From Jaapia argillacea MUCL 33604 (Eukaryota > Basidiomycota > Agaricomycetes > Jaapiales > Jaapiaceae): a DNA stretch of 64,000 nucleotides. The stretch is taken from positions 1,390,593 through 1,454,592 of the forward strand of contig KL197713.1 in NCBI GenBank assembly GCA_000697665.1, written 5' to 3'. Under the pieces are notes generated by a model. It had not been told where the DNA came from and did not search any database. It saw only the letters and a program-made list of their open reading frames with translations. Shown here piece by piece: positions 1-64,000 of this stretch (positions within the stretch are counted from its first letter, which is position 1; each line of letters opens with the position of its first letter). The position numbers and the translations under genes are program-made.

Positions 1-90
1 GGCACCTGCGACGGAGCCAGCCCGGTTTCGCCAAACGAAAGACGACTCGCGCGACGAGCTCGTTGCTCAGGCTGTTCAGCATCTTTTGCC

Positions 91-3000
91 ATGGCGCCGT
101 CGACGCCGTCCCCCTCGTCGTCGAGTGCCCCAACTACATCGGTCCAAGTCGGTCAGCATCCTGTCACCTATCATTTTTGACGTTTTACTGACTGTCAATC
201 GCTGTCTTAGCTGTTCGTATCCGCCCAACGACAACACAGGACACGACATCTATCCCCGCTCGTTTTCAACGCGCCGTCGTTCACTCTGTTTCTAATACTA
301 CCGTCTCTATCGATGCGTTCTCTGCTGCTCCTGCTTCAGCAGGCGCATCCTCAGCTTCGGCTGCTCCGCCGTCATCTGGTCCTTCCAATAAAAAGCAGCT
401 CTTCACTTTCGACCAGGTCCACGACCCTTCGACTACGCAGCATGCAATGTTTACCTCCACTGCGCAGCCTCTTATCAGCCGCTTTGTCGACGGATTCAAC
501 TGCACCATCCTCGCTTATGGTCAGACTAGCAGCGGGAAGACCTTTACTATGACCGGCATAGACCTCGACGCCGACCCGTCTGACCCATATAATGGCATGG
601 GCATCATCCCTAGGGCGGTATCCACCATCTTTCAGAGAGCTCGATCTCTCAAAGAAGAGCGTGGCCCCACATGGAACTTCAGTATCAAGGGTTCCTTTAT
701 CGAAATTTATAATGAAGACCTTCTTGACTTGCTGAGCATGGACGAAACAAATGGCGGAAGGCGTGAGGTGCAGATTAGGGAGGATAAGGATGGTCACATT
801 ATTTGGAGTGGTTTGCGGGAGGTTACGGTCAAGAGTGCAAATGAGGTCATGAGGTGAGCGCTGGTCTTCTATTGGTGTTGAAGGCTATGATTCTCATCAC
901 TGTTGACAGCCTAATCCGACAAGGAGCAGCTATTAGACGAACGAACGAAACCGACATGAATGCCCAGTCCTCTCGTTCACACGCGATCTTTTCATTGACA
1001 CTTACACAGAAGAAATACACGGGTTCAGGGCCCCCACCACGTTCATCGTCGCCTCTTCCTCCCACCGGGCGGTCACCTTCACGCCTCGCGAGACCAGGAT
1101 CCTTGTACACAGCACCTAGGGTATCTTCTCCCACCTTTGGGCGCCCAGGCACCCCCAGCTTCACCTCTGCTATCGATCGGGGAGGCCTTCGACCTCCCAG
1201 CTCCCTTGGCCATCGCGCCTCTTCCGAAGGTGTTGGTGAGGAGCAAGGCCAATGGGTAACCATCGTTTCAAAGTTCCATTTCGTCGACTTGGCTGGATCA
1301 GAAAGGGTGCGTCGTTACTCACCTTTTCTCTTCCCAAGTTCGGCTACTAACATGAGTTTCAATGAACAGCTGAAGCGTACATCGGCTGCAGGGGATCGTA
1401 TCAAGGAAGGCATCTCCATTAACAGCGGCCTTCTTGCCCTTGGCAATGTCATCTCTGCTCTCGGGGATCCTGCTCGTGCCAAGACTAACACCGCTTCTCA
1501 CATCCCTTATCGCGACTCTAAACTTACTCGTTTGCTTCAAGACTCGCTTGGCGGTAATGCACATACCCTAATGATCGCATGTGTCAGCCCGGCTGAGTGG
1601 AACGCTGGTGAGACGGTGAATACCCTCAAGTATGCTAATAGGGCCAGGAATATCAAGAATAGAGCGGTCATTAATGAGAAGGAGGAGGGCTGGGATGATG
1701 TTGAGTGGTTGCAGACGACGGTTACCCGGTTGAGGAAGGAGTTGAAGGTGATCAAGGAGACTGGAGGGAAGTTTATTGGTGGTCCTGGGGAGGTTAGTGA
1801 GGTGCCTGAAGGAGCCTCGAAGAAGGTGTTGGAGCAGATGGTCCAACTTCAGACCAATTATGAGGACCTCCGTGAGAAGTTCGTCGAGCGCACCGAGGAA
1901 CTCACCCGACTTCGACGCGACCTTTCCGAAAAGCAGAGGTATTCTTCTACTGGCGCTGTTAGTGGGACAGCCAAGTATGAGGAGATTGTTGGGCCTGTTA
2001 TTGAAGAGTACGAGAAGACGATCGGTGCTATGGAGGCGGAGTTGAGTTTGAACAGAGCGGCGCTGAGGCATACGAACGATTTGTATGAGGAGAAGGAAGC
2101 TGAGTTGACGGAGATTAGTGAGAAGGGTGCGAGGACCGAGATGTATGTGGAGGAGCTGAAGATGAGGGTGGCGAAGTTGACTGAGAGGGAGGCGTCCACT
2201 GAGGTATTTTCGTTTTCAATGCTGTCGACGATTATACTGACCTTGATACCGTTTCAAGGCCTATGTTCGAGATTTGGAGGAAAAGATCAAGAACTATGAT
2301 GAATCGACTCTGAGCTCCAGCGAGTCCATTGGCGATCTTAAACGCGAGCTTTCTCGATTCAAAGATGCAGAATCTCATGCAACGCAGTACATCGCTGACC
2401 TCGAGGCACGCCTAGCTCGCTCAGACGAGTCTGTTCACTCATTGCAACAAACTGTCAATGAGCTCGAACAAGAATCGGAACGACGACAGCAGGAAATCCA
2501 GGTTTTGCAATCACGTCTAGAAAGTCTCAAGAACGATGGCGAGGCTTGGAGGATTGACTTGGAGGAAAGGGAGAAGAAGGTCAAAGAGTTGGAGTTAAAG
2601 ATGCAGGAATGGGAGGCGAAGAGACAAGAGGCTGGTGAAGAGAGAACACGTCTTGGTAACGTGGTCAATGAAGTGGCGAAGGCTCGACACAGTTTGGAGG
2701 TCGATTTGGCGAGCGCACCGACATTTACTGCTTCGGAGCAACCTGCTGTCCCGTCCCCGAGCAACGAGAATAGCGTCGCTGAGGCTCAGCTTGCTGCTTT
2801 GCAGAAGACACACGCGACCACTCTGTCCGACTTGTCTTCCGTCACTTCCAAGTATCGCGACGCTCTCCGCGAGATCTCCGACCTTGCCTCCCAGATCCAG
2901 GAAGCGAAATTGAGTAGCTCGACTCCTGCGGATTCTCGATCCGAGTCGCCAGAAAGGACTGTGGAGATTCCTCCCTTCAGGCGAAGGATGACTGGCGGAA

Positions 3001-6000
3001 GTCGATCCAGAGAGACTAATGAGCCTCAATTCAACTCCGCAGGCCGACGCCTTTTTTTCAGACACGCGGCCTCGACAGAATCGCTGCATACGAGGTACGT
3101 TGTCAACCTCTTCGTTGAGATGTGGCAGCTATTGATACTGATACCTTGGTAGGTCGCTGTCGCAATCGCAATCGCTATCACAGGAGCTCTCCTCGGCGCA
3201 ATTGCGCAAAGCTTCCTTCTCCAGTCACGGCACTAGTAGCTCAATCTCGCACTCTCCCCCGGGCAGCGCACGACCTAGTCTCTCTATCTCTCTGTCTCAA
3301 AATGGAGGCATCAGTCCGGGCGGCAATGAGAGATCAGTCTCGAGTTTGGAGAAGGAAATCATGAGGCTTCAAGAAGTGTTGAAGGAGCGAGAATCTGAGA
3401 TTGCTGCCCTTGAAATCTCGTTGCAAGCCAAGGACCGGGCGGATGTGTTAGAACTCTCTATGCCCAGTACACCTATTGCCAACGGTGATGGTCACTTCAG
3501 CGGTGCCTCGACTCCAGACGTGCACCTCTCCCCAAAGACCATGAACCAATTCAAGGAGATTCGCAGGAGCTTCGAGCATGACGTCGCTATTCACGAGAAT
3601 GGCTCTGCTGTTTCCGACTCCGACGAGTCGCTAGTAAGGCTGAACGAGTTGATGATGTATGTCACTTCCCCCTTGGTGTGCATGAAGGTGTTTCTTATGG
3701 TTTTCTCACCTTTAGGGCAATGGCTCAGAAAGAGTCACAGCATCGTGAAACTGTTGACGGTCTCAACGATCAGTTGGGCCAACTACGTCGTCAGCATGAT
3801 GAACTCACTACTCTGTCTCGTGATCAGGTGTGTAGTTGTGCACCACTATTTCCTCGTTCCTCACTCATTCTACTAGGCCCTCAATATGTCGACAGAACTG
3901 GATGCTCTTCACAAGAGGCACCATGAAGGACTCGCTGATCTTGAGCTGACCCAGCAAAGGGAAGCAGAGCTCCTCGCCGCCATTCAGCAAGCTGAGACGT
4001 CCCATGCCGCTGAGATTGACCAATTGCGATTCGATCACGAGGAAGTACTTCGTGCGAAGGAGGCCGAGGTTTCTGACCTCATCGCCCGCATGAAGGACGA
4101 ACACGAATCCTCCTTGAAGTCCATTCGAGCCGAGCTCGCTGAAGCTTCCGCTGCTCTCGAGAAAGCCCATCAGGACCACAAGGAGGCATTCGGTAAACTT
4201 CAGTCCGACCATGAAGCTGAGCTCCAGCGTCACATCGATGAGGCCGCCGCGCTCCTAGAATCCACACGAAAGGAGCACGAAACTTTGATATCCAAACTTA
4301 ACTCAGAACGTGATGAAGCCCTTAAGCAAAAGGAAGAAGAGGCTGCCGCCAACCTTGCTAGCACCGAGGAACAGTACTACAATGCCCTCACCAAGCTCCG
4401 CATCGATCATGCACAAGCCCTTGAGAAGCAGGCCGCCGATGCAGCAGCAGCTCTCGATCGTTTACGAGAAGATCATGCTTCTGCGTTACGCCAGGTCGAT
4501 CTCACGTATCGAGGCACGCTTAACGAGACCGAGTCTTCGAAAGATGTCGCCATGAAAGCCCTTCAAGACGAATACGCCTCTTCCATCGCCAGGAAGGAAG
4601 CTGCCTTCGCCGAGGACGTCGAGAAACTCAAAGCAGAACACGCTCAACGCTTGGCCCGCCAGGAAGAGGATTTCAACTCTCGTTTCCAAAGGACACTCTC
4701 AGAACACTCTGCCACTCTTGCGAAACTACAGGAGGAGTCGAAACAGCAGGTTGAGACACTATCTATCGGTTTGAGTAGTAATCAGGAGGCACTCTCAGCC
4801 GCATCGGCCAGCGCCAAGGCCGAGATGGCAGCCGCGCTGCAGAACCTGAGGGAGCAACAAGCTCTTATCCTTGAAGAGATCGCGAAGGGACATGAAGAGG
4901 AACTAGCCAAAACAAACGGAGCCCACCAATCCGCTCTCGCCGATGTGGAAGCCAAGATGGAGCAAGAACGGTTTACCATCCTCCAGTCCCACTCCGAGGA
5001 GATCGCCAAGCTACATGCTGAGCACCACCAAGCCATGGCAGAGATTAACTCCAGCTTGATCGCTGCTCAGGAACAACATCACCAAGACCTCGAGACAGCC
5101 TGTGCCCAAAGCGAACAACTGCTTGCTGACGAGAAGTCTCGCATGGAGAGTATTTTGGCGGAGATGGGAAGGAGCCATGCTCAAGAGCGTGACATTCTCC
5201 TGAAGGATCATGACCTTATCGCGGATGAACTGGCTGCTCAGCGTGCAGAGTCTGATGAGCTGACCCTCGCTCGAGAACAGAGTCAAATAGCGCATGAGCA
5301 GGCTCTGGCTGAGAAGGATGATATCGTCACCGAACTTCAAGGACGATTGTCCAATTCGGAAGCCGCTCGTGCCGACCTAGGAGAGGAGGTTCGGAGACTT
5401 CGACAAGAACTGGATTCCACCCGCAAGGAACAATCCAAACTCGTCCAAGAAGCCTCGAAACGGCAATCCCTCGTCGACGAGCTGGAGAAGCATCGCTCCG
5501 AACTGGCTGAAATGCAGGAGAACCTCCAGCGTGCTCGGGATGAAAAAGATTCCCTTCAGATGGAGAAGAACCGACAAGATACTTTGGTCAAGGAGCTGCA
5601 GGCTCTGCTCGCACGGAGTCCATCGCCCCCTGGCAGTCAACGGAACGCTGCGTACAACCGAGTCAATGGTATTCCGACTGCGAAACTACCTCCCCCTACG
5701 CCCCCTCCAACGATGCCACCACCACCAACCCCTTCCCACAAGGCAAGTTTGAGCTTGGTGGAACGTGCTTCGTCACAATCATCAAGTGCTGCTACATTCT
5801 CTTCATCACGCGAATCAACCGTCGATTCGCCCGCGACCTCTGTGGCACACTCCCTCGTCAATGGCGGCCCGAGCGCAGACCCCCATGTTCTTGCGAAGCT
5901 GGAGGAACAATCCAAGTTCATCGACGAGCAGGAAGCGATGATTAAGACTCTTAATAAACAACTCACGCATTGCGAGTCCGACCTCCAAAACCATATGGAA

Positions 6001-6354
6001 ATGGTCGGCAAAATGGAGTCGCAGTTAGGTGACTCGGAGAAGAATCGTATGTTGTCCCTTCCTCTTCCTTGATTCTTGGCTAACGTAATGTGGACAGTTC
6101 GGAAGGCTCGTATGCACGCCACCGAACTAGCTCGGGAACGTGATGCGCTCAGCTCCCAACTCGACAGCGTCCGTGCTGAGCTCGTAGAGGCCAAACGCGA
6201 GGTAGTCAACGTCCGTCGTTCCGTCGTTGAGGAGAAGCAATCGCTGGAGAGTCGCTTGGATGAAGAACGACGAGCCAAGGAACGAGCGCGGGCACAACTC
6301 GATAGTCGGATGGAAGAGCTACAACGGCGGAAGTCCAAATTTGCTTGTCTTTAA
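91..6354 (+). CDS. Kinesin motor protein, kinesin-4 (chromokinesin)-like, long coiled coil
   Basis: Nine exons read by eye (91-151, 211-853, 910-1306, 1370-2203, 2259-3094, 3153-3656, 3716-3827, 3877-6046, 6098-6354) give about 1,937 residues. The N-terminal motor shows the P-loop GQTSSGKT near residue 123, switch I SSRSH near 251, switch II DLAGSER near 361 and the neck-proximal [10 protein letters not shown] near 457. The switch II region ([21 protein letters not shown], then [16 protein letters not shown]) resembles the kinesin-4/KIF4 group more than conventional kinesin. A Pro/Ser/Arg-rich insertion of about 80 residues lies between switch I and switch II. The rest is coiled coil with a Pro-rich break near 5620-5750 ([13 protein letters not shown]). 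Known family role: ATP-driven plus-end movement on microtubules, often in spindle or cargo transport. The start is the first ATG; the frame stays open upstream to the window edge, so a slightly longer N-terminus cannot be excluded. Confidence 0.9.
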
Positions 6355-6977
6355 CCTTTGCCCTTCTCTTCTCTCTTGTCTTCTTTATTTACTGTACTTT
6401 ATCTTCGGTCCCAGAGATCGCCTACTCCCTATCCGCTTGCTCTATGTTTATTATCACCCGTTACTGGCTGACATACTTGCACGCCCCATCGCGGGCACTA
6501 GTCTCTCCTTAACTCTGCCCAGTCCCCGTCTCTCCTCTTCATCACGGTCGCATATTGGATACCCCCTCGAGTCTGTCATCTCTATGTTCTTGATACCTTC
6601 CTCCAGCCCCATGTTTGACACATTTAGACTGTCCGTATGCTCGCAATGCAATGTCTTTGAACGTATCCCTGGTCAATGAGAGATAAGGGACTCTCCACTA
6701 TTTGGCGAAGTGGCTCTACGTATACGAGGTGGCTAAATCTGATGTTAGTCTGAGAGCCAACTTGCCGGATGAACCGTTTCCTCCGTTCCCCACTCTCATG
6801 CAGATGCGGTCCGGCTCCGTATCTGCTGTAAACTCACCACTTCCTCCCTCAGGGACCCTGCAACGGCCTGAGGTCCGGTATCGGGGCTCTCCACCTTGCC
6901 CCTCTCCGTTTCGATGATGCTTCTTCCATAAATTCCGGCATGATCTTCCCCAAACTTTCTTGTTTACCCACACCACC
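6355..6977. other. Intergenic: kinesin 3' region and dehydrogenase upstream region
   Basis: This stretch is rich in C and T, as expected for a 3' UTR followed by a promoter. A Pro-rich open frame at 6702-6917 has no ATG start and no recognisable domain. I see no gene here. Confidence 0.6.
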
Positions 6978-8578
6978 ATGTCCTCGATGCTTTTCGCCCG
7001 CCTCACCGTGGTTGGTCGACCTGCCTCACGGTTTGGCGCTGTAAAGGCAACATCCAGCTACTCTACTAGTGCGATCTCGAGGAATGGCGCCGCCAGTGGT
7101 TCTCCTATCAAACAGGCGAGGACTTTGCCAGACTTCTCGATGGAGGGGAAGGTGAGACCAGGGCGCCTACTCGAAGATCTGGTTCCATAAACGGTTTCGT
7201 CAGGTCTGTTTGGTAACCGGCGCTGCAAGAGGCCTGGGATATGAGTTCTGTCGGGCATTCCTGGCGTCGTACGTCTACTATTGCAATAAGTAGCTGCGTC
7301 GCTGTTGACAACAATCGATTGTTTCGTAGAGGTTGCACGAAGTTGGCCGTGGTGGATTTAAAGCAATCGGAGGCAGAAGATGCTGCTAAGGAGCTTGTTG
7401 CTACTTCATGCCGTCAGTGGTGGTGTGGTATGACCTAGAACAAGTTACTGAAGATTCATTAAGTTAACAGCGACATGGGCCCCAGCGATTTTGATGTGAT
7501 TGGGTTGGAGTGCGACGTTTCATCAGAGCGGTCTGTAATAAAGGCCTTCGGTGAAACCGTCAGTAAATTTGGGCGCGTTGATTCAGTCGTCGCATCTGCC
7601 GGTGAGTTGATTCAGTGCACCCTCTGGACTTTTTGGTCAATCCAAGCTTCGCAGGTATCGTCGAGAACTATTCTGCTTTCGAGTACGTGTGGTCTCCAAG
7701 ACTCCATGCGGTAATCTGATGTTAGGTCCTCAGTTATCCTTTTGACCGGATAAAACGGTTGTATGATATCAACGTTCATGGTGCCTTCTTCACTGCTCGA
7801 GAGGCTGCGCGGAACATGATTCCTCATGGAGGAGGAAGTATCACCTTGGTCGCCAGTATGAGCGCGAACGTGAGTCCTCCCCTTCTTGTGATATCGGCCT
7901 CATGCTGACCGCGCTTCAGATCGTCAACATTCCTCAGGTACTTACCTCTTTTTCAGTCCCGTTTATTATACTGAATTCTGATGCAGCCCCAAACGCCTTA
8001 CAACGCTTCGAAAGCAGGTAAGTCTAGTTCTCCCCCGAGCAGTCTTCCAGAAGCTGAAAGTCCACCAGCTGTGAAGCATATGGCTGCTAGTCTTGCAGTG
8101 GAGTGGGCGAAGAAGGGAGTTCGTGTGAACGCCCTGAGGTCGGTTCCCCTTTCCCGGGGACTATGTCGGTGCCTGACCTATTCTTCCCGTTCGCACAGTC
8201 CTGGTTACATGTTAACGAAACTCACGAAAACTGTCCTGTCTCATGACCAGGAGCTCAAGGTATGTGTTTGTTGGCATGCCTACTGTCTTCCCTTGTCACT
8301 CACAGCGTTATCTCAGAAAACATGGGAGAGTCTGACTCCAATGGGTCGGGTAAGATTCGCTTCCGAATATTGGGTGGGAGTATGTACTGACAGACCGTTT
8401 TACAGATGGGCGAACCAGAAGATTTGGCGGTGAGTTTTTACTATTCCTGACCCCTGCGTGAACTATCTTGGTTGATATTCCCACTTATCAGGGCGCCATC
8501 GTGTTCCTTGCCAGTGACGCTTCTCGGTTCATGACCGGGACTGAAATCCGTGTCGATGGAGGTTATTGTATCATCTAA
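6978..8578 (+). CDS. Short-chain dehydrogenase/reductase (arabinitol dehydrogenase/sorbose reductase-like)
   Basis: Thirteen small exons give about 314 residues of a classical SDR. Visible motifs are the Rossmann glycine motif TGAARGLG, the NVHGAFF region, the catalytic serine in IT(L)VASMS, the YNASK active-site Tyr/Lys pair, SPGYMLT and the C-terminal DGGYCII. Family members reduce or oxidise sugars or polyols with NAD(P)H. The SPGYMLTKLTK and MGEPEDLAG segments resemble fungal D-arabinitol dehydrogenases and sorbose reductases, but substrate cannot be read from sequence. The first 45 residues are rich in Ser, Ala and Arg with few acids and look like a mitochondrial presequence (inference). 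The ATG at 6978 was chosen because it gives this leader and lies just upstream of the fold. The exon 3/4 junction (7416/7471) uses a weak GTGGTG donor, so a few residues there are uncertain. Confidence 0.87.
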
Positions 8579-8957
8579 CTTCTCCATTTCTACCCTACAA
8601 GTCACGGTGTACATTTGGGTAATCTCGAGCGATTAGAGGTATATTATACCACGAATCGTCGATTGTAATTTGGCTTGATCGGTCCCTCATAAACTCCCTT
8701 GTGAACATGGTACCTCGCCGACTCGGATGCCTTGAACGCTAGCTGTACACTACGACAAATTCTCAGCATGAATCTTGAACTGCAGAGATCACTGCAGCTC
8801 CTTCGCTTGCCATTCGTCCTTGCACTGCCTGATCCGGTCATCTATGACGAAAGTACGCGATGCCGGTGTATCAATCAAGGACGATCACTTTTCAGTCCAT
8901 ATGAGTGTCCGATTCAAACGCACGAATTATCTGGCTGCTATATAACTTCTCGCCAGA
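8579..8957. other. Intergenic, WC-2 upstream region
   Basis: No gene seen. It holds the end of the dehydrogenase transcript and the presumed promoter of the WC-2 homologue. Confidence 0.6.
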
Positions 8958-10328
8958 ATGGCCACCGCAGTCGTTCAAGTCGCTCCTGGCATCGAACCCA
9001 GTATGTCTGGTTCTGCATCCTCCTCGTCGAATGCTGTAGCAGGCCCGTCCAACCAGCTCCAGTCGGCCCAGAAACAGCCGGTTTTCGAATTTACGAGGAG
9101 GAAACGTTGGGCCGACTTGCTGGTCACCGAATTGACAGAGGCCATTATCTTTGTACTCTCTCCATCGTGCAAGGTTTGGTTCTGTGGGAATGCTGTGACT
9201 GAGTTGTTGGGATGGAGGGATGATGAGCTTGTGGACACGGACTTGACGGAGTTGATGAACGGTATGCACAAATAATTTATCGTTTCATATACCTTCGGGA
9301 ACTCACCATTTGTATCAGTGGATGACAGGGGTAACTTTGTCAGAGCGTTTAATACGTCTCTGCATTCTCGACAGGATCTGTTGTCTTATGTCCGGCTCAA
9401 ATACAAGAGTGAGCCTCGACACGACTCGAGGGACTACAACACGGCTCCCAAGGAGGTTTTGTTTGAGATGAAGGGATATTCCCATTTCGTCCCTGAAGAG
9501 GATGGATGTCAATGTTTCTTCGCTATGGCAAGACCATATCCAAGTCGGAATACGGCAATGTAGGTCCAACCTCGCATGCGATTTTTTTATTGAACTCTAT
9601 CTCAACTCCCAATTTTATGGCATTCAGGCTGAATACCTTCCTGGAGCTCAAGATGGAGAACGAACGGCTACAGCAACGTCTACGAGAACTCCGAGCTCGT
9701 TCAGCACAGAATTACGCGCTCGGCACTCCGAGCTCGAGCTCCACTTCTGGATACCCTGGGTATTCAATACCAATGCCAGTCTCCGTACCAATTTCCTCAC
9801 AGAGCGCAACCCAACCATACTATGCGCTGCCTGGGAGTCGCGGTGTAGGCGGATATGATGACCTGATTCCTAGTCCAGTTCAGGGTAACTTTGATCCCTC
9901 TGCGAGGACTGGGTATCGGGGAATGTATGGATCCAATCCTATAGCTGTACCCGCGAATGTGGAAGAGGATGTAGGTGAGGATGGGTCGAAGAAAAAGAAG
10001 GTATGTCAACCCACCACATATAGCGTTGCAGCCTCAGGTAACTGGCTGGCTTCTATCAAGGCAAAGAAATCGCACATAGGGGAACAATATGTCTGTGTCA
10101 CATGTGGCCGGACTGATTCACCAGAATGGCGCAAGGTGAGTCATAATGAAGTTGATCTGGTTTTGTTCCTTGTAGCTCATTCATCTTTAGGGTCCAATGG
10201 GTCCCAAAACACTATGCAATGCATGTGGTCTACGGTGGGCAAAGCAGCAGCGTAAAACGGATGGCGATCCTGCTGATGGAGGAGGGGAGGGGTCTCAAGG
10301 GCAGATTGTCGGTCATTCGTATTCATGA
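8958..10328 (+). CDS. wc-2: White collar 2 homologue (PAS domain plus GATA zinc finger)
   Basis: Five exons (8958-9261, 9319-9559, 9628-10000, 10061-10135, 10191-10328) give about 376 residues. Residues about 45-190 form a single PAS domain ([16 protein letters not shown], then [18 protein letters not shown]). A short leucine-rich coiled segment ([15 protein letters not shown]) follows. The C-terminus carries a GATA-type zinc finger, CVTC-18 [16 protein letters not shown], with basic residues after it. This order and the short length match WC-2, which pairs with the LOV photoreceptor WC-1 to form the blue-light transcription complex in fungi. The PAS lacks the LOV cysteine motif of WC-1, so it would not bind flavin itself (family knowledge). 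In mushrooms this complex controls light-dependent fruiting. The finger is split by the last intron, and joining it restores all four cysteines. Confidence 0.92.
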
Positions 10329-10717
10329 ATGCGTTGAATATGTTTTCTCAATTTCTTGGTCGACCCAATCGAAATCGAGGCGGGCTGTTTAATCTTGATT
10401 TTGTTCCTATGGGGTTTCTTGGCTACGACGTTCTTGTCCTCGAGGTGTTGGTTGACGGACACATATTGTATCTACTAACTACTCGCGATCATAGTATCTT
10501 CTTGTATCACTACACCTCTGCTTTCTTGTTTTTTCTTTCTGTGGAATGTCGATTTAAACATATAGTTCTCAACAAGTTGACAAAGCGACATCTCGGGTTG
10601 GGACTTCTGTCACCGCTTGCCCATAACCCGCAGTGGGGTCTCGGAGCGCCCTCACTTCTAGCCATCTCGCAGTTGTCGACTGCTAGTCCTCTGCACACCC
10701 CTCATCTTTGAATCCCA
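10329..10717. other. Intergenic between WC-2 and ARPC1
   Basis: No gene seen. It is T-rich, as expected for a 3' UTR followed by the ARPC1 promoter. Confidence 0.6.
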
Positions 10718-12254
10718 ATGTCTGCTCCTGTAGCTTTCTCACTTTCTCAAACCGCCATCACTTGCCATGCGTTCAACGCGGATCGCAGTCGTGCGTCAAA
10801 CATACACTTATTCGGAGGAATATGCCGCTGATCTCTTTGCCAGAGGTTGCGGTTTGCTTGAACTCTAACGATGTAACGATTTTTTCACGAGCTGGGAATG
10901 ATTGGAAGGTCGCAGAGACTTTGTCTGAGGTATGCCTTGCCACGCCGAACATCAGCTCTAATTGTTTCTAAAATCCTCGGATATCTCGCGCAGCACGATA
11001 AACTGATCACGTCCATCGACTGGGCTCCCAACTCCAACCGTATCGTGACGGCATCTCAAGATAGGAATGCATATGTCTGGCAATTGACCCCCGATCCGCA
11101 GACGGGGAAGACTGTCTGGAAACCTACGTTGGTACTTCTTAGGATCAACAGGGCCGCGACGTTCGTCAGGTGGAGTCCGAATGAGGACAAGTTTGCTGTT
11201 GCTACTGGTGCTCGGTGAGAGTTAACCTAACCTTGGGATTTTGTCCTACTCGCCTCGATTTGAAGTGCTCATAGATGGTTCGATGATTAGGGCTATCGCC
11301 ATTTGCTCGTACGACGCCGAAAATAACTGGTGGGTCTCGAGGCACCTCAAGAAACCCCTCAGATCTACCGTCCTGTCTATCGATTGGCATCCGAACAACG
11401 TGCTACTTGCTTCCGGAAGTGCGGATATGAAAGCTCGAGTCTTTTCTGCGTATATCAAGGATGTCGACTCCAAGTGCGACTATTATGTGCCTCCCTTTGT
11501 TGTTCCTGATTTTCTTAACCCTTCTTGGCAGGCCAGCTCCGACCGTTTGGGGTGAGCGCCTACCGTTTAATACGGTTTGTGGAGAGTATGCAAGCCCCGC
11601 CGGCGGATGGGTCCATGCGGTTGGGTTCTCCCCATCTGGTGATGTCCTCGCCTTCGCAAGTGAGTTATCGTCGCCCCTGTTTTGTTCGTGAATATCCAGG
11701 AGTATACCGACTGATCGGCAATTCGCACAGGTCATGACAGCTCCATCAGTATAGTCTATCCCGCCGGTCCGGTCGTCTACACCATTAAACTCAATTACCT
11801 TCCTCTCGTTACGTTGACTTGGACTTCCGAGGATGGCCTGGTTGCCGCCGGGCACGATTGCCAGCCTCTTGTGTTCTCCGGCAGTGAGGGTGGATGGCAG
11901 GCGGTTGGGACCCTCGACGATACCACAGCAAACAAAGGTCAAGGCGGTGCTCGTTCGGGCTTCGGTGGTGCTTCGCCTGTTGGCAAGTTGAACAGCGCTG
12001 CTTTCCATACTTTCCGATCCGCGGATAGTCGAGGTGTCGGGGGAGCTCCTGGCTCTCCAACTGCAGGCTCGGGTTCGAAAGATACTGAATTGTTGACTGT
12101 TCATCAGAATACCATCACGAGCATCAGGCCATATCAAGGACACCCTGGAGCCGTAACGAAAGTTAGCACTACTGGGGTTGATGGGCAGTTGGTTATTTGG
12201 GATGTGAACGCAGTCGCCGGATTGACCGCTAGAATGAGTAGCTTGCGTACGTAG
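10718..12254 (+). CDS. ARC40: Arp2/3 complex subunit 1 (ARPC1, p41), WD40 protein
   Basis: Six exons (10718-10790, 10844-10929, 10994-11214, 11291-11473, 11532-11659, 11731-12254) give about 404 residues. The N-terminus ([16 protein letters not shown]), the second blade ([29 protein letters not shown]), the third ([22 protein letters not shown]) and [17 protein letters not shown] are characteristic of ARPC1 rather than generic WD40 proteins. A Gly/Ser-rich loop near residues 280-345 matches the position of the protruding ARPC1 insert. The final blade is [13 protein letters not shown]-like and ends in a [10 protein letters not shown] strand. Role: one of seven subunits of the actin-nucleating Arp2/3 complex at endocytic patches and the cell cortex. 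The gene is convergent with Dad3, with 99 bp between the stop codons. Confidence 0.93.
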
Positions 12255-12353
12255 ATTATACGTCAGGATACCGATACACATTTTTCTTGTAAAATACAAG
12301 CATGATATGGGAATGTTCTGGCATCAAAAGCAATCACACCGGTTAGCAGAGCA

Positions 12354-12796
12354 TCACCGCCTGATTGTGGTATCTGGGGTGTTATCGAAGGAGTCTGTTG
12401 TTTCCACCGACGTCTGGTCATTGATGACGCCCCACGCAGAGACTTTGAACTTGAGGGGGAAACAGTCCGAGATTGTCAATACTGCTCCGAGGAGGTGAAA
12501 CTAGGGACCCACCAAAGTCATCACGAGGCCCATCTTCCGCTCCAGTGATCTCAGCGTATCTAGCAAGTCCTTGTCAGGAGCATCGCTAAGTTGTCTTGTG
12601 CGAATGACGAGCTATTGATTATGTGTGTAGGATCAAATATCCCTCGGCGCAGGCAGGAACACAAACGCACGTCTTTAATTTGCTGATTTAGTTTGGCGTA
12701 TTCCCAAAGGACATCCGCCTCCAATTGTGAGAGATTTGGGTGGCCTTCATAAGGATTCAACTCGAATAAGTCAGGCTCAGCATCCAGAGTCGCCAT
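12354..12796 (-). CDS. DAD3: DASH/Dam1 complex subunit Dad3
   Basis: Three exons on the minus strand (12796-12671, 12611-12513, 12449-12354) join in frame to about 106 residues. The family signature is clear: ELNPYEGHPNLSQLEADVLWEYAKL, read here as two adjoining pieces NPYEGHPNLSQLEADV and LWEYAKLNQQIKD. It is followed by LRSLERKMGLVMTLFK, the conserved C-terminal helix. Yeast Dad3 is about 94 residues, so the size fits. Role: a subunit of the fungus-specific ring that couples kinetochores to spindle microtubules. The start ATG lies immediately before the conserved block. The gene is easy to miss because its largest exon is 126 nt. The C-terminal 20 residues (Thr/Asp-rich) are not conserved in my experience of the family. 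Confidence 0.88.
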
Positions 12797-14597
12797 GATT
12801 ATCGTCGAGAGTGTGCAAGGGACCCTGTCACGCCGAACCACTCAACGTGACGGAGCGCGTTTCATGGTGGGGTACCTGGCCTCCAAATAGAGAGGTCCAG
12901 TCAGACCAGCCGGTAGCCTTTCCTCTACTTAATCTGCGTATCTGTAGCGCCGATCTCTATCATCCGGCCAGTTGGTGCACAGATCAAATTCGCGCCCACA
13001 TATCTGTTTTTATTGTGTATATGTTCTGGACAAAATGGGTCTCTGGGGCTCAGCTTAGCGGCACGATCCCGCAGATGGGCGTCTAAGTACTCGTCAAACA
13101 AGTCCATATGGCCCTAGGGTTCGGGTTGTACGGCTGGGACTCCACACACCCTGCTGGATACTCGGCATGTGGATACCGGAAGACCTCGTTCTCATTGTGG
13201 CCCTTTCAATGAACTCAAACCTACTTCCAGGTGTTTGCACCGCATGCTTCTTGGATCTGAAAAAAATAACGAATGCGGACCAGAGGCAGGCCTGGTGGCA
13301 AGTGTGCAAGACAATAAGAAAGATTAACTCGCCACCTTCGTGGTGATCGAAAACTTTTATGGCCGACCTCACGTTCATGGGCAAATATGTCGCCTCTGCC
13401 TCATGTTTCACCATTTTCTACCAGGGAAGTTCCTTCGACAATACTAGATGGCCAGCCCGGGCAACGAGGGGGCGGAAGATCCAGGTATCGAGTCGTTCTG
13501 GCCACCATTATTGCTATCTGCCCTTGATCAGTGGGCGTCGCCTCGTCCCCCAGTCACGACAGTTGGAGGATGTGAAGAGCTACGCGCCCACAAAGCTGGG
13601 TAACTTTTCGGAGGTCACATAGGCAAGTGGTTCAACCGAGGCAGACGGCACCTGATTCCGACCATACTTCGTGGAGTTTTGCACGGTACGATCCGTTCGA
13701 TATCATTCGTGCGAAGCTTTGGAGAGTTTGGGAACGAACCAAATGTAGAGTTTGAACACGCCCCTTACACGTGTTGGCTGAAACGCCGATTTAATGAAAG
13801 CGTTCAAGTGACAGTGGTCCTTTAGCGCTGGAGGATAAGACAAAGTCAAGAGGAGGAGCTAGGGATTTTTGGGGTTTGTCGCCCTGAGCAGGTTCGAAGA
13901 AACGTCCCTGACGCTCGCAACACTAGCCCCGCTAAGGCCGTTGGATGATGGCGTTCCGTAGACATTACCAGATCCGCGAAGCTCTGATGCGTTATCCTTG
14001 AACGCAAGAAGGTTTTATGAACCTGAGACAATTAGGACGCGAACGAAGTCGATCGTGGTTGACGATTGCCAGCGATTGCCATACCGGCAAACTAACGTCT
14101 GATTCCAAACGAAGGTTCGAATCCCCCAAGAACCTGGAGGCTGCGGGTTGCCAGATCGCGACGGTAATTGTGTTTAGCGAGGGGTAGATGGTGGTCGCTG
14201 TGAGGGTACGTCAGCGGCTGACCAGGATGGGTGAATTCAACACGAGGCTCGCAGATTTGTCATGTCAAAGACAATAAGAGTTGATGGACGCAGCTCTTTC
14301 GGGTGTCATCCGAAAACAATGGCGCTGCAACGCACCCAGACTTGTCCCGTATGGCGTCTCCTCCCCTGGTCCAAACCTTGCTTTCTCTGCAAAAGTAAAA
14401 AGGGCAGGTCCCAAGATCCTTCCTGGTTACTTTCTTTTCCCCTTCATCATCTGATCGTATAAAGACTCCTTTGTAATCTTTGCTGTCCTGTCTACTCTCC
14501 CCCACGTCCGGCTTCTCGTCTTTCACCCCCACCCTTGACTTGGAGCGGACCTGCCATTTTTGGTCCCCTGTCCCCTCCGAATATCTTGCACCGAACA
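12797..14597. other. Gene-poor stretch, 1.8 kb
   Basis: I could not assemble a recognisable protein on either strand. Minus-strand frames at 13094-13414 and 12925-13107 can be read for 60-105 residues but show no domain, no codon pattern typical of the neighbours and no clear splice partners. A tRNA-like B-box (GGTTCGAATCCC) occurs near 14110 without a foldable tRNA. The stretch could be decayed coding or element sequence, or a long upstream region of the Clp1-like gene. Confidence 0.5.
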
Positions 14598-15730
14598 ATG
14601 TCCCAAGACAATAAGCGCAAGGTTCCTTCCTGTTCTGCTAAAAACCTCGAGCTAGAAGCTCGCACAGAGGTCTCTCGCCCTCTCCGAGATCCTACTTCTA
14701 ACTGTGAAGTCTCGTCCTCGGCCCCAGCGCAGGTACCACACATGCTCCCCTCCTTCGTCCCTCGTCCATTTCCGCCACCAGCATTGGTTGGCGTGCCTCT
14801 GGAATACATCATTGATCAACTTCGTCACCTTGCCCCACATTATTGGGATGATAAGGAATCTTTCGACTGCACTCTGAGTGAGCTCGATCCCGAAGTTCAT
14901 CGTCCTCTGAAATATCTGACAGTAAGCCTCAACGTTTGGCAACCACAATAGTTGTTCCTGTCTTTGATCACAGAGAGCAAACCGGGGCCTCTCCTGAATC
15001 TCTTGCCTCTTCCCGGAGACACGACCCCTCGGGGCTCGGAAGACGTGTCACAGAGCCAATAGTCAACGCCGTTCCACGTATAACGATGAAGGTATGTCGA
15101 ATACCTCACACGAGGCACTAATCATTGATTAACCCATTGTCGCAGCTTCACGTCGACTACTTATCCGCACAGTCAACCCTATTGCGCGCCTTGTTCAGTG
15201 GAACAAACCCCATCGACCTGATTAACTCAAGGCGACCGTTAACCCCATCTCGGTTTGAGTCCTCGTCGCCCAAACCACAACCCAACTCTCCCTCCCCGAT
15301 GCAAATCCGCCATCTGCCTCGTCTCCTCGCCTCTTCGCCAACTCATCCAGTCATTTACCTTCCCGTACCTGATCCCTCCTCAATCCAACTCTTGGTTCAT
15401 TGGATGTATTTCGGCCACACCCATTTTATTGAGGACAGTCTCAATACCGGCTCCGTAAGATGGGAAGGTATTCTTCGCAATGCAGAATATCTTGGTCTCG
15501 ACAGCGATATCAAGAGTTTTTTGTGGAGGTGGCACCGGTCAACGATATCTCCTGGGACGACCTCTTCCAGTCCAAACGACGAAGATGACGAATACGATTC
15601 CGGTTCCGATTCCGACACCTCGATGACCAGCATGACCAGCGACGACGAGGATAACGCCGCTTTTGCCGACTCCCACCGAGGTAGAGCTGGGACTACACGA
15701 AGTAGTAGCGGAATTATGCCGAAATCATGA
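14598..15730 (+). CDS. Clp1-like protein (clampless1 family)
   Basis: Three exons (14598-14921, 14978-15091, 15146-15730) give about 340 residues. The core after residue 140 reads LHVDYLSAQSTLLRALFSG, then LPRLLASSPTHPVIYLPVPD, PSSIQLLVHWMYFGHT, VRWEGILRNAEYLGLD and IKSFLWRWH. I recognise this as the Clp1-like fold of basidiomycetes, distantly BTB-like. Clp1 in Coprinopsis cinerea is needed for clamp-connection formation downstream of the A mating-type genes; whether this copy has that role is inference. The C-terminal 60 residues are acidic and Ser-rich (DEDDEYDSGSDSD). Intron 1 must use the AG at 14976-14977, skipping two upstream AGs, to keep the frame open, so that junction is the least certain. 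Codon use is like that of the neighbours. Confidence 0.68.
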
Positions 15731-16167
15731 CACGCTCGACATACCCCTATCCTTCCCCTTTATCTCTCTAATCTTCATTTCATCATTGCAAAATGGTCCC
15801 ATTCACATAACTTATTCATGCTCTTCATCGGATTTGACAACATTAGCCCTCGTGAGTGTTTCCCCCCGCAATCTTGCGAGATCAATATTGACCGAGAGTT
15901 TCCGAAACCCAGTGTCTTCACGCTCCGCCTGACATAGACGCTCCTTCGATATATATACCATTCCCCGGCACGGTCTACTAGATTGACGAAGTACACCTGT
16001 ACTATTCATGTACCACTTCTTGTAGCGTATCGGCGGAGGTGTATTTGTGACTGACAGCGCCATGTACTACTTGCTATGATAATGTAAAGCTGGTACCTAT
16101 CTTCTGAACAACCGGCGCATCATCCCAGGGTAGAAACACAATCAGGAAGTTGCAAAACTATTTCCAC
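15731..16167. other. Convergent intergenic region
   Basis: It lies between the 3' ends of the Clp1-like gene and the kinase. No gene seen; presumably two overlapping or abutting 3' UTRs. Confidence 0.6.
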
Positions 16168-17691
16168 TCAAGGATCCAGGTTGACAAACTGGTCATTATA
16201 TAACTGTTCGAGAGGGGGCAGTTCAACTTCAAGGTCGGGAACATCATCTTGGTCCACGTCCTTTCTCGGCAGAGGTCTGCGATGCCACTTCTCGTCGAGC
16301 GATGGTTCAGGAGGGATATAGGGAGGCTGAGAAAGTGATCAATGGTTAGCGACGACAGTGCCATAGAGTACGTACATACTCACCAGGACAAGCCGTCTCT
16401 CTAACTGAGTCCAATCGATGCTTTCCAACCACGGATGTGCCTGAACCTCCTTGGTACCTTTGCAGCCCAGGCGCAGATCGGAGTTCGGCGTAAGGAGGCG
16501 AGAAACGATGTCCTTCGCCCCTGGCTCGACCCAATCGTCTTCTGGACGCCAACGATACCTCCCTTTTATAGTCCGCCGATGGATTTTCAGCATTTGACGG
16601 CCGATAAATGCCTGAGATAGGCGTGCGAGATTAATCGTGGATACTGTGCAGTAGGAAAATATATCCACGTACAATTCTCTTTGTCAACATCTCGAATAAA
16701 CAACAGCCACTCGCCCACCAGTCGGCGGTGTGATCGGTATAGTATGACTTCTCCTCCACGTGGATCAGCTCAGGTGCCATGTAACCAGGAGTACCTCGGT
16801 TCAGCCAGTCGTTGTCGTTCTCGGAGGCAAGTTTGGCCTGTCCAAAATCAGCCAAGCAGAGGTACCCATCGGAACCGATCAGGACATTGTCGGGCTTCAA
16901 ATCGCGATGTATGATGCCATGGCGGTGGATGAAGTCAAGACCGCAAGCGATGTTGGCGAAATAGAACCTAGATGTGCTGTTATCCAACGGCCCGTTCTTT
17001 TGGATGTGACCAGCGAGTGTCCCGGAAGGGATGAGTTCCATTCCAAGGTAAATATTCCTAGAGTCGTGAAAGGCGCTGATTAGCCCAGCGACAAATGGGT
17101 GCCAAGGGAGTCGAGCAAGCATCGAGCGCTCGTATTTGGTTGCATGAGGATCCGTCTATCGAAGGTCAATTGTGGGACTGGGGAAATTTGGTCCTTGTAA
17201 CATACCCTATCCAGCTGTCGGATCGTCCGTTTAGTTGTGTACTTGGCGGCGATAAGAGCTCCAGGAAGGTCCATTTCATGTTCCGGATCTCTGTCCACAC
17301 GCAGGAGCACAACAGCCCCGTAGGCTCCCTCCCCTATGCCGAGATGCTAAGCGACACATGAGGGAAACGCAACGATGAAGCCATACCTAGCGCACGGACA
17401 CACGTCAAGTCAGCGAGGGTGAGGGGGCGAGGCCTGAGATCTACCGTCCTCTCATTCGCACGGGGAGAGTGTTTTGGATCATCAGTTCGGGCCTGAGAGG
17501 GAGGAACAAACGTAAAGCAGTGGAGAGATGAACATTGGGGGAGGAAGACTTACGTCCTGCCTCGTGCTCAGGGTCGATTCTGGAGGAAGACTTCCCGATG
17601 AAGACGGGAGTGTATACATAGTAGTATTTTTCTCCGATAAGTCGATTGGGTTGTGACGAATCTTTGAGTGCGTAGAGCGCACAGGGGCCAT
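16168..17691 (-). CDS. AGC-like serine/threonine protein kinase
   Basis: Six minus-strand exons (17691-17554, 17492-17387, 17333-17206, 17155-16673, 16611-16384, 16326-16168) give about 413 residues. Kinase motifs appear in order: glycine loop LGEGAYGAV, VAIK-type lysine in IAAKYTTKR, helix-C glutamate in KYERSML, HRDLKPDN, DFGQAK, and activation segment GTPGYMAPEL. The tail after the catalytic core (HPWLESIDWTQLERR, then PPYIPPEP) is an AGC-kinase C-terminal extension. The glycine loop is split by intron 2, and the acceptor just before GGGAGGG restores it exactly. The activation segment lacks the classical TFCGTPEY form, so assignment to PKA, PKC or S6K subfamilies is not possible by eye. 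All catalytic residues are present, so it should be active. Substrate and pathway are unknown. Confidence 0.87.
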
Positions 17692-18504
17692 GGAACCAAG
17701 AATTCAGCTAGTTTCAAGAAGTAAAGTGTCGGCGGAGCAAGAGAACTATGCGTAAAGTGGGGGGAAATGAAAGCTCTGAGCCACAGCGAGGGCCATAAGG
17801 TGGTTGCGGACGCTTTGACCGCCGGCCACCTCCCGAAGGTTCCATTGTTTATTCTGATTCAGGTAAGTAGAGCTCAAGCGCTTGGGGAACGCTTGGATCT
17901 ATCTGTGTAGACAGCATATCGAGGTAGCTTTGTTCTTCAGAAGTAAATCATCAAGGTAAGCACATGGATGCATAGTTATTGTCACCCAAAGACGCGTTCA
18001 ACGCGCGGAACGGAAAGCGAAAGCCTCCATCCTACTGAGATCTGGATCGGTATGTTGTGACGTCCTAATTGCACCCGATAGCCTGCCTATCTATCTCAGA
18101 TCTCGTGCACACGCGAGCATTGTTGGGAATTTCGCACTCTCGCGAGGGGCCGAGGAGGCTTGTCTTGAGAACGAATGATACATTGTGATGTACTCAGTAT
18201 TACGGGTATTCTGAAATGTGGTGACGGAAAGGAACGTGGGATAACCATTGGAAAGGCATTGCGAAAGCTAAGCTAGCGAATGTATGAGATGTTGGAGTAA
18301 ACATAGTCTGTGCAAATCTCATCAGCCTTGACACCCAACGGGAAGATAACCCACTCACAAAGACAAGATTGTACACAGAAACCAGTGGTCCAGATGATAG
18401 TCACAAATCTAAGGCGACGACGACAAAGAGACGGAAGACGAAATCGATGTCAAAAGCGCGCGGCAAAACGAGGAAACAAACGACAGTTGGGATGGGGTAA
18501 ATGT
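17692..18504. other. Intergenic, kinase upstream region and LIS1 3' region
   Basis: An 0.8 kb stretch with no convincing gene. It should contain the kinase promoter and the LIS1 3' UTR. Confidence 0.55.
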
Positions 18505-20219
18505 CTACGGCATCCATATTTTGACCGTCTGATCCACGCTTCCAGTAGCCACGACGTTCATCAGCTTTTCTGGATCTCCTCCAGGTGATCCATCGGCTCC
18601 GTTCACTTTCGCTTCACCTCCGGCAGCAGATTGACGTCCCCAGGCTAGGCACTGAACAAAGTGACCATGAGCTTCGACTATCTTCATACATCGTCCCGTG
18701 GAAAGTTCCCAAACGCGGATAGTCTTATCATCCGATGCGGAGAGAAGGAATTTCCCAGTTGGGTGGAAGACAATAGCACGAATCCAATTATCATGCCCAG
18801 CCTAGCAGACGGGGATGTGAGATGAACAAAAGCCTGACCATGATAGGTGAAAACGAACCAGGTTTCTTAGTAGCTGACCACTTTGCGAATCCCATAGCTT
18901 GATGGTCTTGTCCCGCGACCCTGTGGCCACGAAGGCACCTGGCCGCTTCGATCGGTCAGTGCTCTGTACATTGTACCGAATAAGGGTCAAGATCACTGGG
19001 GGAAACAGCGGGTTGAGTTCTTACAGGTAATCCTGCCAACTCTCGTATCGCTGGGTAGGCCGCTACAGGGGCAAAGACGACAACTTCTATGACATTGTCA
19101 TGGCCCCTTAGTTCCATCTTGCACTCCCCAGTCAGCGGATCCCATATCCGCGCAGTCTAGATGCAATAGGAGGTCAGGTCCCCGCATCCACATGATCCTA
19201 ACAACAAACCTGGTCGCTTGAAGAACTCGCCAGAAGTTTCCCATCGTCAGAAGGTATTACACTCCGTACCCAATCCGAGTGCCCCAGAATAGTCCGTATT
19301 AAATGCCTAATCCATGTGATCAGCTCCTGACTGCGTGATAATGGACAATGATTGCACAAACGTAGATGCCACATCAAACAATCGGATTGTCCGGTCCCGA
19401 CTAGCACTGACGATGAGTTGGTCACCAGGCATAAACCGAACAGCAGATACGGAGTGTTCGTGACCAGGGAACGTCTTCGTATTCTTCCACTCGTTTTGGG
19501 TATCCCATATCTTGATGAAGAGATCCGACGAACAAGTCACTGTTAAGCTCACCCGCGTCCATTCATTCGCACTTGCCGAAACGATAGAAAGGACAATTTA
19601 ATCGACACTTACCAAGCAGATTGCCCTTGTGATCAAAGTCGAGATCTTGGATTGCTCTTGTGTGCCCCTTTAATGTTCGCTCAAACTCTCCCGTCTCCCA
19701 GTCCCAGATCTTGACGGTCGCGTCCTCGCTCGCGGACGCCAGCAGGGAGTATGTCGGATGGAAGGCGACGCTCGTGATAGGAGATCGGTGTCCTGTGAGT
19801 ACGTGTGCAGCTGGAGCTCGGGGAACCCAGTCGGTTTGCGATGCGACACGTTTAGCTGGGGTCATGGAGATCTCTTCTTGGAGGGCAGAATTCCGATTCT
19901 CTAAATCCATAATCTGGCTCCCATTCGTCAGTAAACCGCACAAGCTAGCAAGATAGATCCCATAGATGACCTTCTTTTGCAAACGTATAACACTGGTCCA
20001 TTTCTTCTCTAATAGTCCTGCGTATTTGCCTTTGGGATCAGGGGAATACTCCGATCTTGTTTCCGACTTCAAAGCGTTATAAGCATCAGGAAAATTGTTG
20101 TTATGCAAGTATTCAAGTATGGATTTGTGACTGGAGTGCTGAGGTCAACGATGATACGTCAAGAGGGGTGTTCAAAGGACATACAGCTCGTCCTTCTGCC
20201 GCTCCGAAAGCAGAGACAT
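18505..20219 (-). CDS. nudF: LIS1/NudF (PAC1), dynein regulator
   Basis: Eight minus-strand exons (20219-20185, 20130-19971, 19913-19613, 19539-19362, 19306-19210, 19156-19025, 18963-18859, 18801-18505) give about 434 residues, a normal LIS1 length. The N-terminal LisH dimerisation motif ([18 protein letters not shown]) is followed by the Trp-containing coiled coil ([15 protein letters not shown]) and seven WD40 repeats starting at [16 protein letters not shown] and ending [10 protein letters not shown]. Role: binds the dynein motor domain with NudE and supports nuclear migration and hyphal growth. In dikaryotic fungi it matters for nuclear positioning. Exon 1 is only 35 nt; the exon 1/2 join (CT + T) recreates the conserved DELHKS. 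The start of this gene and that of the alpha/beta hydrolase are 311 bp apart in divergent orientation. Confidence 0.95.
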
Positions 20220-20530
20220 CGTTACAGAAACCGTGGCCCGATAAAACGCGACTTTAGGAAATGAGATAGAATCGTGAAAAGTAAGGAAATCCGGTTGTCA
20301 GGTCAGAATAATAAAGTGGTCTTCAAAGTGGCGGTCAGAGGTCAGCTTGTATGTACCTGTTGTCGCGTTGAAGTTGCACCTCAGGTTTCATCCCGCCAAC
20401 TGCCCCGGAACGGAATCCTCTCGTACAGTTTACATTCGACGGACTGCCTGTGTAATTCTGGGGGATTTTACCAGTCCAAACTTGGGGATTCACGGATTTC
20501 ATTATCCGCCGATATATTGACAACCTTGTC
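20220..20530. promoter_or_regulatory. Divergent promoter region LIS1 / alpha-beta hydrolase
   Basis: The 311 bp between two divergent start codons must carry both core promoters. I see no clear TATA box or repeated operator. Confidence 0.4.
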
Positions 20531-21789
20531 ATGACTTCTCTGGTGTTCGTCCTACCTGATGAGGCGAAGCTGGCATACGAAATACTCGGTGCTGGGCACC
20601 GAAAGACCCCTCTGGTGCTGGTGGGCGGGATGTCTTCACTCCGCGGTGACTGGGAGAAGCTCAGCACCGTCCTTGCCGAATCTCGCCCAGGTATGATTAT
20701 TCGGTTATGCCCAGGGCTTTTTCTCATAAGAGCTCTCAGTGTTGGTTTATGACCACAGGTTGGGATCTCCTGAGTCCTCAGTGTATGCTGCCTTTCGGCC
20801 AACTTTATCTCACGTAGAGGGATAGGCGATTCTACCTACTCTACCGAAGCCAAAGACGACGAGATTACAGCTGAATCTATGGCGCGCGATCTCTTACTTT
20901 TACTCCAACACATTGGCTGGAAAGAGCTTGCCATTTGCGGTTTTTCCATGGGTGGCATGTGTCTGATATTCTCATAAACTTTCCTCGCTATGCTCATCTC
21001 GTCCTGGCACACTACCTTAGGAGTGGTTGTTCAACAGCTCCTCTTCCTTCCATACCACGACGCGCGCCCAACACCTTTGCCTTTCCGTGTTACCCATGCC
21101 CTTCTTACTGGCACATTCGCCTACGTCATACGCGACAGACGGTATGGACTACCTCTGCAGCAGCCTCCGAAAGGTTCCGGTCCTATGACAATCGCTCAGA
21201 AGCGGGAGTTCGTCCGCCCAATCATCAATAAGTTGTTCGATGACAATTGGGTGAAACATCCCGATAACCAAGCACGAGTGGAATGGTGGCTCAACCATAT
21301 GGCATCTGGCCGGTACGCCACTAACGCCTCCAGTCATGAGTGACTTACTGAACCCTGTGTCAGATCTTATCGCACAATAAGTGAGTGCTAAAGAGTAAAC
21401 CAAGAATTATGGACCCTTTAACTCAGACTTTCGGCTCAGTGAAGCAGCGAAGAGCGGTAAGTTTCTCCTTGACGCTCGAATTCATCCACTAATGTCAATG
21501 GCAGATGGGAAAATTCAATTTCGAAGGTCTACACCATAAACTACCACACGATATGCAGGTCCTAGTGATCCATGGAAAATTGGATGAAGTCGTCCCGTTT
21601 TCAGCAGGAGAGGATATCGTCCATCGCATTCCTTGGGCTCGGATGGTGACAGAGGGTCCTGCGGCAGGCCAGGTACCAAGTTACCAGTTTAGCCATCAAT
21701 GGTTCGAATACTTCGACATTAGTGTTTGGAGAGACGTGATAGAGGTGTTCTTGGGCCGCCAGGACAACGTACCAATGGCTAGGCTCTGA
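20531..21789 (+). CDS. Alpha/beta hydrolase
   Basis: Seven exons (20531-20690, 20740-20758, 20818-20951, 21021-21312, 21364-21380, 21440-21456, 21505-21789) give about 307 residues. Visible features are LVLVGGMSS after strand 3, the conserved DHRGIGDST, a nucleophile elbow GFSMG, and the late VLVIHGKLDEVVP strand with the catalytic-acid region followed by a histidine in FSHQW. This is the plain alpha/beta hydrolase fold (AB_hydrolase_1). The actual ester, epoxide or other substrate is not apparent. Exons 2, 5 and 6 are only 17-19 nt. The exon 3/4 join at the nucleophile elbow uses a GTGGCA donor and gives SMGV instead of the usual SMGG, so this junction is less certain. The gene ends 84 bp from the convergent TilS gene. 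Confidence 0.82.
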
Positions 21790-21873
21790 AACTTTCCGCA
21801 TGTGTACCTTCATAACCCTAAATTTATGATTTCACTCGAGAACCCTCATCGAAAGGACTTAGCCCACAGAGCG

Positions 21874-23784
21874 CTACAATGCATCTATTGTTCGAATCGA
21901 ATCTATCTCGATCTCTACCGGAGATTCTTTTGGCTCCTCCACGCCATCCTTTCGCCACCAGCCAACCAGTCTTGCCAAAACCTGGTCCTCAAGTCCCGCT
22001 CGTTTCCAGACGATTTTCGGTAGATACCAGCGAGTTTCTGGTTCGATAACCACTCTCGAAGGAATCGCCGTTTCTGTCGTTGGGATCTGCAGCAGGTCAA
22101 CTATTCTCCTTGTCGAGAACCTGATCAAGAAACGGCAGTCATATAAGACGTCCACAAAGTCATCCTGGGCCGACGGTGCGGTTGCCTTGCCAATCCGCTG
22201 GACTAGGAGGTCTGTAACATCCATGCACAAAGGGGTCGGTGTGGTATTGTACCCTGCGATAGACTTGAGAGCAGGGGCTTGTCTCGAAGCTAACCAACCC
22301 AGGGACAGCTCTGGGTTCAACCGACCCCTCTTCTGGTCCAACATTATGAACCGGCCGGTGTTTGAAATAAGAACAGGCGCCCATACGACAGCCCCTCCCG
22401 CCACGAAAGGTTTAGCGTCGAGGAGCGAAGCGTTCCATACCTTATCCACAATCTGTTGCAGACTTTTCGACCGCCGGTGTGCTTCAGCGCGAGGTGATCC
22501 CCAAGGGTAAGGCGAAACATATCTGAGAGTGCGAAGAACCATGCCTAGGCGTACTGAATTTTCGGAGATGGAAGAAAGGCGGGTCGAATGAAAGAGAAAG
22601 GTTGAAGGTGGTGATGGTACAGAACGACGCAATAAATTTTCGGAAACTGATTTCCGGGGAAGATCAGCTCCGGAAAACTGGACACCGTTGAAACCGACCA
22701 TACCTTGGTCTTCGATACTATCCATGCGGGCAGAAAGCTGATGCACGGCTGCTCGAAGACCGTCACTCCCCGCACAGTAGCTTGGCTGATAAGTCCTCAG
22801 AAAACTCGTTGCCGACCCGATCTTCGCTGCGCTGCCTGCCAAGGCTGGCGATAAAGGTTTCATCGGTGATGCCTAACAGCAGGTAATGAGCGTTTGGCAG
22901 TTCATGGCCAAAATGAAATACCTTACAGCGTTGACTGCATTGGACTCGGCGTATTCTGATGTAAGAAACTGACGAATAGCATTGCGAAGGGTTATCTCAG
23001 GCTGAAAATTGGTTGGGTCATTGACATATTGGAGTCCGTTGGCTTCGCAGGTCGCTAGAATTCGACTCTGCGATGTATTATGAAAATGCGGCTGAGTAAA
23101 CGAAGGCAACTTACCTTGCTGATACCTAATAAGGGCCGCACTATCCACCTGTTCATACCCTCATATCCTGCCCATCCCAATGACCCTTCACCGTTCCCAA
23201 AACCCATGCCCCACCTCCTACAGTGTCGCATTCCAGCTGCACCCGTTACGCCACTCCCATTCATCAAACGAATCAAAGCTGTCTCCACCTGGTCGTCTGC
23301 ATGATGTCCAAAAGCGACGGCATTTGCACCAACAGACGACATCGCCTGAAAAATGGAATGGTATCGCGCATCTCTTGCGATACTTTCAAAAGCTTCCGTC
23401 GGCTTCGCGGGGAACGGGGGCTGAGACCAGACGATCTTTTGTGTCAGATGCTCGACCCCGAGAGACTTGGCCAAGTTTTCCGTATGCTCAGCCATAGAGG
23501 ACGAGACGGCCTGTAGCCCGTGGTCGACAGTCACGGATATCAATATTTCGGGAAGCTCAGGGTGTGTGCCTGGCTGAAGTAGAATACATCTCAGGAGATG
23601 GAGTAGGCAAGTCGAATCTGGTCCACCAGAGTTGGCGACAGCTGTAAGGATAGACATAAACAACGGTAGACTCGGGTGCAAACCGCATGGCCTCACCGAG
23701 TTTTCTTGGCCATCCTCTTAGAGGTTTACAGCGCTGAAGTAGCGGAAAGAACTCTCCAGGAGTGATAGCAGAGATTACGCCCAT
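21874..23784 (-). CDS. tRNA(Ile)-lysidine synthase-like PP-loop ATPase (TilS family)
   Basis: Four minus-strand exons (23784-23697, 23641-23115, 23067-22927, 22872-21874) give about 584 residues. The PP-loop SGGPDST near residue 36, the VDHGLQ strand and the FGHHADDQVETALIRL motif are diagnostic of the TilS/TtcA ATP-pyrophosphatase fold. RPLLGISK and NDPTNFQPEITLRNAIR are TilS-type. Bacterial TilS converts the wobble cytidine of a tRNA-Ile to lysidine. In fungi such proteins are thought to act on the mitochondrial tRNA with CAU anticodon (family knowledge plus inference). The C-terminal 330 residues are long and divergent. No strong mitochondrial presequence follows the ATG at 23784, which is the first in-frame ATG, so a further upstream exon is possible. 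Confidence 0.85.
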
Positions 23785-24253
23785 AACATGCTGGCGGTGT
23801 TTGGTGCCGAGGCAGGATGGTGGGGAAGGGCCAGGGAACGTATTGTATCCATCTGTCGCCACAGGGGGAATGGATATCCTCGAGACGGTCACCTCGAATT
23901 CCGACAAAATCAAAAGGCGCAATTCTTGGGTTCATTATTATTCGACGACATCACCAAAGGTACACGTACAACTATGCAATTTAGCGAACAAGCGATAGTC
24001 CACGTCCGTTCACTGTTTCCGTGTCCATGAAGGAGGAGGAAAGGGATGGTGAATAATGAACAGATGGATATCGGAATGTGAGCGGAAAGCGAACAAATAC
24101 AGGATATCGTAACATCGAGCAAGGGGAAGATCATGACAGTGGGATGCATAGAATAATAGGGCGATAGATCGAAGGGAGCGTATCCAAGAACGGTCTAAAT
24201 AACGGGACCAACAACAAACATAATCGTACCACCACTCTTTGTTTGATCACACT
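23785..24253. other. Intergenic, TilS upstream and YTH 3' region
   Basis: No gene seen. The TilS frame remains open through much of this stretch without an ATG (about 23785-23922), so an unrecognised 5' exon could start here. Confidence 0.5.
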
Positions 24254-27072
24254 TTAATGGAAACCAGGGATGCTTCCCATGCTCAGGAACGCCTGTCCGG
24301 ACATGGGCGTGGGGCTGGGATGACGCATGACGCTCTGCATAGTAGCAGGATTAGCGAATTGGGCATTCATCTGCATCTGCATCATAGGGTTCATGTTCAT
24401 CTGAGGCATTTGGGGCATTTGGAGGTGCTGAGCAGCGTAGGCCAAGGCGTTAGGGTTCGACATGGCGAAGGGATGCTGCTGTGGGCTGGACAACGGGGAC
24501 ACTTGTTGCTGCGGGGATCCCATATTGGAAGCCTGCTGGCCTGGCGACGAGACGCCTTGCTGAGAGGCTTGGATCTTTTGCATGGCTTGCAGCTAAATGC
24601 AGAACGTTATAAAAGGGAAGGCGTGGACGAAACCAAGGGTCTGACCTCGTAGAAAGCAAAGTCTTGGAGGAGTGAGGTTCTCGCAGGATGGGTGTGGAAA
24701 ATCCGAAGCATCTCTTGGCCAGCGTCAGGGGGGAGCTCCTGAGTATCTCGTGAGTTGGTAACAGGCTTTCGTTCTTGAGTGTTGCTACATACACGAGGTT
24801 CAACGATGACCTAAAGTAAAGGGACTACAGTGGCGTACCTCAAACGGATATGCCTGAGATTGGCATTCGGAATGTCACGGACAAAGATCCACCTGACTTT
24901 GAAGACTCCCTTCCACTTATCTGATGCCCAGACGGTGCTGCTACGAGTATAGTCAACCTGAAGACCGTCAGCGTAAAGCGCGCGTCACGAAGGGAAGCTG
25001 GACGCACTGGAGTCATCATCTCGGCCATGCCGCAGAAATGTCCACTGGTACAACTATCAGCAACGGGGAACAACTGAAAGACGGACGCATGGCTCACCTG
25101 GCGTTAACACTGAAGAACAGGTAGATAGGACCCCGTCCAGCAGTCTCCTTGAATGCTTTATCCAGCCTTTTGTTGCCCGGGTCGGTAGAGCTCCAAATCT
25201 CATACTTCAACGATTTGTGGACATCATCTTCTGTGTAAGACTTGATGACGAAAAACCTGGCCTGCGAAGGAGGGCTTCAAGATCCGATAAGACCCAGGCA
25301 AGACGAAAATGCTCACAAACGGGGGCTTCGTGTCGAAATCAGCGGGATTGTATCCCTTCATCGCAATCAGTGACGGGACGTCAATGGGCGAGGTGATGAA
25401 GTTTTGACCCGGGGCATTGTTGCCCATGCCCATCTGCGATTGCATGTTGTTTCCTCCGCCGACTTGAGGTTGACCATAACCATAATTCGTGTTCACTCCC
25501 AATCTCGGAGCACCTTGGCCCTGCTGCAAGTATTGCGAAGGGAGAGATGGCATGGGAGGAAGATCCTTCTGTTGACCATTATACATATTATGGAGGTTGG
25601 GGTTAGAAGGGCGACCGCCAAGGATACGCTCTTTCTGATCCCAAGTGGTCGTCCCTGTAGCGGTGATGGGAACTTGATCGTTCCGATCGCGGTCGTGCCT
25701 ATCAGTCGAGCCTCGATGTTGGTGAATACCTTGCTGGGGTTGTCCACCATGACCGATGGGAGGAACATAAGCTGACGCGCTCGCAGGTTGAGGGGTCTTG
25801 CGACCATCTAGATCGGTGACGAGATGCAATTTACCTGATCCTCCTGACGGCGGTCCTCCTCGAGCCTGCTCATTCCTACTAGTAGTACCGCTGCGCATGG
25901 CCCCCGGGGCCTGAGCGGGTGGTGGATGAGCAGGGTTGAATCTAGGGGGATGAGCGGATTGGCCGGCTGGGAAGTTGTTGCCATACGACTGGTTTGTGTT
26001 ACCGATGTCTAGGTTAGACAAAGCGCGCTGAACGTCGTCCATAGCAATATTGCTGCCACTATTGTTTCCGTGACCTCTCCACTCGTTCCCTGGAGTGCTC
26101 CAAGGTGAGCGACCGCCAATAGGACTGGTGGGGTACTGACCCTGACCCTGACCCTGACTCTGCTGCTGGAGTTGAGGCTGTTGAGGCTGAGGCTGAGCAG
26201 TCCTCGGGAAATAGCCTTCATCTTCGTAAGTGAGTGTTTCATCCTCGAAACCTTCGTCTGCGTTGGTGGGGCTTGGGCTTTGGGGATACCCCGTGGTATG
26301 GGACTTATCCCGGCCAGTATGGAGAGTGCCGGCGCGACGAAGTCCAGAGGAGCCATGTCTACCGGCTGAAGCTGCTCCGAGTGTGAGACTCTGATGCCTT
26401 CGAACGCCCGCACCTCCTGCGGGAGGAGGGGAAGGAATGTGCGGAGGGGCGAAATGGGGGGAAAGAGGAGAAGCATTGGAAGATGGGTTGTCCATAAGTT
26501 GGTGTTGGTTGTGCTCTGCGTTCGCGGCCAGCTGAAACGCGAAAAAAAATTGGTAGTGGACATTGAGCGCCCATACGCAATGAAGGCGTGGAGGGGACTG
26601 ACCTCCTCTTCGGGTCTAAGACCCCTCATCTCCCTTTCCCAATCTTCCTCATCACCATCGTGACCGGCAATTGCGGTCAGACTATTCAATGTTCGAGGAG
26701 TACCTGACCCTCCCTGCCTCAAAGCTACCCCAGAAACGACACCGATCAGCCACGATCCGGAGATATGCAGGAGCGACCAGAGGTGGGAGTGATAGGATGA
26801 GACGATAGGAACTCACCACGATTATAACGAGTGGGCAAAGAGGTCTGCCTGTGGAGGTTACTCTTCTCACCAACAGCGCCGAGTCCTCCCACCCAGTCCT
26901 CATCAACAATCTCATCGACGTTGTATTCTTGAGGCTGCTGGATCTCCTCCGAAACAGGAACCCTAGCAGTAGCCCTAGCAGCACGAGAGGAGGCACCGAT
27001 TGTGTGATGACGTCTAACCCCGCTTGAAGACTGCGACGCCGGTACAGGAGGTGAGGGAATTTGGTGGGACAT
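24254..27072 (-). CDS. YTH-domain RNA-binding protein (m6A reader)
   Basis: Eight minus-strand exons (27072-26817, 26724-26603, 26531-25317, 25261-25098, 25044-25008, 24957-24839, 24784-24646, 24592-24254) give about 796 residues. The first 530 residues are low complexity, rich in Pro, Gln, Gly, Asn and Ser. The YTH domain spans about 532-684: [21 protein letters not shown], read here as [15 protein letters not shown] then [35 protein letters not shown] and IFVRDIPN follow. The tryptophans of EIWSS and VWASD are at aromatic-cage positions that bind N6-methyladenosine in YTHDF proteins. The C-terminal 110 residues are Met/Gln/Pro-rich. Known family role: recognises m6A in mRNA and changes its stability or localisation. 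The fungal partner proteins are not visible here. All junctions keep frame and restore conserved blocks. Confidence 0.92.
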
Positions 27073-28088
27073 ATCTGCTGCGTACGCCCGTAGACAATGT
27101 ACCGCACAAGAAAAGAGAGAGAGGGCTAAATGACGGTGCCCGCAATCGACAGAATACAACCAGGAAGTTACAAGAATGCAGCTGAGGAAAAAAAGATGAT
27201 GAGAGACAAGCGCGAAGATGGTCCAGAGTCACAAGGAACGCTGCAACGGAACGGCCCGACGAAGGTCCCTCGGTTTCGAAACCTTGTCGTCGTCGACACC
27301 CAGCACTCCCGCACATTTGCCATCCCTCCACGTTTGCCTACTCGTGTCCCGCACCAGCAGACGTAAAATTACCCTGTGGTGGCAAGTGTGGTGGCTTTGA
27401 ACCTGTTTTTAAGCTGAGGCAACTTGCCCTAAATCAAATCCATCTTCCCTACCACTTCTTTGAGCTTGCTGGAGACTTGTCATCTCAACTTGGGTGGCTA
27501 AGCACTGCTGTTTCTCTCTGAGGCTGATCATGAGCTATACTCCATACTATCAATTATGTGGCTTCCAAGGGCACATTCCCTGGTGAGCCACCTACTGAGT
27601 CCCTATGCTTTCAATGTCCCAACATCAAGCATATGTGGTCTTAGTGGCCATCAAGGTGAAGAACAACTGGCCAATGAATTGGGTCAGGCCTTGAGCCATC
27701 AAGGGGTCCTTGAACTTGTCCTAGGTATGTGTTGTGTTACCCGTTTTTCTTTTTCATATCTCATCAGCAAACATGCAGGGATTGTACCCACAGGTGCCTC
27801 ATATGTCCTTCTCACTGAGGATCAATGCTTCCAAGCAAGGAGACATTCCAAGCATGGTTGGCTTCCTCATGAATTCATCTCACTAAGCCCAATCATCTTC
27901 CGGAATGCCAAAGAGCTAGGGTCTAAGCTCTCCACCTACAAGCAGAAGTCTGGGAAGAAAGGTGGAGATTCCAGTCAGGCTAACAAAAAATATACTCTTA
28001 GTGGTGCTGTTGGAACAGCCAGGGCCATGTTTGAACATCAGAGGTAGACTTGTCTCCTTCCTTTGTGTGGACCACCTCACCAAATCTG
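27073..28088. other. Intergenic with an atypical sequence island (about 27366-28060)
   Basis: From about 27366 the sequence changes character: fewer CG dinucleotides, more CTT, TTG and CCA words, and a plus-strand frame (27556-28047) that reads for 163 codons without an ATG at its beginning. Its protein (QGEEQLANELGQALSHQGVL, then GIVPTGASYVLLTEDQCFQA) matches no family I recognise. It may be a fragment of a transposon-borne or pseudogenised coding sequence. No terminal inverted repeats longer than about 6 bp were found by eye. Confidence 0.4.
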
Positions 28089-29349
28089 ATGTCCAGGGTT
28101 CTTCACTGCATTTTGAACTCTAACTCCCAGACGCCCTTTAATTTCTCAAAATTTGCTTTGCCAGTAGCATCATGGGCAAGAAAACTTCAGTTTTTATCCC
28201 TAACTTTCAACATGTGGGCAGCTGATTCTCGCCCAAGACATGAGCAGTTGACTGGTCCAAAAATCCTCGATATCGGGTGGTCCAGATTTTCGATATCCTC
28301 CCCGTCTCCCCTTTCGGCAGCTCATGTCGTTGTTTCAGAAAACAGGAAGTTTCGTAACAGAGGGATATCTTCGGTTGGCTGATTTCTATCTTACTTTTGT
28401 CACCATTTGACATGCTTTTCCATAGCCATTCCGACATGGAACAACTGAAACTATTGCGAGGGATGACCTGGCGATCCGACTCCAATCCATTTTCCATGCA
28501 CACCAGTCCCGTGCAGACACCCCCACCATCCTACTCGTATATGACGAGGATGCCACTTGCGCAGCTCTCAAGCATCTAGGCGTCGATGTTGGGAGATGGG
28601 AATCTGGTATTCGGAACCTTCTTTGGCCACAACCAACCCCACAATCTCACTCTCTCCCAAGCCGGGAGAGCCGCGACCCTCGTGCTTCTCGCAATTACAA
28701 CGATCGTTATGATCCAAGAGGTGGTGGACACTCACAAGACTCTCGCCGGTCACAGTCACCTCATCGCGGCTCCCATTCCAGCAGCAGACGGAGATCTCCT
28801 TCCCCACCTCCTTCAGCTCCCCGTTATGCACCTATCTACGTCGTGGACGTCCGTTCGCTCTTCGGCGTCCTGAGGGTTATGGACCCTGGTGGTTCTTTAC
28901 TTGCAAATGCCTCGGAATTGGGCTTGAATGTAGATAAGAGTGGTTGGAATGCTGGGAACGAATCCAGGTATATCTCCAACGATACACATCCCGTCGCTGT
29001 GGCTGAATTCGCTTTCTTGATTAGCATACTTTTTGACATGTGGTGCTCCATGTCTCGAGGCCCTTCGATCGACGAACAACATGCCATTCGGTGGCCAGGC
29101 GGTGGCAACGGTTCTTCCTCCGCTACCCAACCCGGTCCATCTCGAGATTCTTCCACAGCTCCCTCTCAAGATGCCTCGTCGAGCCCTTCTCGAGCTATGA
29201 CAAGTGCCCCCCAACAGCTCGATGAGGAAGAGGAAGATTTCGACCCAAACGACTATGTACCGTCGAACCCGGACGCGAACGCCGTAGCAGAGGGTCCCTT
29301 TCTGTCCATGTATGACGACGACGACGATGACTACGAGGAGGTGTTCTGA
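28089..29349 (+). CDS. Exonuclease-like (Gfd2/YDR514C-type) protein
   Basis: Exons 28089-28373, 28426-28967 and 29025-29349 give about 383 residues. The fragments LQFLSLTFNMWAADS, KILDIGWSRF, HVVVSENRKFRNRG, FRHGTTETI, TILLVYDEDATCAALKHLG, VYVVDVRSLFGVL-like YVVDVRSLFGVL and GWNAGNESR follow the order of the fungal DEDDh-exonuclease-like Gfd2/YDR514C family, in which the late N-A-G-N-E/D block is typical. An Arg/Ser-rich linker (SRRSQSPHRGSHSSSRRRS) splits the fold. The C-terminus is acidic (YDDDDDDYEEVF). The first acidic exonuclease residue (usual DxE) appears degraded here, so activity is doubtful. The start is uncertain because the sequence upstream is the atypical island. Intron 1 uses a weak GTTGGC donor. 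Intron 2 (57 nt) is in frame and could be retained. Confidence 0.55.
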
Positions 29350-29636
29350 GGATAGCAGTGCTCTTGCGAGGGTGGTTGATCCATGTCATTGTTTTGTGTC
29401 GCTTTGCCCGGTTTGATCTTGTCTCAATTCATCCTGATACCACCTCGCCGAACGTTCGTGATTCACCAACACTTCAGGTTTTCGTGCGTTGGGAACTCCC
29501 CGAGACCTGATCCATTACGGTAGCAGATTGCATGGCAATACATTCAAATTGAGCCATGCATAGATTGTTTACAATACAGTGAGAGTGTGAGTGTCCGACC
29601 ATAATCTGGATCCTACTATAGAAACAAATGGGCGCA

Positions 29637-30950
29637 TCACGACGATATGAGGCTATCACCCTGCAACTCTTCAAACTTCTTCCTCGCAAGTCGGATATTC
29701 AGCTTCAGCGCGGCCGTTTCTACAGCGAGGAAAATCAACTCACATCAGCATCCGGAAAAATAGAGAGGGAGGAGGGAGAGAGACTCACCGACAAATCCTT
29801 GATGAGCAACGATCAACACATAAGTATTCTTCGTTAGTTCATCCAACACCGCACTGAATTCCCCTAGTTCAAGTTCTAGCGAATGAAATTCTTCGCGGAC
29901 GAATCGGGAGCAGGAATGCTTGAAGGATTTGATTAATTCAGATGTACGTTCGTAACGAGTTGGTGATAATTGGTGAGGGTCATCGACCAAGTCAGTCGAG
30001 GTCGTTTCGGCAATGTTAGTTGACGAGAGGGGTTGGTTCGGTTTGGAAGGTGATGTGGGGAGAGACGTCGTCGGGGAAGTTATTGTAGACGACGCTGTGG
30101 TTGTGGTTGTCGGTGGGGGTGGGGGAGTTGGAGGAGAGGAGGTCGCGATGACGAGGAAGGTAGTTCGTTCGAATAGGATGACTTCTGTCGCACTACAGCA
30201 CTTTGCGAGCTTTGTGAGATGTTTTGAGAGGACTGATGCGTTTGGGATTAGGGTGTGGACGATCCTTGACCATGCCTGCATAACCATAAGTACCATAAAG
30301 ATGCGAGCGAATACTGAAGAGGGTGGAGACGGCTCACCTTGTATAAACTCTCATCATAAATACTCGTCCCGAAAACCCCCACCTGCATCCCACCACTCTC
30401 CACCTCCAACTCCCCCCTCCTCTTCCCAAGAACCCCCTCCCTCTCCCTCCCCCTCACAAGATCCATCTTATGCACCAACAAAAACACCCTAGCACCGGCA
30501 CTATATTTCTTCAACGCCTCCAAACAATCCTTATAATATTCCAAATCCTTTTGCGTGTCGCGTGATTCGATGTCGAAAACGTATATGAGGACGGCAACGT
30601 GGGAGAAGATGGTAGAACGTTGAGAGTTTAGGTAGGAATCCATGAAGGCGTCTTGGCCACCACAGTCCCATAGGTTGAGGATGAGGTCACCGAGGAAACG
30701 GACGTGGTTTTGTTCGACGTCGATTGTGGCTCCTAGGCGAGCAGTTAGGGAGGCGGGGTTGTTGGAACTTCAGAAGGTGATGCATGGGTGAGGTAATGAC
30801 GAAACGTAGGTGGAGAGGAGAACATACAAAATGAGAGAACGCATGGATGTCTTTCCGCTGCCGGAGGCACCCATGAGAAGGACCTAGAAATAATATCGCT
30901 CGTTGAGCTTCGCAGGGGAGGACAGTCCCTGGTTCTACCTTTTTCTTCAT
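29637..30950 (-). CDS. GTR1: Gtr1/RagA small GTPase of the EGO/TORC1 pathway
   Basis: Five minus-strand exons (30950-30939, 30883-30828, 30767-30338, 30275-29789, 29719-29637) give about 355 residues. The G1 loop GASGSGKTS, the effector block NNPASLTARLGATIDVEQNH, G3 LWDCGGQDAF and G4 LLVHKMDL are near-identical to RagA/Gtr1 of other eukaryotes. The C-terminal roadblock-like domain carries a Pro/Thr/Ser-rich insertion of about 65 residues (PPPPPTTTTTASSTI and following) not found in animal RagA. Role: with Gtr2 on the vacuole it signals amino-acid sufficiency to TORC1. The first exon is only 12 nt (MKKK). The final exon was placed by the acceptor that gives ETAALKLNIRLARKKFEEL, the conserved C-terminal helix. 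Confidence 0.93.
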
Positions 30951-31262
30951 CGTTGAGCGAGACAGAGCTGGAGAACGGAACTGGGTTCGGATCTGAGTGG
31001 CAGAAGATGAAGGTTTGAAGGAGAGTTTGGCGCGTCATGAAACGGCCCCTTGAAGCCTAAATTTCTGATAAGATACCGGGACACTGCGTTGCCAGCCCAA
31101 GTACTATAGCTAGTGTCTACTTTGCGGTCAGTCAGCGCTTGTTCGTTCAAAGAAACAACAGTACATGGATATCGGACAAAAGCCAGAGTCCGATACAAGA
31201 AATACAAGTTCAATACTTCTACATGACATTTATCGTTTTACTTCTCTTCCTCTGAACGTACT
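30951..31262. other. Intergenic, Gtr1 upstream and RIB4 3' region
   Basis: A 312 bp stretch with no gene seen. It holds the Gtr1 promoter and the end of the lumazine synthase transcript. Confidence 0.55.
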
Positions 31263-31982
<720 letters not shown>

Positions 31983-32276
31983 GATGATCGCAGGGAGGAG
32001 GAGGATATTTGCAGCTGTTGTGATTTTTCCGGATTTGGCAGGGCTTTTTCGGCGAATTCTGTCTCTTTCTGTCTCCAAACTCGCGTTACATCCTGTACTG
32101 TCAACTATGGAGGAGGCTACCTGAACACGACCGCCGCCGTATCTACACTTTCGGGGCCGAGGGTCTGACTTGGTTCTGGATCGCACGAGTCTCGCGTTCC
32201 GGCATTGGCCAAGGATGTCATCTGATAATATGCGCCCTGCACCACTCAACTGCGCAGCCCTTCTCTAACAAACGCC

Positions 32277-32947
32277 ATGGAGCATAAAACATTCACCTTT
32301 ACTCGAGTATCCCCTCTCCGAACCGTTCTCCTTGATATTCATGACCATCCGGTCTACAAAGTAGAGACACCGTTCAAATGGGTCCGACCGACCACCACCA
32401 TCTCCCGCTACTCTGGGTCCTATGAACAAGAAATGGCTAGGATACACTGGCGTTTCGCCCGTCCATCACTGTTGGTATTTGGTGGAAGGGTGTTCGAGAG
32501 TAATACTTTTTTGAAGAAAGTCGGGCTTCTTGGGATGTAAGTAGCCTTCTTCATCGTCGACGTCTGGGCTACTGCTTTACTTACTCGGATTCCAGAAGTC
32601 GTAAGTTTCAAGCACCCGATGGTCATGAATACAAATGGGTAGCTACGCCCCGATGGGGTATGAAAGTAGGTACTATCCCGCCCTTCCCTGACGATCCGAC
32701 CTTTCCTTGACGATTCTTGTCAATCCCACTGATATTCTTTCCCACATAGTTGATCTCAAATGACGGTTCTCGCACCCTAGTCGCCCGATTATTCGAAGGC
32801 TCAACATTTACTTCCAAACGGAAATCTCGCCTTGAAATCTTCCCCGCTGGTATCCATATGATGGACTTGATTGTTGTGACACTTGTGTATGTCGACAAGA
32901 TAAGGAGAGATCGGCAGCAGAAACCAAATACCCCTCTCGTGTTATGA
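32277..32947 (+). CDS. DUF6593-type small protein of basidiomycetes
   Basis: Three exons (32277-32536, 32596-32665, 32750-32947) give about 175 residues. The layout VLLDIHDHPVYKVETP, an internal RKFQAPDGHEYKWVA block, then IFPAGIHMMDLIVVTLVYVDK is how I recognise DUF6593, a family common in Agaricomycetes and without known function. There is no signal peptide. The final hydrophobic strand MMDLIVVTLVYV is the family's most conserved part and is probably buried in the fold rather than a membrane span. All three splice sites are good. Identification rests on pattern memory of the family, so the name is moderately sure while the gene itself is well supported. Confidence 0.7.
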
Positions 32948-33263
32948 TCACTATTGTGTATATCATATCTCCGTCCGTTCACGAGTATGTTCACCTCGCA
33001 CTGACTTGATGGTTCTGAAGACTCTTCGCCTGCAAACATATACCCGCCCCCTGCTGGCACTGTGTAAGGATATTTTACCTTCATGTACTGTATATTAGAA
33101 ATACTCCCAGCGACTTGGACGAACCGAGGAAGCTATTTGGCTTTATTTGGAATTTTCCCAATTTGGCAAGCACACAAAAGTTTCGTGCTTCTTTTTCGAT
33201 AGCCTTTTGTCTCAGCTCTCGAATCTCTTGCAGCACTGGTGACCGAGTTAACTGCAATATACC
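32948..33263. other. Intergenic, upstream of SRP40 homologue
   Basis: A 316 bp stretch with no gene seen; presumed promoter of the nucleolar phosphoprotein gene. Confidence 0.55.
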
Positions 33264-35201
33264 ATGTCCGTCAATCCACCAGACGGTAACCTCGCGGGTC
33301 CGTCCCCCTTTCACATTTCCCTCAATCTTACTCACCCAGATTGGCACTATATAGCTACCTACTCGCTCATCTATACCTTCCTCACCAAACACTCCCACTC
33401 CAAAGCAGCTGAGGCTCTCAAGAAAGCTGCAAAGGATGTTGTTGTGTTGAAGGATTCGACTCAGGGTGTCGAGGGATTACCTGCATTGGAGGAGATTGTG
33501 AGACAGTGGAAGGTGTTGAGTCGGATTGTGAAGGAAGGAGGGAGTGATAGGTATGTAGGATACCTTTGGGATTGCGTTTCTTTCATGGTTTTCTTTCGTG
33601 GAGGGGCGTGTCGGTCTGCTTTGGAATGGATGTTCTGACGACCTTTTTGTGTGATTAGTAGTGACGACTCCTCGAGCGACGACTCGGAGAAGGAATCATC
33701 TGATGCTGATTCTGATTCATCGTCGGATGGAGAGAAAGTCGCAATGGACATAGACAAGAAGAAAAAGGAATCAGATTGTACGTCGGTGTTCTTCCTTTCT
33801 CCCCCCTCTCCATGTTCCCAATAACCATGGCTGTATCTGTAGCTTCATCAGACTCCTCCGACTCCTCGTCCTCAGACGAAGAATCTGACTCCGTAACACC
33901 CAAAAAAACTTCTCCGGCTCCGGCTCCCAAACCTAAAGCCAAAGCCAAACCTACAGCCGCCAGCAAGGAAAAGCCGACGAAGAACAAAGCTGTTTCTCCC
34001 GATCGGTCGAGCAGGACGCTAAGCGAGGGTGAGAAGGAGGAAGTGGCCGACGAGGCCGACGATGAGAGTGGCAGTGGCGATGAGTCCAGTAGTGAGGATA
34101 GCGAGAGTGAGAGTGGGGAGGAGACTAAGAAGGTTAAGGCCAAGGCCAAGGGTGTGGAGGTGAAAAAAGAAAAGGCTGGCGTGGAGAAAGCGAAAATGAA
34201 TGGGAAGAAGCTGGAGACGGCAGAGAGTAGCTCGAGTGGGAGCTCGAGCTCAGACTCTAGTTCGAGTGAGGAGGAGGAGGAAGTGAAGACGAAGAAAAAG
34301 AAAAAGGTGGAGTTACAAGTCAAAGTTAAGGAGATACCAGCGAAGTCCAAGAAGGGAAAGGCGAAATCCTCCTCTTCATCAGACTCTTCTTCCGATGCTT
34401 CCTCGGACTCCGACGTATCGTCGACGACGAAACCGAAGTCCCAAGTAAAGCTAGTTCCGAAGTCGAAGGCCAAGGCGAAATCCGATTCATCTTCTAGCTC
34501 CAGCTCCGATTCTGATTCCTCATCTGCTTCGTCTTCCAAGGCCACTGCATCCCAACTGGCCACCAAACGCAAAGCATCCCCTCCCCCATCCTCGTCTTCG
34601 TCCGCATCTTCATCCTCAGAGGAGGAGGAACGAAAACCTACCAAAAAGCGTCGGACTTCTCCAAGTGGGGCAGCCGTCGTCACAGCTACTACTTCCACAG
34701 CTTTTAGGGTTGAAGAGGAAGCCTCTGCGACACCTACTCCCGGTGTCAACACCAGCGAGGCAACAAGCCAGGCTGTTAGTGTTAGTGGGAATGGAGATAC
34801 GAGCGGGAATGGGAAGAAGGGAGGGAGGAAGTCGAACGTCCCCTTTCAGAGGATCAAGCCCGAAACTGTCAAGTTTGCGAATGAGCAGTTGATGGATAAT
34901 CGGTATGAGTCCAAGGTTAGTTCCTTTTCTTTCTCATCTTTCACTTATTTCACTCCTTGATTGCTGAATTCTTGCTATTAGGGAGGGATCTCGAATGATT
35001 ACGGCGAGCGTGCCAATCGAGATTTAATCGTTACTCGAGGAGCAGGTTTCAGGAAGGAGAAGAATAAAAAGAAAAGGGGGAGTTATCGGGGAGGGGAGAT
35101 CACTGTGAGTCCCCGTTTGCGTTGTTCGTTGTCCATGACCTTAGCTGACGGTTTGATGGCGCGAATAGATGCAGAGTCATAGTATCAAATTCACCGATTG
35201 A
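33264..35201 (+). CDS. SRP40: SRP40/Nopp140-like nucleolar phosphoprotein
   Basis: Five exons (33264-33550, 33659-33777, 33843-34915, 34982-35104, 35169-35201) give about 544 residues. The N-terminus contains a LisH-like segment (YSLIYTFLTKHSHSKAAEAL). The middle alternates acidic Ser/Asp/Glu tracts with Lys/Pro/Ala-rich basic stretches, the classic Nopp140 arrangement. The C-terminal SRP40 domain (PFQRIKPETVKFANEQ, NDYGERANRDLIVTRGAGFR, KKRGSYRGGEI, SIKF) is strongly conserved. The acidic serines fit CK2 phosphorylation sites. Role: chaperone of box C/D and H/ACA snoRNPs between nucleolus and Cajal-like bodies (family knowledge). The last exon is 33 nt. The long antisense frame over the Ser tract is a mirror of the repeat, not a gene. 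Confidence 0.92.
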
Positions 35202-35912
35202 TCATCACCTCTAAGAGAGGGTGCTTGTTTATTCTGGACGGCGGATGGGCTATACACTTCCTGTAGATTGGTATAACCTGGTTGATCACGTAGGAATTCA
35301 TCGATCGTCGTTGGCGTACATTTCCTTGTTTTTGCTCAAGTTTTTGGGTAAGAGTTTGGTCAAGACATTGGGATCCCAACATCCCATCATCGTTGCATAT
35401 GCTCAAACCTGCCCTAAAGGACACCTATATAAACCAGTCTTCGCGGATAATTTCTCTTCATTCCCCCTCACGATTTGGCAACTCGTCGCGCCTTTACTTC
35501 TTCCATGGTCGACGTTCTGCTTTGTGGGGTGCCCTGGAGATGAACAAGGGTGGCATAAATGCACTGCCGGTATCCCCCTGGATCTTACCTTCAACAGGTT
35601 CGGGGTTCGTTTGCGCCGTGTACATTCTCTCTCGACTTGCATTTTCTTATAATATGACTCGGCTCTGTACTTCTGTCTACCGTTCCGGGATCCTGGATGT
35701 GCAATACAAACTGTGTTGCGTCCTTCTCCCTTACCGAAACCTTTGTTATGCTACATTCAACTCGACACTGTCAACGTGAAAAATACTTGTCTCCGACTTC
35801 CGCAACTGGCATCCGAATCCTCGTGATGTGCACGTGACCACGCGCCGCATATATCCAGCCTCAAGCCATTGACGCGATTCCTTCTTTCCTCCTCCCTTCT
35901 CCAGGACTCGAT
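35202..35912. other. Intergenic between SRP40 and HOP1
   Basis: A 0.7 kb stretch with several short frames but no domain, no good exon chain and no repeat that I can see. The second half is the likely HOP1 promoter, and meiotic control elements could be there; I see no obvious one. Confidence 0.5.
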
Positions 35913-38900
35913 ATGCAGGCGCAAGCGACAAGACAAACTCAGGTATCCCTCTTGGCTATCTCCCAGAGCTCCTTGGTGACGCGAATACTTCAGATAACCT
36001 CAGCGCAGAGCCTGCTGTGTGTTCAAACGTTGCTCACATCTGGCTTGTCATGCATAACGTTCTTGCGGTACGTGAAAGAAAAGTGGCCATATGCGCATGA
36101 TATCTCTTCGCGTCTGATACTCTTGACCTCCCTGTTGCTTCCTGTGCTTCCAGTGATCTACTGCCGGACGAAAACTTCAGTGAAGGTGAATAGTATCATA
36201 GCGCATATAGCCAGTCGCGTCATGCTGACACCTTCAACTAGTCTACCTGACATCCTCGAATAATGGAGACTCCTTCTCCTCCCAATCATCTCGGTCCTCG
36301 CAGGCCAGCGGGTCCTTTATTTCCGAGTCGTCTGAAAGACGAAAGAGCAACTACAAGGTTATGACTATCAAACGGAACTACACTGATGAAGCCGACAAAC
36401 TACTTGACTTTTTGGTGAATGCGTCCGTACGGTAAAGCCACGACTCTTCTGTACTAACGATCGTTGTCCCCAGGAAAATGGAATCTTTGATGCCCTACAA
36501 AAACAGTACCTACGGAGCTTCACTCTAGCCATATACCTCGTAAGTATCCTTCAACTATCATGTCTATCACGAACAGCTCCTGATCTGCTAATACAGGATG
36601 CAAAAGATCCCAACAAGTACGTCTTGCCTTGCACAATCTTTTTGAAGCTGATTTTTCACACATCATGCCACACGCAGCATAGTGGAAGCATACACATTCA
36701 ACTTTAATGTACGTTCTCGTTCATCTAAGTCGTCTCGCCTTGCTAAAATATTGGTGTCCTCGGTGCAGTACTACACCATACCCGGAACGAACACTACAAT
36801 TCCCATTATGTCGTTGGGCGATGAGTTGATGAAAATGTCCCTGCACGGTCGAGCCAAGACGACGGACCCAGTGGCGGATGCGTTAAAGAATGGTAAAGCT
36901 CCAACTCTCGGTGAAGTGAAACGGAGCTTGAAGGTTGGCATAATCGCTCCATCTCCACCTGCATGCCTCTAAGCGTTGTGGATTTAGGCATTAGTTAGGA
37001 ACCTCGTAAAAATCACCACACACTTGGACGCGCTGCCGAGTACGCGATTGTTGACCTCTGCATCTTTTATCGGACATGAGAGCTGATGGTACACATCTAG
37101 AACGTCGATATGCAACTTTCAAGTTATTTTACCACGATAACACGCCTGATGATTACGAACCTCCTCATTTCCGATCTGGTGATGTGGAGAAGGACAAGTG
37201 GTATTTCGCGACGCATGAAAAGACTGAGGTTCCGGAGAGGTTCAGCATCGGTTCGCTCAACACTGGCTGGCACGGGTAAGTGTATCATTTTTGTTCATTA
37301 TGTCAATTGCATTGGGACTAAATGTCATGAACAGTGTTGATGTTAGCGTCAGATCGGTCGTGAGCTACCTTCCTTCACGGGAAGATAATGAAGCGATGTT
37401 CGCCGGGACTACCGGGTGCCAACCTGTACCGGGCCAACCATCGCTGACCCCAGTGGAGGAAGCCCAATCACGCGCACAACAAATCGAGGTTCAGGGAAAG
37501 GACGCAGAGGAAAGGTGTATCATCTGGGATGTGGATGGCCTAACTGACATGGACGCGGATGGCGAAGATGACCCAGATTATGTTGGTGGTCAGGCGAGAG
37601 TGGATGATTCGGGGATCGATATCCAGCCTTATGGTGTTCGTGGTAATGACGGGACGATCGTTCCATTCGTCGCGGTTAAGGCCAGAAGTTTTGGTGGTCC
37701 AGAAGAACTATCGGCGCGTGTGTCTCAGGGTGAAGAGGAGGCCATCTTTGTCGGCATGTCTGAGAGCGTTCCAAAACATGTCGATCAACTTGTAAGCGTC
37801 TCCCCTGCACTTCTCTGGAGTACGTGCTCAATCTTACCTGCAGAATACAAAGATGGGAGATTTGACGTCACCCGAGATTGCCCAAACGCAGGCCCTTGAG
37901 TTTACCCAAGAGCTACCACTCTCCCCCGTGCCGCGAACGTCGTGTGCCCGCCCGCATTCATCCGCATCCCTGCCACCTTCTGATGTGGGCTGCGAGTCCT
38001 TCTCCTTGCCTTCTTTCTCTGGAAGGGGAACTGGTGCTGAAGAAGTCGACACGCAACTTCTTGTGGACAAGCTGATGGACAATCGTGAAGATACTGAGAT
38101 GCTTGGTGCGTATCATTCTTATAAAACTCCTTCAGCACCACTGCCTTACTTCGGAATGGGCTCTAGATATGGAGACTCAAGTCGTTCCCTCCGTCCCTAT
38201 CGACGAGTCCGATTCCATTGAGTCGTTCGAGAGTGGGAAAATTACTCCGAAGGCTCAGGGTACGAGCAAATCCGATTTGAAGGGGAAGGGGAAAGTCAAG
38301 GAAACTATTGGCGATAAGGGTTTGGATTGCGAGTGTGGTTCGACGGTACGCCAATATTAGTCTACGTCTCTCCATTCATGCACCCCCAACTGAATCTCGG
38401 ACTAAAGATTGACGACGCTTCGTGTTTTTGCGATGGTGGTTGCCAGCGCTGGTACCATGTCTGGTGAGTGCTGCAAATCTCTGTTCCAACGTGCATAACT
38501 GACACCGTGTAGGTGCATGGGGTTCGTCAAACTCATCTGAAACTATGTCAAGGTCTTGACGACACCCACTTCAGATATCACTCAGTGAATGATAAACGCT
38601 TGCCCACCCACTTCGTCTGCTTCGACTGTCGCGTCCGGTCAGACCAGAATTGGGACTTTATCGTGGTTAATGATTTGTACCCGAGTATGATCTCCAAGTT
38701 CAAGGATCTCGCTCTCTTCAGGTGAATTTCTATGTAAATCATGATTCGCTTGACTTCACCCTATGATTCTAGGCGAGCTATCAAAGTGGCAGAAACTCAT
38801 GAACCTGAATCGCTGTCGGAATTCATGAGATTGATAGGTGACTACTCTGTCTTGGCTTTTTGACTTCACCTGATCTCTGCTAGGATGCGAGTCTGTTTTG

Positions 38901-39621
38901 GCTGGCCAGCTATTCCGGAGGCTTGAAGCAGAAGGTATCGAGCTCGAATCACGGTGCTTAACTGGAGACTTACTGATCATCCTCACATCTTTCAGGATTT
39001 ATTGCGGTAGACGCGCCCGATTCTGATGGACTAGGACTCCGGGGTAGAGGTAAGGCCAGAGGAAAACAAGTAAAGCCACGGAAGGCTATGCAAAAGACCA
39101 AATACGTGTTTGTTCGTTCTGCCAAGAGGAGTGCATTGTATCAAGACTACTTCAACCCTGATGATGAGGTCGAGAGGAAGACCCTTGGATTATCGCAACT
39201 GGTTCGTCTGAGTTTTATTTCCATCTCTTTCCGAACAGCGGAAATTATGGTTGGCGGCGTCTCCTTAATAGAAGCCAAAAAATAAACGAAAGAAACGTGT
39301 CGAGGAGTCCAAGTGTGTTTCAAGTCTCATGATGTGCGTTGTGATTGTGTTGACAGTACACTTTCCAGTGCCTCCGATCCTGCAATGGGCTTTCCTATCC
39401 GCGTCGACGGACCTTCTCGTACACGTTCCCCTACTCCTCCTCTTCCTCTACCTGTGGCAGGATCTCAAACCCAAGAGGAAACCCAAATTTTGCCCGATCT
39501 CACGGAACGACGTGGTAGTGGACCGTTGAAGCGGAGAGCCGACGAATCCGCTGCGGAAACAATCAAGGCCCCCAAGAAGGTCAAGATATCTTTGGCTGGC
39601 GGTCTCGAGCTGGAAAACTAA
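35913..39621 (+). CDS. HOP1: Meiotic HORMA-domain protein Hop1
   Basis: Twenty exons give about 868 residues. The HORMA domain covers roughly residues 15-260: LLPDENFSE, NYTDEADKLLDFLENGIF, the YYTIPGTNTTIP block, then THLDALPKRRYATFKLFYHD and RFSIGSLNTGWHGVDVSV. A long acidic and Ser-rich linker with SQ/TQ-like sites follows (THQ-type sites for Mec1/Tel1 are seen in yeast Hop1). Near residue 590 a zinc finger reads CFCDGGCQRWYHVWCMGYHS, continuing to CFDCRVR, as in Hop1. The C-terminus is basic (RGRGKARGKQVKPRK; KPKNKRKKR). Role: meiotic chromosome axis, double-strand break formation and homologue bias. Last exons: 38408-38463, 38513-38521 (9 nt), 38575-38721, 38773-38837, 38884-38934, 38996-39201, 39272-39312, 39357-39621. 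The 9-nt exon is required to complete the finger. Confidence 0.9.
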
Positions 39622-40025
39622 GCGTCGTATTAACCCGCCCTCTGCCTCTCAACTGAACGTCATCACGTCTCGTTTGCACTGCCAGTCTCTTGTCCCTCTT
39701 TGCCTTGTTGTCCCCAAGCTTCCGACTCCTTCGGATAACTTCTTTCTCTGTTTATCTTTTCAGCTGTATAATTAATGCTCTCCGATGTTCCTTTCCTTTG
39801 TTCTTGTTCGCAAGTTTGCCTCCCTGTTCTATACTACTGTTCATCACCTGCAATAATATTTCGCATTGAGAATGGACTGAATCAGCGAAGTAACTTCGCT
39901 TCGACTCATTGAGCTCGCGAAGTGCGATTAGATCTTGGCCCTGTCGATCAGAATCTACTCGAACATTTGTCGAGGACGCCTTCGAGTCGGACTTAGAGGC
40001 CTCTGGCACAGAAACGTCGTCGTCC
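39622..40025. other. Intergenic between HOP1 and DOA1
   Basis: About 400 bp, T-rich on the plus strand, with no gene seen. The DOA1 frame stays open for 39 codons upstream of the chosen ATG but has no earlier ATG. Confidence 0.55.
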
Positions 40026-43000
40026 ATGCCTTACAAGCTCTCTGCAACTCTAACAGCACACAGCTCAGATGTGCGTATTGCCGTGAAGTGCGGTTGTTTC
40101 CACTCCATCTGACGGTCAGTTAAGGTGCGAGCTGTGGCATCTCCCACAAACGAGCTGGTCTTGTCTGCATCACGCGATGCATCAGCAATATCATGGCAGA
40201 GGACATCTAACTCGTCGTTCACTCAATCCGCCGTTCTCACCGCTGGTGATCGATATGTGAACTCGATTGCCTATCTACCTCCTACGGCTGAAGCACCTCA
40301 GGGTATGTACGCGTCTTCATGAATAACGCCGGGACCACGATCAAATCTTTTCACATTGAAGGATATGTCGTTACTGGAAGTCAAGACGCAATCATCAACG
40401 TCTTTATCCTTGGCTCACCAAGTGCAGAGCCGGAATACTCGCTCCTTGGCCACAAAGAGAATGTCTGCGCGCTCAATACCGGTTCGGATGGGACGATTAT
40501 ATCTGGTTCGTGGGACAAGTGAGTGACCTTGCTGTCAGCTTATATCATCGAAACTGCAACTCCTTCCCAGAACTGCGAAAGTCTGGAAGAATTTCAAGGA
40601 GGTGTATGAGCTGAAGGGACATGCATACTCAGTCTGGGCAGTAGTAGTCGTCGACCCGCAGACATTCTTAACAGGTATGCACTATTTCTTACTGTGGGTC
40701 TACCTATCCTTCACATCGGAGCAGCATCTGCGGATAAAACCATCAAGTTATGGCAGCAACACAAGATTGTCCGGAATTATGATGGTCACAAGGATGCTGT
40801 TCGTGGTTTAGCGTTGGTTCCGGACATCGGTTTTGCGTCTTGCTCAAACGATAGGTTGGTCGTTTCTACGTTTGTAGAAATTTCCGTCTCACGTTGGCTT
40901 TGACAGCGAAATTCGAGTTTGGACGCTAGAAGGCGATGTTATCTTCACAATGTCTGGTCATACTTCATTCATTTACAGCCTCTCGGTCCTTCCCAATGGC
41001 GACATCGTGTCCTGCGGAGAAGATCGTAGTGTCCGAATTTGGAGAGGTGCGTTCCGTTCTCCGTGCTCTGATGTATTTGCTCAAGCCCTGGGTACATTAG
41101 ATGGTGAATGTTCACAAACGGTCGTGCTTCCCGCCATATCAGTCTGGACAGTCTCATCCATGCCCAACGGCGATATCGTCAGCGGATCCAGCGATGGTGT
41201 GGTTAGGATATTCAGTCCTTCAGAGGAACGATGGGCGTCTGCGGAAGATTTGAAGGCATATGACATGGAGTTGGCTAATCAAGCCGTTCCTGCTGCTCAA
41301 GTTGGAGACGTGAAGAAGACGGACCTTCCAGGGTTGGAGGCGTTGGCTGAACCCGGTCAGTCGCAATTCTGGGGTGAATCTTTTTGTGATGATAAAACTG
41401 ACGCGGGGATACATTAGGGAAGAAACCGGGTGAAGTCAAGATGGTGCGAAACGAGGATCGAGTTGAAGCTCATCAAGTGCCGTCACATCTTCCTTATCTC
41501 TGTTCGCCTGTGACATTAACCCCTTGTCCCCTTCTAGTGGGACAGTGCTACATCTAGTTGGCAGAAGATTGGCGATGTGGTGGATGCAGTTGGCTCTGGC
41601 CGCAAACAACTCTACCAAGGAAAGGAATACGACTACGTGTTCGACGTCGATATCCAGGATGGCGTCCCCCCTTTGAAGTTGCCTTACAATGTCACAGGTG
41701 GGATTCAATCAAACTTCGTCTCTCGTCGTTGGCTCAATCGGTTTGCTAACATTATCTCAGAGAATCCTTACGCCGCCGCCCAACGTTTCCTCCAAACAAA
41801 CGAGATCTCTCTAAACTACATCGACGAAGTCGTAAAGTTCATCGAGAAAAACACGGGCGGCGTCAACCTTGGAGTTGGAGGCAATGAGTTCGTTGATCCC
41901 TACACAGGTGTGGTAGTTACTTGGCTTCTACCCATAAAACCCCCACTAACTCTTCACGTCAACCAGGTGCAACTAGATATACAGGCACTGGTGGGTCATC
42001 TGCGAACGCACCTCAACAATCCTACGGCGATCCATACACAGGTCAGGTTCTTCTCTATTGCTTTAATCCGCAAGTAGGAATACTTACATCCCAAGAAGGT
42101 GCCTCTAGATATACAGGCACTGGTGGGTCACCTGCGAGCGCCCCGCAGCAATCCTACGGTGATCCATACACAGGTTAGTTCTTCTTCCAGGTGTTAATCT
42201 GCGAGAAAGAAATACTGAATACCCGAGAGAAGGCGCCTCCAGATACAGCGGCTCTCCCGCACCAGCGCCGACACCACCAACGTCACAATCATCGTTCAGC
42301 GATCCATTCACTGGAGCGTCTAGATACAGTGGTGCCGCTTCTATCCCTACACCTGCCCCAGCAGCTACTCCGCCGGCGGCTTCGTCACCTGCGATCCTTC
42401 CTGCAGTGCGTTTCCTCTGAAAAGATCCTTTACTTCAAGCAAATTGACCGGTTTTGACAGCGGACACCGGTGACTTTCAAACAAGCCAACGTTCCCGCTA
42501 TGCAGTCAAAGTTGTATCAGTTGGACGAAGCGCTAGGGAATGAGATTGTCAGTATCCTATCACACTCGTTATAAGGGAGTGCGAGAACCGACCTGATTAC
42601 GAAACTAGTCCACCTCTCCCCTGGTCATGTCTCCCGAGGAACTTCGCCTTGTGGATGAAACTTTCACCTACCTCTCCCAAGCTATCGCACAGCCCGCGGG
42701 TCGCTCGAACACCAACAAGCTGAGCCCCGCCCATGTCGAAGCCATAATGGCGATTCTAAGTCGTTGGCCCACTTCTCAGCGATTTCCAGGTTCGTTTACC
42801 GATTCGTGTCATTCTACTCTCTTTGCTCTCCCAGATACTATCTTTCATTCAGCACCGAGCTCTCCCGGTTATTGACTTTTATCTGATCAAATGCACCTGT
42901 TAGTGATGGATCTAAGCCGTTTGGTGGTGGGCCTAGCACCCGAAGTCCTATCCACCCCAGGGCTCAAAGTGCGATTCTTCGAAGCCCTGATCCAAGGAGC

Positions 43001-43759
43001 TGATTGGGCCGAACCTTGGTCTCCGCCTTTACCCAAGCCAAGGGAGACGAATGTATTGTTGCTGTTGAGAGCTATGGCGAACTCGTTGCAAGATGGCACA
43101 CTCATCGGGGATGGGTCTTGGGTCAACCTCGTACGTCGTTGACATAGGCTCCTTGGTGTCATATTTTTTACTTTGTGGCCTGCCTATTCTAGATCTTGGA
43201 AAGTTTGGGACAAGTCCCGTATGAAGCGTTTACCAAAAGTCAACGCGTTGTCTTGGCTTCAGTGCTATTCAAGTTTGTCCCTTTTTTAACCCCTCAATCG
43301 TCGCGAGACTGACGTTCTTGCGTCTGAATGTAGCTTCTCGTGTGTCTGCTTGCGGGAGGCAGTGAATCCTAATCTCCGTTCTCTACATTTCTCTTCCGTC
43401 ATTCGGGTGTGTCTCCTTTTGCCTATTGACATTCGGACGCTTATGATGGTGGCTCTTCTGTAGGTCTTACAAGGCGAGAAGACTGATTCTGAAACGGTCT
43501 ATCGTACCTTGGTCGCCCTCGGGAATGCTGTACGTCCTTCGTCCCTTCCCTGTTCCTTTGGTTTTGAGTCTCTGCATCTGAGCTGACGCATTTATCGACC
43601 AACCACACATCCGAACAGATCTATGTAGCGAAATCGCAACACATGGCTCCGGACAGTGGGCAAGCCACTGAGATTCGAGCTGCTGTCAATCCTCTCCCGA
43701 GTATTTTTGCGGAGCCACGGATTAATGGCATTGTGGCGGAGATATGCGGACTCTTGTAA
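40026..43759 (+). CDS. DOA1: Doa1/Ufd3 (PLAA) ubiquitin-binding Cdc48 cofactor
   Basis: Twenty exons give about 850 residues. Seven WD40 repeats fill residues 1-310 (YKLSATLTAHSSDVRAV at the N-terminus; SWDKTAKVWK; SADKTIKLWQ; SEIRVWTLEGD; GEDRSVRIWR; GSSDGVVRIFSPS). The PFU ubiquitin-binding domain follows (WDSATSSWQKIGDVVDAVG, GKEYDYVFDVDI, NPYAAAQRFLQTNEI, YIDEVVKFIEKNTGG). A linker of DPYTG-containing repeats then leads to the C-terminal PUL domain from about residue 580 (TPVTFKQANVPAMQSKL to GIVAEICGLL), which binds Cdc48/p97. Role: helps Cdc48 process ubiquitinated substrates, ubiquitin recycling and sorting. Linker exons 41967-42041 and 42099-42173 are each 75 nt and near-identical, a tandem duplication. 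Confidence 0.94.
41967..42232 (+). repeat. Tandem exon-plus-intron duplication in DOA1 linker
   Basis: Two 75-nt exons (41967-42041 and 42099-42173) encode 25-residue units that differ at only a few positions (core RYTGTGGS, then APQQSYGDPYTG). The following introns (42042-42098 and 42174-42232) are also similar, so the duplicated unit is exon plus intron, about 132 bp. The next exon begins with a more divergent copy (SRYSG, then DPFTG). Confidence 0.85.
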
Positions 43760-44988
43760 GCGCGTTTTGAAAGAGAAGTTGGGTATGTCTGGGCGAGGTT
43801 GAGTAGCGTTACCAAAGGGTGATATAGGGCTGCGCGTAAATGCTGGAGTAATGGGATTGTGTTTTGCCCGGTGTCGTTCAATTATGGGGTCTGACAGACT
43901 ATGTATCAATGCCAGCATCGTATTACTTGTCTGTGGTAAGTACTTAAGTTGTCAACTTAAAGGGTGTCATCAATACTGTGTATAGGAAGTAGTCGCAGAA
44001 CAACATGTCGATCCGATACAGCAGTGCTTCACTCATTATCTCTCTCTCCTCCTTGTTTCTTATGATCTTGATCTACCTTCCCAAACGATATCTGGCTGGG
44101 GCTCTCAACAGCTCCACAATGCAGGGCGAAGCAATGTGCTCCCTGTCCTGCATTCAAATCACTGGTATTGTTCGTTGGGTCACTGGTGTATCATGTAGAG
44201 AAAGGTGGCCGATGGGTCGATGGTGTCACTTCGATAGCCCTTGAAATATTGTTCGGATGGGAGGGGATAAAAATATGGAAGTTGCCGGCAGTGAGGACTT
44301 CGATGGGGGCAGTTGTGGAGGTTGTACTTAGGGTGGACCTGCCTGAGGAAGTGCGAGCGGAAGCAGGCAAAGGTTGCGAAGAAAGAGTAGCTGTTGCGGC
44401 ACAAGCATCCCTGAGACACCCCGGTGAAGGATAACTGTTGCTGGGTTGACCAGCCTCAGCACCCGATTGGAAGAGATCAAGGTGCACGGGGAGAATTGCA
44501 CTTCAAAGGGTATTTGAAATGATTCACAACCTCCACTCAATTCCTCTGATATTCGAAAATTCTATTTTTTGACCTCTAACTTCGGAGTGTACGTGCGTCC
44601 CACCCTGGCACCCATTGTTCTACCTACGATATATCAAGCAATGTTGCAAAGACCGCATCGGCATTGATGCTCAAGCCCTCAGCGCTCATCGACGAAGTGC
44701 CTGATGAGGGTCATCGGTCGCGAGGACTCTCGTGGCTTCTCTTTCATCGTTGTCGTCGCCCACGCCGAGATACACGAGCGTGACGCAATCGTACGCGCAA
44801 CGTCCCTGCATCGCGGCTGTGTTCGCTTCCTAACTTGCTGTATTGCTGTGTAACAACACAAGTCATTCGCATTTTTTGTTCTATAGATTTCGACTACGAT
44901 CGCGCTGTGCCTAAGAAGACGCTGTCCAGAATGCTATAAAAGCCCTGCTTGTCAACATGGGCCCACATTCCCTCCACCAGACAAGACC
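43760..44988. other. Gene-poor stretch, 1.2 kb
   Basis: A plus-strand ATG frame at 44005-44244 could encode 79 residues with an N-terminal hydrophobic segment (SLIISLSSLFLMILIYL-like). It has no splice partner or family support. A Ser/Thr-rich minus-strand frame at 44191-44487 lacks an ATG start. I call neither a gene. The right end is the promoter of the ABC transporter. Confidence 0.45.
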
Positions 44989-47699
44989 ATGGCGACGATA
45001 GCACCGGAAACTCTTCAAGAAATGAAGGGACTGAAGATGGAGGTAACCGAGAAGAAAAAGGAAACTTTGACGCCTGCCAACTCTGATTCGGAAGAATTGC
45101 CCTCTGCAATCGAATCGATACAACTTGGTGTCTGGCGTCTCCTCTTACTACGCGAGCCATCGTTCGTCTTTCCTGGCGCAAGCGCTGTGTCGCGATGGAA
45201 GGAGGCTTATGTTGCTTTGCCACTTTTCCGTCGATTTTGCCGGGATGTTTCAAACCTTGGACCTACCTTGGTTCTCGTTTTCCTCGCGACAAAAGTGTGG
45301 AGCGGACTAGAGTACGCCATTACTCTGGCTCTCTCTGAACGAATTCTTGGACTGGTAGGTATTCTGAATCAAAGGGATTGCGTCTGATGCTAACTTTTGT
45401 TTGTAGATTGAAGCCGGCGTGACCGAGAAAAACCTCGACTCTCAAGCATTGTTGCTTGCCGTCTGTTATCAAATTTTTTTCTCTGTAGTGGGAGCCATCA
45501 TGCACTGGTTCACGTAAGTTCAACAATCCATCTTTGTCAGCGATCGACTGAACTTCATCTCAGTCAAATAATCCTACCTAAGCTGAAGACTCGTTTCTTG
45601 TATTACTATGAGAAGGAGCTGATGCGAGGTATTATCAACCCCCTCCCTCGTTCTAGCAAATCTTGAATGATGTTGTATGACATCTAGCCAGGCTGCGCCT
45701 TGATTTGACCACCCTTCAAGGCAATGAAGATCCTCACTTTCGCGATTGTTTTGGAGCTCACGTCCATCGTCATACTCTAGAGAATACCAGTCAATCAAGA
45801 GTGACGCCGAAGAAGGCATGGAAAACATTCATTGACTTAATCGAGTTTGGCAAAACGATAGTCTCGCTGATATCCCAGCTTGGATTTATCATGCAATTAT
45901 CTCGAGCCAACTCAGGCGGTCCAATATTCATACTCCTATGCCTTGCAAAACCTTTCTTCCTCAGCTTTCTCTGGAAGTCGCTCCGGGGGAAAAGTGAGTA
46001 TGACATCAGACTGTTGGTCACATGATTCTGATTATCACCTCTCACAGCCTATGTTGTATACGCCAATGATACAGCATATTGCCGCAAGCGGGCGTTGAAA
46101 GATGTGGCCATGAGTGACAAGTATCGCGGAGAAATCATCACAGGTAACGCAGGGGATTATTTCTTGAAAGGTCAGTTCCTAGTTCCCCACAGCAGAGACC
46201 GAGCTGATTTCCGCCTTACTCAGAATACGAGGAAGCCACAAACCAGCTTGGGGACATATCTGATGAATATGCGGAGAGCCAGTACGAAATCAGACCTACT
46301 CCCTTGAGAAATATCGGATATTCCTTGACCGGAATCTTGCCTATGGTGGCTGCTCTGATTTGTTCTTCTCTGGAACTGTCATTTAACTCATGCCAACAGA
46401 TGTACTATGTCGTCAATTCGATTTGGAATGTCTCGACGATGTCGGTGACGTCAATCGCCATTCTTGAGCAGACTTCCCAAATCCTACGATACACCTTGTC
46501 CGGACTCGCTGATACCGACAATTCGTTGTATCGACAGCTAAATGGCATCAAGACACTCTATGATGCCATCGATATTGAAAATAAAACAGAAGACGGATCT
46601 TTATCATATTTTGACCTCGAAAAGGTGAACTACAAGGGAATGAAGGTCGAATTCCGGTATGTCATTCGTTGATCTCCAACCGCCTGCTGATGACTAACTG
46701 CCCCCTGCTAGCGACGTGACGTTCAACTATCCCAACAGCAAGGCCACGGCGCCTGCCTTGTCGAATATGTCGTTCACTATCAACAGCGGCGACCTTGTGG
46801 TTGTGGTGGGCAGCAATGGTAGCGGTAAATCATCGATGGTCAAGCTTCTCACTCGCCTATACGATGTCAGCTCTGGTGATATCCTAATTGATGGGAGAAA
46901 CATCAAAGAATATCGCATGGCTACCCTTCGAGAAGTCACTGCTATCCTCGCCCAGGACCATCATCTGTTCCCCTTGTCCGTTTCGGAGAATATCGGTTTG
47001 GGAGATCCCGCTTGCATGGGCGACAATGAGAAAATCCTAGAAGCAGCGAAGTTGGGCGGTGCTTATGATTTCGTCCAGAAACTCAAGCAGGGCTTCCGTA
47101 CGAATATGTATCCAGTCAAGACCGCCTATGGCTCATCCACCGTGTATGAGGCTGACAAGGAAGATCCGATGAAGGTGGAATTCGAAAAGCTCGAGAAGTG
47201 GACGGAGCTGTCTGGCGGTCAATACCAGCGTCTTGTTGCGTGCGTGCAATTCTTCCTATCGCTGTCTCTGACATCGAGTCTAATCTTTTTTTTCCATTCA
47301 GTGCTCGTACATTCATGCGTTTGAACGGTGGGGGTATCAAACTTGTGGCCGTCGACGAACCAAGTTCTGCGCTGGATCCTGAGGGGGAATTCGAACTTTT
47401 CCAACAGCTTCGTGCAGCTCGAATTGGAAAGACGATGATATTCGTTACCCATCGCTTCGGCCATCTCACGAAGCACGCAGATTTGATCCTGTAAGCATAT
47501 TTTTACCCTCTCGTAGTTTCGCTCGCTCATCGATATTCGTCACAGATGTATGAAAGATGGCGTCCTCGCAGAAGCAGGGACTCACGACGAGCTCATCAAT
47601 AAAGAGGGCGAATACCACAAACTGTACAACGTGCAAGCAAACGCGTTCACGACGACGACATCCATTCCCACCCCAGAGGTCCCACTCATCAAACTGTAG
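44989..47699 (+). CDS. Half-size ABC transporter (one transmembrane domain, one ATPase domain)
   Basis: Nine exons (44989-45354, 45407-45513, 45564-45628, 45688-45993, 46048-46170, 46224-46656, 46712-47239, 47302-47490, 47546-47699) give about 756 residues. The N-terminal half has several hydrophobic spans (TLVLVFLATKVWSGLEY; YQIFFSVVGAIMHW; ILPMVAALICSSLELS). The nucleotide-binding domain has Walker A GSNGSGKSS, the Q-loop region AILAQDHHLFPLSV, signature LSGGQ, Walker B KLVAVDEPSSALD and switch histidine VTHRF, so it should hydrolyse ATP. An acidic insertion of about 25 residues (YEADKEDPMKVEFEK) precedes the signature. The overall type is ABCB-like half transporter working as a dimer. Substrate and membrane are unknown, and I see no mitochondrial presequence. 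Basidiomycetes have several such divergent half transporters. Confidence 0.85.
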
Positions 47700-48407
47700 C
47701 CAATTCGATCTGGCTCATGGACCGCGAGCATACCAAAATATAAACCCCCTGTATATGCAACAACCGCTGTATCTGTAGATTCTCAATAATGAAAGGTTAT
47801 TTTAGTGTGTGCGACAAGTGACTAGTATCGGGGCCTTCGACTAGTACAGTAGACGGTGGGTTATGATGGATAATTCTGTTTGGCAACCCCGCTCTTGAGT
47901 GGGTCGAAAGAGAGGCACACCATTCTACCACTGTCCACAAGTTAAAGTGCTAGTAAGTACCACCTCGACTTTTTGGCTCCGACAGCTAGATGGAACTTCT
48001 GTGCTGCGGAAGGGTTTCGAGGGACTCCTCGCTGAAAGTCGGTAATTTCCACCTCATCTTAGCGAACTTGCGCCCTGGGTTTCTATCAAGCTCAATGGCA
48101 CTTGCCTCCGTAGTTCCAAAGGTATCGTATTGTCGGTCGCTGGGTGAAGTGTAGTAAACATGAGTAGTCTAAAAGCAACGACTCGAGATCATGATATCCT
48201 TTACAAGCGAGATGTCGCGTGCATCTACACCATCACCTCATGCGTTGGCCCGCGAGCGAGTCTTCTGTTTCTTTGTCTGCTTTGGTTCAGCGACAATTCT
48301 GAGAACGGCTGGGGATCGCGCGTTTGGCTTTTTCTCAGATGACCTGGGGATCGGATTCATTTGCGGTGACGGTCTGCAAGGATGGTTATTCACAAACCAA
48401 AAGAACA
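47700..48407. other. Convergent intergenic region
   Basis: It lies between the 3' ends of the ABC transporter and the RdRP gene. No gene or repeat seen in these 0.7 kb. Confidence 0.55.
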
Positions 48408-51400
48408 TCAACAGGAGGAGACAAACCTAGCGCCAGTCCTCCAACTTCCCGCCAAACTGTCAAGTATTTCGAAAAGGACTCCGAGAGACACCAGTCCGAA
48501 GCTGTTGTGGGCTGTGAAAGTACCGGCTGTGGGGTTGAATTGCAGACACTTCTGAACGCTAAGGCTCCATGCCTCCCATGCTCGCTGTAGAGACCGCTGA
48601 AGTCCTCCTGGTGAAAATTCCTCCGAATCGGGGAAGAGTTCTCGCCGAGTTTGCTGGACAAGATTGCTAGCGTGTACTTGCAAGCGGTGCATGCGATCCT
48701 TCCTCCAGCGCTTTTGAGAACATTTCGCCAAAATCGTGCTCACGACCACTTCCTCCTCAGTCAAGCAAACTCCAGGGGAACTGGAGAGTGTATGAGTCAC
48801 TGAGATATAGCGCATCTCGTCCTCATACTTCGAGAAGCAATCCTCCACCTGCTTCGAGATGTGATGTTCTGCAAGGTCCCCAAGCTGAGCAAGGATGAGA
48901 GGTTCCAGTGCATCGGTGATGGCCTTGAACGACTCTTCCTGGACGATGGGTTCCACGAGCCCTGGAGAGGGCTCGGTCGGATCCAGCAGCGTTATCTCCC
49001 GGTACAGATGTCCAAGCGCCCGGCTTGACTCGTAGTAGTCGCTGGACCGAGGACTCGTAACTTCTGCAGCATGCCAGTCAGGCTTGTACGGAATCAAAAA
49101 CCGAGGGATATCGTCGATGGGGACAGGAACGCCGTTTTTGGGATAATCAACCGCCCTGCTACATAACTCCGCCAGTTGGATGCATAACTCATCCTCAGTA
49201 CCATGCTGGAAATCTGGTTAGCATAATACAATGTTGATAAGACAGTGGTACCTTTGATTGATCTGTGGACAGCACATTGAAGGTCAGAGAAAGTCGCATA
49301 AAGGCGAATCTAGAATCCCTACCAGCAATGATGAGGTGACGATCACTCAGCAAACCCAGAACGTCGGAGTTGATGTACTCAACCACAAAGTCACAAATAT
49401 CTTCAATAGTACTGTCCCTGTCGTCTTCGAGTTTGCGAGTGTCAACGGGTTTGTATTCCGCTGGTTCATGGTGGAAGGTCGGCAACATCGTTTGCTCTTG
49501 GGAGATGCAGAATAGGTCCTTCGAATTTAAAGATGATCAGACTCTTGGAGAAATATGACTATGGAGAGCACGCACCCCATCCACATCACCTCCCGCTAAA
49601 CAAGAAGCGAGGGACCGTTTGCCTGGAAACGATGATGCGGTCAGGTGGCGATGCATCAAAATACGGGGTACACGATCTACCTTCCGATGGCAAGACGACC
49701 ACATTGACAAGATTCTTGAAAAAGCACATTTTATCTTCAGGTGGCTGACCGACCGCAGAAACATGAACCACTTCCAGCTAATTCAGGTGTCTTGCTTCGG
49801 GGGAGGTTGAAGCAGGACTCACCATCGCCTGGGTGTACGACTGGGCTTCGCCATATGATGCAACGACCTTTGATCCATGTCGGGGAAGTCTCGCCTGGCT
49901 GTTGGATACAAGCTGCAAGATCATTAGACCAAGGGCGCGTTGCGAGAAAAATACTCGCCGTAGATCTGTCCTTCCTTTAATTTGAATACATTCTCGTGGC
50001 CTGCCGCTTCGTAGGCTGGCCCTTCATCTGCAACACCAGGCAACAAGTAACTTTTCGGGATCGGAATGCGGGCCCCGTGCTTGATATCACGAAGGACGTG
50101 GTTAATGGCAAAGCGCATGGCTCTCTTCAGGAAATTTGTGTGCAGGGGGGAATCCTTGGCTCGAACCGAGAGATCAAATCCAAGATCTTTCAACCCTTGC
50201 ATGACCCACGACAAACGATAGGCAGAGCCCAAGCCATTCGCGTCCAGAAGCTTGCGCAGTTGAGAGATGGAATCACTCGCGGTCTTAACATCCGCGATCG
50301 CAATCTCCTGAAGTTTCATGAACTTCTCCTTGGCAACGCCGCGATCTTCAAGAACCATGATCAACGATCTAGCCTAGTTTTAGTAGAGGTATAATAGTTC
50401 TGCACAGGAAGCCGTACGAACCTATTTAAGAATACGGACATCGGCTTGTCGAACGCCTGCGCAATCTCAATCTCTGCGACTATTTCTCTTTCCAGATGAA
50501 CAGCAAACTTCCTCATGGAAGGACGAAGGCGCATATGGATGCCGGTCAATGTGTGGTCAACCGTGACCACACCTTTGAAACCAAGGAAGCGGATTTGGTA
50601 CTAGAAAAACAACAAAAAAGAAAGTGAGCGCATAGATGATGGGCGTTGCTAGAGATCCCAAGCATACCGCAGATGGTTTGGTCGTGCGTACTCCATAACC
50701 TCTGGTTTTACAAAGAGTCTCCCAAATCTGATCGCCAAGCGCAGGTGATATTGTTCCACATCCGTCTGTGAACTCGTACGGGGCAACACCTGTTACTTAA
50801 TCAGCGCTCTGATCCTCGCAGGTGACAGTGGCAACCTTACCAAGGTCGTTCACCACCTCCCAGTCTTCCCTGCGTATCTTGACGGAAGAATCGGTTGCCG
50901 TGAATGCTTGAGCCATACGAGCGGCGTACTTCGACGGGAACTTGATCAATTCAGTTCCACGGAAGTTCCCCAGTGAATTCCGTATGGTCTCTGCCGTGAT
51001 CCAACGTTCGCCATGTTCTGCGTCGGTGTACATGAACCGTCGCATAAACCAGACACTATGCTCCCGTAGCGCTGAGGACGAGTACGCCAGAAACTCAAAA
51101 TCTCTCCCCGCCAAACTGAATCTGTTCTTTAAAACCCCTCCTACACGCTCTTGAAGGAAGTAAGTGCCGTCTGTCTCTCGCTCCCAACGATATTGGAGAC
51201 GATCTTCATCCCGAAAGTCGACACGGATAAAATTCTCCTCGTAACCGGCATACTCGCGTATGATCCGATTAGACTGGATAACGTATGGTCCCTCCAGAAG
51301 GATACGAGTCGGAGTGAAGCTGACATGGTGGCACATAAACATGCCTGAGGGAACTGGCGGCATAGGCTTGTTGGTTCTGACGCGTACACGCTCAAAGCAT

Positions 51401-52670
51401 CCTTTCGGCGACTCGTCCTGGGGTCGTGTACGAAGTGCTTCGGAGAACTGTCGTAGAATGTGACTAGCGGCGTCACCCAACGATATACAAAGGTCATTGA
51501 TGGGCTCGAGAAGGTTGCGCAAGACCTCGTCGGAAGTGAGGAGGCTGTTATGGAATAGGGCGGCGAGCTGGAATGCGACCTTGAACTCCAGCGAGCACAA
51601 CCATCTTTGGATGTACGTCAGATTTTTTTCGGAGTAAAAGCCGTGGCTGAGTGCATCCACTGTGCACCCACGAATGGGATGTCGAAGTCCTGCGATGACG
51701 CATAGATTGTAGAAGTGGTCGATATCCTCATTTGAGCTCAACTCGACGCGCACCTGGTGCACGTATGGCGCGACCCGCTGATGAGATGGGTTTAGGAACC
51801 CCACTCGCTCTCGAAATTTGCGACCGTCTTTGTGAAAATCACCAGTTGTAGTCCTGTTAAAATACTCTCGCTCAAAGGTCGGAGGTACCACTGTATCAAA
51901 GCATATATCTGTGTATCCCGTCAATAACAGACTGGAGATGCAAAGGTCGATGATGGACGAACAGGGACGGCCAAAATCGTGCCCAACTGCCATGAGCTGA
52001 ATCGCAGAGAACTTGATGACAATCCATTGACAGGTCTCATCTGTCATTGGTTCGCCAAGCTATCTCGTCGTGTCATCCCAGACGGACTTAGAGAGTGCAA
52101 TGATAAAGGCCGCACCTTAATGCGAATCGACTTGTGATCATAGTAAAATCGGAGCCAGGCAACACTTTTCTGTGTGGCATCATATTTTGCTTCCCACTCG
52201 GAAGAAAAAGATCGGCCACCAGATCGAGGGCCATACGAACTCCTGAAATAAATACCAATTTGCACCTTTACGACTCGAAATTCAGCATCAAGCTGCTGAA
52301 CCTTCTCGTCGTGTTCCTTCTCAAGGGCAGGGTCCATATAATGCGCCTTCTGAAGCACCTGCTTTAGACCGTGTTTGACCTTGTTCCGAGTAGGGTACAG
52401 ACGAATAGCCCTGTCCAGGACCTTGATACTGTTACCTTGAGCGTACATCCACTCCTTCAGCTTCCGCCACACTTTGTCATTTGGCAAAGTCAGCTTCCCA
52501 GACCCGTCATTTCGAATAAGTGATAGGCCTGGGTTGAGGGAAACCTCGAAGTTACAGAGGCGGTCATCGGAATCTCCGAGCCTGAGCTCGCCGTGCAGAA
52601 CAGAGGCGATCGCCATCTTCACGTCGAATTTTGTCGCATAGAAATCCAATCCCTTGATATCGAGCTCCAT
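48408..52670 (-). CDS. RNA-dependent RNA polymerase of the RNAi pathway
   Basis: Eleven minus-strand exons (52670-52116, 52059-50841, 50789-50668, 50600-50422, 50368-49959, 49912-49823, 49770-49681, 49622-49576, 49518-49323, 49262-49252, 49205-48408) give about 1,238 residues. Eukaryotic RdRP blocks are visible: YEFTDGCGTISPALGDQIW, QIRFLGFKGVV, IMVLEDRGV, HPGDVVHVSAV, the catalytic loop LAGGDVDGDLFC near residue 902 (double-psi barrel Asp triad) and ADQSKHGTEDELC then AVDYPKNGVPV. Known role: makes double-stranded RNA from aberrant transcripts to feed Dicer and Argonaute in quelling or meiotic silencing. One intron (49958-49913) must be GC-AG and one exon is 11 nt. The ATG at 52670 is the first in frame. 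It is divergent from the coiled-coil gene, 233 bp apart. Confidence 0.93.
49913..49958 (-). other. Putative GC-AG intron in RdRP gene
   Basis: Minus-strand donor TACG|GCGAGT and acceptor TTGCAG|CT, 46 nt. Using it keeps the frame (TAC GCT, giving IYACIQQPGE). The nearest GT donor (GAGTATTT) leaves the wrong phase for the conserved HPGD block. Confidence 0.65.
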
Positions 52671-52903
52671 CGCAAAGATATGAAGCACTAGATGGGAACG
52701 GGTGAAGCCTGAGACTGATGAGGGTGAACCACGCAGACAAGGCGCAGTATGGGCGCTTGTGGGCGAGACGTCACGATCTGTCACGCGGTCACGAGCGTTT
52801 AATCACACGTGACTCGTCATATCCACCCTGGTCCTGACACGACTGCCAAAAGTGAACAGGACTCCAACTCGCAAATTTGGGGATAACACACCGAGGGAAA
52901 CAA

Positions 52904-53889
52904 ATGGCCAAGAAAGCCAATGGACCAGGTGAGTTATCTACCCCTATCTGTTCCTGAACGATAAAGTGACTTATCCTTGACCGACAGCAATCCGAGCAGA
53001 GGACATGGACGACATTCAAGACGGAGATGACGACGGGTGAGCTACTATCAGACTACCCCCTGTCAAACACTCAACCATCTCCCCTCAATTTCAGTACAGA
53101 TCTCGTAGCCGTCCTCCAAGAATTCCAAAGTGGGTTTGATTCCCCCCCAATCACGGCGTCCACCAGTTTCTCATTGCACGACGATGTCAGAACGCAAAGC
53201 CGCAAAATCTTCTAGCCGAGCGTCTACTCTCCAGAACAAAGCGAAAGCCGCCATATCGCAAGCTCGCAAGAACGCAGACCTCGCCGTTCGTGAAGGTATC
53301 GCTAATATGTCAGTGGTCCCCCTCAGCCCAAATCCACATCCTGACTACATTCCTTTTCACAGCGAGCAGTTCAAAGCCAATTTGGATGAGTTGAAGCTGC
53401 AAGAGACGAGCCAAGACAAGAACATCCGAGATTTGACCCAGCTTTGGCAAGCACACGATGTACGTCGTATCCCTCCACATTCACAATACTAACCTTTCTG
53501 AGCAACTTCGGTATCACAATGAGACTTTGACACGCACCACTCTATCTCTTTACCAACCATTTTTTGAGGATCTTTCCTGTCGAAGAGCCGAAGAAGTGAA
53601 TGCGGCCAGCGCCACTAGTACGTCCTTTCCCACTTTTGCCTGTCTGCTGATTCGATTTCAACGTCTCGTGTTCTGGAGTTGAATCACACGCCGAGGCGCG
53701 CGAGAAATCCCGCAGAAGACTCATGAAGAACGCCAAAGCCTCTCTGGATGATGGTGTCGAACAACAGAAGGTAGCAGACCTACAACAGGACAGCATATAT
53801 CCTCGTCTTGCTGTCGCTGAACTGGAATTTAGTTCGCCACTGATGCGTCGGCGCTCATCAAACACTACAAATCGCTACTGCTTTCCTAG
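52904..53889 (+). CDS. Unknown coiled-coil protein
   Basis: Eight small exons (52904-52928, 52988-53036, 53095-53129, 53191-53308, 53363-53459, 53503-53617, 53679-53770, 53833-53889) join in frame to about 195 residues. No family is recognised. The N-terminus is short and acidic (EDMDDIQDGDDDG), followed by a basic Ser/Ala/Lys-rich stretch (RKAAKSSSRASTLQNKAKAA) and then helices with heptad character (FKANLDELKLQETSQDKNI; HNETLTRTTLSLYQPFFEDL; EAREKSRRRLMKNA). There are no membrane spans and no zinc ligands. Such small helical proteins are often subunits of kinetochore or recombination complexes, but that is only a guess. Every junction has GT-AG ends and restores frame, so the gene itself is well supported. 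It is divergent from the RdRP. Confidence 0.65.
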
Positions 53890-54302
53890 TCGTCCTTCCA
53901 GCCCTGCTGACTCTTGTTTCATTATCATCCAAGGCTTCAAGGTCAAGCTGATCAGGAGCTCGTATATGCGCTGGTTTCTGGAGTCTTTCTTGTTATGTGC
54001 TCTGCTGTCACTGGACTCTGGCTCGTATCTTTTCTCTCACCTCACGTTATAGCCTCCATCGAGCCTGTCGCCTCGCTGTATCCTTCGCTTTCGAACCCTG
54101 TTATGATGTCGCACAAATGTATATGGCTAACCTCCCTCATTGAAACCTTGTGTCGAGTTGAGGGAAGTAGGGTATATGCATAAGGGAATGGGGAGATCAC
54201 TTGGGTTGTGGGCAACCGCATCGTTGGTACCACGAGGCGAAGTGAATGAGTACTCAGGCTAGGGCGAGGTTAGGGTTCTAATACATTCCTCTACACGCCA
54301 CA
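53890..54302. other. Intergenic
   Basis: About 400 bp with no gene seen. A hydrophobic frame around 53914-54183 has no ATG-initiated support and most likely is 3' UTR. Confidence 0.5.
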
Positions 54303-55125
54303 ATGTCGGCGCTGATCTACATCGTCCGGCACGGCGAGACCTCTGCAAACCGCCAAGGCATAATCCAAGGACAACTAGATACAAAGCTAAACGAAGAGGG
54401 TGTCGAACAGGCGAGGCTTGTTGGTAGGACTTTGGAGCACGTGGAGTGGGATGCTGCGTGGACGAGTGACTTGAGTAGGGCGAAGGATGTGAGTGTAGAC
54501 TTTGATTGACGGTATGCAGGAGAGGAGTGCTGATAGATGTTATGCAGACTGCAGAAATGATCTTGGCTCATCGGCACAATGTAGAGCTACGATCGTGCGA
54601 GGCGTTGCGAGAACGAGTGGGTTCGCTTCCTTTACACCCATTCCGTTCAACTGAAAATGGTTGTAGCATATGGGCGAACTGCAAGGTCACCCCACACCTC
54701 CACACAAACGAGGGTCCCTGCCGTCCTCGGTTGAATCCATGGCCCATTTCACGCGCCGCATACTCTCATGGTGGGATAAGAGTCTCCTCCCACACATCGC
54801 TTCCCTCCCAGCTTTCCCATCAACAATACCCACCAACACATCCCACCACCGAGTATTGGTAACGACCCACGGAGGCGTCATTAACACTCTCATAAAAAAC
54901 CTTCTCTCGAGCGGTCAAGCAGTCCTTGCAGAGGGAGTGGTCATTAAACCAGTATACAACGCCTCTGTTACCATACTCGAGGTGCCGTTCCCACTGAACC
55001 AAAAGGGATCAAAGGGAAGGAAGAGGGAAGTAGCGAGGATTATAAAGTTTGGTTCTACGAGACATTTAGATGAACGATTTGGAGGAGGGTTGGTAGCTTC
55101 CAACGCAGATGAACTTTCCCAATAG
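54303..55125 (+). CDS. Histidine phosphatase superfamily (phosphoglycerate mutase-like) protein
   Basis: Three exons (54303-54488, 54548-54616, 54667-55125) give about 237 residues. The catalytic RHGET lies at residues 9-13 with the first active histidine; the TSDLSRAKDTAEMIL block and the second histidine in LVTTHGGVINTLIKNLL complete the site. LNEEGVEQARLVGRTL is also typical. The length and motifs fit the small phosphatase branch (fructose-2,6-bisphosphatase/TIGAR or broad-specificity phosphatase) rather than the 2,3-bisphosphoglycerate-dependent glycolytic mutase. Substrate cannot be told from sequence. The C-terminal 40 residues are basic and specific to this protein. Splice sites keep the family blocks continuous. 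Confidence 0.87.
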
Positions 55126-55386
55126 ATTTCAAAGTTCTGTCAAACGACTATTCGGTTAAGCTGTGCCTGGCCGCCGAGGGGGGCAGTTCGGCATCGGGGG
55201 CCTGCCAAGGCTAATAAGGGTCGGAGTCCCACGGACCGATGCCAAGCCCTTGCCGATGTTGTCATTGCGAAAAGTCTTGGCCGGCTTGGACTTGAACTCT
55301 GCGCACCGCCTTACGAGGTTGCACCGATACTTAAAGCTTCTTATACCACCCTCCTTTATCTCCCTTCTTTCTTTCATCCCACCACC

Positions 55387-57589
55387 ATGCCCCCTACGGA
55401 CCGCACCCCCCTCCTCCCAAACGGTTCAAACGGTCACCCTCCTCCCTCAGTCGCACAGAAATTCATATCAGTTTTGCGTGCAGAGGGCGAACCGGGTTGG
55501 TTACAAAGTTACAAGTTTTTCTTTTTTGGGAGTTGGTTGAACCTTCTTTTGCTTTTTGTGCCTTTGAGTGTTGTCAGCCATCAACTTGGGTGGGATGCTG
55601 CGTTGAGGTTTGGGTTTAGTTTTATGGCTATTATGCCCCTCGCAAAGGTATGTCTATGTCCCCCCCCCTCCCCCCTCCTTTATCTCGTACGCCAAATTAT
55701 CTCTCCTCGTAAAGATGTCGTGTGCTCTTGAATTCGCAACGAAACTGATTGATTCGCGTTGCGTATAGCTGTTGGGAGAAGCTACCGATCAGATGTCTTT
55801 GACTTTGGGACAGACTCTTAGCGGGTTGTTAAACGCTTCCTTTGGGAACGCGGTCGAGATTATCGTCGGTATCGCAGCTCTCTTACAAGGTACCATTATT
55901 CCCCCTCTTTCCTTTGATCCACATCACCCACACCCTAATTTCAGGCGAGATAAGGATCGTCCAAACCTCCGTAAGCCTCTCTCTCTTATTTCCACCGCTT
56001 CCATTTCTAATCCCCTCTCCTTACTTTGTGGGGAATAGATGCTAGGCTCGATCCTATCAAACCTTCTCCTAGTCCTAGGCTCTTCCTTCCTAGCAGGCGG
56101 CTACTACTACTCCGAATCAAATTTCCAAATAACAGCAGCGCAAACTTCAGCTTCATTGATGACTTTGGCGTGTATAACTTTGGTTATACCCGCTGCTTAT
56201 CATTCTGCGCAAGAGCATTCGAAAACTGATTCCTTGGTTTCGTTGTTTTCTTATTCTTCTGAGCGAGTGGAGGAGGTGGTTAGTTTGTTGAAGGAGAATG
56301 GGACGGCACCGGGATTACCGGATTTGGATCAGAGGGCTACGGATGGGTTGTTGACGCTTTCGAGGGGGACGGCTTTGTTGCTCTTGGCTGTTTATGTTGC
56401 TTATTTGTTCTTCCAGGTGGGTGTTATTGCTGCTCGGTGTTTGTTTTGTCTTCTTCTGTGAGGTCTGGTCTGCTTCGGGTGTTGGGATTCTGGCTTTCGT
56501 TGGTGTCTTTATTGATAAGTGTCTGATGAACTGACTTGTATTGGCTTTTCTTTTTTGTTTGATCGGGTAGTTGAAGACACATGCATATTTGTTCATTGCG
56601 GAAGATGAGGGGGAAGGCGAGGAACAAAAGATGAGCGTCGTAGCAGCTGGGAGCGCGTACGTTGGTTCTCTCTCGTTTACCTCACACCTGACACTTGGGT
56701 TTTTGGATAGGTTGTTGTTGGTTACGGTCATCACGTCCTTCTGTGCCGATTACTGTATGTCTCGTCCTTGCTCTTTTCCTGGTCGGACTATAGTTGATTG
56801 ATGGGATTTATGTAGTGGTTGCTAGTATTGATGAGACGGCTCAGAGGTATCACGTGCCGAAACCGTTTATTGGGTTGATCTTGTTACCTATCGTGGTACG
56901 TTAAACTCGCGACTCTTTCACGATGGGTTAGCTGATCATGGTTGATAGGCAAATGCGGCTGAACATGTCACGTCCGTTTGGATGGCTATGAAGGGAAAGA
57001 TGGAGTTGACCATTGGGGTTTGTGTGGGGAGTTCGATCGTACGTCCCTTTTCTTTGCTTGGACCGTTTGATTACGAGACGCTCACCGTTTTGACTTGGGT
57101 TTTGGTAGCAAATTGCGGCGTTTGTGGTACCTTTATTGGTCATTGTTGGATGGATGTACGTCTCTCTCTTTTTACTCTTTTGGTGTCAATGGGTTTTTAC
57201 TGATGCGGATGTAGAACTAAACATGAGATGACGTTGTTCTTCGCTGATTTTGAGACGATTGTGTTGTTTGTGTCGGTCATGCTTGTTAATTTGTTGATCA
57301 TGTAAGTTTTCGACTACTCCTCGGAGCCTTCCTCGTGCTCTTAACCCAATCACCCTTCCTACCCCTCATCGCTTTAACTCGCCCTTCATCCAATTCCTAC
57401 CTCCCTCTTTGTGAACTCACCCTGACACTACAGGGACGGCAAATCAAATTACATGGAAGGTCTAATGCTGATCATGCTCTACCTCGTCATCGCCCTCGCT
57501 TGTACGTACCTCTCCCCTCCCTCCTCCTTCCTCTCGTGCCACCCTCATGATTGGATTGTTTGATTGTATTTTAAGTTTGGGTTTCGTGA
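55387..57589 (+). CDS. VCX1: Vacuolar Ca2+/H+ exchanger (CAX, VCX1-like)
   Basis: Twelve exons give about 433 residues. The two CaCA repeat motifs are present: GNAVEIIVGIAAL in the first half and ANAAEHVTSVWMAMKGKMEL in the second, each with the conserved glutamate used for Ca2+ transport. About ten hydrophobic spans are visible. An acidic cytosolic loop (AEDEGEGEEQ) lies between the halves, matching the CAX acidic motif. SILSNLLLVLG is also typical. Role: stores cytosolic Ca2+ in the vacuole using the proton gradient. The first 45 residues are polar and precede the first span. The last coding exon is only 14 nt (57576-57589) and ends FWVS. The start is the first ATG of a clean leader. Confidence 0.93.
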
Positions 57590-58173
57590 AGAAGATCAAA
57601 AGAGTGGGACGGTTAGAATGCGATTCTTGTTCTGCTGCACTGGATTGTGGAGGTGCGGGAGGAGAAGATAGGTTCTATCTGTCATTTCTTGACTGGCTGG
57701 TGTTTCCACCTCTCCTTTCAAAATTGAGGTTTGCGGTCGATCTACTTTTAACATACCACATATGCGATTCCCGCCCGAGTCTTTCGTTTTTGTTTCTCTC
57801 CCAGCTGGTATTGATTGGATAACATACGGCATGCAGTGTATATACCTTTTGCGTAGTTGACATATGGTAGCTGCGATTTGATCAGGGTGCGACGGTGGAT
57901 GATCTACTGAGGTATCAAGGTCAAGAAGATCGAGGTAGGTTAGCCCAAGCAGCGGATGCGTCGGCGAACAGAGCGGAAGTCTTCGGCGCGAGGGAGCGAA
58001 CGATCATGCCGTGCCCACTTCTTCCACCATGATTATCTCATTGGAAACAATCCCCTGTGACTCCTCCCTGAGCGGCATCGTGAAGCACTGGGCATGCATC
58101 CACTATGAGGATGATTCATATTATCCCTGTGAATATCACTGCAACCCAACCTTACAGTTGACTGTTCCTCCCC
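57590..58173. other. Convergent intergenic region
   Basis: Between the 3' ends of the exchanger and the TRAPP subunit gene. No gene seen in these 0.6 kb. Confidence 0.55.
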
Positions 58174-58745
58174 TCACGATTGTCCGGTGCCAATAAGAGC
58201 AGTGATCCTCGAATCGAACCCTTCAGACCGAATGGGCATCTCTGGTGTGTGGAATGGGTTCTTCATAACTGCGTCCGCGTATGCTTCGTAGACTCTTTGA
58301 AGGACGCTGTCTGTGGTTGTTTCGTGAAGTGAGGTGAATAGGACGAATTTGGTGCCTAGAGACAGGTGGGATTATGGAGATGGAAGGCGGAGAGAGTGGG
58401 TGGGGGAGACGTACCAGTAGCTGTAAGGAATATCGTCATCTTGAATGACTCTCCCTCGATTACTTGGGCGCCGGAGCTTGCACCTATGGGGGATAGACGA
58501 CTGGTGATGGCGTGGATACCGTGAAGGGTACCAGCTAGGACGAGGTGTTCATTCGAGGTTAATTGGGCCAAGCCATCTGTCGGAGAGTCAGTTTGCACCT
58601 CGCTCATTGCACGATTGACAAACCAGCAAAGTTTCGTTGATATACGAGACCACCGGCTTTGTTGATGACCTATGAACGTATGATGAATTCAAGTAATGAG
58701 GATATTGGGAGTTGGTGAACGTACCCAGAGACTGAAGATGGCCAT
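58174..58745 (-). CDS. TRS23: TRAPP complex subunit Trs23 (TRAPPC4)
   Basis: Four minus-strand exons give about 141 residues. The N-terminus MAIFSLWVINKAGGLVYQRNF is read as MAIFSLW from a 21-nt first exon plus VINKAGGLVYQRNFA. It is followed by LTSNEHLVLAGTLHGIHAI, then VIEGESFKMTIFLTATGTKF, DSVLQRVYEAYADAVMKNPF and the C-terminal FDSRITALIG. This is the sybindin-type longin fold of Trs23/TRAPPC4, and the size matches. Role: core subunit of TRAPP, the nucleotide-exchange factor for Ypt1/Rab1 in ER-Golgi traffic and autophagy. It is divergent from the glutaminyl cyclase-like gene with only 87 bp between start codons, so the promoters must overlap. Confidence 0.93.
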
Positions 58746-58832
58746 TGTGGATGGAGATAAAGCGCGACCTGCATGTAGCTTCTTTGATTGCTCACCAACT
58801 GCCGGCACTGGGCAGGTTGCCAGCGAACAACT

Positions 58833-60388
<1,556 letters not shown>

Positions 60389-60868
60389 TAGGCTTGGGTA
60401 GTGGCATGACCTTGTGAATCTATTTTGCTTAGATTTGTTCTTTGACGTAGGGGGGTCCAGTATTAATAGCGAACTTGGTCGATTTGTTGAACTTCGCCGT
60501 GCATCGATGCCGCTTTCCACTTTCTAAACCAATGTTCTTGTGTTCTAGGCAGTATCGTTGTGAGGAGCCCGGCAATACTTACGATGCTACCGATCTCGTA
60601 ACTGTAGCAAGAGCTATAAATGTCACCAAGTACTGATCCCTCCGTCCATCATGCACCATGTCTCAAGGTTTCCTCCATTCGCTGGACCCTGGCTCGCCAG
60701 AGCTATCTTCTCAATGTCACGAGTCAGGCTGTGTAAGTGCATATACGATGCATGACTTCGGCGGCGTAACGGTGGCGAAAGGCTCGAAAACCTTCAAGTC
60801 GACTTCATACTAAACCGATTAATCACCCTCGAGACCTCATTGCCAGAAGGTCCTAAGCACTAAACATC
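60389..60868. other. Intergenic
   Basis: About 480 bp with no gene seen. Confidence 0.5.
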
Positions 60869-62145
60869 ATGATATGCTCCTGGGACGACGTCCCATATGA
60901 TGTCCTCGAGGCCTTCTGTAAAGAAGCAGCTACTCGACCTCATCCCCCATCCAGTTCCAACTCGTCCCGCCAACAGCTGGTCAGCGAGACACACAAAACC
61001 TTGCTCGCTCTTTCCTTGGTGGACTCCCGCACCAGGGAAGCATGTTACCCACATCTTTTCAACAAGTTGACTTTCATGAAGACTTGTTCCGACAAACTCC
61101 CAACTTGGGCGGCCTATGATGAACGAATGAAGCATATCATTAGCAATGCCGCAATGTGTCGTGCAATCAGGTACTTTTCAATCTCTATTATGTCCCGTTC
61201 GATCCATTGACAAGATTCGAATCAGAATCTTTGAACTTGCGTCTTGGATCAATGACATCGAAAATCATCGCCCTACACCCGCGACCTACCAACTCTTCCC
61301 TAGATTCCTCGCTTCCCTCCCCCTGCTCCACACACTCAACTTCCGACTCCAAGATCCATTCGTCCCCGAAATGCGCTCAGCTTTCAGCGACGTACTACAA
61401 ACTTGTGGTCCCCTTCGTCAAGTAAAGAAACTCAACATCGCACTCAGCTGCCACTTCCTTGTCCAACACTGTCCTAATATCCGTGAATTCGAAGAAAAGA
61501 GGTTGTATAGAGACGAAGCCGTGAACGCCATGACCTGGGTCAAACCTTTAGGCACGTTCTGTGTGAACCTTGTGGGGCTGAGTACATGGGAGCCTATTGG
61601 TTCAGTATTGCTTCGATGTTAGATTCACCCTCGTCTTGAAGGATTATGCCGAACTGATATTCTTGAGTTACGCAGCTTTGCTCGAATATCTCCCTCGACT
61701 CGAAGCGTTGAATCTCATGGGTGGCGTTTGTTTTCGGGGGAACGTTGACCCCGAGGATCATGGAAATACGGAAGGCATTATGGTACAAAATTCTCTTCCT
61801 CATGTCATCCAAGAGCTGACGTTTCCGATCCTCTACCAGAGTTTGCTCCCAAAACTTGGCAAACTCCAACGCCTTCGAAAACTGATCCTCCCAGACTCGT
61901 CAAGCCTGGGCATTGGCATCGAGGTCCCAATATGTGGTAACGCTTTTCTTGAAGATCCGGAATACGCAGCACAGTGGGATAGGGAAGCCGAAGAGGCGTC
62001 TGCCAGGGTTTCCGTTGGTGCTCAGAATCATTGTCTGAGTGTGATGGAATTGTGGGTTGGCTATCTATATTATGAGCGGGACCAGAGGGGGATCATTTCG
62101 CGATCTCAGAAGTCCAGTGATGATCGTGTTCTGGGCATTTGTTGA
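60869..62145 (+). CDS. Unrecognised leucine-rich (F-box/LRR-like) protein, one junction unresolved
   Basis: Exon 1 begins at 60869 (MICSWDDVPYDVLEAF) and ends near 61170. A join to the acceptor at about 61225 gives CRAIRIFELASWIND. The protein then reads LFPRFLASLPLLHTLNFRL, QVKKLNIALSC, LVGLSTWEPIG and, after a break, YLPRLEALNLMGG and LPKLGKLQRLRKLILPDSS, which is leucine-rich-repeat spacing as in fungal F-box proteins. The N-terminal WDDVPYDVLEAF could be a divergent F-box but lacks the clear LPxEI form. Between about 61605 and 61643 the frame shifts. The only phase-consistent short intron would be 37 nt, below the usual minimum here, while a longer 113-nt alternative removes conserved-looking residues. 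Either a non-standard intron or a frameshift is possible. Function is unknown. Confidence 0.55.
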
Positions 62146-62563
62146 CTCGAACGATGGGTTGTAAGGTTCATGAGCGTGTCTGCTAGCCAAGAATATATAC
62201 TCGCCTTCGACGGTATGTGCAGGACAAAGGGAGACGCTCACGGCATCTTCAATAAATCTCGCTGTCGTTCACTATATTTACAAACAGCTCGGAGCTGTTC
62301 AGTTTCCTTTGGAATAGTGAGGGGAGTCGTGGTCGTTTGGCAGGAGATCGGAGTCTCCTCCCACTAGTGTTCTTATCGTTTGTGACTACCTTTTTCTTTG
62401 AGATGAATTCGAGCACATCTAGTAAGAGCCAAGTACCCATCCCCACCCAACCATAGAATTATCAGAATTATAGATGAACTGAAGAAGACAAAGGGACAGG
62501 AGATTCGCCCAGGCCAATGCATGAAGCAGAAAAGGTGATGGTGCAGATGTAGTATAACAGCGC
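62146..62563. other. Convergent intergenic region
   Basis: Between the 3' ends of the leucine-rich protein gene and the PI 4-kinase gene. No gene seen. Confidence 0.5.
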
Positions 62564-64000
62564 CTACTTGTAAGGAATACCTTGATTATGACCCAATCAG
62601 TTGAAATCCGCACGACGAACGAGTGCATCATACCGTTTTGTAACTGTGGAAGAGAAGGTTAGCACCAGTATCATTGTTTGGAGTGTGACACCTACTCTTT
62701 GGAATTCATCGTATGCTGTGCTCCGAACGTTTTCGTGTGCGTTTCGAATTACCCCCATCATCCACTCTGCAGCTTGGCGCTCCGTGATGCCCAAGGCAAA
62801 GCGGTCTTTCAGCCGCTTGATAGTTCCTTCACCCTTGAAAGATGGTAAGCCGGTATCGAGCATCAGTCGGACGGCATCGACAAGCTGATCAGCGTGTGGG
62901 CGCAGGGCTAGGAAGGCTTTCACAGTGAGCTGTTGGAATAGTTCATAACCTTGTGAGTATCGCCCTCCCATCAACACCACCATCTCGTGTGTCAACTTGA
63001 AGGAGCTAGGTTCGAACTTGATGCCCTGGAATGCTGGCATATGAGAAAGGAATGATCGCTGGCAAGCAGATAACTTACTCCAGGACGTAAGAACCGCAAA
63101 GACAAACCAATTAGTCAGGTACTGTGGCAGATAAAATGAACGAAACTTATCTATGTCAAACAAAAACCCGAAATCTGGATGCACAAGGATGAGTGGTGGC
63201 CCGAAAAAGACGAGTGATGACGAACCAATATGGATGATATGACCTTCCCCATCAATCATGATGTTGCCATTATGTCTGTCCTTAATTTGCAAAATATAAC
63301 ATGCAACCGAATACGCGGCCATCGACTGGATGAAGTTTAACCGTGCTCGTTGAAACGGGATAGTGTCTTCTCCTCCATATTTCGAGATGAAGAAATCCAA
63401 CAAATCATTGACCTTAGCGCGTCCCATTTCGTCTCGCGACGTCGAGTTTGGAACGACGTCGATGACACCGCACTAGCATAAGAGTCAGGAGGGACAACTT
63501 CAGAAACAGCCTCCGGCTACTTACCCCCGGTGCGGTAGCGGTAACTCGATAGGGATACAGATAGAGGGTCAAGCCAACAGTGGTAAAGACATTCTTGAAC
63601 ATCGCAATGACTTGAAGAGCGAGGACGTCCTGCCGACAATCGTCCCCCACTTTGAAGATAGCTTGGAGCCAAACGTCGTATTCTGTTCGCTTTCCTTCGC
63701 CAACCCCTTCGCCGTCCAGTAACGAGTCCGGGTCACTATCAATCACCACACGTTCCTTCTTGACCTTGAAAGTTGCCATAAAGGGCGCCTAGAACAAGGT
63801 AAATAATGACATAGGTGCGGAGAAAATATAAGGTAACCTTTGCGTGACTTTGCAGAGGCCTGCCCGACTTGCGATCAATATCGACGACTTGGCCATCTGG
63901 ATTGCTCGGCAGGTAGACGCCAACCTCAACTCGGATCTTTGCCATCTCTTCGTCGATTTTGGCCTTGATGGTGTGTTAGGACATGTTTCATGCCAAGAGA
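62564..64000 (-). CDS. STT4: Phosphatidylinositol 4-kinase STT4-type (PI4KA), C-terminal part only
   Basis: Partial gene; the window cuts it within an intron whose acceptor precedes 63963. The visible part covers the lipid-kinase unique end and catalytic domain: GVYLPSNPDGQVVDID, the ATP-site block APFMATFKVKKE, KVGDDCRQDVLALQVI, CGVIDVVPNSTSRDEMGR, the catalytic loop IKDRHNGNIMIDGEG and metal-binding HIDFGFLFDIGPGG. Then come FEPSSFKLTHEMVVLMGG and the C-terminus RLQNGIPYK. Role: makes PI4P at the plasma membrane. Two features are unusual: the sequence between DI and GI is rebuilt only by an AT-AC intron (63150-63087) plus an 8-nt exon (63086-63079), and the last join (AAC G|GT ATT CCT TAC AAG TAG, stop at 62564) restores the invariant terminal GIPY. 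Confidence 0.94.
63087..63150 (-). other. Putative AT-AC intron in PI 4-kinase
   Basis: On the minus strand the exon ends GACATAG and the intron reads ATAAGTTTCG...GGTTCTTAC, 64 nt, with a branch-like TGACTAAT about 25 nt before its end. Only this excision keeps GPG of the invariant DIGPGG. The 5' end ATAAGT matches U2-type AT-AC introns (GTAAGT with G1 changed to A) rather than the U12 consensus ATATCC. Confidence 0.7.

Follow-up and report, generated by a model that had tools for sequence, protein, structure and literature searches.

A predicted U2-type AT-AC intron beside an 8-nt microexon in the STT4/PI4KA gene of Jaapia argillacea

How is the activation loop of a fungal PI4-kinase put together when the exon that should carry its Pro-Gly-Gly (PGG) residues is bordered by a sequence that starts with AT and ends with AC? 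The question arises at the end of the window, that is, the whole 64,000-nt stretch analyzed in the present study (KL197713.1:1,390,593-1,454,592, Jaapia argillacea MUCL 33604; assembly of 43.7 Mb in 95 contigs). Judged by its sequence, the minus strand of this region is the 3' part of an STT4 / PI4-kinase III-alpha (PI4KA) gene. Either ordinary introns yield a functional loop here, or nothing is removed, or the loop is assembled across an intron with AT-AC ends and an exon of 8 nt.

Gene identity and exon structure

The script-spliced gene model, the upstream part of which is provisional (several upstream introns differ between two gene-finder runs), comprises 2028 aa and 36 introns. It matches PF19274 (PI4K_N, 106.4 bits), PF00613 (PIK accessory, 87 bits) and PF00454 (PI3/PI4 kinase, 152.3 bits), and the presence of all three domains in one protein is the combination by which STT4/PI4KA is recognized. 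When positions 62500-63800 were searched as DNA against the assembly, a single place matched, which speaks against a second allele or paralogue, and GACATAGATAAGT has one occurrence in the whole 43.7 Mb. A viral contig scan returned one match (22 residues, 50% identity, a phage-like contig), taken as chance. Two nearly identical kinase segments, presumably TOR-like, lie on different contigs (L034, C4:142472, and L035, C28:25314), and a further PF00454 match at C4:233726 contains two internal stops; duplication, an allelic contig or a read-through intron are possible accounts of this pair and of the additional match.

Near the active site, the gene is split into short pieces, all of them on the minus strand. 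A 247-nt coding exon (63226..63472) contains the catalytic loop DRHNGN and ends in CATATTG. It is followed by a 51-nt GT-AG intron (63175..63225, GTTCGT...ATCCAG), the donor of which, GTTCGT, is found in 15 of 609 introns, restricted to 43-120 nt, that a self-trained gene finder predicted for 272 kb in and around the window. The next exon, ATTTCGGGTTTTTGTTTGACATAG, is only 24 nt long (63151..63174) and supplies the rest of HIDFGFLFDI together with the first base of a Gly codon. Preceded by GACATAG, the putative AT-AC intron (63087..63150, ATAAGT...TTCTTAC, 64 nt, phase 1) contains two overlapping candidate branch points within 63110..63118, CTGAC (A at 63115) and CTAAT (A at 63111). The 8-nt microexon GTCCTGGA (63079..63086) would encode Gly-Pro-Gly together with the preceding G, and a 53-nt GT-AG intron in phase 0 (63026..63078, GTAAGT...TTCCAG) separates it from a 330-nt exon (62696..63025) that starts with GGCATCAAG (GIKFEPSSFKLTHEMV...). 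Across the AT-AC intron, the microexon and the 53-nt intron, the predicted spliced cDNA is GACATAGGTCCTGGAGGCATC, with junctions at 63151/63086 and 63079/63025. The letters and coordinates that the first-pass annotation had assigned to these three elements were checked and are correct.

The 3' end of the gene contains a second microexon, of 10 nt (TTACAAAACG, 62634..62643, minus strand), which with its neighbours encodes LQNG of the C-terminal LQNGIPYK; human PI4KA ends in YQNDIPY. It is flanked by GT-AG introns of 52 nt (62695-62644) and 53 nt (62633-62581), and the last coding exon (62564..62580, 17 nt) ends with the stop codon TAG at 62566-62564. In the surrounding 272 kb, 19 of 537 predicted internal exons are 15 nt or shorter, a count that includes artefact lengths of 0 and 1.

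Splice isoforms of the activation loop

Between 63165 and 63026, every isoform containing no more than three introns, each at least 25 nt long, was enumerated, with GT-AG and GC-AG as the end pairs at first and AT-AC as the one addition. Among the 269 GT-AG/GC-AG isoforms, 44 are open into IKFEPSS and none contains PGG (PGGIKFE). The earlier claim that no GT donor in the area restores these residues thus holds for GT-AG and GC-AG introns. Allowing AT-AC raises the total to 798 isoforms, 131 of them open and six with PGG, and a single one has exactly five residues between DFGF and PGG, as in human PI4KA; among the enumerated isoforms, this spacing is obtained only with AT-AC splicing. It could be produced by 16 donor/acceptor cuts, and only the cut 63150-63087 has GT-AG, GC-AG or AT-AC ends.

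The reading frame imposes a further constraint. Read in the frame of PGG, the first stop upstream is the TGA at 63117, and AG is absent from the 33 bases that lead from this TGA to the P codon; the 3' splice site must therefore be non-AG if GTCCTGGA is to be kept in frame. A twin-intron (stwintron) arrangement was rejected by the same reasoning, because no AG follows the in-frame TGA, which leaves TTAC as the end of a nested intron as well. Among the isoforms examined, the 8-nt exon, which falls within microexon size (≤15 nt), is required by both the reading frame and the protein. The 125 nt from 63150 to 63026 were also shuffled 120,000 times with their dinucleotide content kept, and solutions were sought with either one or two introns, each 40 to 121 nt long. 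Some canonical solution appeared in 52 shuffles and some AT-AC solution in 44, and in none of the 120,000 did a solution have every donor reading NNRNGT, as both real donors do here. The arrangement of an AT-AC intron with a microexon exceeds chance.

Comparison with related kinases indicates which residues matter. The activation loop reads DFGFMFESSPGG in human PI4KA and DFGFLFDIGPGG in the predicted Jaapia protein, both with PGG five residues after DFGF. In a second kinase of the same genome, which we take to be PIK1-type, the corresponding loop reads SNSPGN. The 'invariant GPG' of the first-pass annotation was therefore overstated, since human PI4KA has SSPGG and the PIK1-type kinase SNSPGN, and DIGPGG does not stand as a general PI4KA feature, the human protein having ESSPGG. 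By sequence, P-G is the part common to these loops, the first Gly being Ser in both comparison proteins. The AT-AC form aligns with the PIK1-type loop without gaps and scores 92, or 84 when the leading H is omitted, against 67 for the best of all 44 open canonical isoforms. This top canonical isoform uses the donor GTTTCG, which ranks below all 609 predicted donors (percentile 0), and the five of the 44 in which every donor lies above the 10th percentile score 49 at most.

Ordinary introns could nonetheless be used without the microexon, for instance a 108-nt GT-AG intron at 63141-63034 (GTTCAT...GCCAG) that would yield HIDFGFLFDIDKFPFQGIKFEP. An open frame is, after all, kept in 44 of the 269 canonical isoforms, and in the Pfam and PDB-sequence comparisons, which took in this one rival of the 44 open ones, the generic PF00454 profile gives it 162.2 bits against 159.5 for the AT-AC form. 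This lead of 2.7 bits, a small margin, goes against the AT-AC reading; the PI4K-specific comparisons are weighted above it, PF00454 being a profile for the loops of both PI3K and PI4K. Against PI4KA (chain 9b9g) the AT-AC form scores 111.1 bits and the rival 103.0, and against PI4KB (8q6f) 79.3 and 71.1, a loss of 8 bits in each case. The rival product is also three residues longer than the PI4KA, PI4KB and PIK1-type loops in the alignments, and its donor GTTCAT lies at the 1.3rd percentile and occurs in none of the 609 predicted introns, though 26 of these are at least 100 nt long (the finder limit being 120 nt). A GT-AC intron from the same donor position, 63141, constructed by hand, keeps PGG, but at the cost of three extra residues and with the same poor donor GTTCAT. 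Taken together, the use of ordinary introns at this place appears very unlikely.

It could also be that nothing is removed and both segments are coding, which would place a 39-residue insert in the activation loop. The whole stretch is open, and coding scores (0.4 spliced, 0.9 retained) do not separate the two readings and so do not reject retention. The insert, however, replaces the common P-G, and the retained form falls to 90.1 bits for PI4KA, 63.7 for PI4KB and 149.6 for PF00454. Moreover, donors close to the consensus, branch points and a tract rich in pyrimidines are all present in the stretch, and fungi commonly have open introns whose length is a multiple of three, which make up 9.2% of GT-AG introns in the figures cited from one survey (PMC7072748). 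We consider retention as the normal state of this gene slightly more doubtful still than the use of ordinary introns.

The AT-AC reading is thus supported: among the enumerated isoforms, only a U2-type AT-AC intron with the 8-nt exon would give both PGG at the human PI4KA spacing and a gapless fit to the PIK1-type loop. Very probably, then, this 3' end of STT4/PI4KA builds its Gly-Pro-Gly from one base of the 24-nt exon and the 8-nt microexon, with a U2-type AT-AC intron between them.

Intron type and proposed splicing

The donor ATAAGT departs from GTAAGT only at base 1 and has G at +5, and the intron consequently looks U2-type. With the exon end TAG included and intron bases 1-2 left out, this donor lies at the 96.4th percentile among the 609 predicted donors. 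The length of 64 nt is ordinary, 173 of the 609 predicted introns being equally long or longer. Downstream of the candidate branch points, 28 nt (CTGAC) or 24 nt (CTAAT) follow the branch A, no AG occurs from there to the 3' splice site, and the 3' tract is 68% pyrimidine, which is the pattern of a U2-type branch point with an AG-free tract. These distances are rather long compared with a median of 17 nt for CTRAC; at least 28 nt follow the A in 27 of 125 CTRAC occurrences, so that the CTGAC distance falls in the upper part of the range. The donor percentile, the isoform enumeration and the PIK1-type alignment together support the original proposal that the 8-nt exon borders an AT-AC intron of U2 type.

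The AT-AC ends would equally be expected of a U12-type intron removed by the minor spliceosome. The start of the intron, however, has three mismatches in eight to the U12 donor ATATCCTT, at +4, +5 and +6, against the one to GTAAGT, and the best TCCTTRAY-like sites have two mismatches (28 nt from the end) or three (9 and 20 nt). Genome searches for U6atac, U12, U11 and U4atac gave no matches, against nine matches over the cut-off for U6 snRNA; this difference is weak evidence because the four minor families found nothing in any control genome either. In the part of a review cited here, Basidiomycetes are described as being without minor spliceosomal components (PMC8199999). A U12-type intron is the least probable of the readings considered. 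Of eight U6 copies compared by sequence, four (L003-L006) are near-identical at 117 nt; another, L010, is perhaps a pseudogene, since its ACAGAGA box is replaced by GCAGAGA.

A true GT-AG intron could also be masked by a sequencing or assembly error, since the sequence is known here from the assembly alone. Such an error would have to comprise two separate substitutions, hitting exactly the first and the last intron base and together creating a compatible non-GT-AG pair, and neither intron end lies at a homopolymer run. We regard this as highly improbable, if somewhat less so than a U12-type intron.

A survey of the surrounding 272 kb says little about how common such introns are in this genome. 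The gene finder, which was given a single additional end pair in each run and introns of up to 120 nt, placed 25 AT-AC introns, within the range of 9 to 38 obtained for 14 control end pairs, and there is no AT-AC excess over the control pairs in the 272 kb. As AT-AC ends account for approximately 0.02% of introns (by arithmetic from the figures cited from PMC7072748), this sample has almost no power and is too small to exclude a rare AT-AC class. The focal intron itself was passed over even when the AT-AC class was allowed, probably because the unspliced reading is open.

For the focal intron, U1 and U6 would pair with ATAAGT as with a GTAAGT-like donor, branching would take place at the adenosine of CTGAC or CTAAT, and the A at the first base with the C at the last would form a compatible end pair that permits the second step. 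Simultaneous binding of both ends of an exon of 8 nt is probably prevented by its shortness, and the AT-AC intron and the 53-nt intron would therefore probably be spliced out in succession, by intron definition. Compatibility between the first and last intron bases is known from yeast mutants, and the Jaapia locus looks like a natural instance of it, with A and C replacing G and G. Mutation of a yeast intron showed that, of all end pairs other than GT-AG, AT-AC works most efficiently, as reported in the passage cited from PMC6726248 (citing Parker and Siliciano 1993).

Consequences of mis-splicing and comparison with known systems

Over the stretch tested, correct splicing gives 299 residues. 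Skipping of the microexon (184 residues), retention of the AT-AC intron alone (208) or of the 53-nt intron alone (209), and use of the first AG after the branch point (206) would each cause a frameshift and an early stop; in the case of skipping, the stop follows six wrong residues (LFDI-GHQVRT-stop). Splicing failure here would remove a catalytic-loop motif, and STT4/PI4KA is in general an essential gene. That the kinase activity would depend on removing both introns, as the first-pass annotation had argued, is a sound inference from these predicted frames.

Joint retention of both introns, which the first-pass annotation does not mention, has a different outcome. From 63174 to 63026 (minus strand), the AT-AC intron, the microexon and the 53-nt intron form a stop-free stretch that includes 117 intron nt, and the product would be an open frame of 338 residues with 39 extra residues and no PGG. 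This form is expected to escape nonsense-mediated decay, and it constitutes an annotation trap: because the frame is open when both introns are retained, the kinase that gene finders would tend to predict has the 39-residue insert and lacks P-G. Automatic annotation would probably miss the AT-AC intron and the 8-nt exon.

The end pairs could also serve as a lock by which the 8-nt exon is always included. If the microexon were skipped, a donor starting with A would have to be paired with an acceptor ending with G (AT-AG). The pairs A with C and G with G are compatible, but splicing of AT-AG by the major spliceosome would be expected to be inefficient, given the limited flexibility of its interaction between first and last bases (section cited from PMC2831892). 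Yeast work also lies behind this expectation. Incompatibility between U2- and U12-type introns is said to prevent skipping, between two spliceosomes; here, neighbouring introns with mutually incompatible ends would guard a tiny exon against skipping within one spliceosome. Selection could maintain such a lock, because skipping gives an early stop. The sequence evidence agrees with such a lock. Chance fixation of the AT-AC ends is nevertheless the simpler account, and we consider the lock unlikely. If true, it would be a new way of securing microexon inclusion. In the literature searched, no report was met of an AT-AC intron beside a microexon or of this lock idea; both may still have been reported. 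A GT-AG intron at this position in related species would allow dating of the switch and of the sequence in which its two base changes arose.

Splicing of this kind is rare, but U2-type AT-AC introns and tiny exons are each already known, and the Jaapia locus is a new example. Intron 21 of human SCN4A (U2-type, AT-AC II) resembles the Jaapia intron in its AT-AC ends and G at +5, and its removal by the major spliceosome is likewise what would be expected in Jaapia (cited section of PMC2831892). The sodium-channel AT-AC introns are thought, in the same section, to derive from U12-type introns (PMC2831892), whereas the Jaapia intron is fungal, 64 nt long and adjacent to an exon of 8 nt. The SUT635 AT-AC protointron and the alternative AT-AC junction of RPL30 in Saccharomyces occur in a fungus without a minor spliceosome, as Jaapia may also be; these lie in a noncoding RNA or at an alternative junction, none of the standard yeast introns normally using AT-AC, whereas the Jaapia junction would be needed for a common kinase motif (passages cited from PMC6726248).

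Broader surveys supply numbers. Among annotated fungal AT-AC introns, 46 are divisible by three and open, or 10.7%, which by arithmetic corresponds to approximately 430 fungal AT-AC introns in all (figures cited from PMC7072748), and at least 42 AT-AC introns are suspected to be real in C. elegans (figures cited from PMC3033335). In the portions cited, these two surveys give counts and draw attention neither to a neighbouring microexon nor to a catalytic motif (PMC7072748, PMC3033335). On the side of the exon, plant microexons reach down to 1 nt and are often missed by annotation, and the small ones (≤15 nt) are, as the Jaapia 8-nt exon would be, tiny exons important for the protein (section cited from PMC8831610); unlike the Jaapia case, AT-AC is mentioned zero times in that paper. 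The Trichoderma Xlr2 microexon is likewise a tiny, protein-relevant exon, but it serves as a regulated switch in the account cited (PMC11121469), whereas the Jaapia microexon would be required for the common P-G of the kinase loop.
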